DNA of 51,439 nucleotides. It comes from Treponema sp. (GTDB lineage Bacteria > Spirochaetota > Spirochaetia > Treponematales > Breznakiellaceae). Numbering within the stretch: the stretch's first letter is position 1; each line of letters starts with the position of its first letter. Under the pieces are notes generated by a model. The model was not told where the DNA came from. It was given only the letters and a program-made list of their open reading frames with translations, and did not search any database. Position numbers and translations under genes: made by a program. Location: positions 1 through 51,439 of the forward strand of contig WQYB01000011.1 in the NCBI GenBank assembly GCA_009781475.1, written 5' to 3'. Positions 1 to 51,439 of this stretch are shown in pieces.

Positions 1-513
1 AAAGTTCCCGGCGGGATTAAGATTACTTTTCAAAATGAAGAGATGATCGTAGAAGGTCCCAAAGGAAAACTTCAGCAAAAATACCATCCAGTTATCGAAT
101 TTAAAACGGAAGGCGATGTTATAGTCGTTAGCCGCAAGAATGAAGAGAAGCAGTCGAAGGCATATCATGGTCTTTACCGCAATCTTTTGAATAACATGAT
201 AGTTGGTGTTTCAAACGGTTTTAACAGATCTTTAATTGTAAACGGCGTTGGTTACAAGGCTGAAGTACAAGGCAAACTTTTATTAATGAGTCTTGGCTAC
301 TCCAATGATATTTTTGTCGGCATCCCTGAAGGATTAACAGTTGTCGTTGATCAAGGCGGAAAATTGACAATTAGCGGAATAGATAAACAGCGTGTGGGTG
401 AGTTTGCAGCGCAGATTCGCAAGTTAAGAGGTCCTGAACCTTATAAAGGTAAAGGTATTCGTTATGATGATGAAATTATCAGACGTAAAGTCGGTAAATC
501 AGGCGTTAAGTAG
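1..513 (+). CDS. rplF: 50S ribosomal protein L6 (5' end outside window)
   Basis: Large-subunit protein L6, which binds 23S rRNA near the base of the L7/L12 stalk. The reading frame is open from base 1 ([10 protein letters not shown], then [10 protein letters not shown]), so the Met codon at 43 is internal and the true start lies upstream of the window. The VEGPKGKL and GVGYKAEV segments and the C-terminal [13 protein letters not shown] signature are typical of L6. About 170 residues are visible, against roughly 180 for the family. It is followed 8 bases later by rplR, in the usual spc-operon order. Confidence 0.97.
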
Positions 514-521
514 GAAAGTAT

Positions 522-884
522 ATGTTACAAAAAATGCTGGAAAAAAACAGAAAACGGCTTAGAAGAAAAGTTCATATCCGAAAAAGGATAAATGGAACTG
601 CAGAACGCCCAAGGATGACTGTTACAAAAAGTAATAAAAGTCTTTCTGTTCAGATTATTGACGATGCCAAGGGTTTCACTCTGGTTTCCGCTTCTTCTTT
701 GGAAAAGGAATTAAAAGATATTAAAGCAAACGTAAAGGGAGCCGCACAATTAGGTGAAGTTGTAGGCAAGCGTTTATTGGAAAGAAATATCAAAGCGGTA
801 GTATTTGATCGCAATGGATATTTATATCATGGAGTTGTTAAGGCTTTAGCCGATGGAACCCGGAAAGCGGGAATCAGTTTCTAG
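522..884 (+). CDS. rplR: 50S ribosomal protein L18
   Basis: L18 binds 5S rRNA in the central protuberance. At 120 residues it has family length, with a basic N-terminus ([13 protein letters not shown]) and the conserved end [29 protein letters not shown] at 512-518 lies close to the ATG at 522. A second in-frame ATG at 534 is a possible alternative start that would remove four residues. It lies between rplF and rpsE in the spc-operon order. Confidence 0.97.
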
Positions 885-892
885 GGGGAATG

Positions 893-1558
893 ATGGCAAA
901 ATCGAACGAAATTATCGACAATGATGTTCTCGATGATAAATTAAACGATGCTTCTATTGAAGATAATGATGCAGATACAAGCGCTGAAGATACTGTTGAA
1001 GCGGCTGTAGAAGTCCGCAGAGGCAGAGGTGAAGGCAGAAGAGGCCGCGGAAGAGATCGCGGTGATCGTGAACCTGTTGAAAAAGAATTTGTTGAAAAAC
1101 TTGTTAAACTTAACAGAACTGCTAAAGTTGTAAAAGGCGGAAGGCGTTTTTCATTCTCTGCTCTTACAGTAATAGGAGATCGAAAAGGAAAAGTAGGTTA
1201 TGGTTTTGGAAAAGCAAACGATGTATCCGAAGCTATCCGCAAAAGTATAGATAAAGCAAAAAGAAGTTTGGTTCAGCTTCCTGTTAAAAACGGCACTATA
1301 CCGCATGATGTAAAAGGATTTTTTAAATCTTCTTATGTACTTTTAAAACCAGCCCGTTCAGGTACTGGTATTATCGCAGGCGGTCCTGTACGCGCAATAA
1401 TGGAAGCGGGCGGAGTTACCGACGTGCTTTCAAAGTCAATCGGATCATCAAATCAATATAACGTAGTAAAAGCTACATTTGATTGTATTACAAAGATGAT
1501 GGATGCTAAAACTGTTTCAAGAAACAGAGGCAAGTCCCTCAATGAACTGTGGGGTTAG
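893..1558 (+). CDS. rpsE: 30S ribosomal protein S5 with long N-terminal extension
   Basis: S5 takes part in decoding accuracy and helicase activity at the mRNA entry channel. The S5 core begins near residue 62 (EFVEKLVKLNRTAKVVKGGRR) and includes GYGFGKANDV and ARSGTGIIAGGPVRAIME. Ahead of it are about 60 extra residues: an acidic Asp/Glu-rich stretch, then a run of Arg-Gly repeats (RRGRGEGRRGRGRDRGDRE). There are tandem ATG codons at 890 and 893. The second is preferred because AGGGGG at 883-888 is too close to the first. The total of 221 residues compares with about 165-170 for most S5. Confidence 0.95.
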   Translation: MAKSNEIIDNDVLDDKLNDASIEDNDADTSAEDTVEAAVEVRRGRGEGRRGRGRDRGDREPVEKEFVEKLVKLNRTAKVVKGGRRFSFSALTVIGDRKGKVGYGFGKANDVSEAIRKSIDKAKRSLVQLPVKNGTIPHDVKGFFKSSYVLLKPARSGTGIIAGGPVRAIMEAGGVTDVLSKSIGSSNQYNVVKATFDCITKMMDAKTVSRNRGKSLNELWG

Positions 1559-1570
1559 GAGGAACGACGT

Positions 1571-1774
1571 ATGGCAAAAATTAAAGTTCAGCTTGTACGC
1601 AGTACTATAGGAGCTCTTCCTCAGCATCGCGCTACAGTTAGATCATTGGGTCTTAGAAAAATCGGTTCGTCAAAAGAACATGATAATAACCCGGCTATCA
1701 TGGGAATGGTAAGAAACGTGTCTCATTTGGTAAAAGTTACTAATATGGATAAAGTCGAAAAGGATAAGAAATAA
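1571..1774 (+). CDS. rpmD: 50S ribosomal protein L30
   Basis: L30 is a small large-subunit protein, here 67 residues. The N-terminal [12 protein letters not shown] strand and [16 protein letters not shown] helix are family features. AGGAGG spans 1558-1563 ahead of the ATG at 1571. The stop codon TAA shares its last base with the ATG of rplO, so the two are likely translationally coupled. The basic tail (KVEKDKK) is slightly longer than in the shortest L30 proteins. Confidence 0.96.
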
Positions 1775-2304
1775 TGGCTCACGATTTTAATTTGCACGCC
1801 CCGGTTGGCGCAAACAAAAAAAAGCGGATAGTTGGACGCGGGCAAGGTTCAGGCAGAGGAACTACCGCAGGTAAGGGGCATAAAGGACAGCAAGCACGCT
1901 CCGGCGGAGGAAATCCCTACGTTGGATTTGAAGGCGGTCAGATGCCTCTTTACAGAAGACTTGCACGAAGAGGTTTTTCAAATCATCCTTTTAAACAGGA
2001 ATGGCAAATTGTAAATCTTAACGATGTTGAAAAACGCTATGAAGCAGGTGAAACTGTTGACATGGCTTCTTTACATAAAAAGAAACTTGTTAAAGGCAGT
2101 GATCCGATAAAAGTACTTGCCAACGGAAATATCACAAAAAAATTAATTTTTAAGATCGATGGAATTTCTGCGGCAGCAAAAGAAAAGATAGAAAAGGCAG
2201 GAGGCGAGGTAACAGTAATACCGGCTCCTCAAAAAGCCAGACCAAAAAATAAAAGTAAAGGCGCAGATGCGAAAGCACAAGCGGCTAAAGCAGGCGGAAA
2301 GTAA
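1774..2304 (+). CDS. rplO: 50S ribosomal protein L15
   Basis: L15 is a 23S rRNA-binding assembly protein. The Gly/Arg-rich N-terminal arm (GRGQGSGRGTTAGKGHKGQQ) and the GFEGGQMPLYRRLARRGF segment identify it. At 176 residues it exceeds the usual ~145, because of a C-terminal Lys/Ala-rich tail of about 25 residues. It overlaps rpmD by one base and its stop abuts the secY ATG directly, so the three genes are tightly coupled. Confidence 0.97.
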   Translation: MAHDFNLHAPVGANKKKRIVGRGQGSGRGTTAGKGHKGQQARSGGGNPYVGFEGGQMPLYRRLARRGFSNHPFKQEWQIVNLNDVEKRYEAGETVDMASLHKKKLVKGSDPIKVLANGNITKKLIFKIDGISAAAKEKIEKAGGEVTVIPAPQKARPKNKSKGADAKAQAAKAGGK

Positions 2305-3639
2305 ATGGCTAATCCCATAATTGGAATGTTTAGGATAAAAGAATTGCGCGAGCGCATCCTCTTTACTTTCGGAATGCTTGTAGTATTCCGAATTGGCGCA
2401 GTATTTCCCATTCCAGGAATAAATGTAACCGTACTTAAAAATTATTTTGATATGGGAAGTTCCGGCGGAGGAAATCCGATTGTAAATTATCTTGACTTCT
2501 TCGCAGGCGGCGCATTCTCAAACTTCTCCGTATTCATGCTTGGGATTATGCCTTATATCTCTATGTCAATTATTATGCAGCTTTTATTAATTGTTTTTCC
2601 AAGTTTGAAAAAAATATCGCAAGAAGACGGCGGACGCAAAAAAATCCAGAAATGGCAGCGCTACGGAACAGTAGTTGTCTGTTTAATTCAATCATTTGCC
2701 GTTACTCAATACGCAAGAATGATTGACGGAAGTACTCCCGAACCGCTTTTAAATGTTCCTATGACGTATTTTACATTGATTGCCATGCTTACTGTTACAA
2801 CAGGAACAATGTTCCTTATGTGGATAGGTGAACAAATAACCAAAAGAGGTGTCGGTAATGGTATTTCATTATTGATTTTCGCAGGTATTGTCGCCCGTTT
2901 GCCTGTAGCAATTATCGAATTATTCGGTCTTATGAGACGAAACGAAATTAATCCTGTTTTTGTTATTATTGTTCTTGTCATGTTCGTAGGAATTGTAGCG
3001 TTGGTTGTTTTTGAACAGCAAGGACAGCGCAAGATTCCTGTTAATTATGCGAAAAGGGTAGTCGGCAGAAAAATGTACGGAGCGCAGAATATTTATATTC
3101 CGTTTAAAATTAATCCGTCCGGTGTTATTCCTGTAATTTTCGCTTCATCAATTTTGATGTTTCCATTGCAGATTGCCCAATCTGTAGGAGGTAATTTCCC
3201 GTGGCTTGCTACTATATCGAACTGGTTAAATCCACTGGGAGTTTTTTATAATGTACTTTATGTAATACTCATTGTTTTCTTCGCATATTTTTATACACAG
3301 GTTACTTTAAACCCGATAGAAATAGCGAAACAAATAAGGGAAAATGGCGGTTCCATTCCCGGGATTAGAACTGAACGTATTGAAGAATATCTTACAAAAA
3401 TCCTGAACCGTATCGTACTGCCTGGAGCGCTATATTTGGCGTTTATAGCAGTCACCCCAACACTTATACAATTAGCATTCAGGATACCGGCTTCGATTGC
3501 TTTCCTTATGGGCGGTACTTCACTTCTCATTATGGTTGGTGTAGGGCTTGATACCATGAAGCAAATTGAAGGATTGTTAAAGATGCATCACCATGAAGGT
3601 TTGGTGAAGCGCGGAAAATTACGCGGAAGGAACTTGTAA
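2305..3639 (+). CDS. secY: Protein translocase subunit SecY
   Basis: SecY is the channel-forming subunit of the SecYEG translocon in the inner membrane. The 444 residues contain about ten hydrophobic segments. Signatures include FAGGAFSNFSVFMLGIMPYI near residue 70, the cytoplasmic loop QQGQRKIPVNYAKR, and the C-terminal loop GGSIPGIRTERIEEYL. The start abuts the rplO stop. The adk, map and infA genes that often follow secY are absent here, and rpmJ follows instead. Confidence 0.98.
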   Translation: MANPIIGMFRIKELRERILFTFGMLVVFRIGAVFPIPGINVTVLKNYFDMGSSGGGNPIVNYLDFFAGGAFSNFSVFMLGIMPYISMSIIMQLLLIVFPSLKKISQEDGGRKKIQKWQRYGTVVVCLIQSFAVTQYARMIDGSTPEPLLNVPMTYFTLIAMLTVTTGTMFLMWIGEQITKRGVGNGISLLIFAGIVARLPVAIIELFGLMRRNEINPVFVIIVLVMFVGIVALVVFEQQGQRKIPVNYAKRVVGRKMYGAQNIYIPFKINPSGVIPVIFASSILMFPLQIAQSVGGNFPWLATISNWLNPLGVFYNVLYVILIVFFAYFYTQVTLNPIEIAKQIRENGGSIPGIRTERIEEYLTKILNRIVLPGALYLAFIAVTPTLIQLAFRIPASIAFLMGGTSLLIMVGVGLDTMKQIEGLLKMHHHEGLVKRGKLRGRNL

Positions 3640-3642
3640 CTT

Positions 3643-3670
3643 AGGTTGAAACAACAGAGGTTGAAACAAC
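3643..3670 (+). repeat. 13-bp tandem repeat in secY-rpmJ gap
   Basis: AGGTTGAAACAAC occurs at 3643-3655 and again at 3658-3670, separated by two bases. It lies immediately after the secY stop and before the rpmJ ribosome-binding site. No function is evident. A slippage duplication is the simplest reading. Confidence 0.8.
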
Positions 3671-3694
3671 CCGATATTTAGGAGATTATGAAGA

Positions 3695-3808
3695 ATGAAA
3701 GTTAGAACGAGTGTGAAGCCCATTTGCGATAAATGCAAGGTAATTAAACGAAATGGGATTATTCGAATTATATGCCAGAATCCCAAGCATAAACAAAAGC
3801 AAGGTTAA
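3695..3808 (+). CDS. rpmJ: 50S ribosomal protein L36
   Basis: This 37-residue gene starts [20 protein letters not shown] and ends KHKQKQG. It keeps the zinc-ribbon ligands Cys11, Cys14, Cys27 and His32, so it is the zinc-binding form of L36. GGAG at 3681-3684 precedes the ATG at 3695. It sits between secY and rpsM, the standard position in genomes where adk-map-infA have left the operon. Confidence 0.96.
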
Positions 3809-3821
3809 AGGAGAATAGTAC

Positions 3822-4187
3822 ATGGCACGTCTTGTAGGGATTGACCTCCCAAATAAACATGTAAATATCGCATTGACCTATATTTTTGGTATTGGCAAGT
3901 CAAGCGCAGATGAAATTGTCGCAAAAGCCAAACTTGATCCTATGCGGTTAATTAATGATTTGTCTCAGGAAGAACTCAATGAGTTAAGGACAATCATTGA
4001 AAGTGATTATAAAGTAGAAGGCCGTCTGAGGACAGAGATCGCTCTAAATATTAAACGGCTTATGGATATTGGATGTTACCGTGGTTTAAGACACCGTAAA
4101 GGGCTGCCGTTAAGAGGCCAGCGCACAAGAACTAATGCCCGTACCCGCAAAGGTAAAAAGAAAACCGTTGCCGGTAAGAAGAAATAG
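3822..4187 (+). CDS. rpsM: 30S ribosomal protein S13
   Basis: S13 of the small-subunit head contacts tRNA and the L5 bridge. The N-terminus [20 protein letters not shown] contains the helix-two-turns-helix region, and the C-terminal signature [22 protein letters not shown] is complete. It has 121 residues, family length, with a basic [11 protein letters not shown] tail. AAAGGAG lies upstream of the ATG. The next gene is rpsK. Confidence 0.97.
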
Positions 4188-4202
4188 GGATTGGAGGAAT
4201 AA

Positions 4203-4595
4203 GTGGCAACAGCTGCAAAAGCTACAAAAAAGAAGAAAGAGAAAAAATCAGTATATGAAGGTAATGTCTTTATTCAGGCAACCTTTAACAATACGATTGT
4301 TACAATCACCGATTTGATGGGAAATACTGTTTCCTGGGCAAGTTCGGGTATGCTGCAATTCAGAGGTGCGAAAAAATCTACGCCTTTTGCCGCCCAATCG
4401 GTAACAGAAACTGCTGCCGCAAAAGCGCTTCAGGCAGGTTTGCGTGAAGTTCATGTTTATATAAAAGGACCCGGTATCGGAAGAGAATCAGCAATAAGAC
4501 AGCTTGGAGTTATGGGGATAAAAGTAAAATCCATTAACGATGTTACCCCAATTCCGCATAATGGCTGCAGGCCAAGAAAAACCCGTCGAATATAA
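4203..4595 (+). CDS. rpsK: 30S ribosomal protein S11 (GTG start)
   Basis: S11 is part of the platform of the 30S subunit, near the mRNA exit. It has 130 residues, with [20 protein letters not shown] near residue 30 and the C-terminal signature [17 protein letters not shown]. The start is GTG at 4203, supported by GGAGG at 4193-4197 with five-base spacing. The N-terminal tail is rich in Lys and Ala. Confidence 0.97.
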
Positions 4596-4617
4596 GACGG
4601 TCATATAGGAGAAACAT

Positions 4618-5253
4618 ATGGCTAGATACACCGGCCCTGTTTGCAGAATGTGCCGTGTAGAACAGAAAAAATTAATGCTCAAAGGGAATCGCTGCAAAAG
4701 CGATAAATGCCCTATGAATAAAAAAAGAGCGGCTCCCGGTAAAGATCCGAAAGCCAGACCCGGTAAAAGATCCGATTACGGCGTACAATTAAGAGAAAAA
4801 CAAAAACTTAAAAGAATTTATGGAATGCAGGAAAAGCAGTTCCGGTTATTCTTCGATAGAGCACAGCGTATGCCCGGTATTGCAGGTGAAAACCTGTTTG
4901 TATTGCTTGAAAGAAGGCTTGATAATGTTGTTTACAGATTACGGTTTGCATCATCAAGAAGTCAGGCAAGGCAGCTTGTATTACATGGACATGTAAAAGT
5001 GAACGGTCAGAAGATCACAATTCCTTCATATCTTGTAAAACCTGAAAATGAAGTAAGCATAAACGAAGGAAGCAAGAATTTGACTGTTATCAAAGACGCT
5101 TTAAGAGAGTATGGAAAATCCGGCGTAATGCCCTGGCTCAGTTTGGACCCGGATTCAATGAAAGGAAAATTCCTTGCTTCTCCGCGTCGCAGTGATATTA
5201 CGGACCTCGGTGATATAAAAGAACAGATGATCATTGAGTTATATTCTAAATAA
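4618..5253 (+). CDS. rpsD: 30S ribosomal protein S4
   Basis: S4 is a primary 16S rRNA-binding assembly protein. The N-terminus MARYTGPVCRMCRVEQ, followed by NRCKSDKC, supplies four cysteines (9, 12, 26, 31), the zinc-binding form of S4. The central S4 RNA-binding domain reads ERRLDNVVYRLRFASSRSQA and HGHVKVNGQKITIPSY. Its 211 residues are normal. AGGAG precedes the ATG, and rpoA follows 18 bases after the stop. Confidence 0.98.
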   Translation: MARYTGPVCRMCRVEQKKLMLKGNRCKSDKCPMNKKRAAPGKDPKARPGKRSDYGVQLREKQKLKRIYGMQEKQFRLFFDRAQRMPGIAGENLFVLLERRLDNVVYRLRFASSRSQARQLVLHGHVKVNGQKITIPSYLVKPENEVSINEGSKNLTVIKDALREYGKSGVMPWLSLDPDSMKGKFLASPRRSDITDLGDIKEQMIIELYSK

Positions 5254-5271
5254 GGTACGATAGGAGATAGC

Positions 5272-6327
5272 ATGGCCCGTAAGAATCTTATGCAAGGTTT
5301 TAAACGCCCTAAAAATATAACATTCGAGCATGGTGAACTTAATCAAAATTACGGTAAGTTCATAGCATCGCCGTTTGAGCCGGGCTTTGGTACGACTGTA
5401 GGTAATACATTACGCAGAGTACTTTTATCTTCGATACAAGGTTATGCGATTACCGCTGTAAAAATTGAATCAATTGACGCTAACGGAACTGTTCACAATG
5501 TATCCAGTGAATTTGAAACAATTCCTAATATTATCGAAGATACTCTTGAGGTAATTAATAATTTAAAACAAATTCGTTTAAAGCTGCCTCAGGACGGCGA
5601 ACAGGAAGTTCTGCTTTATGAATGGTCAGGTAAACAGGATATAAAAAGTGACGATTTTGCCCGCATGGGACAGGTCGATGTTCTTTCTTCCGGTCAGCAT
5701 ATTATGTCTTTGATGGATGGAGCAAATATCAGATTTGAAATTCAAATTGATTTAGGCAGAGGTTATGTTCCGTCTGAAGTTAATGAACGGTACATAGAAG
5801 TTATTAATACAATTCCTGTTGACGCTATTTTTTCTCCTGTTAAAAAAGTCAAGTTCAATGTTGAATCTACACGTGTAGGACAGCGAAACGATTATGATAA
5901 ACTTGTACTGGAAGTTTGGACAGACGGAACTGTAAGACCCGAAGACGCTTTGGCAGAATCCGCCAAAATTGCAAAGGATCATTTTTCTGTTTTTATTAAC
6001 TTTGACGAAAATAATTTAGGTCTTGATGACGATCTTGATGATGATAACGATCATATACGCAAGATATTAAGTACACCGGTTGAAGAACTTGAACTTTCGG
6101 TACGTTCTTCAAATTGTTTAAAGAATGCAAATATAAAAACTATAGGCGAGCTTACACGAAAAACTGAAGATGATATAGCAAGAACACGTAATTTCGGAAA
6201 AAAATCACTTCAGGAAATTAAGGAAAAACTTAAAGAATGGAATTTAAGCCTTGGTATAACTGATTTAAATGTACTTAAAAACGCACGTTTGGAAATCAAA
6301 GTAAAGGAAACTGAAGATGAAGCATAG
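5272..6327 (+). CDS. rpoA: RNA polymerase subunit alpha
   Basis: RpoA scaffolds RNA polymerase assembly and contacts upstream promoter elements and activators. The N-terminal dimerisation domain has [20 protein letters not shown], and the middle carries the VNVAR-like region VERYIEV and [13 protein letters not shown]-type segments. After an acidic linker (residues ~246-258), the C-terminal domain has [20 protein letters not shown] and [15 protein letters not shown], with helix-hairpin-helix character. It has 351 residues. The last 11 bases overlap rplQ. Confidence 0.98.
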
Positions 6328-6775
6328 AAGAGGTTTTAACCCACTCCAAAGAATGTCAGCGCATCGAAAAGCGCTGAAAAGAAACATGGTTACATCTCTG
6401 TTCAGACAGGAACGGATAAAAACTACAAAAGCAAAAGCGCTTGAAATACGCCGTACAGCGGAAAAAATGATTACACGCGCTAAAGAAGATTCCGTGCATA
6501 ATAGGAGAATTGTTTCAAGCCGTCTTTTTGATGAAGGTGTAGTAGCAAAACTTTTTACCGATATTGCTCCAAGGATGAAAGACAGAAACGGCGGTTATAC
6601 ACGTATAATTAAACTGGGTGAGCGAAAAGGCGATGCCGCAGAAATTGTAATTTTGGAACTTGTTGATTATAAATTAGATACTGAAGATAAAAAGAAAGCG
6701 AAAAAAGGCGAAGAAAAGACCAAAGCTGCCAAAGGCAGTCAAGATGCTAAAAGCAGCAAAGGCAAGGGGAAATAA
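6317..6775 (+). CDS. rplQ: 50S ribosomal protein L17 with Lys-rich tail
   Basis: L17 lies near the polypeptide exit tunnel. [20 protein letters not shown] and [20 protein letters not shown] are diagnostic. The core ends near residue 125 at [13 protein letters not shown] low-complexity Lys/Ala/Gly/Ser tail of about 27 residues follows. The ATG lies inside the end of rpoA (11-base overlap), and its stop abuts the next ATG at 6776. Confidence 0.97.
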
Positions 6776-7129
6776 ATGTCTAAACCACATAGAGGGCAAA
6801 GTATCCGGGAGTTATATGCACGCGGAAGAGGCGAATGCCCCATTTGCAAACGTGTAAATGTAAAAGTATTATACGAACAGGAAGCCGGAGGGCAGAAATT
6901 TAAAATATGTAAAGTTTGCAAAGCTGCGATTAAAAACGGTACAAAAAAACTTCCTGTTGTAGAAGTTCCGGTAGTTGAAGCTGCTGCACAACCTGCCGCT
7001 GCAGAACCAAAAGCAGCCGAAGTTTCAGTAGCTGAAGCTACTGTGGCCGAACCAAAAGCTGCAGAACCTGTTGCTGAAGAAAAAGCGGCTGAAGTAGCTG
7101 CACAACCTGCTGCATCCGAAAGTGAATAA
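6776..7129 (+). CDS. Small zinc-ribbon-like protein with Ala/Glu/Pro tail
   Basis: A 117-residue protein at the end of the ribosomal operon. Residues ~17-60 contain two CxxC pairs (CPICKRV and CKVCKAA) about 25 residues apart, a plausible zinc ribbon on a basic N-terminus (MSKPHRGQSIRELYARGRG). The second half, from about residue 62, is low-complexity Val/Ala/Glu/Pro with repeats such as AEPKAAE. The ATG abuts the rplQ stop. A ribosome- or polymerase-associated role is inferred only from position and composition. I do not recognise a named family. Confidence 0.85.
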   Translation: MSKPHRGQSIRELYARGRGECPICKRVNVKVLYEQEAGGQKFKICKVCKAAIKNGTKKLPVVEVPVVEAAAQPAAAEPKAAEVSVAEATVAEPKAAEPVAEEKAAEVAAQPAASESE

Positions 7130-7166
7130 ATTATTTACATCTTACGCTGATTTTTAAGGGGGGATT

Positions 7167-7487
7167 GTGAGTAGTATAGAAATAACCTGTGATAATTTTA
7201 ATTCTGAAGTTGTCCAGTCAGACATACCTGTTCTAATTGACTTTTGGGCTCCCTGGTGCGGACCGTGTAAAATGATAGGTCCTGTTATTGATCAAATAGC
7301 AATAGAAAATTCCGGTCGTTTAAAAGTCGGCAAAATTAATATAGATAACGAAGCAGATCTGGCACAGCAATACGGGATATCATCCATTCCAACTTTAATT
7401 GTTTTTAAAGACGGACAAATGGCGGCTCAGAAAAACGGAGCCGCCCCCAAACACGACATAGAAGCTCTTTTTAAAAATTTAATCTAA
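7167..7487 (+). CDS. trxA: Thioredoxin
   Basis: A 106-residue thioredoxin, a cytoplasmic disulfide reductant. The active site WAPWCGPCKM places the redox cysteines at 31 and 34. The cis-proline loop SSIPTLIVFKDG and the terminal GAAPKHDI helix are present. The start is GTG at 7167, behind a GGGGGG run at 7158-7163. The likely partner reductase trxB is at 19302. It ends eight bases from the convergent lipoprotein gene. Confidence 0.96.
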   Translation: MSSIEITCDNFNSEVVQSDIPVLIDFWAPWCGPCKMIGPVIDQIAIENSGRLKVGKINIDNEADLAQQYGISSIPTLIVFKDGQMAAQKNGAAPKHDIEALFKNLI

Positions 7488-7494
7488 AAAACTT

Positions 7495-8505
7495 TTAATA
7501 TCGTCTGGTATTATTAACCCCTCCCGGTGTTGCACCGCTTGTTACTGTAATGTACCAGTCTGCAGATGAGTTTGAATTTACTGCAGTTTCATTACGGTTT
7601 ATTGTGCGTGTATTTGTTGTTCCGGTACTTGGAATTGCATCAGACGGGCGGCAGGTAAGACCATCTTTTGATTTCCATGCGTTTTTGCTGAATAAAAAAT
7701 TGGCAGCTTCTTCAAGATAATCTTTTGGCCAAGGATCACCCGGATTTTCGCATAGCATTACCGCATTAAGTACATTGTCATCCTGATCCAGAATATAAAT
7801 GACAGCTGTTTTATGCAGAAGTTTTGTAGTTCCCGGCATCCAAAAATCACGAGCATTAGGCGATGAGTTTACTCCTCCCGATTCTGATAGGTTAGTGCCG
7901 TATTCATCTTTGCTGGCATAAGGATCATAAGTACGCAAGTGAAGAACAGCATATTCGCCGTTTTTTACTTCGACAGGAGAAAACTCAAAAATTGTTTTTC
8001 TTGCGGCATTTGAGTTGCCGGTAATAACCAGCCGCATCCCCCCTAAATTACCTGCCGATTTCATTTTTAATTCGATAAACTCGGATTTTCTTCCCGCTGC
8101 GGCATTTGAATATTCAGTACACAGTTCATTAATCTCGATTTTAGGCATCCGGTTATTTCTTGTCCTTAAATTTACAAGAACATTGATTGTGTTTGACTTT
8201 TCATCTGCTGCCAGAATATCCGCAGTAATTAATTTTCCCGGTTCAGCTCTTTCTTTTAACTTAACCCTTACGGTACTGCCGTTATCTATTGATTCGACAG
8301 GTATATCCGGATAAAAATTAATACTTTTTATGTTTACCGGCCTTGAAAAAACGAACTCGATTTCTTCTTCAGAAACCGCTTTGCAACTTAGATAAAGCAG
8401 CGCCTGCGAGCTGCTTCCCGTCATCCGTGCGGGTAGTCCCGCATCCGGAGTTGAACAAGAGCTGATTAATATACAAGCCCCTGCCAGTAAAAAATAATTT
8501 TTCAT
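7495..8505 (-). CDS. Lipoprotein with lamin-tail-like domain
   Basis: A 336-residue exported lipoprotein. Starting at 8505 (MKNYFLLAGACILISSCSTP) gives a signal peptide with lipobox ISSC. GGAGG lies seven bases before this ATG, so an upstream in-frame start at 8574 is rejected. The middle (residues ~125-200, KIEINELCTEYSN through KSEFIELKMKS and GGMRLVITGN) resembles a lamin-tail (LTD) fold, usually found in extracellular proteins; this is an inference. It is transcribed away from the PPIase gene at 8619. Confidence 0.85.
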   Translation of the reverse strand: MKNYFLLAGACILISSCSTPDAGLPARMTGSSSQALLYLSCKAVSEEEIEFVFSRPVNIKSINFYPDIPVESIDNGSTVRVKLKERAEPGKLITADILAADEKSNTINVLVNLRTRNNRMPKIEINELCTEYSNAAAGRKSEFIELKMKSAGNLGGMRLVITGNSNAARKTIFEFSPVEVKNGEYAVLHLRTYDPYASKDEYGTNLSESGGVNSSPNARDFWMPGTTKLLHKTAVIYILDQDDNVLNAVMLCENPGDPWPKDYLEEAANFLFSKNAWKSKDGLTCRPSDAIPSTGTTNTRTINRNETAVNSNSSADWYITVTSGATPGGVNNTRRY

Positions 8506-8618
8506 ATTATTTCCTCCGCCTATATATGGGTTGAAGGCGGCGTTTTGCATGACCGATCTAGACAAAAAATGCAAAAAATGCTATTTTTATCAGGCATTAA
8601 TAAATTTTGAGGTATAAT

Positions 8619-10157
8619 ATGGCAAAAAAAGATAAAAAATTACCGGCTGAAGAGAAAATCTCCGCTACTGAAGAAATATATAAAAAGTTCAAACAAAGAC
8701 CCGGTCTTTATATAGGTTCTGTTGTTATTCTTATTCTTGTTGTTATTGCGTTTGTAGGCGGCGATTTTATCGCCGGAGGCGGTCTTGACCGAAGAAACAG
8801 GGATTTAACTTTTGGTTATTATGATAATGTACCGATTACGCTTATACCCGGTAATTATTTTTCGGAAAACTTGCAAAACATGGAAAGAATGTTTCGGGCT
8901 CAAGGCGTTGATGTTAATGATTTTATAATATCCGCTCAAATTTGGCGCAGAGCTTTTGAAGGAACAGTAACACATACCGCTATTTTGGAAATGATGAGAA
9001 AATCAAATTATGATGTTCCAAAAAATAAAGTCGACAGAGAAGTAGCAAGATTACCTTTTTTTCAGGAAGACGGCCGTTTTTCCAGAACCTTATATCATCA
9101 ATATCCGGAATCCACACGTAATTCAATATGGCGGCAGGAATACGAAAAACTTATTAAATTAATGTTTTTTAGTGATTATTCGGGGTTATTAAAATCTGAA
9201 GGAGAAGCGTTATTTATTGCCAATATGTCATCCCCTTTACGTTCCTTTGAAATGGTAGCTTTTAAGGTAGATAATTTTCCTGAAAGTGAATACCTGTCTT
9301 ACGCTCAGAATAATTCCTCTCTTTTTAATTCAATTCATATGTCAAGGATCACATTAGGTTCCAATGAAAGAGAAGCAAGAAGAGTTCTTTCTTCCGTTAA
9401 AGACGGAATTACTACATTCGAAGATGCCGCTAAAAATCATTCGCAGGATATGTACAAAGAAAACGGCGGTGATATGGGCAGGCGTTTCTTTTATGAACTT
9501 GATCGGGAAATAATTAATCCTTCTGATCGCGAAGCTATTTTTAAACTCCGCAACGGAGAAATAAGTGATATTGTCATGACAGTTGACGGCTGGGCATTTT
9601 TCCGTGTAGAAAATGAAACAATACAGGCTAATTTTAATGATGAAATTGTTATGGACAGAGTACGCACCTTTATAAGGAATTTTGAAAGAGGCAAAATGGA
9701 AGATTGGGCTATTGAACAGGCGAATGAATTTATTTCAGATGCGAAAGAAAATGGGTTTGATAATGCCGCTCGCTGGCGTAATATGGATAGGCACGCTTTT
9801 GGACCTCTTCCCGTTAATTACGGAGGCACTGAACTTTTTACTTCGTTGGATTCTTTTTCAATGACAGGTTTTTCTTCTCAGGAATTAAATACATTGGCAC
9901 GTAATGAAAATTTCTGGAAAATCGCTTTTTCTGCGCCTGTAAATACGCCTTCTCATTGGCTGGTTCAAGGTAACAATGTAATAGTATTATTTCCTGTTGA
10001 AGAAACAACAGCTGATGAGTTATCTATTGAAAATACAGCTTCTATGTTTACATCCTGGTGGCTAAGTTATATCAGCGAACAATTAATGCAGCAATTTTTT
10101 ATTAACTCCTCAAAATTTGATGATATTTTTTGGGAAGTTTATTTTCCGTCAAATTAA
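8619..10157 (+). CDS. Membrane-anchored parvulin-type peptidyl-prolyl isomerase (PpiD/SurA-like)
   Basis: A 512-residue envelope chaperone candidate. A short basic cytoplasmic N-terminus is followed by one membrane helix (YIGSVVILILVVIAFVGGDF). Next comes a SurA-N-like helical region, and a parvulin domain at about residues 240-330 (HMSRITLGSNEREARRVL, FEDAAKNHSQD, NGGDMGRRF). That layout matches PpiD-type foldases acting on exported proteins. The ATG at 8619 follows GAGG at 8609-8612; a TTG at 8607 is in frame but less likely. Its sequence is divergent, so isomerase activity is not certain. Confidence 0.88.
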   Translation: MAKKDKKLPAEEKISATEEIYKKFKQRPGLYIGSVVILILVVIAFVGGDFIAGGGLDRRNRDLTFGYYDNVPITLIPGNYFSENLQNMERMFRAQGVDVNDFIISAQIWRRAFEGTVTHTAILEMMRKSNYDVPKNKVDREVARLPFFQEDGRFSRTLYHQYPESTRNSIWRQEYEKLIKLMFFSDYSGLLKSEGEALFIANMSSPLRSFEMVAFKVDNFPESEYLSYAQNNSSLFNSIHMSRITLGSNEREARRVLSSVKDGITTFEDAAKNHSQDMYKENGGDMGRRFFYELDREIINPSDREAIFKLRNGEISDIVMTVDGWAFFRVENETIQANFNDEIVMDRVRTFIRNFERGKMEDWAIEQANEFISDAKENGFDNAARWRNMDRHAFGPLPVNYGGTELFTSLDSFSMTGFSSQELNTLARNENFWKIAFSAPVNTPSHWLVQGNNVIVLFPVEETTADELSIENTASMFTSWWLSYISEQLMQQFFINSSKFDDIFWEVYFPSN

Positions 10158-10160
10158 TGT

Positions 10161-11840
10161 ATGAATGCCGTGTTACAGCCAGACGGCAGATTTGTCAAAA
10201 ACGGGATAACGCTTCTTTCCGGTGTTGATCCTGTCGGTCGTGCCGAAAAAACGGTTAATTCGTTAGTTGTCAAAGAAAAAACTCTTTTTTTATGTCTGTC
10301 TCCATTATTTGGATACGGGCTTTCCTGTCTTGTTTCACGTTTAGAAACAGAGGCTCCAGGTTCTGCTGTTTTGTGTATTGAAGCTGATTCTGAATTGTTT
10401 GAATTTTCAAAAAAAAACATAAAACCTTCTTTACTTGATAATAATTTAGTGCGTTTAACAAACATTTGTGACGGCGAAAATCTTTATTCATTTATTTGTT
10501 ATACCTGGGGACAGATGGCGTTTCGCCGGATAGAAGTAATCAAGCTGACAGGCGGCTGGCAGTTATTTACTGATGTTTATGATTTACTTGGCAATTATAT
10601 ACGCCGCCGGATTGCAACTGATTGGAGCAATGTTTTAACACTTACAAAACTGGGTCGTTTATATATCCGCAACACTTTACGCAATCTGGCTGTTTTATCT
10701 GAGTTTAATCCGCAGCAGGTTTTTTCAATTGATGAATTATCTTTTGGAAGCGATCCTGTTCTAGTACTAGGAGCGGGACCTTCGTTAGACGAAACTCTAG
10801 ATATATTATGCCGTTTTTTTCCGCCGCTGGAAAAAAAACCTTTTAAAATTGTTTGTGTTGATACCTGTATTTATGCATTAAAAGAGCGGGATATTATACC
10901 GGATTTAATTTTTATTCTTGAAAGTCAGCACTGGAATCTGCGCGATTTTATCGGCTGCAAGGATTGGAATGTCAATATTGCAATAGACATATCTTCTCTG
11001 CCTGCATCGGCGGGGCTTTTGTCAGGAAATAAATATATATTTATGACACCGTGGACTGAGTTAAAAATATTTAAAAGATTAAAAGAAGCTAATCTTCTTC
11101 CTGTTAGTATCGCGCCGCTTGGTTCTGTAGGATTAACAGCAGTTGAATCGGCGCGGCGTTTAACTAATGGCAAAATAATCTGCGCAGGATTAGATTTTTC
11201 GTTTACTGACAGTAAATATCATGCGCGATCTACTCCCGGTCATAAAAGTAAATTGAATTTACAGAATCGTTTTAAAAGTATTTTAAATACAATAGCTTAT
11301 GAATCTTATTCCATAACAGATGTTTCAAAATCCGGTCTTTCCGTTAAAACAAGCGCTGTTATGCGCGGTTATCGTGATTTATTTGAGCAGGAATTCAGCG
11401 GCGATTGCAGGATATTTGACATAGAAGGAAGCGGACTGCCGTTGGGAATAAAAACCCTCTCGATGGAAGAAGCGATTAATTTGTTAAAATTAGATAAAGA
11501 AGAAATCACACAGAGGCACAAAGGCACGGAGGAGGAAGAACAAAAAAAATTAACTCCGTGTACTCCGTGTCTCCGTGTGAAAAATTCCGAATTAATTAAA
11601 TTTTATAATATCGAAATAAAATTATTAATAGAATTGAAAAAATTGCTTACAGGTGATGATGAAATGAACAACGAAAAACTTACGGAATTAATCGAAGAAT
11701 GTGATTATCTTTGGGCGCATTTTCCCGATTATTCAGGCGGGCGCAAACCGAATATAAGCGATGTTTCATTTTTAAAACGAATACGCGCAGAAATTGACCC
11801 GATGTTAAAACTTCTTGAAAGGGTTAAAAAAGAAATTTAA
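10161..11840 (+). CDS. DUF115 / MAF-type protein with inserted palindrome
   Basis: A 559-residue protein of the DUF115 (motility-associated factor, MptE-like) family. The Rossmann-like core is seen around residues 195-370: PVLVLGAGPSLDETL, KIVCVDTCIYALKERDI, PDLIFILESQHWN, and GKIICAGLDFSFTDSKYHAR. Family members are linked to flagellin glycosylation or sugar transfer, which would fit a motile spirochaete. Residues ~449-474 are encoded by an imperfect palindrome (see 11506-11580) and are probably an insertion. The gene starts four bases after the PPIase stop. Confidence 0.85.
   Translation: MNAVLQPDGRFVKNGITLLSGVDPVGRAEKTVNSLVVKEKTLFLCLSPLFGYGLSCLVSRLETEAPGSAVLCIEADSELFEFSKKNIKPSLLDNNLVRLTNICDGENLYSFICYTWGQMAFRRIEVIKLTGGWQLFTDVYDLLGNYIRRRIATDWSNVLTLTKLGRLYIRNTLRNLAVLSEFNPQQVFSIDELSFGSDPVLVLGAGPSLDETLDILCRFFPPLEKKPFKIVCVDTCIYALKERDIIPDLIFILESQHWNLRDFIGCKDWNVNIAIDISSLPASAGLLSGNKYIFMTPWTELKIFKRLKEANLLPVSIAPLGSVGLTAVESARRLTNGKIICAGLDFSFTDSKYHARSTPGHKSKLNLQNRFKSILNTIAYESYSITDVSKSGLSVKTSAVMRGYRDLFEQEFSGDCRIFDIEGSGLPLGIKTLSMEEAINLLKLDKEEITQRHKGTEEEEQKKLTPCTPCLRVKNSELIKFYNIEIKLLIELKKLLTGDDEMNNEKLTELIEECDYLWAHFPDYSGGRKPNISDVSFLKRIRAEIDPMLKLLERVKKEI
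11506..11580. repeat. Imperfect palindrome inserted in DUF115 reading frame
   Basis: The left arm at 11506-11533 is built from CACAGAGG / CACAAAGG / CACGGAGG units. The right arm at 11553-11580 is ACTCCGTGT / ACTCCGTGT / CTCCGTGTGA, close to its reverse complement, so a stem of about 27 bp can form around a purine-rich loop. The reading frame passes straight through, giving a charged and Cys-containing stretch (EITQRHKGTEEEE, then LTPCTPCLRV) unlike its surroundings. Confidence 0.85.
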
Positions 11841-11842
11841 TT

Positions 11843-12727
11843 TTACTCAAAAACTTCATCTGCAAAAGGAATAGATTCCATCGCCCCTTTTTTTGAAACA
11901 GTTATCGAAGCTGCTTTGCATGCAATTGATAAAGATTGCTGAATAGGCATATTTTTTTCTCTTGCTGTCAGGAAAAAACCGGTAAAAGTGTCTCCTGCTG
12001 CGGTTGTGTCTACCACAGGAACTTTAACAATATCATTTTTTAATCTGGTTTCTCCAAAACCGTAAAAAACTCCGTCTTTTCCTGCTGTAAGGATAATTTC
12101 TGATGATGGATAAAGTTCTGTCAATTTTTCAAGAGAATCTTGCGGACTTGTATCAGGTGTAAGCCCTGCAAGAGCCGAGCTTTCAATTTCATTGACAAAA
12201 ATCCAATCGGCAAGATTTAAAGGAAGCAAGGTGATTTTTTCGTTAAAAGGCGAAGGGTTAAGACAAATTCTCATATTTTGTTTTTTTGCAATTTCCATTA
12301 TTAATTTAAGATGGACAATTTCATTTTGTAAAACGATAATATCACCGGGATCAAATCCGGCAATAGTTTCTTGTACTTCTTGTATTGTAATTTCTTCGTT
12401 TCCGCCTGGGTATAAAATTATGGAATTTTGTCCGTTTTTATCGATTTGAATAATTGCCTGTCCTGTAGCTCCGCCGTATTCTATTACTCTGCCGGTATTG
12501 ATTCCATAAGACTCTAAAAGTTCTAAAATAAACTTACCATCAGTGCCTATTTTACCTGCCATATAAACCGGCAGTCCCGCCTTTGCAAGAGCTGCCGCCT
12601 GATTTGCTCCCTTGCCGCCTGCGCTTTTTGCAAACAAAGAACTGCTGATTGTTTCGCCGGGTTTTACAATGTGGTCAACAGAGTATAAAAGATCGATATT
12701 TATTGAGCCAAATACAAGTACTTTCAT
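11843..12727 (-). CDS. rbsK: Ribokinase (PfkB family)
   Basis: Ribokinase phosphorylates D-ribose to ribose 5-phosphate. The 294 residues carry the N-terminal VFGSINIDLLY, the substrate loop SAGGKGANQAAALAKAG, and the C-terminal VDTTAAGDTFTGFF with the catalytic Asp and anion hole. These match RbsK better than general sugar kinases. It is divergent from the nucleoside hydrolase at 12784 with a 56-bp gap. Together they could turn a nucleoside into base plus ribose 5-phosphate. Confidence 0.9.
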   Translation of the reverse strand: MKVLVFGSINIDLLYSVDHIVKPGETISSSLFAKSAGGKGANQAAALAKAGLPVYMAGKIGTDGKFILELLESYGINTGRVIEYGGATGQAIIQIDKNGQNSIILYPGGNEEITIQEVQETIAGFDPGDIIVLQNEIVHLKLIMEIAKKQNMRICLNPSPFNEKITLLPLNLADWIFVNEIESSALAGLTPDTSPQDSLEKLTELYPSSEIILTAGKDGVFYGFGETRLKNDIVKVPVVDTTAAGDTFTGFFLTAREKNMPIQQSLSIACKAASITVSKKGAMESIPFADEVFE

Positions 12728-12783
12728 AAATTTATGTTATAATAATACTTGGGAAATTAAAACTATTATACAGGAGATTAATT

Positions 12784-13767
12784 ATGGATAATATGGAAAA
12801 TATAGTTAAACCTCAAACTGCCCCTTTATGGACAGATTTTGTCGGACCAGGTGAAAATCAGAATCAGGGGCTTCTTTCGCGGCTTCAAAAACCGAATAGG
12901 AAAATAGATGTAGTTTTAGATACCGATACATTTAACGAAATTGATGATCAATATGCGCTTGCTTTATTAATAAAATCCGATGAAAAACTGACTATAAAAG
13001 GATTATACGCCGCTCCGTTTTTTAATCAAAACTCTTCCAGCCCTGCCGATGGTATGGAAAAAAGTTACAGTGAAATTTTCAATGTTCTTACTTTGATGAA
13101 ACGAGATGATTTAAAACCATTGGTTAAAAGGGGTTCTTTCCGTTATTTACCAAGTGAAACAGAATATGTCGAATCTGATGCGGCAAGAAATCTTGTTGAA
13201 CTTGCTATGTCGTATTCGCCTGAAAATCCTTTATATGTTGTTGGTATCGGCGCTATTACAAATATTGCTTCGGCTATTATAATGCAGCCTGCGATAATCG
13301 ACCGTATTGTTATTGTGTGGCTTGGAGGCAGCGCTTTACATTGGCAGGATAATATGGAGTTTAATATATCGCAGGATGTAGCTGCATCAAGGGTTGTATT
13401 CGGATGCGGAGCCGCATTGGTACAGCTTCCGTGCATGGGTGTAGTTTCTTCTTTTACAACAAGCGGACCGGAACTTGAATATTGGCTTAGAGGAAAAAAT
13501 GATTTATGCAATTATCTTTTGGATGTTACAACAAAAGCTGCCAATCATGATTCAGGTATTTCTACATGGACTCGTGTTATTTGGGATGTTACGGCAATCG
13601 GCTGGCTTTTAGACGGCGATTTTATGAACGATAGGTTGGAACATTGTCCAATCCCAGAATACAGTCACCGGTACAGTTTTGATAACCGCCGCCACCTTTA
13701 CCGTTATGTTTACCACATTAATAGGGACAATCTTTTTAAAGAACTGTTTGAAAAGCTGGCGAAATAA
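12784..13767 (+). CDS. Nucleoside hydrolase family protein
   Basis: A 327-residue protein of the inosine-uridine nucleoside hydrolase fold, which cleaves the N-glycosidic bond of ribonucleosides. The metal-binding motif at about residues 46-55 reads DTDTFNEIDDQYALA, a variant with extra residues compared with the classic DTDPGIDD. VGIGAITNIASAI and IVWLGGS also match the family, and CNYLLDV / SGISTWTRVIWDVTAI cover the region near the second metal ligand. AGGAG precedes the ATG. It is divergent from rbsK, which supports a ribonucleoside salvage role. Confidence 0.9.
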   Translation: MDNMENIVKPQTAPLWTDFVGPGENQNQGLLSRLQKPNRKIDVVLDTDTFNEIDDQYALALLIKSDEKLTIKGLYAAPFFNQNSSSPADGMEKSYSEIFNVLTLMKRDDLKPLVKRGSFRYLPSETEYVESDAARNLVELAMSYSPENPLYVVGIGAITNIASAIIMQPAIIDRIVIVWLGGSALHWQDNMEFNISQDVAASRVVFGCGAALVQLPCMGVVSSFTTSGPELEYWLRGKNDLCNYLLDVTTKAANHDSGISTWTRVIWDVTAIGWLLDGDFMNDRLEHCPIPEYSHRYSFDNRRHLYRYVYHINRDNLFKELFEKLAK

Positions 13768-13769
13768 TT

Positions 13770-15575
13770 TTATTCATCGCGGGATTTTAACACAGCTAAA
13801 AACGCACTTTGCGGAAGCTCAACATCGCCGACCATTTTCATGCGTTTTTTGCCTTCTTTTTGTTTTTCCAAAAGTTTTCGTTTGCGCGTAATATCGCCGC
13901 CGTAACATTTTGCAAGTACGTCTTTGCGAAGTGCGTTTACAGTTTCTCTGGCAATTACATGGCTGCCAATCGCGCCCTGTATGGGGATCTTAAACTGCTG
14001 GCGCGGGATTTCATCACGCAGCCTTTCGCAGAATTTTCTCGCACGATCGTATGCGCTGTCTTTAAAAACAAGCTGAGAAAGCGCGTCTACAGGTTTACTG
14101 TTAAGCAGAATGTCAAGTTTTACAAGTTCTGTAGCTTTATAACCGGAAATATCATAATCGAATGACGCATAACCGCGGCTTATACTTTTTAAGCGATCGT
14201 AAAAATCGAATAATACTTCGGCAAGCGGCATATCAAAAATAAGTTCGACTCTTTTTTCATCGAGGTAGGTCATGTTTGTTTGTACACCTCTTTTTTCCAT
14301 GCAAAGCGTCATTATATTTCCAAGATAATCTGTAGGTGTAATTACAGCGGCGCGGATGTACGGCTCTTCTGCGCTTTCAAGGCGGCCTTCGTCGGGATAG
14401 TCGACAGGATTGTCGATAAACATTTCTTCGCCGCCTTTTACTTTTACTTTGTATTTAACAGAAGGAGCTGTAAAAATAACCGATTGGTCAAACTCACGTT
14501 CAAGGCGCTCTTGTATAACTTCAAGGTGTAAAAGTCCCAAAAAGCCGCAGCGAAAACCAAAGCCTAAAGCGGCAGAAGAATCTTTTTCATAAATTAAAGA
14601 TGCATCGTTTAATTTTAATTTTTCCATGCTTGTGCGAAGTTCTTCGTAGTCATTTGAATCGACAGGATATATAGAAGAAAAAACAACAGGTTTAACTTCG
14701 CGAAAACCCGGCAGCGCGGATTCGCAAGGATTGTCCGCTCCTGTTACAGTGTCGCCGACACGAACATCGCTTACAGTTTTAATTCCTGCGATAATGTAAC
14801 CAACATCTCCTGCGGAAAGCTCTCCTGTTTCGACTAACGCAAGTTTAAAAACACCGGCTGTTTCAACTTCGTAAACAGAATTGTTTGACATAAAGGTAAT
14901 TTTCATTCCCTTTTTTATTTTTCCGTCAAACAAGCGAAGATGCACAACTACGCCGCGGTAAGGATCGTAATGGCAGTCAAAAATTAACGCACGCAGCGAA
15001 GATTCAGGATTACCAGAAGGTGCGGGGATTTGGTTTATAATAGCTTCAAAAAGTTCGTCTATACCAATACCCTGACGGGCAGAAACAGGAATTGCTGTAT
15101 CAGAGTCAAGCCCAAGGTCTTTATCTATTTGTTTTTTTACACGGGGAATGTCTGCAGCGTTCATGTCGATTTTATTAATTACAGGTACAATTTCCAGGTT
15201 GTGTTCAAGAGCAAGGTACATATTGGACAAAGTTTGAGCCTGCACACCCTGTGTTGCGTCAACCAAAAGAAGCGCTCCTTCGCAGGAGTTTATCGCACGG
15301 CTTACTTCGTAACTAAAATCAACATGCCCGGGTGTATCAACAAGGTTTAAAGTATATTCTTTGCCGTCAGCGCTTTTGTATGGAATGGTGACAGCCTGGC
15401 TTTTTATGGTAATGCCTCTTTCTCTTTCGATGTCCATGTTATCGAGAATCTGGTTTTGAAAGTTGCGATCGTCAATTATTTTTGCTTTTTGAATGAGCCT
15501 GTCTGCGAGAGTAGACTTACCGTGGTCGATGTGAGCGATTATACAAAAATTCCTGATAAGTGATGTTTGTGCCAT
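13770..15575 (-). CDS. lepA: Elongation factor 4 (LepA GTPase)
   Basis: LepA/EF4 is a ribosome-associated translational GTPase. The 601 residues contain the P-loop AHIDHGKSTLADRL, the switch segment DTPGHVDFSYEVSRA, and NKIDM. The LepA-specific C-terminal region includes GDITRKRKLLEKQKEGKKRM. The ATG at 15575 lacks a Shine-Dalgarno sequence. A TATAGT hexamer lies seven bases upstream, so a leaderless transcript is possible. It converges with the nucleoside hydrolase (2-bp gap) and diverges from the hydratase. Confidence 0.97.
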   Translation of the reverse strand: MAQTSLIRNFCIIAHIDHGKSTLADRLIQKAKIIDDRNFQNQILDNMDIERERGITIKSQAVTIPYKSADGKEYTLNLVDTPGHVDFSYEVSRAINSCEGALLLVDATQGVQAQTLSNMYLALEHNLEIVPVINKIDMNAADIPRVKKQIDKDLGLDSDTAIPVSARQGIGIDELFEAIINQIPAPSGNPESSLRALIFDCHYDPYRGVVVHLRLFDGKIKKGMKITFMSNNSVYEVETAGVFKLALVETGELSAGDVGYIIAGIKTVSDVRVGDTVTGADNPCESALPGFREVKPVVFSSIYPVDSNDYEELRTSMEKLKLNDASLIYEKDSSAALGFGFRCGFLGLLHLEVIQERLEREFDQSVIFTAPSVKYKVKVKGGEEMFIDNPVDYPDEGRLESAEEPYIRAAVITPTDYLGNIMTLCMEKRGVQTNMTYLDEKRVELIFDMPLAEVLFDFYDRLKSISRGYASFDYDISGYKATELVKLDILLNSKPVDALSQLVFKDSAYDRARKFCERLRDEIPRQQFKIPIQGAIGSHVIARETVNALRKDVLAKCYGGDITRKRKLLEKQKEGKKRMKMVGDVELPQSAFLAVLKSRDE

Positions 15576-15590
15576 TGTTCACACTATAGC

Positions 15591-15607
15591 GATTTTATGA
15601 TAAAATC
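15591..15607. promoter_or_regulatory. Inverted repeat between lepA and hydratase
   Basis: GATTTTA-TGA-TAAAATC is a perfect 7-bp inverted repeat in the 58-bp divergent intergenic region. It overlaps plausible -10 sequences for both directions (TAAAAT on the plus strand, and TATAGT just downstream on the minus strand). It may be an operator or only an AT-rich promoter by chance. Confidence 0.4.
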
Positions 15608-15633
15608 ACAATAGCATTATTAAGGAAGGAAAA

Positions 15634-17922
15634 ATGATTGAACTATACAATTCCGGCGCTTATTTAATTAATGGTAAAGAAATAATTAAAGATGAGACCG
15701 ATGCTGCTGCAAAGTTGTCACAATGCGGTATTTCTGTATCAAAAGAGCAGGCAAAAGAAGGGACTATTTCACACGGCATTATAGCCGCTCATAATAAAAA
15801 TAACGATATACAAAACCTTACATTAAGGTTCGATTCACTTACATCACACGATATAACATACGTTGGAATTATTCAGACAGCGCGGGCGAGCGGCATGGAT
15901 AAATTTCCAATGCCGTATGTTTTAACAAATTGCCATAACAGTCTTTGCGCAGTTGGCGGAACAATCAATCAGGATGATCATGTATTCGCTCTTAGCGCTG
16001 CTCAAAAATACGGCGGTATTTATGTGCCGCCGCACTTGGCAGTTATTCACAGTTACAACAGGGAAATGATGGCAGGCTGCGGTAAAATGATTTTAGGCTC
16101 TGACAGCCATACCCGCTACGGAGCACTTGGCACTATGGCAGTTGGTGAAGGCGGCGGAGAACTTGCAAAGCAGCTTGTTGGCAGAACTTATGATATGCAA
16201 GCCCCGGCGGTTGTCGGAATTTATCTTGAGGGTGAAGTAACAAAGGGTGTTGGACCTCAGGATGTTGCTCTTGCGATAATCGGCGCTACATTTAATAACG
16301 GTTATGTAAAAAATAAGGTGATGGAATTTGTAGGTCCCGGTATCGCAAAACTTTCGATAGATTTTAGAAATGGTATCGATGTTATGACAACAGAGACTGC
16401 CTGTTGGTCATCGATTTGGCAGACTGATGGTTTGGTAAAAACTTATCTAAATGATCGCGGCAGAATTGGAGATTACAAAGAGCTTAAACCTGCTAGTGCC
16501 GCATATTATGACGGGTTTATTAAAATAGATTTATCGAAAATACAGCCGTGTATAGCTTTGCCTTTCCATCCAAGTAATGTTTATACAATAAGTGATCTTC
16601 AAAAAAACGCAAAGGATATTTTAGCGAAAACAGAAGAAGAAAATAAAGGCACGGGATTAAATCTTAATCTTGGTGTTAAGTATCGAAACGGCGGAGTGTG
16701 GGCAGAGCAGGCGATTATCGCAGGATGTTCCGGCGGCATTTTTGAAAACATTATGGCAGCTGCGGATATAATGAAAGATACTTCCATTGGCAGCGGAAAT
16801 TTTACAATGAGTGTGTACCCCGAAAGCCAACCCACCTTTTTAGAGCTTGTAAAAAACGGCGCTGTACAGACATTTATGAAAGCGGGTGTTCTTGTGCGTG
16901 AAGCGTTCTGCGGACCTTGTTTCGGCGCGGGAGATACACCGGCAAATAACGAGCTTTCCGTACGTCATGTTACACGCAACTTTATGAACCGCGAAGGCTC
17001 CAAACCTAATGACGGGCAGATTTCTTCTGTAGCATTGATGGATGCCCGCTCAATCGCTGCGACAGCGATCAACGGCGGAAAAATCACAGCGGCAACAGAA
17101 CTTAATGTAAAATACGGCAAGTATAAATTTTTCTTTGACAAGTCAATATATGACAAACGTGTTTATAACGGAACTGGAAAGCCGCAAAATGAAACCGAGC
17201 TTGTTTTTGGTCCCAATATTAAAGACTGGCCTAAAATGCCGCCGCTTCCTGAAAATTTGTTATTAAAAGTGGTCAGTTTCATTACAGACCCTGTTACAAC
17301 TACCGACGAACTTATACCATCAGGAGAAACTTCGTCTTACCGCTCCAATCCGTTAAAACTTGCAGAATTTACTTTAAGCCGAAAAGATCCGGATTATGTA
17401 AAACGTGCAAAAGAAGTACAAGCGATAGGAATTAAAAATGAGTCCGCGGATTTACACGGATTAACGCAGATTGAAAATTCCAGAAAAGAAAATGAAGAAT
17501 TTATTATAGTTTTTGAAAAAATAAAAAAGAATTTCCCAAATTCCGTGCAATTCGGAATTGGAAGTGCGATATTTGCCCGCAAACCCGGTGACGGCTCTGC
17601 CAGAGAGCAGGCAGCCTCCTGTCAGCGGGTACTAGGAGCGAGCGCTAATCTTGCGCTTGAGTATGCGACAAAACGGTATAGGTCTAATCTTATTAACTGG
17701 GGAATACTGCCTTTTATAATTACTGATGAAAGCATTTTTAATCTTGATAGTTTTATTTTCTTCCCCGGCATTAAAACAGCAATTCAGGAGAAGAAAGAAA
17801 CAATTACTGGTTTCGTGTTAGGCGATACTGTTAAAGAACTTACAGCAGCATTGGGTATTTTAACCGATGCCGAACGTCAAATACTTATTGACGGCTGTTT
17901 GATTAACTACTACGCGAAGTAA
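15634..17922 (+). CDS. Aconitase-family hydratase (YbhJ-like)
   Basis: A 762-residue [4Fe-4S] hydro-lyase of the aconitase superfamily. The cluster cysteines are in GCSGGIFEN (near residue 368) and EAFCGPCFGAG (near residue 428). The N-terminal domain has GSDSHTRYGALGTMAVGEGG, and the C-terminal swivel domain has DGSAREQAASCQRVLG where classic aconitases have SSREHAALEPRHLG. That altered active-site loop suggests a substrate other than citrate. It stands alone, divergent from lepA, with AAGGAAGG before the ATG. Its physiological role is not evident from neighbours. Confidence 0.88.
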   Translation: MIELYNSGAYLINGKEIIKDETDAAAKLSQCGISVSKEQAKEGTISHGIIAAHNKNNDIQNLTLRFDSLTSHDITYVGIIQTARASGMDKFPMPYVLTNCHNSLCAVGGTINQDDHVFALSAAQKYGGIYVPPHLAVIHSYNREMMAGCGKMILGSDSHTRYGALGTMAVGEGGGELAKQLVGRTYDMQAPAVVGIYLEGEVTKGVGPQDVALAIIGATFNNGYVKNKVMEFVGPGIAKLSIDFRNGIDVMTTETACWSSIWQTDGLVKTYLNDRGRIGDYKELKPASAAYYDGFIKIDLSKIQPCIALPFHPSNVYTISDLQKNAKDILAKTEEENKGTGLNLNLGVKYRNGGVWAEQAIIAGCSGGIFENIMAAADIMKDTSIGSGNFTMSVYPESQPTFLELVKNGAVQTFMKAGVLVREAFCGPCFGAGDTPANNELSVRHVTRNFMNREGSKPNDGQISSVALMDARSIAATAINGGKITAATELNVKYGKYKFFFDKSIYDKRVYNGTGKPQNETELVFGPNIKDWPKMPPLPENLLLKVVSFITDPVTTTDELIPSGETSSYRSNPLKLAEFTLSRKDPDYVKRAKEVQAIGIKNESADLHGLTQIENSRKENEEFIIVFEKIKKNFPNSVQFGIGSAIFARKPGDGSAREQAASCQRVLGASANLALEYATKRYRSNLINWGILPFIITDESIFNLDSFIFFPGIKTAIQEKKETITGFVLGDTVKELTAALGILTDAERQILIDGCLINYYAK

Positions 17923-17936
17923 ATTTTCCGTGAAAA

Positions 17937-17954
17937 TCCGCGTCAATCTGCGGA
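17937..17954. terminator. Possible shared hairpin terminator
   Basis: TCCGC at 17937-17941 pairs with GCGGA at 17950-17954 across an 8-base loop, followed by CAATTTTAT. It lies in the 37-bp gap between the convergent hydratase and transglutaminase-like genes, so it could end transcription of the hydratase. The stem is short. A related sequence, CCGCGGACAATTT, recurs near 33418, so it could equally be a dispersed repeat. Confidence 0.4.
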
Positions 17955-17959
17955 CAATT

Positions 17960-19249
17960 TTATCTGTTATTGCGGTGTCTATTAATAATTTCAAGGTCGT
18001 TCAATAACTGGCGGTTGTCGGGAAATACCGCAAGCCCTTCGTTTAAGATTCGCTCTGCTTCGCTGTAATTTCTTCTGTTCCATTCAGATGCAAAGCGGTT
18101 ATGATAATCAATTGCAAGGTTATTTTGTATTATTATATCCAGATGAGAATAATTAGCGTCTGTTAATAATGTTTTATTTTCTTCCAGAAAATTTCTTGCG
18201 TCTTGAAATTTTCTTTCTCTGATGAACCTTGTTATTCTGTTATTTACCGCAGAATGCAAGAAATTTTGCCAGTGTTCAATGCCAAAATACATGGAAGAAG
18301 CTGTAACAGCCCATCTTATTCCATCTTCTTCACGGTTTGATCTTAATAAAGATGCGCCGTAATTAAATAATCTGTCTGTAAGATCATTTTTTGGGTTTGT
18401 AAAAATTAATTCGGATAAATACGCATCAGAAGGTGCGGCAGATAAATCACCCAATAATAAAGCGGCGCGGTCTACGGCAAGAGGAACGGCTTCGGTAAAA
18501 TTATTTCTTCTTTCAAGTTCTGCAATTCTGTTATTTAAAATCAACGAGATAAGTTCAAGTTTGTTAATTGTTTGACGGTCTCTGTAATTTTGCGCCGGCA
18601 CATAAGTAAAACCCGTTAATCTTCCGAATTGATCGTGAAATTCTCTGCGGTTACCCGGATCGAAACCAAAACGGTTTGTTGTTTCAACATCAATATTTTC
18701 ATCATCGATATGAACTATTACAAAAGCATGATCTTTTGTAATAACCCCGCTTGTTTTTATTCCCATTGCTTCACAGAGGATAATATATAAAATTGACGAA
18801 GAAACACAATTAAATCTGCCGTTTGAAAAAATAGTATCAACTCTGGTTTGCTGAATGGTATAAGTCCGTAAAATATTTCTATGCATAAATGTAAGAATTG
18901 ACTCTGCCGTTTCTCTGGCAGAAGTGCCTTGATCCGGAGAGTTTTGAAATTGCAAAACAGCGTTTCTGATTCTTTGAAGATTTGAAGCGTTTATATCGCC
19001 GGAAGCCCAAAGGCTGATTTCTGCAAGCTGTTCCCATGTAAGATTCTCATTTCCTTTGTTTAGGTTATAAAAATCCAGAGCTTTTGAGTCCGGTGTAAGC
19101 CGGGGAAAAGCCGGAGAATTATTTACCCTATTTTGCGGGTATATAACTTGCAAACTAATAAAAAATAATAAAAATAGGACAAAATTTCCAAGTTTTGCTT
19201 TTAAGAGGTTGTTATTTATTATTTCCATAATTGACGGTTTTTTGTTCAC
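17960..19249 (-). CDS. Exported transglutaminase-like protein
   Basis: A 429-residue protein with an N-terminal hydrophobic segment (GNFVLFLLFFISLQVIYPQ), so exported or membrane-anchored. A transglutaminase-like core is suggested by Cys148 in GRFNCVSSSILYIILCEAMG, His174 in TKDHAFVIVHI, and acidic residues 187-189 in IDVETTN. This is a Cys-His-Asp/Glu order. The C-terminal half is helical, TPR-like, ending in NRRNYSEAERILNEGLAVFP. The start shown is GTG. An ATG seven codons in (19228) is equally plausible, and neither has a clear ribosome-binding site. Confidence 0.8.
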   Translation of the reverse strand: MNKKPSIMEIINNNLLKAKLGNFVLFLLFFISLQVIYPQNRVNNSPAFPRLTPDSKALDFYNLNKGNENLTWEQLAEISLWASGDINASNLQRIRNAVLQFQNSPDQGTSARETAESILTFMHRNILRTYTIQQTRVDTIFSNGRFNCVSSSILYIILCEAMGIKTSGVITKDHAFVIVHIDDENIDVETTNRFGFDPGNRREFHDQFGRLTGFTYVPAQNYRDRQTINKLELISLILNNRIAELERRNNFTEAVPLAVDRAALLLGDLSAAPSDAYLSELIFTNPKNDLTDRLFNYGASLLRSNREEDGIRWAVTASSMYFGIEHWQNFLHSAVNNRITRFIRERKFQDARNFLEENKTLLTDANYSHLDIIIQNNLAIDYHNRFASEWNRRNYSEAERILNEGLAVFPDNRQLLNDLEIINRHRNNR

Positions 19250-19262
19250 AACTTACTATAAT
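19231..19262 (+). promoter_or_regulatory. Candidate trxB promoter
   Basis: TTGACG at 19231-19236 is followed at 17 bp by TACTAT (19254-19259), overlapping TATAAT at 19257-19262. It lies 40 bases upstream of the trxB ATG in the divergent gap. The -10 choice is ambiguous. Confidence 0.4.
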
Positions 19263-19301
19263 ATATATTGAAAAAAAAGTAAAATATTTATAGAGGTGTA
19301 A

Positions 19302-20264
19302 ATGTCTGACAACCATGTCGATCTTTTAATAATCGGAGCAGGACCTGCAGGGCTTACAGCCGCTCAATACGGCTCAAGGGCAAATTTAAAAGTGCTGGTT
19401 ATTGAACAGCTTGCCGCAGGCGGACAGGCTTTAGTTATAGATATATTGGAAAACTATCCTGGTAATGTAGAGCACCTTGATGCGGCAGGTAATGTAATTT
19501 CCGGCATTAAATCCGGTTACGATTTTGCGATAGATCTGCACAAGCAGGCAGAAAGTTTTGGAGCTTCTTTTTTATCCGGCTGTGTAAATTCAATAAAAAA
19601 AGAAAATGATATTTTTACGGTTAATCTAACAGATGGCAGTGAATACAGTGCATCCGGCGTAATAATTGCTACAGGTGCAAAACCGAGATTTTTGGGAGTA
19701 CCGGGAGAAAAAGAATTTTCCGGTAAAGGTGTTTCGTACTGCGCTACTTGTGACGGGAATTTTTTCAGGAATAAAAAAATATTTGTAGTTGGCGGAGGAG
19801 ATGCCGCATGTGACGAAGGGCGCTACCTTTCGCGTTTAACAGATAAGGTAATACTGATTCACAGACGGGATGCATTCCGCGCGCAAAAAGCGCTTGTGGA
19901 AAGAACGCTTAACAATCCTAATATAAAAGTACGGTATAACACGGTTATTAACGAAATTAAAGGCGATGTTAAAGTAAACTCTGTTGTTTTGGCTGATACT
20001 AAAACAGGTGAAATTTACGAAGAAGAAACAGACGCTGTATTTATTTTTGCAGGAACAGTACCGCAGTCCGATCTTGTGCGCGGACTAGGTGCTGCACTTG
20101 ATGAAAGCGGATACATTATCACCGATCAAAAGATGGCAACTAACATAAAAGGACTATTTGCAGCAGGCGATATACGTTCCGGCGCTTTTCGTCAGGTAGT
20201 AACAGCCGCCGCCGACGGAGCCGCCGCCGCCCACCACGCCGCGGAGTACATTGATGCGCTTTAA
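19302..20264 (+). CDS. trxB: Thioredoxin reductase
   Basis: A FAD-dependent NADPH oxidoreductase that reduces thioredoxin, 320 residues. The N-terminal FAD site is IIGAGPAGLTAAQYGSRA, the redox pair is SYCATCDGNFF, the NADPH site is VVGGGDAACDEGRYL, and the FAD C-terminal motif is GLFAAGDIRSGAFRQV. This is the low-molecular-weight bacterial type. GAGGTG precedes the ATG. The end overlaps the following GH3 gene by 11 bases, implying co-transcription. Confidence 0.96.
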   Translation: MSDNHVDLLIIGAGPAGLTAAQYGSRANLKVLVIEQLAAGGQALVIDILENYPGNVEHLDAAGNVISGIKSGYDFAIDLHKQAESFGASFLSGCVNSIKKENDIFTVNLTDGSEYSASGVIIATGAKPRFLGVPGEKEFSGKGVSYCATCDGNFFRNKKIFVVGGGDAACDEGRYLSRLTDKVILIHRRDAFRAQKALVERTLNNPNIKVRYNTVINEIKGDVKVNSVVLADTKTGEIYEEETDAVFIFAGTVPQSDLVRGLGAALDESGYIITDQKMATNIKGLFAAGDIRSGAFRQVVTAAADGAAAAHHAAEYIDAL

Positions 20265-21897
20265 AATATTTATATTGATTATATTTATATCATCGTATGT
20301 ATACGGGCTGAATTTTCACGATGATGAGCCGCCTGCTGTGTTAGCCGCTAAACTTGAAAGCGCCATGACAGATGAACAGGCGCTTGCTCAAGTGTTTATG
20401 CTCGGCTGGGTAGGAGAAGATCCTTCACCACTTATCATGGACTGGATACGCCAAAGAAATATCGGCGGTGTAAAAATATTCGGCTGGAATACAACAAATA
20501 CTCAAAGGCTTGCAAGAGCTGTAGGAGAGCTGCAGCGTGCAAGTTTACAAGGACCGTTCGGCATTCCGCTGTTAGTTGCAACTGATCAGGAAGGCGGCTG
20601 GATACGCCATATAAGGGGTGCGACAAGCGAAACACCCGGTAATATGGCAATTGGAGCATCCGGTTATCCGCGCGATGCGTACCTGTCCGGTTATTATATC
20701 GGAAGAGAGCTGTCTTTGCTTGGTGTTAATATGAACTTTGCTCCTACTGTTGATCTTTTTACAAACCGCGATTCTGTAATAATTGGTCCCAGGGCTTTTG
20801 GAAGTGATCCTGTAAGAGCAGGCATATTAGGTTCTGCTTTTGTAAGAGGGCAGCTTGCCGCAGGAGTTATTCCGACAGCGAAACATTATCCCGGGCACGG
20901 CGCAACCGACCTTGATTCGCACGGAATTTTACCCAGAATAGAAGTTTCATACGAAACTTTGTGGAATAGAGAACTTGTTCCTTACAGAATGCTTGTTGCA
21001 GAAGGACTGCCTGCGGTTATGAGCGGACATCTTGCGTTTCCATTAACAGAAAGCGCAAATGCGCCAGCCTCTTTATCATCGTGGTTTTTGCGCGATGTGT
21101 TACGCGAAAGAATTGGTTTTAACGGAGTAATAATTACAGACGATCTTATGATGGTAGGCGCTTATGTATATCTTGGAAATATTCAAAGAACGGCAAAACA
21201 GGCATTAATTGCAGGTAACGATATTATTATGTTTTCAAGCACACCCCTTTTATTTGATCCTGTATGGACATTCCTTTATAACTCGATGAGAGACGAAGAA
21301 GATTTCCGCCAGGTAGTAAGAAGCGCAGCGCGAAGAGTATTGGAATTAAAATTAACATATTTAAAGGGAGAAGTTAGTGTTCCGTATATTCCGGACATAG
21401 CAAGAGTGGAAGCCGAGCTTCCGTATCCGGAAGGCCAGGCATTTTTCCTTAACCTTGCCGCAAGAAGCGTTACATTTGTAAAACCAAATCCGCCAGATAC
21501 TGTATTTCCGCTTACAAGAGAAGATGCAGGAAGAGTTTTATTGGCAGGAAGATTCACGGATTTTTTCACATACGGCAGAATTGCATTTCCGGCAGCAGCG
21601 TCTTTCAGGTTTTCAAATACAACAAATCCGTCGGAAATTATCGCTGCTGCACGTAACGCAGATACAATTATATTCTGCCTTTCCGATAATAATGATCTGC
21701 GAATACTGAGGACTTTACAGGGGTTAAACAGAAGGATAATTGTTTTTTCGGTTTTAAGCCCTGTTCATATTGAAAATATTCCCTGGGTAACAGGCGCTGT
21801 TGCCACTTACAGTTATGCTCCGGAATCATTTGCTGCAGGTTTTTCTGCGATCATCGGAAGAATTCCTGCATTAGGTAACCTTCCTTATGATTGGTGA
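20254..21897 (+). CDS. Glycoside hydrolase family 3 (NagZ-like)
   Basis: A 547-residue GH3 enzyme, probably a beta-N-acetylglucosaminidase. A signal peptide (MRFKIFILIIFISSYVYG) places it outside the cytoplasm, unlike E. coli NagZ. The NagZ-type motif KHYPGHGATDLDSHGILPRI supplies the His-Asp dyad, and GVIITDDLMMVGAY holds the nucleophile Asp. DQEGGWIRHI also fits. A C-terminal domain of about 150 residues follows the barrel. It overlaps trxB by 11 bases (ATG at 20254; a TTG lies one codon earlier). The substrate is likely peptidoglycan fragments or dietary chito-oligomers. Confidence 0.9.
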   Translation: MRFKIFILIIFISSYVYGLNFHDDEPPAVLAAKLESAMTDEQALAQVFMLGWVGEDPSPLIMDWIRQRNIGGVKIFGWNTTNTQRLARAVGELQRASLQGPFGIPLLVATDQEGGWIRHIRGATSETPGNMAIGASGYPRDAYLSGYYIGRELSLLGVNMNFAPTVDLFTNRDSVIIGPRAFGSDPVRAGILGSAFVRGQLAAGVIPTAKHYPGHGATDLDSHGILPRIEVSYETLWNRELVPYRMLVAEGLPAVMSGHLAFPLTESANAPASLSSWFLRDVLRERIGFNGVIITDDLMMVGAYVYLGNIQRTAKQALIAGNDIIMFSSTPLLFDPVWTFLYNSMRDEEDFRQVVRSAARRVLELKLTYLKGEVSVPYIPDIARVEAELPYPEGQAFFLNLAARSVTFVKPNPPDTVFPLTREDAGRVLLAGRFTDFFTYGRIAFPAAASFRFSNTTNPSEIIAAARNADTIIFCLSDNNDLRILRTLQGLNRRIIVFSVLSPVHIENIPWVTGAVATYSYAPESFAAGFSAIIGRIPALGNLPYDW

Positions 21898-22762
21898 TAA
21901 TCATGATCTTAAACTAAACTGGAAAAAAATGAAAAACGGCGATATTCCTGCCGTTGAAAAAATATTAAGAAATGCAGAAAAAGATTATGTAAGCGCATGC
22001 GGTAAGTATTTGATGCGTAATGTTTCAAATGATCCTGTCTGGCTGCTTTGCGATAAAAAAGAAAATATTTATGCGCTTATAATAAACTCACGAAGTACAT
22101 TAATTCCTGTTTTAAAAGGTATAAATGAGCTTGCTAGTTTAAAATTTTTAAAAGGCTTTTTACGGATTAAAAAGATTCACTCAGTGCAGGGGCTTAAAGA
22201 GGAAGTTATTGTTTTGGAAAATACGCTGAAACAAATCGGATGGAAAACATCTGAAACAATTGATTACGATCTTATGAGCCTTGATAAAAAACCAGATAAT
22301 AAAATAAAAATTTCTAATGCCAATCCATTAAACCTTATTTTGCGTGTGCCGAAAATGACAGATTTAGACGCCCTTTCTCCGCTTCAGGCAGCTTATGAAA
22401 AGGAAGAAGTATTACCTAAGGGGTCAGTTTTTAGTCCTGCCGCAAGCAGAGTAAATATTGCTAATATTGTCGCAGGCGGTAAAATTTTAGCGGCACTGTA
22501 TAATGGAAAACTTGTAGGTAAAATTAATGTAAGCGCTGTTTCGTTTACAAGATACCTTGTAGGCGGTGTATATGTGCATCCCGATTTTAGAGGAATGGGA
22601 ATTGCCCGAAAAATGGCGTATGAATTTATTAACGAATTGATAAATGAAAGGGAAGGCAGGGGAGTGACGCTTTTTGTAAAAAAGAATAATATTGCCGCTA
22701 AAAAACTCTACACTGGTTTGGGTTTTATTACTCATGGAGATTACCGGATTGCTTATTACTAA
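21887..22762 (+). CDS. GNAT-family N-acetyltransferase
   Basis: A 291-residue protein whose C-terminal third is a GNAT acetyltransferase. VGGVYVHPDFRGMGIARKMAYEFI is motif A with the acetyl-CoA pyrophosphate loop (R-G-M-G-I-A), and NIAAKKLYTGLGF is motif B. The N-terminal half (residues 1-150) is poorly conserved and may bind substrate. The ATG overlaps the GH3 gene by 11 bases, making a trxB-GH3-GNAT operon. The substrate is unknown. Confidence 0.87.
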   Translation: MIGDNHDLKLNWKKMKNGDIPAVEKILRNAEKDYVSACGKYLMRNVSNDPVWLLCDKKENIYALIINSRSTLIPVLKGINELASLKFLKGFLRIKKIHSVQGLKEEVIVLENTLKQIGWKTSETIDYDLMSLDKKPDNKIKISNANPLNLILRVPKMTDLDALSPLQAAYEKEEVLPKGSVFSPAASRVNIANIVAGGKILAALYNGKLVGKINVSAVSFTRYLVGGVYVHPDFRGMGIARKMAYEFINELINEREGRGVTLFVKKNNIAAKKLYTGLGFITHGDYRIAYY

Positions 22763-22804
22763 GAACTTGATTTATTTGCCTTTTTTTCATAATATGTAAT
22801 TACT

Positions 22805-23596
22805 GTGGCTTATCTATACGAGACTCACCTTCATACTTACGGTGTCAGCAAATGCGCAATCTCATTTGGAGCTGATTATATTGCAGGTTATATAGACAAG
22901 GGATACTCAGGTTTAATTGTAACCGATCATTTCTTTAATGCTAACTGCGCTTTGTCAAGGAAATTGCCTTGGGTGCAATGGGTTAACAATTTTTGTCGCG
23001 GGTATGAAAATGCAAAGGAAGAAGGAGACAAACAGGGTTTGGATGTTTTTTTCGGATGGGAAGAAACATTCGAAGGCTGCGATGATTATCTTGTATACGG
23101 ACTGGATAAATCATGGCTATTGGAACATCCGGAAGTACGCAATTGGACAAGAGGCCAGCAATACAAAACCGTAAGAGAAGCAGGAGGCTGTGTTGTTCAG
23201 GCTCATCCTTTCAGGCAGCGCGCTTACATTCCGCGTGTAGTTCTTTCTGCAGGCTGTGTGGATGCGGTAGAAGCTGTTAACGGCGGGCATGAAGATTTTT
23301 CCAATGATGCTCTTGCGTACCGTTATGCGAAGAAAATAGGAAAACCTGTAACTGCCGGAACCGATATTCATGACGCAAGTGAAGTTTTATACGGTAATAT
23401 ATTCGGAGTTTATTCCGATAAAAAATTAAATAATATAACGGATTTTGTGAACATGATTTTGAATAACGAAGTTGCCGGTTTAAAAACTGATGATGATCGG
23501 CTAAAGTATTTTGGAAACGAAAGTGTCAGACTTCCTGTAGAAGTCAGAAACAGTGAAGACAAGGTAATTAGCAGAAACTGGAAGAATTATATTTAG
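22805..23596 (+). CDS. PHP-domain metal-dependent hydrolase
   Basis: A 263-residue PHP-family protein, typically a phosphoesterase with a multi-metal centre. The N-terminal ETHLHTYGVSKCA carries the first HxH motif, VTDHFFN the second, VVQAHPFRQR the third, and GTDIHDA the C-terminal D-H pair. The start is GTG at 22805 with no ribosome-binding site. CATAAT lies 11 bases upstream as a possible -10. The following XRE-cupin gene begins eight bases after the stop, so these probably form one operon with the acyl-CoA synthetase. Confidence 0.85.
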   Translation: MAYLYETHLHTYGVSKCAISFGADYIAGYIDKGYSGLIVTDHFFNANCALSRKLPWVQWVNNFCRGYENAKEEGDKQGLDVFFGWEETFEGCDDYLVYGLDKSWLLEHPEVRNWTRGQQYKTVREAGGCVVQAHPFRQRAYIPRVVLSAGCVDAVEAVNGGHEDFSNDALAYRYAKKIGKPVTAGTDIHDASEVLYGNIFGVYSDKKLNNITDFVNMILNNEVAGLKTDDDRLKYFGNESVRLPVEVRNSEDKVISRNWKNYI

Positions 23597-23604
23597 GAGT
23601 TTTT

Positions 23605-24153
23605 ATGAATGAAAAAGCAGCCCATGTGCCTGAAAGAATAAAAGAATTAAGAGAAATTCTGGACATCAGCGCTCTTGATATGGCAAAAGATATTGATATT
23701 CCTTATGAAACTTTTAAAAAGTACGAATCAGGTGATCTTGATATACCGATAAGCGTTTTGTATACAATTGCAGCAAGGCTTGGAACTGATGTTACTGTCC
23801 TTCTTACAGGCGAAGAAGCAAGGATGGACAGCGCTGCAGTATGCCGCAAGGGTAAAGGTGTTATGATAGAGCGTTTCCCGGGTTATGAGTTTTCCAGTCT
23901 TGCGTATAACTTTAAACACAGAACAATTGAACCGCTGCTTGTAACTTTGGATTCATCAAAGCCGCCGGCTGCTCTTGTTTCTCATTCAGGTCAGGAGTTC
24001 AATTTTGTAACAGAAGGGCAGGTAAAAGTGATTGTTGCAAAAACCGAACATATACTTTCACCAGGGGATACAATTTATTTTGATGCACGTCTTCCGCACG
24101 GTCAGAGCGCTGTTAACGGAACAGCACAATTTTTAACAATAATACAGGAATAA
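23605..24153 (+). CDS. XRE-cupin transcriptional regulator
   Basis: 182 residues. The N-terminal helix-turn-helix of the XRE/Cro type covers residues ~10-65 (RIKELREILDISALDMAKDI, PYETFKKYESGDLDIP), and the C-terminal cupin covers ~110-180 (SHSGQEFNFVTEGQVKVIV, LSPGDTIYFDARLPHG). Such proteins sense a small molecule through the cupin and usually regulate neighbouring metabolic genes. AGGAG precedes the ATG. It lies three bases before the acyl-CoA synthetase gene, its most likely target or co-transcribed partner. Confidence 0.92.
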   Translation: MNEKAAHVPERIKELREILDISALDMAKDIDIPYETFKKYESGDLDIPISVLYTIAARLGTDVTVLLTGEEARMDSAAVCRKGKGVMIERFPGYEFSSLAYNFKHRTIEPLLVTLDSSKPPAALVSHSGQEFNFVTEGQVKVIVAKTEHILSPGDTIYFDARLPHGQSAVNGTAQFLTIIQE

Positions 24154-24156
24154 AAA

Positions 24157-25870
24157 ATGAACGAGATACTTTCACGTTATCTGCCAAGAATAGATTTTGA
24201 CAGCTACGAGGATTTTTATGAAAACTACAAATGTAATATGCCCGATGATTTTAATTTTGCTTATGATGTTGCAGATGAATGGGCAAGAATACAGCCGAAA
24301 AAACTTGCGCTTCTTTGGACAGACGATAGAAGAAGTAAAATCTTTTACATTTGCCGATATAAAGCGGCTTTCCGACAAGGCAGCCAATGCTCTTTTGTCG
24401 TTAGGTGTAAAAAAAGGCGATGTTGTAAAACTTATTTTAAAACAGCGCCCTGGTGTATGGGTAATTATGTGCGCATTATCTAAAATAGGCGCAATTTGCA
24501 TACCCGGAACGTATCAGCTAACAGCAAAAGATTTGGAGTACCGCTGTAATATAGCCGATGTAAAACTTTTAATAACAGTTGACGATGCCGATGTGCTTGA
24601 AAGCATAAAAATTGCACGCTCTAACTGCCCAAAACTGGAAAAAATTGCCGTAATCGGCAAAAATATTCCTGCCGGATATTTAAACATGCATGATGAAATC
24701 CAAAAAGCGTCTGAAAATTTTACAAGAATACCTACAGTTACAAAAGATCCAATGCTGATATATTTTTCTTCCGGTACTACAGGAATGCCGAAAATGGTTA
24801 TACACAATCATTCGCTGCCGTTAGGTCACATTGTTACAGCAAAATACTGGCATAATGTAGAAGATAACTGTGTTCATTTAACTCAGACTGATTCCGGCTG
24901 GGCAAAATTTGCCTGGGGCAAAATTTACGGACAGTGGATTTGCGGCGCGGCAATAGGCGCTTATGATACGGAAAAATTTGTGCCAAAAGGAATGTTAGAC
25001 GCAATACAGCGATTAAAGCCGCATACATTCTGCGCACCTGCGACAGTTTTTCGTTATCTTATTAAAGAAGATTTATCCGGTTATGATTTTAGTTTTATCC
25101 AGCATACATCGGTTGCAGGAGAACCTTTAAGCCCGGAAGTTTACAATAAGTTTGAAGAACTTACAGGACTTGTTATCCGCGAAGGATTCGGGCAAAGCGA
25201 AACTTCAGTAATGGCTGCTGTATTTAAGTGGCTGCCTGTAAAACCCGGTTCAATGGGAAAACCTGCTCCGTTATTCGATTTAAAATTGTTAGACGAAAAC
25301 AAAGAAGTATGCGACGAAGGTATTGTCGGCAATATGAGCATTACAAAAGCCGGTAAAAATATGTATGAAAGCGAAGGTAGCGCTTCCTGTAATAACCCGC
25401 CAGTAATAGGCAATTCTGATTTTCCCGGTCTTTTCAGGGGTTACTGGAAGGATGAAGAAGTAACTGAAAGTGCGTGGAATAACGGAACTTATCAGACAGG
25501 CGATATGGCATGGCAGGATAATGACGGCTATCTTTGGTTTGTCGGGCGTAACGACGATGTAATTAAATGTTCAGGTTACCGCATTGGTCCCTTCGAAGTA
25601 GAAAGCGCGCTTATGGAACACCCTTCTGTTTTAGAATGCGCTGTAACAGCCGCACCGGATAAAATGCGCGGTCAAATTGTTAAAGCTACAATTGTTTTAA
25701 GCCGCGGGTTTAGTGCTTCTGAAGAGTTAAAAAAGGAACTGCAAAATCACGTTAAACGTGTAACAGCGCCTTATAAATATCCGCGTATAATCGATTTTGT
25801 TCCCGAACTTCCAAAAACAATCAGCGGAAAAATAAAACGCATGGAAATCCGCAAAAAAGATTACGATTGA
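24157..25870 (+). CDS. AMP-forming acyl-CoA synthetase, frameshifted near 24328
   Basis: An ANL-superfamily adenylate-forming enzyme (medium-chain acyl-CoA synthetase type). The first 57 codons, from ATG 24157 (AGGA upstream), encode a normal N-terminus ending ALLWTDD. Homology then continues in the +1 frame as EEVKSFTFADIKRLSDKA. Deleting one A at 24328 restores a continuous protein of about 570 residues. Downstream motifs are intact: YFSSGTTGMPKMV, GEPLSPE, REGFGQSET, YQTGDMA, GRNDDVIKCSGYRIGP and PKTISGKIKR with the catalytic Lys. It is either a recent pseudogene or a sequencing error. Confidence 0.85.
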
Positions 25871-25881
25871 TTTTGGAATGT

Positions 25882-26178
25882 TTAATTAGAAATTGGAGCT
25901 AATGTAAGATGATAGCCAAGTGAACGTGCAACTTTATCAAAAGTACTAATTCGCGGATCACCGCCTTTAGCAAAGGATCTATATAATCCTGCACGATCAA
26001 TACCTGCATCACGAGAAATAGCAAGCATACCACGCGCTTTTGCAGCAACTCCTAAAGCATGAGCAAGCAAACTGGGGTCGGTGTCGTTTTCTGCTTCAAT
26101 AATAGAAGCCTCAACAAATGCTTGAATATCATCTTCGGTTTTTAATTCTTCATAAATGTTCCATTTAGTTGTTTTCAT
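25882..26178 (-). CDS. Antidote protein of HI1420-type toxin-antitoxin pair
   Basis: A 98-residue helix-turn-helix antitoxin of the putative addiction-module antidote family. The N-terminus KTTKWNIYEELKTEDDIQAFVEAS leads to a helix-turn-helix at residues ~45-90 (ARGMLAISRDAGIDRAGLYRSF, DPRISTFDKVARSLGY). GAGG lies eight bases before the ATG. It follows the toxin gene at 26236 on the same strand, the toxin-first order typical of HI1419/HI1420 pairs. The gap between them carries a small hairpin (ACGGT-CTTA-ACCGT). Confidence 0.9.
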   Translation of the reverse strand: MKTTKWNIYEELKTEDDIQAFVEASIIEAENDTDPSLLAHALGVAAKARGMLAISRDAGIDRAGLYRSFAKGGDPRISTFDKVARSLGYHLTLAPISN

Positions 26179-26235
26179 TTACTTTACCTCTTTTTACGGT
26201 CTTAACCGTTTATTAATATAACCATGAAAAATATT

Positions 26236-26529
26236 TCATATTAATTCTTTTGCAAGTTTATGTGCCTGTTTTATATCTGCTTGTTGCGTACTTTTATTAC
26301 CTCCGCATATGAGAAAAATTATTTTTTTTCGGCGAATTGTGTAATATACACGGTAACCGGGACCGTAATCAATAACTAAAGCACGAATTTCTCCGCCTTC
26401 CGGCGACCAATTGCCAAAATTACCTTTGGAAGCGCGTTCAATTCTGGCTCTAATTCGCGCCTTTGCACGAATATCTGTTAAATTATGCAGCCAATCAGTA
26501 AAGATTTCAGTTTTATCAATTTCGTACAT
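26236..26529 (-). CDS. RelE/ParE-type toxin, HI1419 family
   Basis: A 97-residue addiction-module killer protein. The family core is complete: FTDWLHNLTDIRAKARIRARI, GEIRALVIDYGPGYRVYYTI and LICGGNKSTQQADIKQAHKLA. These toxins belong to the RelE/ParE superfamily. The ATG at 26529 has no ribosome-binding site and sits six bases after TACATT, itself 17 bp after TTGATT, so the mRNA is probably leaderless. An 18-bp inverted repeat overlaps this promoter, as expected for autoregulation. Confidence 0.92.
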   Translation of the reverse strand: MYEIDKTEIFTDWLHNLTDIRAKARIRARIERASKGNFGNWSPEGGEIRALVIDYGPGYRVYYTIRRKKIIFLICGGNKSTQQADIKQAHKLAKELI

Positions 26530-26537
26530 ACTTTTAA

Positions 26538-26574
26538 TGTAGATTATTATCTACAAAAAATCAAGTTCATTTTT
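26538..26574 (-). promoter_or_regulatory. Promoter and operator of the HI1419-type toxin gene
   Basis: On the minus strand TTGATT, a 17-bp spacer, TACATT, six bases and then the ATG. TGTAGAT (26538-26544) and ATCTACA (26549-26555) form an inverted repeat with a 4-base centre that covers the spacer and reaches into the -10. Binding of the antidote here would block polymerase directly. Confidence 0.7.
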
Positions 26575-26599
26575 CATTTTCGCTCAAATCTTTCGGGTT

Positions 26600-26671
26600 A
26601 TGGTAATTATTTTTGCCAGTAAAGATACCGAAATCGCGCGTTTAAAAGCTGAACTGGAAAAACGGCAGTAA
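26600..26671 (+). other. Short coiled-coil-like reading frame, probably a remnant
   Basis: The stretch 26556-26675 between the toxin promoter and the XRE gene holds one 23-codon frame whose product ends KDTEIARLKAELEKRQ, a charged heptad-like tail such as ends many small DNA-binding or transposase proteins. There is no ribosome-binding site. It is most likely a gene fragment. Confidence 0.25.
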
Positions 26672-26675
26672 AAGC

Positions 26676-27029
26676 CTATTCCCGTTTTTTTCCTTCATCT
26701 TCTTGTTCTTTTAAAAGTTTTACCATTTTAATCGCAAGACGCCTGTTTACAGAGTTTAGCTTTTCGGCAATATCGACTAATAATTGTATTTCTAGTGGTA
26801 ATAGTTGAAAATCTTTCTTTTTCTTTTCTTCAGAACCAGTAACAAGATACTCTACAGAAACTCCCAATGCACGAGCGATTTTTACCGCATTTTCAACATT
26901 TGGCAATGTTTTTTTTGTGTTTAGATAGTTGTCGAGTGTATGTTTCTTAATTTTTGTTATTACGGATAATTCTTTAACCATAACACCTTTATAAATCAAT
27001 TCAGATTTTAAATTTTCCTTAAATCCCAT
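26676..27029 (-). CDS. XRE-family repressor
   Basis: 117 residues. The helix-turn-helix is at residues ~14-60 (KGVMVKELSVITKIKKHTLDN, LPNVENAVKIARALGVSVEYL), with a Lys-rich linker and a C-terminal helix (LEIQLLVDIAEKLNSVNRRL). The domain order resembles small phage-type or island repressors. It faces the LPP20-like gene across a 131-bp region with repeated TATTCTTA half-sites and an 18-bp palindrome. It most likely represses its own gene and that operon. No Shine-Dalgarno sequence precedes its ATG. Confidence 0.88.
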   Translation of the reverse strand: MGFKENLKSELIYKGVMVKELSVITKIKKHTLDNYLNTKKTLPNVENAVKIARALGVSVEYLVTGSEEKKKKDFQLLPLEIQLLVDIAEKLNSVNRRLAIKMVKLLKEQEDEGKKRE

Positions 27030-27064
27030 GAATTTATGATTAACTTAAAAAGAATAATTGGATA

Positions 27065-27094
27065 TTGACAATATTCTTATATAATGTTTATAAT
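27065..27094 (+). promoter_or_regulatory. Consensus sigma70 promoter of the exported-protein operon
   Basis: TTGACA at 27065-27070, an 18-bp spacer, and TATAAT at 27089-27094: both hexamers match the consensus perfectly. The predicted transcription start is near 27101, at the edge of the 18-bp palindrome, giving a leader of about 60 bases to the ATG at 27161. A half-site TATTCTTA (27072-27079) lies in the spacer. Confidence 0.8.
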
Positions 27095-27101
27095 TTTCAT
27101 G

Positions 27102-27119
27102 TTATTCTTATAAGAATAA
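27102..27119. promoter_or_regulatory. 18-bp perfect palindrome, probable XRE operator
   Basis: TTATTCTTATAAGAATAA is its own reverse complement. Additional copies of the half-site lie at 27050-27057 (AAGAATAA) and 27072-27079 (TATTCTTA), on either side of the -35 box. Together they bracket the promoter, the classic layout for a repressor that excludes polymerase. Confidence 0.7.
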
Positions 27120-27160
27120 TGTATATTAATTATGTAAATATGACTAATTTGAGGAATTTC

Positions 27161-28315
27161 ATGAAAAAATGGGTATTTTTGGCTGTTTTACAGTTATTCT
27201 TTATATTTTCGGTTTTCGCTCAATCTACAAGTGATGCGGAAAGGGCTGAAAGAGCAGCAAAGGAAGCTCTTATAAGACTGGAAAATACCCTAAGCGGTAA
27301 TAGCTCTACAACACCCGGTATTCCGATACCACCTGCACAAGTAACTCGCGGAGGCACACAGCCGGCATGGGTTAATGACCCTTCAACTGCTTACAACAGA
27401 AACCACTTTATAACCGCAGTCGGGCATGGTACAAACCGTAATGAAGCAGAAAAACATGCTTTTTTAGAACTGGTTAACTTTTTCGGTCATTCAATACAAG
27501 GAGATTCAATTTTTCATAATGTATACTCTGAAGCGGTTTCCAGGGGGATTATTACTGTAACACAGGACACATTTATGCAAGATGTTATTGTTACATCTGC
27601 ATCATTGGATGCACTTATTGGTGCACAGATTGGTAGTGTATGGGATTCAGGACTCGGGATGGTGTTTGCGCTTGTATATATGGATAGGGAAAAAACTATT
27701 TCTATTTATACAGATTTAATTATTTTAAATAATCTGAGTATCGAACAGCTAACAACAATGTGCGCTGCTCAAAAAATTACATTTGAAGGTTATGCGCGTT
27801 TTAAACTTGCTGAAACTATTGCAGGTATCAATGCAAAATATGCAACTATAGTTTCTGTATCCGGCGGCTCTACGACTTCCCTTAATATTAAAAGCGCAAA
27901 TTCTTTAAATCTTGAAGCATCAGAAATTTTAAGAAACATCACCATTTATATAATTGTTGTTACAAATAATGATCAGGCAAACCGGATTCGGGATGCTTTT
28001 GCAAGGGTTGTAACTTCTGAAAATATTCGAACAAGAGGAAATAATCCTTCATATACATTGGAAGTACATTTGGATTTGAATGAAGTTACGTACCCAAATA
28101 ATAATAATATTTACTGTAGTTATGTGATTAGTGCGAATTTGATCGACAATATGACAGGAGCTATATTATTACCTTTCAATATTTACGGCAGAGAAGGTCA
28201 TAGAACTTTTGCCAATGCAGTAACGATAGTAATAACTAAAGCAGAAAATAGAATAATAGAAGAATATCCTATTAATCTAAGAGAGTATTTAAGCGGCATT
28301 TTGCCGCAAGAATAA
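27161..28315 (+). CDS. Exported LPP20-like protein
   Basis: 384 residues starting at ATG 27161 behind GAGGA; an upstream in-frame start at 27065 would overlap the promoter and is rejected. A signal peptide (MKKWVFLAVLQLFFIFSVFAQ) is followed by a charged helix. Next comes an LPP20-type domain, around residues 64-180, beginning PAWVNDPSTAYNRNHFITAVG and NEAEKHAFLELVNFFG. The remainder is a second, unrecognised domain. Outer-membrane or periplasmic location is inferred. First gene of the XRE-controlled operon. Confidence 0.8.
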   Translation: MKKWVFLAVLQLFFIFSVFAQSTSDAERAERAAKEALIRLENTLSGNSSTTPGIPIPPAQVTRGGTQPAWVNDPSTAYNRNHFITAVGHGTNRNEAEKHAFLELVNFFGHSIQGDSIFHNVYSEAVSRGIITVTQDTFMQDVIVTSASLDALIGAQIGSVWDSGLGMVFALVYMDREKTISIYTDLIILNNLSIEQLTTMCAAQKITFEGYARFKLAETIAGINAKYATIVSVSGGSTTSLNIKSANSLNLEASEILRNITIYIIVVTNNDQANRIRDAFARVVTSENIRTRGNNPSYTLEVHLDLNEVTYPNNNNIYCSYVISANLIDNMTGAILLPFNIYGREGHRTFANAVTIVITKAENRIIEEYPINLREYLSGILPQE

Positions 28316-28324
28316 AGTAAAAAA

Positions 28325-28340
28325 AGTTTCTTGTGAAACT
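28325..28340 (+). terminator. Weak hairpin between exported genes
   Basis: AGTTTC-TTGT-GAAACT forms a 6-bp stem followed by AAAAACATTTT. It lies in the 48-bp gap after 28315 and directly before the Shine-Dalgarno sequence of the next gene. It is too weak for an efficient terminator and may only attenuate or protect mRNA. Confidence 0.3.
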
Positions 28341-28363
28341 AAAAACATTTTAAGGAGTTTTAA

Positions 28364-28948
28364 ATGAAAAACCTGCATGTTCTTTTTTGTATTTTAATTA
28401 TGATGATGTTTATCGGATGCGGTTCGTCTCCCTCTTCAACCCCTGATTCTGGTTCTCGTGCTTCTGCATCGGGTACGCAAGTAAATAATCCGCAATGGCT
28501 GGATGAAACACCACCAAGAGATGCTTTCCATGGTGTCGGTTATATTAGGTTGCAAGATGAGGGTGCTGCTTTAAGAGCAGCTACTCGTTTAGCAAGACAA
28601 GATGTCGCAGAACAATTAAGTCAGTTGGTTCAAGGTATGATGACAAATTATTATCGTGAAGCTGGAACTTTAAATAATCCGACAGCAATACGGCATATTG
28701 AAGAAGTAAGCAGAATTGTATGGAATGTTGACCTCTCCAACGCATTTGTAATAAATCGTACTCCAATGCCTAATAATACCTGGTGGGTTCGTGTTAGCTT
28801 ATTAAAATCCGATGCGAGAAATACCATTGTTGAAATATTTGATAATGAAGCTGATCGTTATAGCACATGGCTTCGAGATGAAGCAGTAAGAATGTTGGAT
28901 AATGAATTAAATAGATCGCAATCTAGACCTACCCCTCGTACGGAGTAA
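28364..28948 (+). CDS. LPP20-family lipoprotein
   Basis: A 194-residue lipoprotein: signal peptide MKNLHVLFCILIMMMFIGCG with lipobox FIGC, then a Ser-rich linker. An LPP20-type domain follows (NPQWLDETPPRDAFHGVGYI, AALRAATRLARQDVAEQLSQ). LPP20 proteins include FlgP, a flagellar-motor outer-membrane component, though this one has no flagellar neighbours. AAGGAG precedes the ATG. It lies in line with the LPP20-like gene upstream and the CsgG-like gene downstream. Confidence 0.85.
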   Translation: MKNLHVLFCILIMMMFIGCGSSPSSTPDSGSRASASGTQVNNPQWLDETPPRDAFHGVGYIRLQDEGAALRAATRLARQDVAEQLSQLVQGMMTNYYREAGTLNNPTAIRHIEEVSRIVWNVDLSNAFVINRTPMPNNTWWVRVSLLKSDARNTIVEIFDNEADRYSTWLRDEAVRMLDNELNRSQSRPTPRTE

Positions 28949-29078
28949 ACTATTTTTCTATTGGCAAGAAGTATTTTTAAAAATTTTTTACTATTGAAAG
29001 CTGGATAGATCCGGTTAATTTGTCAGTTTAGACTTTAGCTGTTGCTAAGAAATGGTAATAAATCAGGAGGATTAATTT

Positions 29079-30125
29079 ATGAAAAAGACATTATTCATTT
29101 TGCTTGCAATTTTCGCATGTATCGGGTCATACCCCGTAGTTTTCGCACAACAGCAGCCTGTAGTTGCAGTTGCTCCCTTTGAAGCGACATCCGGTATTAC
29201 AACTGCAGAAGCGAATATGATAACCCGTGTGTTTTTTATTCGTTTGGGTAATACCAACAGTGTAAGTTTAGTTGATCGCGCTGTAGTTGAAAGAACAATT
29301 CAAGAACAGAATTTTCAAGCTGGTGACTGGTCAAACCCGCAGAAAACCGCAGAATTGAACGAAGGGTTAAATGCTAATTGGATCGTACGAGGTCAAATTG
29401 AAAGGTTTACAACAGATATTCTTGTAACAGTAGAATTTTACAATGTTAGTACATTCAGGTTTATGGGTGGGATAGATATTCGTATTGAAGATGCAGATGA
29501 AGCTTATGACAAAATGGATCCGATAGTGGATAGATTGATACAGACAATTGCAAGCTCCGGAACTAGACCGCAAACAACTGGAACAACAACCGGAAATTTG
29601 GCAAACAGAACATATAATATTGGAGACAGGGGACCTGCAGGAGGAATTATTTTTCATGACAGGGGATTTGTCGCTGATGGTTGGAGGTATTTAGAAGCTG
29701 CACCGACAGATTTTACCGCTCAATGGGGTTTAGCAGGTGTAAATGTAACCGGAACAGATGTAGCGATAGGAAGCGGTAAACGAAATACACAAATTATTGT
29801 TGATAGACTAAGACTAGCAAGTGAAAGCAATCGCGCGGCTCAAATTTGTGCTGCAATGGAGATTAACGGATTTAATGACTGGTTTTTACCAAGCAGAGAT
29901 GAATTGAATTTAATGTATATAAATCTAAGCCGAAGAGGATTAGGAGGTTTTGCTAGTAGTTGGTATTTATCTTCTTCGCAAAGTGTTTATAACACACATA
30001 GTAGGAGTGGAAGAGTTACTAGTACTAATTATTGCATGTGGAGTCAAAGGTTTAGCGATGGTTTTCAGAGCAACGCCGTCAGCAGGGGTAACGCATATTC
30101 AATTCGTGCCATCCGGGCTTTTTAA
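29079..30125 (+). CDS. Exported CsgG/LpoB-like protein with C-terminal DUF1566 lectin-fold domain
   Basis: 348 residues. A signal peptide (MKKTLFILLAIFACIGSYPVVFAQ) precedes a CsgG/LpoB/TolB-N-like domain at residues ~27-160 (VVAVAPFEATSGI, SLVDRAVVERTIQEQ, ANWIVRGQIERF). A Thr/Gly-rich linker leads to DUF1566 at ~185-348 (YNIGDRGPAGGIIFHDRGF, NGFNDWFLPSRDELNLMY, SIRAIRAF). DUF1566 is a C-type-lectin-like fold used by some retroelement-diversified proteins, and codon usage near the C-terminus supports that here. AGGAGG precedes the ATG. Confidence 0.85.
   Translation: MKKTLFILLAIFACIGSYPVVFAQQQPVVAVAPFEATSGITTAEANMITRVFFIRLGNTNSVSLVDRAVVERTIQEQNFQAGDWSNPQKTAELNEGLNANWIVRGQIERFTTDILVTVEFYNVSTFRFMGGIDIRIEDADEAYDKMDPIVDRLIQTIASSGTRPQTTGTTTGNLANRTYNIGDRGPAGGIIFHDRGFVADGWRYLEAAPTDFTAQWGLAGVNVTGTDVAIGSGKRNTQIIVDRLRLASESNRAAQICAAMEINGFNDWFLPSRDELNLMYINLSRRGLGGFASSWYLSSSQSVYNTHSRSGRVTSTNYCMWSQRFSDGFQSNAVSRGNAYSIRAIRAF
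29985..30092 (+). other. Candidate DGR variable region in the DUF1566 domain
   Basis: Codons 303-338 include long series differing from AAT, AAC or AAA only at A positions: GTT TAT AAC ACA CAT AGT, then GTT ACT AGT ACT AAT TAT, then AGC AAC GCC GTC AGC. GCC, GTC and AGC in a row are unusual for this AT-rich genome. This is what adenine-specific mutagenic retrohoming into a lectin-fold gene leaves behind. No reverse transcriptase or template repeat was found in the window. Confidence 0.5.
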
Positions 30126-30169
30126 TACAGAGAACGATAAACAATGAGCAGGGAATAATGAAGAAAGAA

Positions 30170-30586
30170 TTAACTTCCAATGTAAGTTATAAAATCCGCA
30201 GGAGTCATGCAAAGAATGCTGGAAGGACTAAAATCACTTTTATTTCTCGTAATAATATGAGTAATACCATTTTCTTTAGCAACAGTATATTGAACAGCAT
30301 CCTCAAAATCTTTCCAGCGGAGACTCAAAGCATCAGCGATTGTTTTTTCAAAAACTGGAGCAATGGAGAAAAGATCGATAAGTTCATCCAGAATTATGTA
30401 TACTTCATTTGCATTATAACGATCCTTACGAAGCAAATAAAAAATATCGGTTATGGAAGCCGCAGACAAACATCCAATTATACGTTTCTGGTCAACAAGT
30501 TTAAAAATTTCATAAGCATCCTGATAAAAATCAGCGCGTTTCAAAACCATATCCAGAACAATATTTGTATCAACAAGAACTTTCAT
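30170..30586 (-). CDS. PIN-domain toxin (VapC-like)
   Basis: A 138-residue PIN-domain ribonuclease candidate. Acidic metal ligands are visible at Asp6 (MKVLVDTNIVLDMV), Asp96 (WKDFEDAVQYTVAKENG) and Asp118 (IITRNKSDF); the position usually held by Glu has Asp47 (ASITDIFYLL). It overlaps the upstream antitoxin by four bases (ATGA), the standard coupling. An internally deleted copy lies at 32900-33049. Confidence 0.9.
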   Translation of the reverse strand: MKVLVDTNIVLDMVLKRADFYQDAYEIFKLVDQKRIIGCLSAASITDIFYLLRKDRYNANEVYIILDELIDLFSIAPVFEKTIADALSLRWKDFEDAVQYTVAKENGITHIITRNKSDFSPSSILCMTPADFITYIGS

Positions 30587-30843
30587 TTTAAGTACTTTGC
30601 AAGCCTTTCAGCTCGGATTTCTTCAAGAGTTATATCACCTAGGTGTGATGCTATGCCCAGAAGTCTGTCTGCACGAGGTGTTGCTTGATTACTGCTTTCT
30701 GGTACGGGTTTATTTTGTGTCTCTATAACCGGAGTTACCTTAAATTCTACTTTCGCAGGCCCTGCCGGAATTTCCCTGGGAGCAAGAAATTCAAAAAATA
30801 CCCGATGGTCAGAAGGAATAGTTATCATTTGTTCCATAGTCAT
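30583..30843 (-). CDS. Antitoxin partner of the PIN toxin (copy A)
   Basis: 86 residues from ATG 30843 (MTMEQMITIPSDHRVFFEFL). An in-frame start at 30861 would lie upstream of the -10 box and is rejected. The N-terminus (IPSDHRVFFEFLAPREIPAG) resembles a swapped-hairpin DNA-binding arm. The C-terminus (LGDITLEEIRAERLAKYLK) would wrap the toxin. There is no Shine-Dalgarno sequence; the ATG follows TATAAT by six bases. A close paralogue (copy C) is at 33046-33330 and a more distant one at 31715-31975. Confidence 0.85.
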   Translation of the reverse strand: MTMEQMITIPSDHRVFFEFLAPREIPAGPAKVEFKVTPVIETQNKPVPESSNQATPRADRLLGIASHLGDITLEEIRAERLAKYLK

Positions 30844-30849
30844 AAGTTT

Positions 30850-30877
30850 ATTATACCACAAAAATTTAGAATGTTAA
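30850..30877 (-). promoter_or_regulatory. Leaderless promoter of antitoxin copy A
   Basis: On the minus strand: TTAACA (30872-30877), 16-bp spacer, TATAAT (30850-30855), six bases, ATG. Transcription should begin at or next to the start codon. The -35 box overlaps the Shine-Dalgarno sequence (AAGGAG) of the divergent gene at 30888. Confidence 0.7.
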
Positions 30878-30887
30878 GGAGTAAATC

Positions 30888-31667
30888 ATGAAAAAAGCTA
30901 TATTTTTTTCTTTAATCATTTTGCTGGGTTTCACATCCCTTTCAGCTTCTCCCACAAGCAGAGATCAACTGGTTGGGACATGGGTCGCCACAGTTGAATA
31001 TAATCGTTCATTCGACACCTATAGAATAAACCTTTCGGCAGACGGCAGTTGTGTTATTAAAATGACTAACGACAGAGCAGAGCAGGAAACAACAGGAAAC
31101 TGGTCATGGGATGGCACAATGTTACGAATTAATGCAATTTTTAGGAACGCAAGAATTACTTACCAAAACCATATTCAATGGACAAGCGTAGTAAATTTTA
31201 TTGATAACAATGCGTTTAACATTGTTGTAAGACCTGCCGTTAACGGCTCCCTTACACGTTTTACGTTTTTCAGGCAAGAAGGTTTTGACGAACAGGTTAT
31301 TAAGCAAGCTTTTGATTCATTATGCGAACATATTCCATTACGTTCTCGTATCGCCATTATCAATATTAGCGCATCAGATCCAGCCGAAGAAAATTATTAT
31401 CTTGATGAACTTACTCTTCTTTTTGTTAACTCAAGAAGATACACCATTGTAGACAGACGGGATATTAATGCAGTGTTAGCGGAACAAGATTTCCAATTAT
31501 CAGGTTATGTCGATGATGATGAAATTGTCTCAATTGGTAAATTTCTCAGCGCAAACGTGGTTATTACGGGAAACATCAGCGGTACAGGCTCGCAAAAAAG
31601 GTTGGTTATAAAAGCTATTGATGTTTTAACTGGCGAGATACTTGCGATGTCACCTATTTCACTTTGA
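30888..31667 (+). CDS. Exported protein, lipocalin-like N-terminus plus CsgG/FlgO-like C-terminus
   Basis: 259 residues with signal peptide MKKAIFFSLIILLGFTSLSA. Residues ~22-130 look like a small beta-barrel domain (QLVGTWVATVEY, NLSADGSCVIKMTNDRA, TTGNWSWDGTMLRI), as in lipocalin-type domains. Residues ~135-259 resemble the CsgG/FlgO-type nucleotide-binding-like fold (RSRIAIINISASDP, RRYTIVDRRDINAVLAEQDFQLSG, SANVVITGNISG). It shares that domain type with 29079-30125. AAGGAG precedes the ATG. It is divergent from antitoxin copy A. Confidence 0.78.
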   Translation: MKKAIFFSLIILLGFTSLSASPTSRDQLVGTWVATVEYNRSFDTYRINLSADGSCVIKMTNDRAEQETTGNWSWDGTMLRINAIFRNARITYQNHIQWTSVVNFIDNNAFNIVVRPAVNGSLTRFTFFRQEGFDEQVIKQAFDSLCEHIPLRSRIAIINISASDPAEENYYLDELTLLFVNSRRYTIVDRRDINAVLAEQDFQLSGYVDDDEIVSIGKFLSANVVITGNISGTGSQKRLVIKAIDVLTGEILAMSPISL

Positions 31668-31714
31668 TGAATGGAGGTTTAAATAGAAGAGCTGGTGGTT
31701 GGGAGTAAATTGTA

Positions 31715-31975
31715 TCAAGATTCGGCATAACGCTCCCTGACATGAGCTTCCCAGCCATCACCATTGGATGCTGGCAATTCTACGGTTCCTTTATCAATCA
31801 TTTCTTTTTGCAGAAGTTTTCTGATATCTTCAATATGCAAATTGTGTGTAACAGTAGTTTGTGTTTTATTAGCAGGTTTAAAAGTCAATATAGCTTTTCC
31901 TTCAGGGATTGTTTTGGGAATTTCAAGAGTAATTCGGCGATTAGCCGGAATATCAATTATTTGTTCTACAATCAT
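31715..31975 (-). CDS. Orphan antitoxin-like protein (copy B)
   Basis: 86 residues. MIVEQIIDIPANRRITLEIP and TIPEGKAILTFKP align with the N-terminal arm of antitoxin copies A and C, but the C-terminus (DGWEAHVRERYAES) differs. No toxin gene follows: the stop lies 47 bases from the end of the convergent gene at 31667. The ATG sits six bases after TATATT (31982-31987) and has no Shine-Dalgarno sequence. It could guard against a toxin elsewhere, or act only as a DNA-binding protein. Confidence 0.7.
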   Translation of the reverse strand: MIVEQIIDIPANRRITLEIPKTIPEGKAILTFKPANKTQTTVTHNLHIEDIRKLLQKEMIDKGTVELPASNGDGWEAHVRERYAES

Positions 31976-32018
31976 GTATCTAATATAATATAAAAATCAA
32001 AAACAAGGAAGGATTATT

Positions 32019-32072
32019 TTGAAAAAACCATTACTATCCGGGTTTTTTAGTGTGAGAGAAATTTTTTTTTAA
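32019..32072 (+). other. MKKP micro-ORF 1 (17 codons)
   Basis: TTG-started frame encoding (M)KKPLLSGFFSVREIFF then stop, behind AAGGAAGG. Almost the same DNA recurs at 32835-32888. It begins like a signal peptide but ends after 17 codons. It lies divergent to antitoxin copy B. Either a truncated 5' end of an exported-protein gene, or a genuine small peptide. Confidence 0.4.
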
Positions 32073-32085
32073 TGAAATCGATAAA

Positions 32086-32319
32086 TTATACAGCGACAGC
32101 TATTTTTTCTCGTATCATTTCACCGATGATGTCTGAAGGTGTTTTATGGGTAGATTCGGAAGTTACCCGAAGCCATGTAGATGATACATCATCAAGAATT
32201 ACAACATTTCCTTTATGTTTCATAAAAAATCCACTTTTTCCATCACCAGATACTTTTGGAGGGTTTTTTGTTACCAGTTCATCAAGAGCATCGGCTTCTT
32301 CATCAGTCATTCTTGCCAT
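32086..32319 (-). CDS. Putative antitoxin of the FKHG-type module
   Basis: 77 residues: MARMTDEEADALDELVTKNP at the N-terminus, VVILDDVSSTWLRVTSESTH in the middle and TPSDIIGEMIREKIAV at the end, which looks like a DNA-binding or dimerisation helix pair. It begins four bases after the stop of the small protein at 32324-32587. AGGAGG overlaps the end of that gene. The pairing and size suggest a toxin-first TA operon; I do not recognise a formal family name. Confidence 0.7.
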   Translation of the reverse strand: MARMTDEEADALDELVTKNPPKVSGDGKSGFFMKHKGNVVILDDVSSTWLRVTSESTHKTPSDIIGEMIREKIAVAV

Positions 32320-32323
32320 AATT

Positions 32324-32587
32324 TTATATTCTACCTCCTTTGTTCAACAAATGATAGTAGCTACTTTGACATTTCATTGCATGAAATACGTTAACAGTTT
32401 GTTCATCTATAATATTATACATTATTTCAAGCAAATTACCATTGTTATCAAATCCCAAAAGCAAATGTTTGTCATTAACATCATCCCAAATATCATCAAA
32501 AACAACATTAATCATAGCTTTTCGAATTGCTTCTTCTTTGATGCCATGTTTAAAGGCAGAAGGGTTAAATTCAACAATTATATTCAA
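32324..32587 (-). CDS. Putative small toxin (FKHG...HAM type)
   Basis: 87 residues: NIIVEFNPSAFKHGIKEEAI, then HLLLGFDNNGNLLEIMYNII, then VNVFHAMKCQSSYYHLL. The PSAFKHG start, a central Gly-containing hairpin and a late HAM motif recall small BrnT-like TA toxins, though the assignment rests on pattern memory. The start is TTG, six bases after TATATT (32594-32599), without a Shine-Dalgarno sequence. It is followed by its likely antitoxin four bases later. Confidence 0.65.
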   Translation of the reverse strand: MNIIVEFNPSAFKHGIKEEAIRKAMINVVFDDIWDDVNDKHLLLGFDNNGNLLEIMYNIIDEQTVNVFHAMKCQSSYYHLLNKGGRI

Positions 32588-32646
32588 AAATTTAATATAA
32601 CAAATTCCCAGTAAAAAGTAAAGAAAAATTATTTTAGGAGAAAATC

Positions 32647-32700
32647 ATGAAAAAACCAGTACTATTCGGGTTTTTTAATGTTATGGAAAAAATACAATGA
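32647..32700 (+). other. MKKP micro-ORF 2 (17 codons)
   Basis: ATG-started frame encoding MKKPVLFGFFNVMEKIQ then stop, behind AGGAG at 32636-32640. It is divergent to the putative toxin gene at 32587 and similar to micro-ORFs 1 and 3. It is followed directly by the palindromic element at 32710. Confidence 0.45.
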
Positions 32701-32709
32701 AGAATTTTG

Positions 32710-32800
32710 CCACAAACCACACGAAATCGTGCCTTCGGCACGTACACGAACCTGTAGTTCGAAAACTCTCGTTTTTCGTGATGGTTCGTGTGGTTCGTGG
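32710..32800. repeat. Long imperfect palindrome with nested hairpins (CACGAA type)
   Basis: Outer arms CCACAAACCACACGAA (32710-32725) and TTCGTGTGGTTCGTGG (32785-32800) pair with one mismatch. Inside lie a perfect hairpin CGTGCC-TTC-GGCACG (32728-32742) and GAAC-CTGTA-GTTC. The 312-bp gene-poor stretch 32588-32899 contains this element plus micro-ORFs 2 and 3 and nothing else I can identify. A related element is at 41161-41270. Confidence 0.8.
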
Positions 32801-32834
32801 TAAAAAAATAGAAATTAATTTTTAGGAGAAAGAT

Positions 32835-32888
32835 ATAAAAAAACCATTACTATCCGGGTTTTTTAGTGTGGGAGAAAAAGCGGAATAA
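32835..32888 (+). other. MKKP micro-ORF 3 with lost start codon
   Basis: The frame reads (ATA)KKPLLSGFFSVGEKAE then stop, again 17 codons. The initiator is ATA instead of ATG or TTG, behind AGGAGAA. The core is nearly identical at DNA level to micro-ORF 1, so this copy is either decayed or never translated. Confidence 0.4.
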
Positions 32889-32899
32889 TGATAAAAGAT

Positions 32900-33049
32900 T
32901 TAACTTTCAATGCAAGCTATAAAATCTTCAGGGCTCAAACATTTAATATCGGAAGTTTCATAATCACTTTTATTTCTGGTGATAATATGGGTAATACCAT
33001 TTTCTTTAGCAACAGTATATTGAACAGCATCAATAACAAGAACATTCAT
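32900..33049 (-). pseudogene. Internally deleted PIN toxin gene
   Basis: The 49-codon frame starts MNVLVIDAVQYTVAKENG, joining the first five residues of the PIN toxin directly to the region from Asp96 onward, and continues HIITRNKSDYE to a natural end. Compared with 30170-30586, about 90 residues are missing in frame, including Asp6 and Asp47. Translational coupling to its antitoxin (ATGA overlap at 33046-33049) is retained. The product cannot be an active PIN nuclease. Confidence 0.85.
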
Positions 33050-33330
33050 TTGAGATACTTATTAGTTAGTCTTTCTTCTCTGATCTTTTCTATAGTGATA
33101 TCGCCAACATGGGAAAGTATTCCTAAAAGAGAATCCGAAATGGGTGTGGCGGAGCCTTTAGAAAAAACAGAATCCTTACTAATATTTGGTTCAGGTTTGT
33201 TCTTTTTCTCTATAACCGGAGTTACCTTTAGTTCTACTTTCGCAGGTCCTGCCGGAATTTCCTTTGGTGCAAGGAATTCAAAAAACACCCGATGGTCAGA
33301 AGGTATAGTTATCATTTGTTCCATAGTCAT
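33046..33330 (-). CDS. Antitoxin (copy C) paired with the deleted PIN gene
   Basis: 94 residues, nearly identical to copy A over the first 45 (MTMEQMITIPSDHRVFFEFL, EIPAGPAKVELKVTP). It diverges through a Ser/Lys-rich middle and ends LGDITIEKIREERLTNKYLK-like, similar again to copy A. The ATG is six bases after TATATT. Its toxin is inactivated, so it may survive as an antitoxin against copy A's toxin or as a repressor. Confidence 0.82.
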   Translation of the reverse strand: MTMEQMITIPSDHRVFFEFLAPKEIPAGPAKVELKVTPVIEKKNKPEPNISKDSVFSKGSATPISDSLLGILSHVGDITIEKIREERLTNKYLK

Positions 33331-33336
33331 AGGTTT

Positions 33337-33365
33337 AATATACCATAAAAATAATTATAAAACAA
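33337..33365 (-). promoter_or_regulatory. Leaderless promoter of antitoxin copy C
   Basis: On the minus strand: TTGTTT (33360-33365), 17-bp spacer, TATATT (33337-33342), six bases, ATG. This is the same geometry as copy A, with a different -35 box. Confidence 0.65.
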
Positions 33366-33375
33366 GGAGAAAGAT

Positions 33376-33417
33376 ATGAAAAAACCAATGCTATTTATTG
33401 TTTTATTAACTGTTTAA
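33376..33417 (+). other. MKKP micro-ORF 4 (13 codons)
   Basis: MKKPMLFIVLLTV then stop, behind AAGGAGA. It looks like the first half of a signal peptide and lies divergent to antitoxin copy C, the same arrangement as micro-ORFs 1 and 2. The following 83 bases to 33500 contain no other frame. Confidence 0.45.
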
Positions 33418-33500
33418 TCCGCGGACAATTTAAACAAACAATAACCTGTTTTTCTCAATCCATCCGCAACCAAACAAATCCTTGTGTGTCATAATATGTA

Positions 33501-34148
33501 ATGAAAGAAATTAAACCCAATGATGGTTTACATAAAGAAATTGTAAACGCTTTAATTCACGGAATAGGCGTAATTTTCGGAATAGCCGCCATACCTATTC
33601 TTTCCGCCATAGGAGCTAGAACCGGAAATGTCGCCGGTATAGTAGGCGCGACAATTTATGCGTTCAGCTTTTTAATGCTTTTTGTTTTCAGTACGCTTTA
33701 TCACAGCACTCAAAATGAATATGCAAAAAAAATACTGCGTATCTGTGATCATGTTTCCATATTTATTTTAATTGCCGGCACTTATACTCCTTTTTTACTT
33801 GTATACATGTTAAATCCTTTTGGCATTACTCTGCTTTCGATACAGTGGTCTTTAGTGATTCTTGGTATTATTTTTGAATTATTTTTTAAAAGACGGAACT
33901 TGCTTAGCACATTAATTTATATAGCGATGGGTTGGCTTTTATTGGTCGGCGGAAGAATGTTTTTTATAACTCTGCCGACGCCTGTAATTATTATGATTAT
34001 AATAGGCGGAGGTCTTTACACGCTGGGAACTATATTTTATCTTATTAAAAAAATACCAAATAATCATGCCATTTGGCATTTATTTGTATTATGTGCAGCC
34101 GTTTGTCACTATGTAGCTGTTTTGCTTACAGTAATTATGTCAGGATAG
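33501..34148 (+). CDS. Hemolysin III / PAQR-family membrane protein
   Basis: 215 residues with about seven membrane helices. Family motifs are present: VNALIHGIGVIFG near residue 15, FSTLYHSTQN near residue 69, ICDHVSIFILIAGTYTPFLL near residue 86, and HAIWHLFVLCAAVCHYVAV at the C-terminus with metal-binding His residues. The ATG has no Shine-Dalgarno sequence. TGT-CATAAT (extended -10) ends five bases upstream, so the transcript may be leaderless. Confidence 0.92.
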   Translation: MKEIKPNDGLHKEIVNALIHGIGVIFGIAAIPILSAIGARTGNVAGIVGATIYAFSFLMLFVFSTLYHSTQNEYAKKILRICDHVSIFILIAGTYTPFLLVYMLNPFGITLLSIQWSLVILGIIFELFFKRRNLLSTLIYIAMGWLLLVGGRMFFITLPTPVIIMIIIGGGLYTLGTIFYLIKKIPNNHAIWHLFVLCAAVCHYVAVLLTVIMSG

Positions 34149-34161
34149 TATTATTTGCATA

Positions 34162-34190
34162 TTGACATTTTATTTTATCGATTTTAAAAT
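34162..34190 (+). promoter_or_regulatory. Leaderless promoter of the nfeD-type gene
   Basis: TTGACA (34162-34167), 17-bp spacer, TAAAAT (34185-34190), five bases, then the ATG at 34196. No Shine-Dalgarno sequence is present. Confidence 0.7.
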
Positions 34191-34195
34191 AAGAT

Positions 34196-34681
34196 ATGCT
34201 ATTTGATTTTGGTTATGTTCACCCCCGCTGGATTTGGGTGGCTCTGGTTATTATATTCGCAGTTATCGAAGGTCTTACTCTGGGGCTTACAACTATTTGG
34301 TTTGCTTTAGCAGCTTTTATTATGGTTTTTTTATCTTTTCTGCCAATACCATTACCGTATCAAATATTGATTTTCCTTATTCTTTCAAGCATTTTTCTTA
34401 TCTTTACACGCCCGATTGCGTTAAAAAAATTTAAAATAGGTAAAACAAAAACCAATGTTGACAGCCTTATTGGAAAACACGCTTTAGTTGTTAAACAAAT
34501 AACAGAGTTTGACAGAGGTGAAATTAAAGTAAGCGGACAGATTTGGTCTGCAAGATTGGAAGAAGGGACTGTCTCACCTTTAATCGAAGGAACAAAGTGC
34601 GAAATTGTACAAATCGAAGGTGTTCAGGCGATTGTTCGGGCTTTGCAGAATATTGAAAATAATGAAAAAAACGAAAACTAA
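34196..34681 (+). CDS. NfeD-family membrane protein
   Basis: 161 residues: two or three N-terminal membrane helices (IWVALVIIFAVIEGLTLGLT; PLPYQILIFLILSSIFLIF) followed by an OB-fold C-terminal domain (IGKHALVVKQI, GEIKVSGQIWSARLEEG, KCEIVQIEGVQAIVRAL). Short NfeD proteins work with an SPFH/stomatin partner, which is the next gene 21 bases on. This indicates a membrane-microdomain or membrane quality-control pair. Confidence 0.9.
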   Translation: MLFDFGYVHPRWIWVALVIIFAVIEGLTLGLTTIWFALAAFIMVFLSFLPIPLPYQILIFLILSSIFLIFTRPIALKKFKIGKTKTNVDSLIGKHALVVKQITEFDRGEIKVSGQIWSARLEEGTVSPLIEGTKCEIVQIEGVQAIVRALQNIENNEKNEN

Positions 34682-34702
34682 AAAATAAATTAGGAGTTTA
34701 TT

Positions 34703-35620
34703 ATGCCAGGAGTAGTAATTGTATTAATCGCGTTTATTCTGATAGTGATAATCACAAATATCAGGATTGTTTCACAGTCAAATGCGTTTGTATTAGAAAG
34801 GCTTGGCGCTTATGATAAAACATGGAGTACAGGCATTCATGTAAAAATTCCTTTTATAGACAGAATTGCAGCCCGTGTTACGTTAAAAGAGCAGGTGGCA
34901 GATTTTGCTCCGCAGCCTGTAATTACAAAAGACAATGTTACAATGATGATCGACACTGTTCTTTATTTGCAGATAACAGATCCAAAACTTTATACATACG
35001 GTGTTTGTAATCCGATGAACGCTATAGAAAACCTTGCAACTACTACTTTAAGAAATATAATCGGCGAACTTGAACTTGATGAAACACTTACAAGCCGCGA
35101 TATGATAAATAACAGAATGCGAACGGTTTTAGATGATGCGACAGACCCTTGGGGAATTAAAGTAAACCGTGTTGAAGTTAGAAACATCACTCCTCCAAGA
35201 AGTATACAGGAAGCGATGGAAAAACAGATGAGAGCCGAACGCGAAAGACGCGAATTAATTCTTAAAGCAGAAGGTGAAAAACAATCTGCAATTCTTGTTG
35301 CCGAAGGACAAAAAGCGTCTGCAATTTTAAAAGCAGAGGCTGAAAAAGCTGCTGTTATTTTACAAGCCGAAGCTGCAAAAGAAGCAGCCATTCGTGAAGC
35401 CGAAGGTGAAGCGCAGGCGATACTTAATGTACAAAAAGCCACAGCAGACGGTCTTAACATGTTAAAGAGCGTAAATGCCGATGATCCGTTAATCAAACTA
35501 AAGAGTCTTGAAACCCTGCAAAAAGTTGCAGATGGTCATGCAACTAAAATTATAATTCCGTCAGAAATACAGAATTTGGCAGGATTGGTAACAGGTATCA
35601 GTGAGTTGGTTAAAAAATAG
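34703..35620 (+). CDS. SPFH/stomatin-family protein (QmcA-like)
   Basis: 305 residues. One N-terminal membrane helix (GVVIVLIAFILIVIITNI) is followed by an SPFH domain (residues ~20-200; AFVLERLGAYDKTWSTGIHV, VNRVEVRNITPPRSIQEAM). A long Ala/Glu-rich coiled coil comes next (ILKAEGEKQSAILVAEGQ onward) and then a short C-terminal hydrophobic region. Such proteins oligomerise at the membrane and often modulate proteases. TAGGAG precedes the ATG. It is paired with the NfeD gene. Confidence 0.94.
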   Translation: MPGVVIVLIAFILIVIITNIRIVSQSNAFVLERLGAYDKTWSTGIHVKIPFIDRIAARVTLKEQVADFAPQPVITKDNVTMMIDTVLYLQITDPKLYTYGVCNPMNAIENLATTTLRNIIGELELDETLTSRDMINNRMRTVLDDATDPWGIKVNRVEVRNITPPRSIQEAMEKQMRAERERRELILKAEGEKQSAILVAEGQKASAILKAEAEKAAVILQAEAAKEAAIREAEGEAQAILNVQKATADGLNMLKSVNADDPLIKLKSLETLQKVADGHATKIIIPSEIQNLAGLVTGISELVKK

Positions 35621-35634
35621 ATACATGTTATAAT
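35606..35634 (+). promoter_or_regulatory. Leaderless promoter of murG
   Basis: TTGGTT (35606-35611), 17-bp spacer, TATAAT (35629-35634), six bases, ATG at 35641. The -35 box lies inside the end of the SPFH gene. No Shine-Dalgarno sequence is present. Confidence 0.7.
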
Positions 35635-35640
35635 TGCCGA

Positions 35641-36783
35641 ATGGTAAGTATCGCTTTTACTGGCGGAGGGACAGGAGGGCATATATATCCTGGGCTTGCG
35701 GTGGCTGCGGAATTAAAAAAACAGTTAATAAGCAGTGAAATAAAAGACAGTAAGTTTAGGATATTTTGGATTGGTTCTTCTGCCGGGATGGATCGTTCCA
35801 TTGTGGAAGCAGCAGGAATTGAATTTTTCGGAGTGCCTTCAGGAAAACTAAGACGTTATTTTTCTCTGCGTACAATTATAGATTTATTTAAAGTTACAGG
35901 CGGATTTTTTGCCTCGCGTAAAATTCTAAAAAAGCAAAAAGCTGTATTGCTCTTTTCCAAAGGCGGCTTTGTTAGTGTTCCGCCATGCGCTGCAGCTTCT
36001 TCGCTTGGCATTTCAGTTTTTACACATGAATCGGATTATAGCCCGGGGTTAGCCACTAAATTAAATACTCGTTTTGTAAATAAAAACGGAAAAATATTTA
36101 CAGCTTACGAAGATACTATTCGTTTTTTTCCGCAGAAACTTCGTGACCGGATAACAGTAAGCGGTAATCCGGTTAGATCTGATTTTAGAAATGCAGATGC
36201 AGCTAAAGGCAGAACTTTTTTGGGAATAAAAGATGATACTAAAGTGCTGCTTGTTTTAGGAGGCAGTCAGGGTGCAAAAGAAATAAACGATTTAGTTAAA
36301 GCTGCTTTACCGCACTTAACAGAACTGTATACAGTTGTGCATCAGACAGGACCAAACCTTTCGTGGGACATTCCGGCAGCAGATCGGTACAAACCTTTTC
36401 CATATATAAAAGAAGAAATGCCTCATGTAATGGCAGCCTCTGATTTAATTCTGGGAAGAAGCGGAGCGGGAATTTGGGAATGGGCAGTTTTAGGAAAACC
36501 AATGCTGCTTTTGCCGTTAAGAGGAAGGGGTACAAGAGGAGATCAAATTGAAAATGCAGAGTTTTTCCAGAAGGCAGGAGCCGCTCAAGTTTTATCTTCA
36601 CCTTATACTGACAGCGAAAATGCCGATATACAGGAATTAATGTTAGCTGTAAATATCATTGTTAATGATGATAAAAAAAAGGAAGCGATGGCAGCTGCCT
36701 CGGCAAAGATTGGAGAAAAAGACGGCGCAGGAATAATAGCAGGTATTCTTTATGAAAAAATTACAGGCGGAGCAGGAAAATGA
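35641..36783 (+). CDS. murG: UDP-GlcNAc--undecaprenyl-PP-MurNAc-pentapeptide transferase
   Basis: MurG makes lipid II from lipid I on the inner membrane. The 380 residues contain the glycine-rich FTGGGTGGHIYPGLAVAAEL, FSKGGFVSVPPCAAAS, VLLVLGGSQGAKEIND and the donor-site GRSGAGIWEWAVLGKPMLL. The gene starts a tight run murG-cvpA-holB-kinase-regulator in which each start overlaps the previous stop. Its ATG appears leaderless. Confidence 0.96.
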   Translation: MVSIAFTGGGTGGHIYPGLAVAAELKKQLISSEIKDSKFRIFWIGSSAGMDRSIVEAAGIEFFGVPSGKLRRYFSLRTIIDLFKVTGGFFASRKILKKQKAVLLFSKGGFVSVPPCAAASSLGISVFTHESDYSPGLATKLNTRFVNKNGKIFTAYEDTIRFFPQKLRDRITVSGNPVRSDFRNADAAKGRTFLGIKDDTKVLLVLGGSQGAKEINDLVKAALPHLTELYTVVHQTGPNLSWDIPAADRYKPFPYIKEEMPHVMAASDLILGRSGAGIWEWAVLGKPMLLLPLRGRGTRGDQIENAEFFQKAGAAQVLSSPYTDSENADIQELMLAVNIIVNDDKKKEAMAAASAKIGEKDGAGIIAGILYEKITGGAGK

Positions 36784-37277
36784 CTTTTTCCATCATTGAT
36801 ATTGTTTTTGTTGCTCTAATAGGACTTTTTATGATCCGCTGTTATCTTAAAGGTTTTGTAAGTGAACTGTTATCGATGGCAGGTATTGTATTCGGTCTTT
36901 TAGCTTCATTATATTTCTATAAAAACGGCGGTGCTTTTATAAAAGAAAAATTTCTGCCTGAATCAGAAATTATAGCAGAAATTATTGCTTTTTTATTATT
37001 ATTTGTTATAGTATATTCCGTTATTAAATTATTGGAAAAAATGCTTTTAAATATTATCGATCAAATCAGCCTTACAAGCGCTGACAGTTTTTTAGGTATT
37101 ATTTTTGGATTGGCAGAGGGTATAGTATTTGTAAGTTTAGTATTATTTTTATTAAAAGTTCAGCCGCTTTTTGATTCTTCCAATATTTTAAATAATAGTT
37201 TTTTTGCGCGTCTTTTGCTTCCTTTTATTACAGGAAAAGAAAATATAACAGAATCGCTTGGAGCTGCGGATGTTTGA
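36780..37277 (+). CDS. CvpA-family membrane protein
   Basis: 165 residues with four hydrophobic helices. The N-terminus SIIDIVFVALIGLFMIRCYL, then KGFVSELLSMAGIVFGLLAS, matches CvpA, a family needed for colicin V production and envelope homeostasis. DSFLGIIFGLAEGIVFVSLV is the conserved late segment. ATGA overlap with murG and 8-base overlap with holB show it is part of the same operon. Confidence 0.9.
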   Translation: MTFSIIDIVFVALIGLFMIRCYLKGFVSELLSMAGIVFGLLASLYFYKNGGAFIKEKFLPESEIIAEIIAFLLLFVIVYSVIKLLEKMLLNIIDQISLTSADSFLGIIFGLAEGIVFVSLVLFLLKVQPLFDSSNILNNSFFARLLLPFITGKENITESLGAADV

Positions 37278-38601
37278 AAATATTATCGATCAAGGTGCTG
37301 TTCTCCAATTGCGTGATGATATTATAAATAACCGTAATGCACCTTCCATGTTATTTTTCGGACAGCCTGATTTGGGAAAGAGCAGCGCTGCACTGGAACT
37401 GGCTCGTGTGCTTTCTTGTGAAAACGATGCGGCATGGAAATGTACTTGTTCTTCATGTGAAAATCACCGTTATCTGCAGCACGATGATCTTTTAGTATTG
37501 GGAAACCGTTCTTTTTCTGCAGAAATAAATGCCTGTTACAATGCATATTTACGAAACCCTTCGAATGCCGGCGTAAAACATCTTTTTTTCAGATCACTTC
37601 GTAAATTACTGCTTCGTTTTTCTCCGGTTCTTATGGAAGATGATCCAAAACTTTCAAAAATATCTTCTGTATTGCAAGCCTTTGATGAAAAGTTAGGTGA
37701 ATTTTGGGTAAGTTCACAAAATTGTGATAATGAAACTTTAAAAAAAATATGTGATTCATTGATTAAAGATGCTCTAACTTTAGAAAATGATGGAATTGGA
37801 AATATAATCCCGATAGGGCAGATAAGAAAAGCATCTTATTGGTGCAGGTTAGCTCCTTGCGGTAAAAATAAAACATTAATTATCGAAAATGCACAAGACA
37901 TGAGGGAGGAAGGACGTAATTCGCTTTTAAAACTTCTTGAAGAACCGCCTGTTTCTGTAAATATTGTACTTACATCACAAAGACGTGAGGCAATTATACC
38001 TACAATTTTATCGCGTCTGCGTCCTTATCGTTTTTTAAAAAGAAATGAAGAAAGCGAAAAAGAAGTTATCCGAAGGGTATTTCAGGATACTGTAAATGAA
38101 AAACTGCTAAAAAGCGGCAGTTCGCTTGTAAGCGCTTATTTAAATTCTTTTATGCCGCAAAAGACGGATGTTTTATATCCGCTTGCTGCGTGGTTTATTG
38201 TTTCGTTAATGAGAATTGTTTCTGTTTCCATGAAAAAAAAAGGCATAAAAACAATTCCGCAGATTGTTACCTCTTTGGGGATGCGTTATGCGCCAATAGC
38301 TGAAGAAGCCGGTTTTGAACCTTCAATAAAAGGAATATTTATTGTTAAAACACTTGTTTCAAAAAGCGGAAATTTTGACAATGACTGTTTTTCTCATTTT
38401 ATTAAAATTTGCCTTGAATTAGTAAATGATGTTACACGCCTTGCAAATGATCCGCAGGGAATAATGTGTAATAAAATATTTTCAAAACATGCAGACGAAG
38501 CGGTAACAGCAGTTGAAATATTAAATATAAATGCGGCATCGGCTTTGGAAAAATTTTATTTTAATTTAAAAAAAGATTTAATAAGAGGGCTTTATGGTTG
38601 A
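37270..38601 (+). CDS. holB: DNA polymerase III delta'-type clamp-loader subunit
   Basis: 443 residues. ATG 37270 (MFENIIDQGAVLQLRDDIIN) is preferred over a TTG at 37258. Walker A-like GQPDLGKSSAALELA and a four-Cys zinc module (CENDAAWKCTCSSCENH) follow, with ENAQDMREEGRNSLLKLLEE and LSRLRPYRFLKR later: the gamma/delta' fold. It is longer than typical delta' (~330) because of extra residues ~90-180 before the second half of the ATPase domain. It overlaps cvpA by 8 bases and the kinase by 8 bases. Confidence 0.88.
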   Translation: MFENIIDQGAVLQLRDDIINNRNAPSMLFFGQPDLGKSSAALELARVLSCENDAAWKCTCSSCENHRYLQHDDLLVLGNRSFSAEINACYNAYLRNPSNAGVKHLFFRSLRKLLLRFSPVLMEDDPKLSKISSVLQAFDEKLGEFWVSSQNCDNETLKKICDSLIKDALTLENDGIGNIIPIGQIRKASYWCRLAPCGKNKTLIIENAQDMREEGRNSLLKLLEEPPVSVNIVLTSQRREAIIPTILSRLRPYRFLKRNEESEKEVIRRVFQDTVNEKLLKSGSSLVSAYLNSFMPQKTDVLYPLAAWFIVSLMRIVSVSMKKKGIKTIPQIVTSLGMRYAPIAEEAGFEPSIKGIFIVKTLVSKSGNFDNDCFSHFIKICLELVNDVTRLANDPQGIMCNKIFSKHADEAVTAVEILNINAASALEKFYFNLKKDLIRGLYG

Positions 38602-39784
38602 TTTTTTCCGGCGTATTTTGAAAAAGCTGGATAAATTAAATGAAGAAAAGCGCCGGGAACTTTTAATTTCAGCTATAGGCGAGATAGGTCTTTTAGAAAA
38701 TGTATTGGATTCAATCGATAAAGGTATTCTTGTCTGTGATGAAGCGTATAATCTTATTATGGTAAATAAATGCGCTCAGCGTTTAATACCTATGAATTAT
38801 ACAGAAGGAATGAAATTAAAATCGGCAATAAAAGACGATAAAATTGTCGAAGCATTCAAAAACATTATTATAAACAGGGAAAAGGTCTCAGACATGGAGA
38901 TCGATATTGAAAATCAGGGGCGAAACAGGCTTTTATCTGTTAATGTTGTTCCGCTTGTGCAGGATAAACAAATAACAGGAACACTTATTTATATTGATGA
39001 TATTACAGAAAAACGAAAAGACGAAGCGCGGCTTAGAAGAGCGGAAAACCTTGCAAGCCTTACAACCCTGGCGGCAGGTGTTGCGCATGAAATAAAAAAC
39101 CCGCTAGGTTCAATTTCAATTCATCTGCAATTATTACAGAAAGCATTGGCAAAAAAAATAAATTCATTTGAAAAAAAAGACGAAGTTAGTATTGATTTGT
39201 CTTTTGACAAATATTTTGATGTTTTAAAAGAGGAAGTAGAAAGGCTTAATCGTATTGTTGTTGATTTTCTTTTTGCTGTCCGCCCGATGAATCTTGAATT
39301 GCGCGAAGGTAATATTAATAAATTAATTTCTCAGATAATGGATTTTGTCCGGTACGAAATGGAACAATTAAATATTATCTGTTTTTTGGAACTTGATGAA
39401 AACCTGCCGAATATTTTAATAGATGAAAGATTTTTAAAACAGGCTATTTTAAATCTTGTAAAAAATGCTCAAACAGCCATGCCGGAGGGAGGAGTTTTTA
39501 CTATTGCTACCAATTATGCCGATAACGAAATAAGAATTTCTGTTTGTGATACAGGAATAGGTATAAGTAAGGAAAATTTGGGTAAAATATTTGAACCGTA
39601 TTTTACGACAACCGAAACAGGGACTGGATTAGGGCTTACTCAAGTGTATAAAATAATAAGAGAACACCATGGTGAAATATCCGTGGATTCCATGCCTGGA
39701 ACGGGTGCAGAGTTTAAAATTATTCTTCCTATGCCTCAAAAAGATACTCGTTTTTTAGAATATAACGGAGAAAATAAAACATGA
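38594..39784 (+). CDS. PAS-domain histidine kinase (NtrB/AtoS type)
   Basis: 396 residues, no membrane segment. A PAS domain at ~30-140 (VLDSIDKGILVCDEAYNLIM, GTLIYIDDITEKR) precedes the phosphoacceptor His165 in AAGVAHEIKNPLGSISIHLQ. The ATPase domain has the N box NLVKNAQTAM, the G1 box DTGIGIS, the F box FEPYFTT and the G2 box GTGLGLTQVY. It overlaps holB by 8 bases and the response regulator by 4. It senses a cytoplasmic signal that is unknown. Confidence 0.95.
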   Translation: MVDFFRRILKKLDKLNEEKRRELLISAIGEIGLLENVLDSIDKGILVCDEAYNLIMVNKCAQRLIPMNYTEGMKLKSAIKDDKIVEAFKNIIINREKVSDMEIDIENQGRNRLLSVNVVPLVQDKQITGTLIYIDDITEKRKDEARLRRAENLASLTTLAAGVAHEIKNPLGSISIHLQLLQKALAKKINSFEKKDEVSIDLSFDKYFDVLKEEVERLNRIVVDFLFAVRPMNLELREGNINKLISQIMDFVRYEMEQLNIICFLELDENLPNILIDERFLKQAILNLVKNAQTAMPEGGVFTIATNYADNEIRISVCDTGIGISKENLGKIFEPYFTTTETGTGLGLTQVYKIIREHHGEISVDSMPGTGAEFKIILPMPQKDTRFLEYNGENKT

Positions 39785-41148
39785 ATTTCAAACTTCTGGT
39801 AATTGATGATGAAAAAAATATCCGCGAAGGACTTGCAGAGTTTTTACAAAGTGACGGGTATGAAGTAGTATGCGCCGCTGACGGCGATGAAGGATGGAAT
39901 CGTTTTACAAACGGTGATATCGATCTTGTTGTTACAGATTTAAAAATGCCCGGTATTTCAGGGGATGAATTAATGCGGCGAATAATCGCAAGGGCTCCGG
40001 GATTTCCTGTGATTATTTTAACAGGACACGGCACGGTTGAAAGCGCTGTAGCAGCAATGAGGGAAGGAGCCTGGGATTTTCTTTCCAAACCTGTAGACCT
40101 CGATCATCTTTCATTAAAAGTAAAACGTGCGCTTGAAACAAGGGAATTATTTTTCCAGCACCGCAGAATGGAAGAAGAGCTTGAGCGTAAAAAACAATTC
40201 AAATCAATAATCGGCAATTCCCGTAACATGAAAGATGTTTTTGATACGATGAATAAAGTCGCTCCGACAAAAGCATCAATTTTAGTAACAGGCGAATCCG
40301 GGGTTGGAAAAGAGCTTGTCGCAGATGCAATTCATGAATTATCTCCAAGAAAGGATCAGCCGCTTGTTAAAGTCCATTGTGCGGCACTTTCTTCGTCTTT
40401 ACTGGAAAGCGAATTATTTGGACATGAAAAAGGAGCATTTACAGGGGCTGTTTCACAAAGAAGAGGCCGTTTCGAGCTTGCTTCAGGCGGAACATTATTT
40501 TTGGATGAAATCGGTGAAATAGATCAAAATATTCAAATAAAACTGTTACGTGTTTTACAGGAGAAGAAATTTGAAAGGGTAGGCGGAGAAAAAACTATAG
40601 AAACAGATGTTAGAATTATAGCCGCTACCAATAAGGATTTAAAACTGGAAATAGAAAAAGGCAGTTTCAGAGATGATTTATACTTTCGCCTGAATGTGGT
40701 AAATATTCATGTCCCGCCGCTGCGTGAAAGAAAAGACGATATTCCCGTTTTAGCTGCAGCCTTTTTAAAAGAATTTGCGCAAGAGAACGGAAAAACAATC
40801 GAAGGTATACATGAAAAAGTGCGGTCGCGCCTTTATGCTTATGACTGGCCTGGAAATATCCGTGAACTTCGCAATTGTATCGAAAGCGCAGTTGTTATGT
40901 GTCAATCGAAAATAATTACTGTCGATGATCTGCCGCCTGTTTTCCGTAATGCCGAAGATGACGGCTGGATAAATATAAGGCTTGGCGTAAATATGGCAGA
41001 ATGTGAAAAAATAATTATTCATGATACCCTTTCTTACTGCAAAGGCAATAAAAGTAAAGCAGCAGAAATATTGGATATAGGAAGAAAAACACTAATCCGC
41101 AAACTTGCCGATTATGAAATAGATGGAAAAGACGGAGAAGAAGATTAA
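39781..41148 (+). CDS. Sigma54-dependent response regulator (NtrC/AtoC type)
   Basis: 455 residues. The receiver domain has Asp9, Asp10, phospho-acceptor Asp53 (VVTDLKMPG), Thr81 and Lys103. The AAA+ domain has Walker A GESGVGKE (171-178), the sigma54-contact loop GAFTGA (218-223) and Walker B GGTLFLDEIGE. The C-terminal Fis-type helix-turn-helix is NKSKAAEILDIGRKTLIRKL. The partner kinase is immediately upstream (ATGA overlap). The genome must therefore encode sigma54, outside this window. Confidence 0.96.
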   Translation: MNFKLLVIDDEKNIREGLAEFLQSDGYEVVCAADGDEGWNRFTNGDIDLVVTDLKMPGISGDELMRRIIARAPGFPVIILTGHGTVESAVAAMREGAWDFLSKPVDLDHLSLKVKRALETRELFFQHRRMEEELERKKQFKSIIGNSRNMKDVFDTMNKVAPTKASILVTGESGVGKELVADAIHELSPRKDQPLVKVHCAALSSSLLESELFGHEKGAFTGAVSQRRGRFELASGGTLFLDEIGEIDQNIQIKLLRVLQEKKFERVGGEKTIETDVRIIAATNKDLKLEIEKGSFRDDLYFRLNVVNIHVPPLRERKDDIPVLAAAFLKEFAQENGKTIEGIHEKVRSRLYAYDWPGNIRELRNCIESAVVMCQSKIITVDDLPPVFRNAEDDGWINIRLGVNMAECEKIIIHDTLSYCKGNKSKAAEILDIGRKTLIRKLADYEIDGKDGEED

Positions 41149-41160
41149 CAAAATTCATTT

Positions 41161-41270
41161 ACCACGAAATACACGAAAAGCACGAAAGTTAGCTTCGATA
41201 TCGAATTGCAGGTTCGTGTTGGCTTGTCCAGCACCTAAGTTTTAGGTGCTGGGTGAATGTGGTTCGTGGT
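41161..41270. repeat. Second long CACGAA-type palindrome with a different core
   Basis: ACCACGAAATACACGAAAAG at 41161-41180 faces GTGGTTCGTGGT at 41259-41270. The core differs from the element at 32710: here a perfect 10-bp stem CAGCACCTAA-GTT-TTAGGTGCTG (41229-41251) plus CGATATCG. It occupies nearly the whole 130-bp gap between the convergent response regulator and tatD-type gene, so it could also serve as a bidirectional terminator. Confidence 0.78.
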
Positions 41271-41278
41271 TAAATATT

Positions 41279-42061
41279 TTAATGAAATACTTTTCTAAAG
41301 TTTAATTCAATTTGTTTTTCTAGTTCATCTTTTGTAATAATATTTCCTACTGTACTTCGCAATGCTGCCGCAGTTTCAAGTATTAACGGAAGGTCACTCC
41401 AGCTTGAAAATTGTTTTCCCCGCTGCGGCTGGTATGGAGCGTCTGTCTCTGTAAGGAGTCTGTCTGCCGGAAGTAATGAACAGCTTCGTATTGCTTGTTT
41501 GTGATTAAGTTTTATTGTATTACCGAATGAAAAATAGGCATTTACACCGCAGTTAAGAAGTGAAGCAGCTTCTTCATAAGTACCTGACCATGAATGAAAG
41601 ATAACAGACTTGCATTTGGATAAAAATTTTGACAGCTTAAATATTTTAAACATTGCCTTGCGTACATGAAGTACAATGGGAAGATCATATTGCAAAGCTA
41701 TTTCCAATTGAGATGCGAAAATCTTATCTTGATATGATTCTGTCTCTTTATATAAATCGTTAAATAAATCAAAACCGCATTCGCCGATTGCAGATATTTT
41801 TTTATCTTTTGCAAGATTGTTTATTATTTGCAGATGTTCATTTAGTTTTTTTTCTATTTGCAGCTCATTGTTTTTTATGTACATGGCAGGCAGCTGCGGG
41901 TGAATGGCGAAACAGGGAATAAATGAATCATTAATATATTCAAGTTCTTCAATGAAACAAGAGCTTGCTGCGGCTAATACTCCAAGGCGTTTTCGCTCTT
42001 CATCGTATTCTTTAAAAACTTCTGCAAGATCATAAGGGTGGCAGTGGCAGTCAGTATACAT
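41279..42061 (-). CDS. TatD-family metal-dependent hydrolase
   Basis: 260 residues of the TatD DNase family. It has metal ligands in MYTDCHCHPYDL, the second site in CFAIHPQLP, IGECGFDLFND with the bridging Glu, VLHVRKAM, VIFHSWSGTYEEA, and LLTETDAPYQPQRG. The start shares one base with the capA-type stop (TAATG). This makes it the last gene of the prfA-prmC-capA-tatD group. Confidence 0.9.
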   Translation of the reverse strand: MYTDCHCHPYDLAEVFKEYDEERKRLGVLAAASSCFIEELEYINDSFIPCFAIHPQLPAMYIKNNELQIEKKLNEHLQIINNLAKDKKISAIGECGFDLFNDLYKETESYQDKIFASQLEIALQYDLPIVLHVRKAMFKIFKLSKFLSKCKSVIFHSWSGTYEEAASLLNCGVNAYFSFGNTIKLNHKQAIRSCSLLPADRLLTETDAPYQPQRGKQFSSWSDLPLILETAAALRSTVGNIITKDELEKQIELNFRKVFH

Positions 42062-43209
42062 TATTTTAAAAAAGGATTGTACATTATAATTCTTGTGTTT
42101 AACCTTTCCATTACTGTATAAAGAAAGTCCATCGTAAGACGGCTGCCTGCACTTCTCAAACCGTGTGTTTCCAAAAGTTCATCGGTATACATATATAAAG
42201 GATATAATTTCGTATTTCTAAAACCGCTTTCGTAGTGAGTTACTACCGGAATCATTCCGATGTCAGAAATGGAAAGTTCAAAAGGATAATAAGCGCTTTT
42301 TGTAAAAGTTAAAACCATCAATCCGCCGATGACTCTTTCTCTTTCTCTTTGGTTTGAAGCGAAATTACCAAGTGAAAAAAAACATAATGTTTTTCTTCCG
42401 TCAGGCAAAGTAATGGTTTCTACCCGCTGGAGTACATGAGGGTGATGTCCGATAATCAAATCTACATTATGCTCAGCCATAAATTGTGCAAGGCTTGTTT
42501 GATCCCTGTCTGGCTGCAGAAGATATTCGCCTCCCCAATGCACCGAAACAATTAAAAAATCGCATAACGGACGCAGGGCATTAATTTCCAAAGCCATTTT
42601 TTCCCTGTCTATAACAGAAACAAGATTTGGATTATCTCTTGGTAAAGGAATCCCGTTTAAACCGTATGTATATGATAAAAACCCCAGTTTTATATTATTT
42701 TTTTCTACTATACGTGCGCTTTCACCTTCTTTACGTGCGCCTATAACTGTAAACTCTTCTATCGTATCCAATAAATCAAGTGTAGCGTATAATCCGTTTC
42801 TTCCTTTATCCATTGCATGGTTATTTGCAATATTAACAATGTCAAAACCAGTGTCAGCGAGTGTTCTAGCTAATGATTGAGGTGTATTAAAAAGCGGGTA
42901 ACCCGAATAACCAAAACTAGTCCCTGCCATAACTGTTTCTTGATTGATAAATGCAAGGTCGGCGTTCGTAATAATACTTTTTACTTCTGTATAAATTGGA
43001 GAAAAATCATGGGTTCCGTTTATAAAAAAATTATTTATTATCGTATCATGAAAAAGATTATCACCTGCTGCAACAAAAGTGACAGTATAATCCGGCAGAA
43101 CTTCTTCTGTTATTTCTAATCCGGGTTCAGTTTCCGGTATTAATGGTTTTGGATCACAAGAATAAAATATAAATGTAATTAATAATAAAATAAAGAATTT
43201 ATTTTTCAA
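42061..43209 (-). CDS. CapA-family lipoprotein (poly-gamma-glutamate capsule type)
   Basis: 382 residues. The signal peptide KNKFFILLLITFIFYSC ends in a lipobox-like FYSC. The metallophosphatase-like CapA domain has TFVAAGDNLFHDTIINNF, DLAFINQETVMAG, FDIVNIANNHAMDKGRNG, VSVHWGGEYL and IIGHHPHVLQRVE. The start is TTG at 43209, behind GGAGGC, overlapping prmC by 11 bases. No capB or capC homologues are nearby, so capsule synthesis should not be assumed. Confidence 0.88.
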   Translation of the reverse strand: MKNKFFILLLITFIFYSCDPKPLIPETEPGLEITEEVLPDYTVTFVAAGDNLFHDTIINNFFINGTHDFSPIYTEVKSIITNADLAFINQETVMAGTSFGYSGYPLFNTPQSLARTLADTGFDIVNIANNHAMDKGRNGLYATLDLLDTIEEFTVIGARKEGESARIVEKNNIKLGFLSYTYGLNGIPLPRDNPNLVSVIDREKMALEINALRPLCDFLIVSVHWGGEYLLQPDRDQTSLAQFMAEHNVDLIIGHHPHVLQRVETITLPDGRKTLCFFSLGNFASNQRERERVIGGLMVLTFTKSAYYPFELSISDIGMIPVVTHYESGFRNTKLYPLYMYTDELLETHGLRSAGSRLTMDFLYTVMERLNTRIIMYNPFLK

Positions 43210-44095
43210 GTTTGCCTCCTATAACTCTTTGTGATCCTGAAAGATCATTATATAATTTTATATCATTAAAACCATTTTTTTCAAGTAATATGGCTATACT
43301 TTCCATTTGATCCGGTGAGGCTTCCAGCAAAAGGAAACCTCCTTTTTGCAAGTTTTCGGGAGCTTCATCTATAATCCGCCTTATGATCTCCAAGCCGTCT
43401 TCTCCTCCGTCAAGAGCAAGATGCGGTTCATTTTGTACTTCAGCTGATAATGTTTGTATATCGCCGGAAGGAATGTACGGCGGATTGGAAACGATAAGAG
43501 AGAATTTGTGCGAAGAATTTTCACCGTTTCGCGGAGTATGGAGGGTAGTATTGAGAAGAGCATTAAATAAATTTCCTTGATAGAAGTGAATTTTGTTATA
43601 ACCAAGAAGATTATCTGCGTTTTGTTTCGCTACTTCAAGTGCGTCAGCGCAAATATCTGCAGCATATATTTCAAGCTCCGGTATTTCGTTTTTTAACGCT
43701 ATGGCAATTGCTCCGCTGCCGGTACACAGATCCAAAACATTTATTTGTGTTTCGTTTTTATCAAGTTTGCTTATTATTTCTATAACTGCTTCTACAAGCG
43801 TTTCTGTATCCGGTCTTGGAACCAATACGGATTTATTTACAATAAAATCAAGATCCCTGAATTCCTTTTTACCGGTTATATAAGCAACACATTCACCGCT
43901 GCATCTTCTTTCGATAAGTTCACAAAATAAAGCGCAGTTTTTTTCTGATAATCTTTCATTTCCTGCGGCAATCAGCGAGGTGCGGCTTATTTTTAAAATA
44001 TGTGCAAGTAAAAGAGAAGCATCAAGACCCGGTGTTTTAATACCGGCAAATTTTAAATCGGCGCTTCCCTGAGCGATTGCCTCGCGTATCAGCAT
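43199..44095 (-). CDS. prmC: Release-factor glutamine methyltransferase
   Basis: PrmC methylates the GGQ glutamine of release factors. Its 298 residues include the N-terminal helical domain, VLVPRPDTETLVEAVIEII, the SAM site VLDLCTGSGAIAIALKNEI, and the catalytic IVSNPPYIPSGD. Between the SAM region and NPPY there is a loop of about 17 residues (LNTTLHTPRNGENSSHK) where typical PrmC has about four. It follows prfA by six bases, so enzyme and substrate are co-encoded. Confidence 0.95.
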   Translation of the reverse strand: MLIREAIAQGSADLKFAGIKTPGLDASLLLAHILKISRTSLIAAGNERLSEKNCALFCELIERRCSGECVAYITGKKEFRDLDFIVNKSVLVPRPDTETLVEAVIEIISKLDKNETQINVLDLCTGSGAIAIALKNEIPELEIYAADICADALEVAKQNADNLLGYNKIHFYQGNLFNALLNTTLHTPRNGENSSHKFSLIVSNPPYIPSGDIQTLSAEVQNEPHLALDGGEDGLEIIRRIIDEAPENLQKGGFLLLEASPDQMESIAILLEKNGFNDIKLYNDLSGSQRVIGGKLEK

Positions 44096-44101
44096 GGCAT
44101 T

Positions 44102-45208
44102 TTAAGATTCATCGCTATCGTCAAAAGATTCATTTGACATTCCCGCAGAGCTTTGAAGTAATTCTTCTTTTGCCGAAAGTTTGAGCGCATCAAATAACTC
44201 TGCTGCTTCGCCTTGCATTATAAGTTCCAGTTTATATAATGTCAGGTTTATCCGGTGATCTGTTAAACGGTTTTGGGGAAAGTTATATGTTCTGATTCTT
44301 TGAGAACGATCCCCTGAACCTACCTGGCTCTTTCTAGCTTCGGCTCTTTGCGCTGCCGCTTTTGCCGCTTCCGCTTCATAAATACGCGCTCTAAGTATCC
44401 GCATTGCCTTGGCTTTATTTTTAATCTGGCTCTTTTCGTCCTGACAATGTACAGTAATCCCTGTAGGCAGATGTGTTATGCGCACAGCAGAGTCAGTGGT
44501 GTTAACAGATTGTCCGCCCGGACCTCCTGCACGCATTACATCGATGCGAAGATCGTCCTGTTTTATATCAATTTCTGTTTCGTCAGCTTCCGGCAAGACT
44601 GCAACCGTTACTGCCGATGTATGAATTCGTCCTGAGGCTTCAGTTTCCGGAACTCTTTGCACTCTGTGAACTCCTGATTCATATCGAAGGTTTTCGTAAA
44701 CATTACTGCCGCTTATCGAAAAAACTATTTCTTTTATACCGCCAAGCTCGGTATCGTTGGAATTCATTATTTCAAATTTCCAGCCTTTATTTTCGGCAAA
44801 ACGGGAATACATACGATAAAGGTCAGATGCAAAAAGCGCAGCTTCTTCACCGCCTGTTCCCGCCCTTATTTCCATTATTATATTTTTTTCATCCAGCGGA
44901 TCTTTTGGGATAAGTAAAATCTTTAATTTTTCTTTTTGGCTTTCAAGTTTATTTTCAAGTTCTTTTAATTCTTCACGCGCAAGTTCCTTCATTTCCTGGT
45001 CTTTTTCATCATGAATGAGCGTTTTTGCCCCGTCTGTCTGTTTTTCAAGTTCTTCAATGTTTTTATGCGCTTGTGCAATTTCAGATAAATGGGAATGTTC
45101 TTTCATTACGCTTCGGTATTTATTTTGATCTTTTACCAATAACGGGTCTTGAATCAGATCGTTTAATTCTTCGTATCTTTTAAGCATGGAAATCAGCCGT
45201 TCATTCAT
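44102..45208 (-). CDS. prfA: Peptide chain release factor 1
   Basis: RF1 terminates translation at UAA/UAG. It has 368 residues from ATG 45208 ([20 protein letters not shown]). It contains [40 protein letters not shown], the catalytic [19 protein letters not shown], and [24 protein letters not shown] two codons earlier is in frame. There is no Shine-Dalgarno sequence. TTGATA, 17 bp, TATTGT and six bases precede the ATG, hinting at another leaderless start. prmC follows. Confidence 0.96.
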
Positions 45209-45247
45209 TTTCAAACAATAACAGAAAAAACAGCTTTTATCAATAAC

Positions 45248-45277
45248 TTGGCATAATTTGCATTAATCTGTTATAAT
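45248..45277 (+). promoter_or_regulatory. Promoter of the 45293 envelope operon
   Basis: TTGGCA (45248-45253), 18-bp spacer, TATAAT (45272-45277). GAGGGGA and the TTG start at 45293 follow. This promoter gives a short leader with a normal ribosome-binding site, unlike the leaderless ones. Confidence 0.6.
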
Positions 45278-45292
45278 ATTGATGAGGGGAAA

Positions 45293-45676
45293 TTGGAAAA
45301 ATTCATTCACTTTATTCAGGATTTTTTTCATAAATTGACTGCCGTGCAGAAACGGCAGCTCGCCGTTATTTGTACTGTTGTGTTTGCGGCTCTTCTTACA
45401 TTCTCTGTAATACTGTCAATAGGAAATAACCAAAAAAAAGAAATTAATGAACAGCCCGGAAGAATGACAATATTTGTACCGATCCCCGCAGGAGAGCTGT
45501 TCCTGCCTGATGAACCTGACTATTTACCGGGTGTACTTTTGGAAAGAGAGCGGAGGACAAGCTGGAATGAACAGGATGCTTTAGAGCATTGGCAGGATCC
45601 GCTGCGTTTCGGCGAGGAACAATGGCGTGAAAAAGTAGAAGCTGCTATTGATACGTTTTTGGAGCGTGTTCCATGA
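45293..45676 (+). CDS. Small single-pass membrane protein
   Basis: 127 residues with TTG start behind GAGGGGA. A basic cytoplasmic N-terminus leads to one membrane helix (LAVICTVVFAALLTFSVILS) and a periplasmic domain of about 75 residues (RMTIFVPIPAGELFLPDEPD, ending REKVEAAIDTFLERVP). I do not recognise the family. It overlaps the next lipoprotein gene by four bases (ATGA), so the two likely act together in the envelope. Confidence 0.75.
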   Translation: MEKFIHFIQDFFHKLTAVQKRQLAVICTVVFAALLTFSVILSIGNNQKKEINEQPGRMTIFVPIPAGELFLPDEPDYLPGVLLERERRTSWNEQDALEHWQDPLRFGEEQWREKVEAAIDTFLERVP

Positions 45677-47289
45677 AGTATTTAATTTTTTCTTTGTTTT
45701 TATTTTCTGTATTAACAGTATTTTCATGCCGCGGAACACCAAGAAATGCAAAAACTGATTTTAACAATCTTGATGAAGCTGAGAAAACAATTGAACTTTC
45801 TGATTCTCAGTTTGATGAACAAATAGATGAATTTATTTTAGAGATAAATGAAACAGAAATGATTGAATTAACACAGGAGAATTATGAGCCGGCAGATGAA
45901 TCTGAATATATAGAACAAAACTTATCTGAATTAGAACAGCAATTGATGGATTTAGAAAGGCTTTTAGCTGATAGAGGACAGCGTTTGAATGAACTGGAAC
46001 AGCGATTAATTGATAGCGGCGAAAGATTAAATGAAAATAATTTTGAGGACGAAACGGAAATAGTAATAACGATTGAAGAGCCGCCGGCAGAACCTGTGAC
46101 TACACAGCCGCTGCAAACGCAGCAGCCGCAAGCTGTTACTCAATCACCGCCTCCTTCACCGCCGCAAACACCACCACAAGCTGTTACTCAATCGCCGCCT
46201 CCTTCACCGCAAGTACAAACACCTCCTCCGGTTCAAGCGACTCCGCCTCCAGCGCCGGTACAGACTCCGCCGGCTCAAACAGCAGTACCGGTGTTACCTG
46301 TTGAAGCTGTCGAAGAAACACAAAATATTCGCAGTGAACCGTTTCCTAATTTACCATCTGCTCCTGCTGCCAGAATTGAGCCGTTAACTGCTCAAGATGA
46401 TGTTATTTTTTCCAGGATCGTAAGAGCTACTGTAGGACAAACATTGGAAATTCCTTTTCGCGGAAGCGGTTGGGTTTACTTGGGAGAACTCGCTTCCAGA
46501 CGTGGCATTGTTTATAATTCAAGGCGAAATGATTCTGACGGACAGAGTTTTATTTTTACTTTGGAAGAAGCCGGAACTTATGCGTTAAAGTTTTACAGGC
46601 AGGATTTTATAAGAGATTATATTTTAAACGATCATGTTCAGGTAATTGTAGGAGAAGCGCCTTCTGCTACCACCGGCTGGTTTAATCCTCCTGTTGATCG
46701 CGGAAGGGTAGTAGCTCAGCCGCGATGGCCTACTGCTGCAGAAGAAGCGTTATTACAAAGCGGTTCAAGATTAAATACAGAACCTGTTGTTTCAGGAATT
46801 CAAGTTGAACCGCCTTTGGCGCAAAATAATGAATCACCGCAGCCTTCTGCGTCTCAACCTCCTGCTTCTGTAACCGGCATACAAGGCGCGCAAAATAATG
46901 CGCAAACAGCAACAGACGCTTCTGCTGTTGTATCGCAAAATCAAATACCTGCATCACCGGCTGCAGCAGCTATTCAAGATGAAACTCCAATTGTGCAAAG
47001 ATTAACACCGGAACAATATTTACAAAGAGCTCAAAGTTCATTTGACGCTGGTAATGTCACCTCTGCAATAACGTTACTCGATCAATTTATGGAACAATAT
47101 CCTGGCGGCAGTGACGAAGCCTTCTGGTTATTAGGGCAATTTTACGAAGCTAATAGTCCTAACAGAAACATACTTCTTTCTCTCGATTACTACCGCCGTC
47201 TTATTAATGAATATCCTCAAAGCAGACGTTTTGAAGAAGCCCGCAGAAGAATCGCATACATCGAAAGATTTTATATAAATATCAGGTAG
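45673..47289 (+). CDS. Lipoprotein with coiled coil, Pro-rich region and TPR-like C-terminus
   Basis: 538 residues. Signal peptide with lipobox FSC, then an acidic region and a coiled coil at ~90-120 (LEQQLMDLERLLADRGQRLN and an RLNELEQRLIDSGERLNE-like repeat). A Pro/Gln-rich linker at ~140-210 repeats TQSPPPSPPQ. A folded domain at ~240-330 (TVGQTLEIPFRGSGWVYLG) is followed by a low-complexity spacer and two TPR/YbgF-type units (PEQYLQRAQSSFDAGNVTSA, LSLDYYRRLINEYPQSRRF). It may span periplasm to peptidoglycan, like CpoB/YbgF or BamD-type proteins. Confidence 0.82.
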   Translation: MKYLIFSLFLFSVLTVFSCRGTPRNAKTDFNNLDEAEKTIELSDSQFDEQIDEFILEINETEMIELTQENYEPADESEYIEQNLSELEQQLMDLERLLADRGQRLNELEQRLIDSGERLNENNFEDETEIVITIEEPPAEPVTTQPLQTQQPQAVTQSPPPSPPQTPPQAVTQSPPPSPQVQTPPPVQATPPPAPVQTPPAQTAVPVLPVEAVEETQNIRSEPFPNLPSAPAARIEPLTAQDDVIFSRIVRATVGQTLEIPFRGSGWVYLGELASRRGIVYNSRRNDSDGQSFIFTLEEAGTYALKFYRQDFIRDYILNDHVQVIVGEAPSATTGWFNPPVDRGRVVAQPRWPTAAEEALLQSGSRLNTEPVVSGIQVEPPLAQNNESPQPSASQPPASVTGIQGAQNNAQTATDASAVVSQNQIPASPAAAAIQDETPIVQRLTPEQYLQRAQSSFDAGNVTSAITLLDQFMEQYPGGSDEAFWLLGQFYEANSPNRNILLSLDYYRRLINEYPQSRRFEEARRRIAYIERFYINIR

Positions 47290-47290
47290 A

Positions 47291-47590
47291 TTACAATTCT
47301 TTTAATTTTTTAGATATTATTTTCTCAAAATCTAGTAATACAGATTTGTGAAGTTTTTTTATAGAATCACCCGGTAATGGCTTCACAGAAAAAAGATCTG
47401 TTGTATCAAATTCTAAAGCTTCTGCTAACCGTTCAAGCATCTCTACAGACGGAAATTTTTTTTCTAGTTCAATCATTGCGATATATGTTGTAGCGGTATT
47501 CATTTTTTCTGCAAGCTTTGCTTGAGATAAACCGAGCGAATTTCTTCTTTTTTTCATGTTTAAAGCAAGTACTTGTCTTAAATTGGTCAT
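47291..47590 (-). CDS. XRE-family regulator of the gtr operon
   Basis: 99 residues. The helix-turn-helix is at ~8-62 (MKKRRNSLGLSQAKLAEKMN, ATTYIAMIELEKKFPSVEML), followed by a short C-terminal tail. GGAAGG precedes the ATG. It is divergent from the gtrB gene, and the 121-bp intergenic region carries two ACCTNTTAGGT operator-like repeats flanking a strong promoter. Repression of both directions is the likely mode. Confidence 0.88.
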   Translation of the reverse strand: MTNLRQVLALNMKKRRNSLGLSQAKLAEKMNTATTYIAMIELEKKFPSVEMLERLAEALEFDTTDLFSVKPLPGDSIKKLHKSVLLDFEKIISKKLKEL

Positions 47591-47624
47591 TTCTTACCTT
47601 CCAGTTGATAAATTAATATTATTG

Positions 47625-47685
47625 ACCTTTTAGGTATTGACAATTATCTAATTGATGAAGTATTATACATATTGACCTATTAGGT
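47625..47685. promoter_or_regulatory. gtr promoter flanked by two operators
   Basis: ACCTTTTAGGT (47625-47635) and ACCTATTAGGT (47675-47685) are 50 bp apart; the second is a perfect inverted repeat around one base. Between them lie TTGACA (47637-47642), an 18-bp spacer and TATTAT (47661-47666). The transcription start would fall at the second operator. Confidence 0.7.
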
Positions 47686-47711
47686 AATTTTATTGAATCT
47701 GGAGATTATTT

Positions 47712-48641
47712 TTGAATAAAATTGAAATTTCATTGGTTGTTCCATGTTTTAATGAAGAAGAATCGATTTTGGTATTCTATAAAGATGCAGTTAAAATTTG
47801 TGAATCTCTTAATAACCAGTTTGAAATAATTTTTGTAGATGATGGTTCAAAAGATAATACTCTTAATATTATCCAGAATCTTGCTGATTCAAATAATAGC
47901 ATTCATTATATTTCTTTTTCAAGAAATTTCGGAAAGGAAGCAGCAATGCTTGCCGGATTACAAGCAGCACAAGGCGATTACATTGTAACTATAGATGTTG
48001 ACGGACAGGATCCGCCGTCTCTTATTCCTGATATGCTGGAAGCAGTTACTTCAGGCGAATATGATTGCGCTGCAACAAGGCGTGTAGATCGCAAAGGCGA
48101 ACCCCCTATCCGTTCTTTTTTTGCCCGTCTTTTTTATTCACTTATGAAAAAAGTTACTGATATAGAAATCGTCAGCGGAGCAAGGGATTTCAGGTTAATG
48201 AACAGAAAATACCTTGATGCTCTTTTATTATTACAGGAACGTAACAGGTTTTCTAAAGGATTATTTCCGTGGATTGGTTTTAAAATAAAATATTATGAAT
48301 ATGAAAACATTGAAAGAATAAAAGGAAATACAAAGTGGTCTTTTTGGAAATTATTTCTGTATTCACTTGATGGATTATTTGCTTTTTCATCAAAACCTCT
48401 TGCTATTGCATCTGTATTTGGTGTTTTTCTTTTTATTACCGCTATTGTGTTTATAATTTTTATTATTATTAGACGAATAGTATGGGGAGATCCTGTTGAT
48501 GGTTGGGCTTCTACTGTTTGTATAATACTTTTTTGTTCAGGAATCCAGTTGTTTTCGATTGGAATTTTAGGGCAATATATAGCAAAGATACATTCTGAAG
48601 TAAAGCAGCGACCCCAGTATATAATTAGAGAAGCTAAATGA
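47712..48641 (+). CDS. gtrB: Family 2 glycosyltransferase, GtrB/DPM1 type
   Basis: 309 residues. The catalytic GT2 domain covers residues 1-220 (SLVVPCFNEEESI, IIFVDDGSKDNT, GDYIVTIDVDGQDPPSLIPD with DxD-type Asp residues, VSGARDFRLMNRK). Two C-terminal membrane helices follow. Such enzymes load glucose or another sugar onto undecaprenyl phosphate. The start is TTG at 47712 behind GGAG. It overlaps gtrA by four bases (ATGA) and heads an XRE-regulated operon. Confidence 0.93.
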   Translation: MNKIEISLVVPCFNEEESILVFYKDAVKICESLNNQFEIIFVDDGSKDNTLNIIQNLADSNNSIHYISFSRNFGKEAAMLAGLQAAQGDYIVTIDVDGQDPPSLIPDMLEAVTSGEYDCAATRRVDRKGEPPIRSFFARLFYSLMKKVTDIEIVSGARDFRLMNRKYLDALLLLQERNRFSKGLFPWIGFKIKYYEYENIERIKGNTKWSFWKLFLYSLDGLFAFSSKPLAIASVFGVFLFITAIVFIIFIIIRRIVWGDPVDGWASTVCIILFCSGIQLFSIGILGQYIAKIHSEVKQRPQYIIREAK

Positions 48642-49072
48642 AATTACAATTATTTTTTGATAAAAGGTTTTTTAGATTTATACTTGTTGGAATTATTAAT
48701 ACGCTTACAGGTTCTTTTATTATGTTTATGCTTTATAACGCAGCGAATTTAAGCTACTGGTTTTCTTCAGCTTGTAATTATGTTTTTACCAGTATTTTAA
48801 GCTTTTTCTTAAATAAATATTTTACTTTTAGTGTAAAACACTGGTCGGTTTTTATGGTATTTGCTTTTGTTATAACTATTGCAATTTCATATTTGATGGC
48901 TTACAGTATTTCAAAACCTGTTATGAATTTCTTGTTAAGCGGATACTCAGTAAAAATTCGTGAAAATATTGCTTTATTTACAGGGATGTGTTTTTTTACC
49001 GTGATAAATTATTTTGGGCAGAGATTTATTGTATTTAAAAAAGAGGAAAAAAATGACAGCGAAAATATATGA
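48638..49072 (+). CDS. gtrA: GtrA-family lipid-linked sugar flippase
   Basis: 144 residues and four membrane helices. FFRFILVGIINTLTGSFIMF at the N-terminus and ACNYVFTSILSFFLNKYFTF are the conserved GtrA features. The C-terminus is TVINYFGQRFIVFKK. The family is thought to flip undecaprenyl-phosphate-linked sugar to the periplasm. It lies between gtrB (4-base overlap) and the DUF6311 protein (20-base overlap). Confidence 0.93.
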   Translation: MKLQLFFDKRFFRFILVGIINTLTGSFIMFMLYNAANLSYWFSSACNYVFTSILSFFLNKYFTFSVKHWSVFMVFAFVITIAISYLMAYSISKPVMNFLLSGYSVKIRENIALFTGMCFFTVINYFGQRFIVFKKEEKNDSENI

Positions 49073-51179
49073 ATTACTTGGAAATAAAATTATTAAATAT
49101 TCCTTTTTAATAATATTACTATTTGGTGTTTTTGCTTCAGTTATTATTATGATTCCGCAAGTACGGGATATTATTATTAATTTTATCGAAACTGCTATTT
49201 TACATAGAAATCTTTCTAGTCTTGATAAATGGAATGAATATTTATTTTCAATCGGATATAATTTCTTGTTTTATTTTATAGTGATATTCTGTCTTTTGTT
49301 TGTAAAAAAGAATAAACTTGCTTCTTTTTGGTTATTATTAAGCGTTTTAATAATATATCTTATTGTTTATATACTCCATATACCCGTATTTAATTCTCTT
49401 GATAGACTTCGTTTTCCATTAGTTTGCCTTTTAACTGTTATTATAATATATATTTTAAAAAACAAAAATCTATTTTTAAAAAATGAAAAGATAGATTTGA
49501 TAAAAAATAAATTATCTGTAATTTCACAAAATAAAAATATCTCTGATAATACACAGTCATTTATTTGCTTTGTTTGCGGCGGGATTATGGGAGCTTTATT
49601 TTTTATATATGTTTTTGGAATTATAATACTTGATTTCACTTATACAGACTGGCTAATGACTGGAGGTGATTTATCTCAGCATTATCTTGGCTGGAAACTT
49701 TTTCGTAATTCATCATGGTATTTTCCAATAGGTTTAATGGATAATATAGTACATCCTTATAATATATCTATAATTTATTCAGATTCAATACCGCTTTTTG
49801 CTGTTATTTTCAAGATAATATCACCATTATTACCGGAAAATTTTCAATATTTTGGGTTGTTTGGAATCCTTTGTTATATATTGCAGGGAGGAATAGGCGT
49901 TTTAATTATAAAGAGGATTGGAGGTAATAATACCCAAGCATTAATAGGATCGTCATTAATTATAATGTCAACAGTAATGCTTTTTAGACTATTTTTTCAT
50001 ACCTCACTAGCAGCGCATTTTATCATTTTATTATGTATACTGGAATGTCTTTCAGAATATAACCGCAGTTTTAAAAAACATATTTTAATTTGGGGGGTAT
50101 TGGTATTTTTAGCTGTTGCAATTCATATATACTATATTCCGATGGTGTTTTTATTTTTATTATTCAGGATTTATTTTATTAAAGAAAGAAAGATAAAAAT
50201 AGCTGTTTTAGGAATATCAATAATTATTACAATTATTACAATGCATTTATTTGGAGCATTTAATTTTATCAGAGCAAGTAATACAGCAGAAACTTTTTTA
50301 GATGAAGCTACATCTAATATTAATGCTTTTATAAATCCGCTTGGAAAATCAGCTTTTCTTTCTGATTTACCGCAGATTGGATATTTTCAATATGAAGGTA
50401 ATGCTTATTTAGGTTTAGGTATAATACTGGCTTTATTATTTATTATTTCTAATCATATTTATCTGAAAAATAAAATTGATTTAAATATAGACAAAAAATA
50501 TATAAAACCTTTTAATGTTTTATTTTTTGCATTTTTATTTTTATCATTTTCTCCGACAATAACATTTAATGAATATAAGCTGTTTACATATCAATTAATA
50601 CCTCCATTTGACTGGGTATGGAGTATTTTCAGATCAACCGGAAGGTTTTCATGGCCAATTGTATATATTATTGTCATTTTTTGTATCTACTGGATGATAA
50701 AAAGATTTTCAATTAAAAAATCTATTTTATTTTTAATTATATTATTATCTATTCAATGGATGGATCTGCAAATATGGTTTAATGAAAAAGGTGGTTTTTT
50801 CAGAACGAAATATTACTGGCAATCCGGATTACAATCACCGGCTTGGGATAATCTTGCAAATGATTACAGTCATTTATTTTTTATGAATGATAATCATAAT
50901 AATTCTAATTCATATTTACATTTAGCCGGTAAATATAAATTAACTGTTAATGATGCTTATCTTGCAAGGAAAAACACCAGAATGATAGAAGAATATAAAG
51001 AAAAAACAAAAATATATTTACTGGAAAATGGTCCGAAAGAAAACGTAATTTATATATTTGATGATTTGGAAAGGATTTCGTTATTTACAGAAAGCGGACT
51101 TTATTTTTATTTAATTGATAATGAAGTCATAGGTATATCATCGCAGAAAAACTATCTTTTTGGATATGAATATTATTAA
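49053..51179 (+). CDS. Polytopic membrane glycosyltransferase-like protein (DUF6311 type)
   Basis: 708 residues from ATG 49053 behind AGAGGA; a TTG at 49014 is in frame but less likely. There are at least ten hydrophobic helices. The first periplasmic loop has TGGDLSQHYLGWKLFRNSSW and PYNISIIYSDSIPLFAVIFK, as in DUF6311 proteins. A second soluble part forms the C-terminal ~110 residues. By position it is the sugar-transferring (GtrC-like) partner of GtrA and GtrB, decorating a surface glycan. The acceptor is unknown. Confidence 0.85.
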   Translation: MTAKIYELLGNKIIKYSFLIILLFGVFASVIIMIPQVRDIIINFIETAILHRNLSSLDKWNEYLFSIGYNFLFYFIVIFCLLFVKKNKLASFWLLLSVLIIYLIVYILHIPVFNSLDRLRFPLVCLLTVIIIYILKNKNLFLKNEKIDLIKNKLSVISQNKNISDNTQSFICFVCGGIMGALFFIYVFGIIILDFTYTDWLMTGGDLSQHYLGWKLFRNSSWYFPIGLMDNIVHPYNISIIYSDSIPLFAVIFKIISPLLPENFQYFGLFGILCYILQGGIGVLIIKRIGGNNTQALIGSSLIIMSTVMLFRLFFHTSLAAHFIILLCILECLSEYNRSFKKHILIWGVLVFLAVAIHIYYIPMVFLFLLFRIYFIKERKIKIAVLGISIIITIITMHLFGAFNFIRASNTAETFLDEATSNINAFINPLGKSAFLSDLPQIGYFQYEGNAYLGLGIILALLFIISNHIYLKNKIDLNIDKKYIKPFNVLFFAFLFLSFSPTITFNEYKLFTYQLIPPFDWVWSIFRSTGRFSWPIVYIIVIFCIYWMIKRFSIKKSILFLIILLSIQWMDLQIWFNEKGGFFRTKYYWQSGLQSPAWDNLANDYSHLFFMNDNHNNSNSYLHLAGKYKLTVNDAYLARKNTRMIEEYKEKTKIYLLENGPKENVIYIFDDLERISLFTESGLYFYLIDNEVIGISSQKNYLFGYEYY

Positions 51180-51439
51180 ACTTCTCCCAGTAGCCATTCT
51201 AAAACATTTAACTGCTTAACACCATTATGAGTTATTTTTGGTTCATAATCACGAGTTAACAAAAATTTTGGAAAATTATCATTGATAGCGTTTAATGAAT
51301 CAAGTTCACGGGTTAATGTTTGCCTTCCGCGTACAGTTTCTGCGACCTGGTAATATTCTATTCCTTTTGGTCCGTCTGCGATAAAATCTACTTCCTTTTC
51401 CGCGACTTTGCCAAAATAAACTTTATTACCGCGTCTTAA
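51176..51439 (-). CDS. DUF4143-type AAA+ ATPase, C-terminal part (5' end outside window)
   Basis: The minus-strand frame is open from the window edge to a stop at 51176-51178, giving 87 residues. It reads LRRGNKVYFGKVAEKEVDF, then IEYYQVAETVRGRQTLTREL, then KQLNVLEWLLGEV. This matches the nuclease-like C-terminal domain of AAA+/DUF4143 proteins (KEVDF ... YYQVA ... RE). The ATPase part lies beyond the window. It overlaps the convergent DUF6311 stop by four bases. Confidence 0.8.
   Translation of the reverse strand, partial: LRRGNKVYFGKVAEKEVDFIADGPKGIEYYQVAETVRGRQTLTRELDSLNAINDNFPKFLLTRDYEPKITHNGVKQLNVLEWLLGEV

Follow-up and report, generated by a model that had tools for sequence, protein, structure and literature searches.

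The 3' end of a gene for a predicted exported protein of Treponema sp. is probably a weathered orphan variable region (VR), left by a diversity-generating retroelement (DGR) that has been lost or that the assembly did not capture. The window analysed is the whole of contig C11 (51,439 nucleotides), one of the 216 contigs of a 3.29-Mb genome that is 93.3% complete and 5.0% contaminated. The last ~40 codons of the Lcl_C/DUF1566 domain are homologous to the VRs of genuine DGRs of the same genus, which possess a target, Avd, a template region (TR) and a reverse transcriptase (RT). The initial annotation, which had proposed a candidate DGR variable region here, is borne out in this respect.

The Target Gene and Its Neighbourhood

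The target gene and the genes around it are as follows.

29079-30125, forward strand: target gene, an open reading frame for a putatively exported 348-aa protein with a CsgG/TolB_N-like N-terminal part and a C-terminal Lcl_C/DUF1566 domain
26676-27029, reverse strand: divergent XRE-type (Cro/C1 HTH) regulator, Pfam HTH_26 and HTH_3, with 74% identity in L026/L080
27065-28315 and 28364-28948: two genes between the XRE regulator and the target
30170-30586, reverse strand: PIN-domain protein downstream of the target, Pfam PIN_3 at E 9e-21, with 70% identity beside the G009 orthologue
30583-30861, reverse strand: small partner of the PIN protein, without a Pfam match, with 68% identity in G009

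The protein is predicted to be exported, its signal peptide having been judged by eye. Against Pfam, residues 251-346 match Lcl_C, the domain formerly named DUF1566, at E 7e-6, and TolB_N is matched at E 0.014, both below the respective cut-offs; among the homologues Lcl_C reaches the Pfam cut-off, as does CsgG in two of them. A profile of the target family matches PDB entries 8q4e/8qk8 over the C-terminal ~70 residues (E 7e-15), as against E 0.012 for the target sequence alone. Similar proteins are encoded at six loci in Treponema sp. and Spirochaetia metagenome-assembled genomes, relatives whose isolate prefixes we take to be those of termite-gut studies.

From its position, the small partner of the PIN protein is likely to be an antitoxin. 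A near-identical small protein (MTMEQMITIPSDHRVFFEFLAP...) is encoded at 33046-33330, also on the reverse strand, which makes this a repeated partner gene of a PIN type module. The window also encodes a CsgG-type protein at 30888-31667, whose homologues (56-60%) adjoin homologues of the target's N-terminal part in L186, L188 and L189; in L188 and L189 the target-type N-terminal part is joined to a different C-terminal domain.

DGRs of the Genus and Their Distant Targets

The RT domain (PF00078) was found in 11 of the 39 genus genomes searched, among which the window's own genome has none. One RT locus from each of the 11 genomes was scanned with the A rule for template/VR pairs, which were recovered at 9 loci and not at the other two (G027, G028). 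Across the nine pairs, 184/202 mismatches lie at template A, partly by construction, as few non-A mismatches were admitted. Three of the 39 genomes (G012, G020 and G059, at loci L074, L075 and L076) harbour a DUF1566-type DGR composed of target, Avd, AAC-rich template and RT, the G059 target being cut by a contig end. The Avd of these elements is 113 aa long (bAvd at E 3e-21 for G012), and their templates read WSSSQNN.NNAWNQ.F..G.QN.NNKNN...VRAVRGF or near, in the frame of the window protein's end; the frame common to their TRs and VRs is WSSSQ...AW.Q.F..G.Q....K....VRAVR.F. Near relatives of the RT (E <= 1e-40) occur in 12/291 genomes of the order, drawn from a larger group, and a search for a viral source of the cognate RT returned three IMG/VR contigs at 37-39% identity.

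For each of the three templates, a matching target is likewise present on a different contig of the same genome. When VRs at ten loci were compared with their own templates, three (L167, L039, L043) did not fit. Mismatches lay at template A in 15/16 cases for the VR on G012 contig 18, 20/22 for that on G020 contig 42 and 19/25 for that on G059 contig 77, and in 17/21 cases for a G012 VR that shares the template's contig at a distance of 68 kb. The DUF1566 genes on G012 contigs 23 and 3 were misfits, with 22/38 and 20/45 mismatches at A, as was the gene on G020 contig 34, the alignment of which needed 19 gap codons.

Other VRs of the genus belong, as judged by eye, to a second, FGE-sulfatase-like DGR class (RGGSW...GFRLVR), seen at L094 (G009), L095 (G005), L096 (G023), L098 (G014) and L099 (G004). 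The DGR at L097 (G006:C9), with its VR at 2106-2203 and its TR at 3016-3113 on the reverse strand, has a VR ending in SASSSAHFCGVGNYGHSSSYYASSVGGVAPAF and falls outside both classes. Just past the DUF1566 DGR of G012, an FGE-like protein (L074 6436-7458) ends in RGGSWFNSAAYTHSVNRFSYIPFDRNHYIGFRLVRP and resembles the VRs of the other class.

A Probable Worn Variable Region at the End of the Target Gene

Three segments can be distinguished at the end of the target gene, all on the forward strand.

29970-30122: 3' end homologous to DGR VR/TR, from the conserved SSSQ start to the IRAIRAF end, as aligned with three templates and VRs
29982-30020: 13-codon insertion with no template counterpart, in its preferred placement, the exact place being uncertain
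30021-30101: codons presumed variable in the worn VR, used in the third-letter tests, with 30042-30092 as the best-supported stretch

The 3' half of the VR (30042-30092) aligns ungapped to the template region of G012, such that CAG AGC AAC GCC GTC AGC AGG GGT AAC in the window stands against CAG AAC AAC AAC AAC AAC AAG AAC AAC in the template. Compared with this foreign template, 23/41 A positions and 25/76 non-A positions differ (Fisher P 0.019). Apart from the non-A changes and the 13-codon insertion, the target protein has Leu in place of a Trp shared by at least 90% of 23 aligned homologues, and the VR thus appears worn. Two other DUF1566 genes, L034 and L035, are also long near the place of the insertion, and neither bears a footprint in the third-letter test.

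The codons quoted in the initial annotation are present exactly as written. Its observation that most of them differ from AAT, AAC or AAA only at A positions holds insofar as T- or C-ending codons are enriched (26/36 in codons 303-338 vs 139/290 in codons 1-290, Fisher P 0.0075), but the criterion is weak, as any NNT or NNC codon qualifies. The run AGC AAC GCC GTC AGC is indeed unusual (P 3e-4 for five C-endings given the residues, uncorrected for the choice of run); over the 42 window ORFs, GTC makes up 74/882 Val codons and GCC 153/1045 Ala codons. As for the interval claimed to be variable (29985-30092), its 3' half is template-like, whereas its 5' part is not VR-like and corresponds to an insertion.

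Third letters provide a further measure. At sites picked after viewing the family, 8/9 third letters in the window keep the template letter (P 0.0008), and at unselected sites 7/10 do so (P 0.024). Against the family letters, 14/20 agree with the preferred placement of the insertion (P 0.0026) and 12/20 with the other placement (P 0.027), and an automatic alignment gives 11/19 (P 0.04). Taken together, these comparisons suggest that the window VR weakly carries a DGR third-letter footprint. An ordinary DUF1566 loop with no history of DGR writing, owing its VR likeness to the shared fold and its C-ending run to chance, is an unlikely but serious alternative. The window P values are weak and dependent on the test (0.0008-0.04), the insertion and the many non-A differences fit such a loop, and runs of at least five NNC codons occur four times in the 42 window ORFs, the run above included. 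That the 3' half fits the template without a gap argues against it.

The Syntenic Orthologue in G009

Further evidence against a never-written loop comes from the orthologue in G009, which adjoins the same XRE regulator (74%) and the same PIN/partner pair (70% and 68%). The two proteins are 64% and 61% identical in the upstream parts; identity falls to 24% within the VR and is 86% across the final seven residues. The VR is the least conserved part between the two species, its alignment being loose owing to the insertion. It shows an excess of changes at codon positions 1 and 2 (41:24 vs 138:167, P 0.0096). At this same place, the G009 VR bears the footprint itself, keeping the template third letters at 10/13 picked sites (P 0.0066).

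A Footprint in Genomes Without the DUF1566-Type DGR

A total of 89 distinct open frames were collected. The 46 that satisfied a canonical motif were treated as VRs in the tests, a further 28, including the window and one template frame, were tested as non-canonical ends, and 15 were left out. The motif demands WSS and a bounded loop; it favours VR-like ends, excludes insertions and renders the leading Trp invariant by construction. Genomes without the DUF1566-type DGR contributed 38 of the VRs, which are not independent of one another, 11 of them being from G006. In these 38 VRs, diversity at codon positions 1, 2 and 3 is 0.67, 0.66 and 0.40 in the 14 template-Asn codons, and 0.20, 0.17 and 0.37 in the 24 other codons. 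With the letters of the three templates, unselected sites and codons resampled per residue, third letters match the template in 338/532 cases vs 185.7 expected (z 14.7, a value overstated because of the 11 VRs from G006). At 13 sites picked after the diversity profile, 28 of the 38 genes, in 14 genomes, reach P < 0.01. Permuting the letters over sites, a weaker and not decisive control, yields a mean of 244 and a maximum of 385 in 5000 permutations, against the observed 338. At site 6, the template-majority letter differs from the family letter.

Random first and second bases together with a retained third base read as the footprint of a template copied with errors at A, a cause favoured because selection at the protein level would not randomise the first two bases and spare the third. 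Another cause considered for this pattern, strong diversifying selection after a recent duplication, is judged less likely, since third-base diversity (0.40) is like that of the other sites (0.37) and only positions 1 and 2 are raised.

Among the 28 non-canonical ends, 7 reach P < 0.05 (the window, the template frame L065, L150, L166, L077-4456, L030 and L036). No significant excess is seen in the other 21, and the third-letter test therefore discriminates. The same 21 of 28 can also be counted in favour of a never-written loop. Third-letter totals are 212/501 for the non-canonical ends (161.2 expected) and 586/817 for the canonical genes (293.7 expected).

Neighbouring genes for exported DUF1566-ended proteins are clustered at L077 (G006:C20:1-10000), L078 (G006:C23), L079 (G003:C164), L081 (G015:C8) and L085 (G008:C20). 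Their tips are all different, many have a CsgG/TolB-like N-terminal part, and L077 alone holds seven such frames.

The Search for the Machinery

Within the window, the best 51-base template candidate under the A rule has 8 non-A mismatches and RT matches are at E 0.55 or worse, in agreement with the initial annotation, which had noted neither an RT nor a template repeat in the window. A possible Avd remnant there (E 0.004, 29 aa) was dismissed as chance, as it lies inside a 260-aa ORF for what is, by eye, a TatD-like nuclease. Searches of the whole assembly (3.29 Mb, 93% complete, 216 contigs) recovered no RT, Avd or template elsewhere in the genome. PF00078 gave 0 matches, and neither the RT nor the Avd of G012 had a match at E <= 0.01. 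With the window VR as query, only itself and short chance-like matches were returned from its own genome, and no template. The G012 and G020 templates found a VR on contig 64 as their sole template-like match in that genome; the G059 template stretch found four short matches and no template, the best of them ascribed to chance, since it falls within a coding frame of the other strand.

This second VR, at 1248-1366 of contig 64, keeps the template third letters at 12/13 picked sites and shows 8/74 non-A mismatches to the G020 template, where the templates of different species diverge at 11-12 of 74-75 positions. It suggests that the lineage of the window was touched by a DGR not very long ago. 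Its fresh look, along with the cross-contig VR/TR matches in G012, G020 and G059 and an assembly that is 93% complete in 216 contigs, would also accord with a live system, in which a DGR core present in the species, unassembled or on a mobile element, still writes, in trans, either the window gene or that on contig 64. We regard this as improbable. An active element is disfavoured because neither an RT nor an A-rich copy was found in this 216-contig, 93% complete assembly, where the TRs of G012, G020 and G059 have no template-like match besides the VR on contig 64. In addition, the wear of the window VR is too great for a recent copy of templates resembling the known ones. The initial annotation had left a choice between action at a distance and a frozen copy; remote VR/TR matches and core-less targets do occur in the genus, but no working system was found here.

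The wider genus also bears on a live system. Among the 11 genus genomes with completeness of 90% or more and contamination of 5% or less, the RT domain exceeds the threshold in 2, whereas template-like matches, some of them short repeat matches, occur in 10; the G012 RT at E <= 0.01 finds 3 of the 11, one of these a fragment. Given 10/11 against 2/11, assembly gaps are not the general answer. An RT stub beside a VR gene occurs in G032.

L175 of G032, 1769-1909 and 2021-2761, both on the reverse strand: 47-codon stub of a DGR RT and the VR gene whose stop it follows at 111 bases

Avd and template are absent between the VR gene and the stub, and no other match to them was found in this 71% complete assembly; the locus has the look of a DGR captured once a deletion had taken place. 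The likelier general cause of the missing core is therefore loss, although an assembly gap may apply in the genome of the window.

A Proposed History

For the window gene we favour a weathered orphan VR, with the following history. In an ancestor, a DUF1566-type DGR with Avd, an AAC-rich template RNA and an error-prone RT would have copied its template, inserting random bases at adenines. The resulting cDNA would have been written into the ends of exported DUF1566 proteins both near and far, including, we infer, the protein encoded in the window. In the window lineage the core would then have been lost, or else the assembly did not capture it. The tip, already diversified, may have been kept as a fixed C-type-lectin-like binding surface, later altered by drift and by the insertion.

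Extended to the genus, a tentative and rather doubtful reading is that a rare DGR is gained and lost, rewrites dispersed and tandem receptors in trans, and leaves a frozen library of DUF1566 tips, possibly recombined, until its next visit. If this were true, a rare element would shape the exported proteins of many species. More generally, the output of targeted hypermutation can outlast its machinery and be recognised by its codon footprint even where no RT is found. Orphan targets of this kind would escape surveys that take the RT as their starting point.

Comparison With Known Systems

A large DGR survey notes that its own approach would not detect remote targets (PMC8144416). In limited literature searches we found no report of CsgG/TolB-like proteins carrying the DUF1566 family in these treponemes, nor of an excess of DGR targets over elements in them. 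PDB 8q4e/8qk8 carry the entry name HbP1 and are tied, through the listing of PMC11162425, to the Legionella collagen-like protein Lcl; the C-terminal domain of Lcl belongs to a collagen-like adhesin and resembles the window family by profile match.

DUF1566 is a common DGR target domain (PMC6642488, PMC4159848). In the DGRs with DUF1566 targets described there, the VR is likewise at the C-terminal end of DUF1566, with a presumed C-type-lectin-like fold, but in these systems RT and TR accompanied the VR, whereas the genome of the window shows a VR-like end only. The DGRs of G012, G020 and G059 share the TR/VR frame of the window and differ from it in the presence of the core, which was not found in the window's genome; the window VR is set apart from them by its insertion and non-A differences.

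The closest precedent is T. denticola (Nimkulrat et al., 2016; PMC4891356). Its DGR is reported to have remote targets and to have undergone gains and losses, and some strains that lack both RT and TR contain VR-bearing genes, which were read as leftovers of lost DGRs. Orphan VRs and remote targets are features that T. denticola and this genus appear to share. The targets reported in T. denticola are all of the FGE-sulfatase type (TvpA), whereas the window's target is the DUF1566 domain of an exported CsgG/TolB-like protein. Since orphan VRs were already known from T. denticola, the unusual part is genus-wide, namely that VRs are far commoner than their element.
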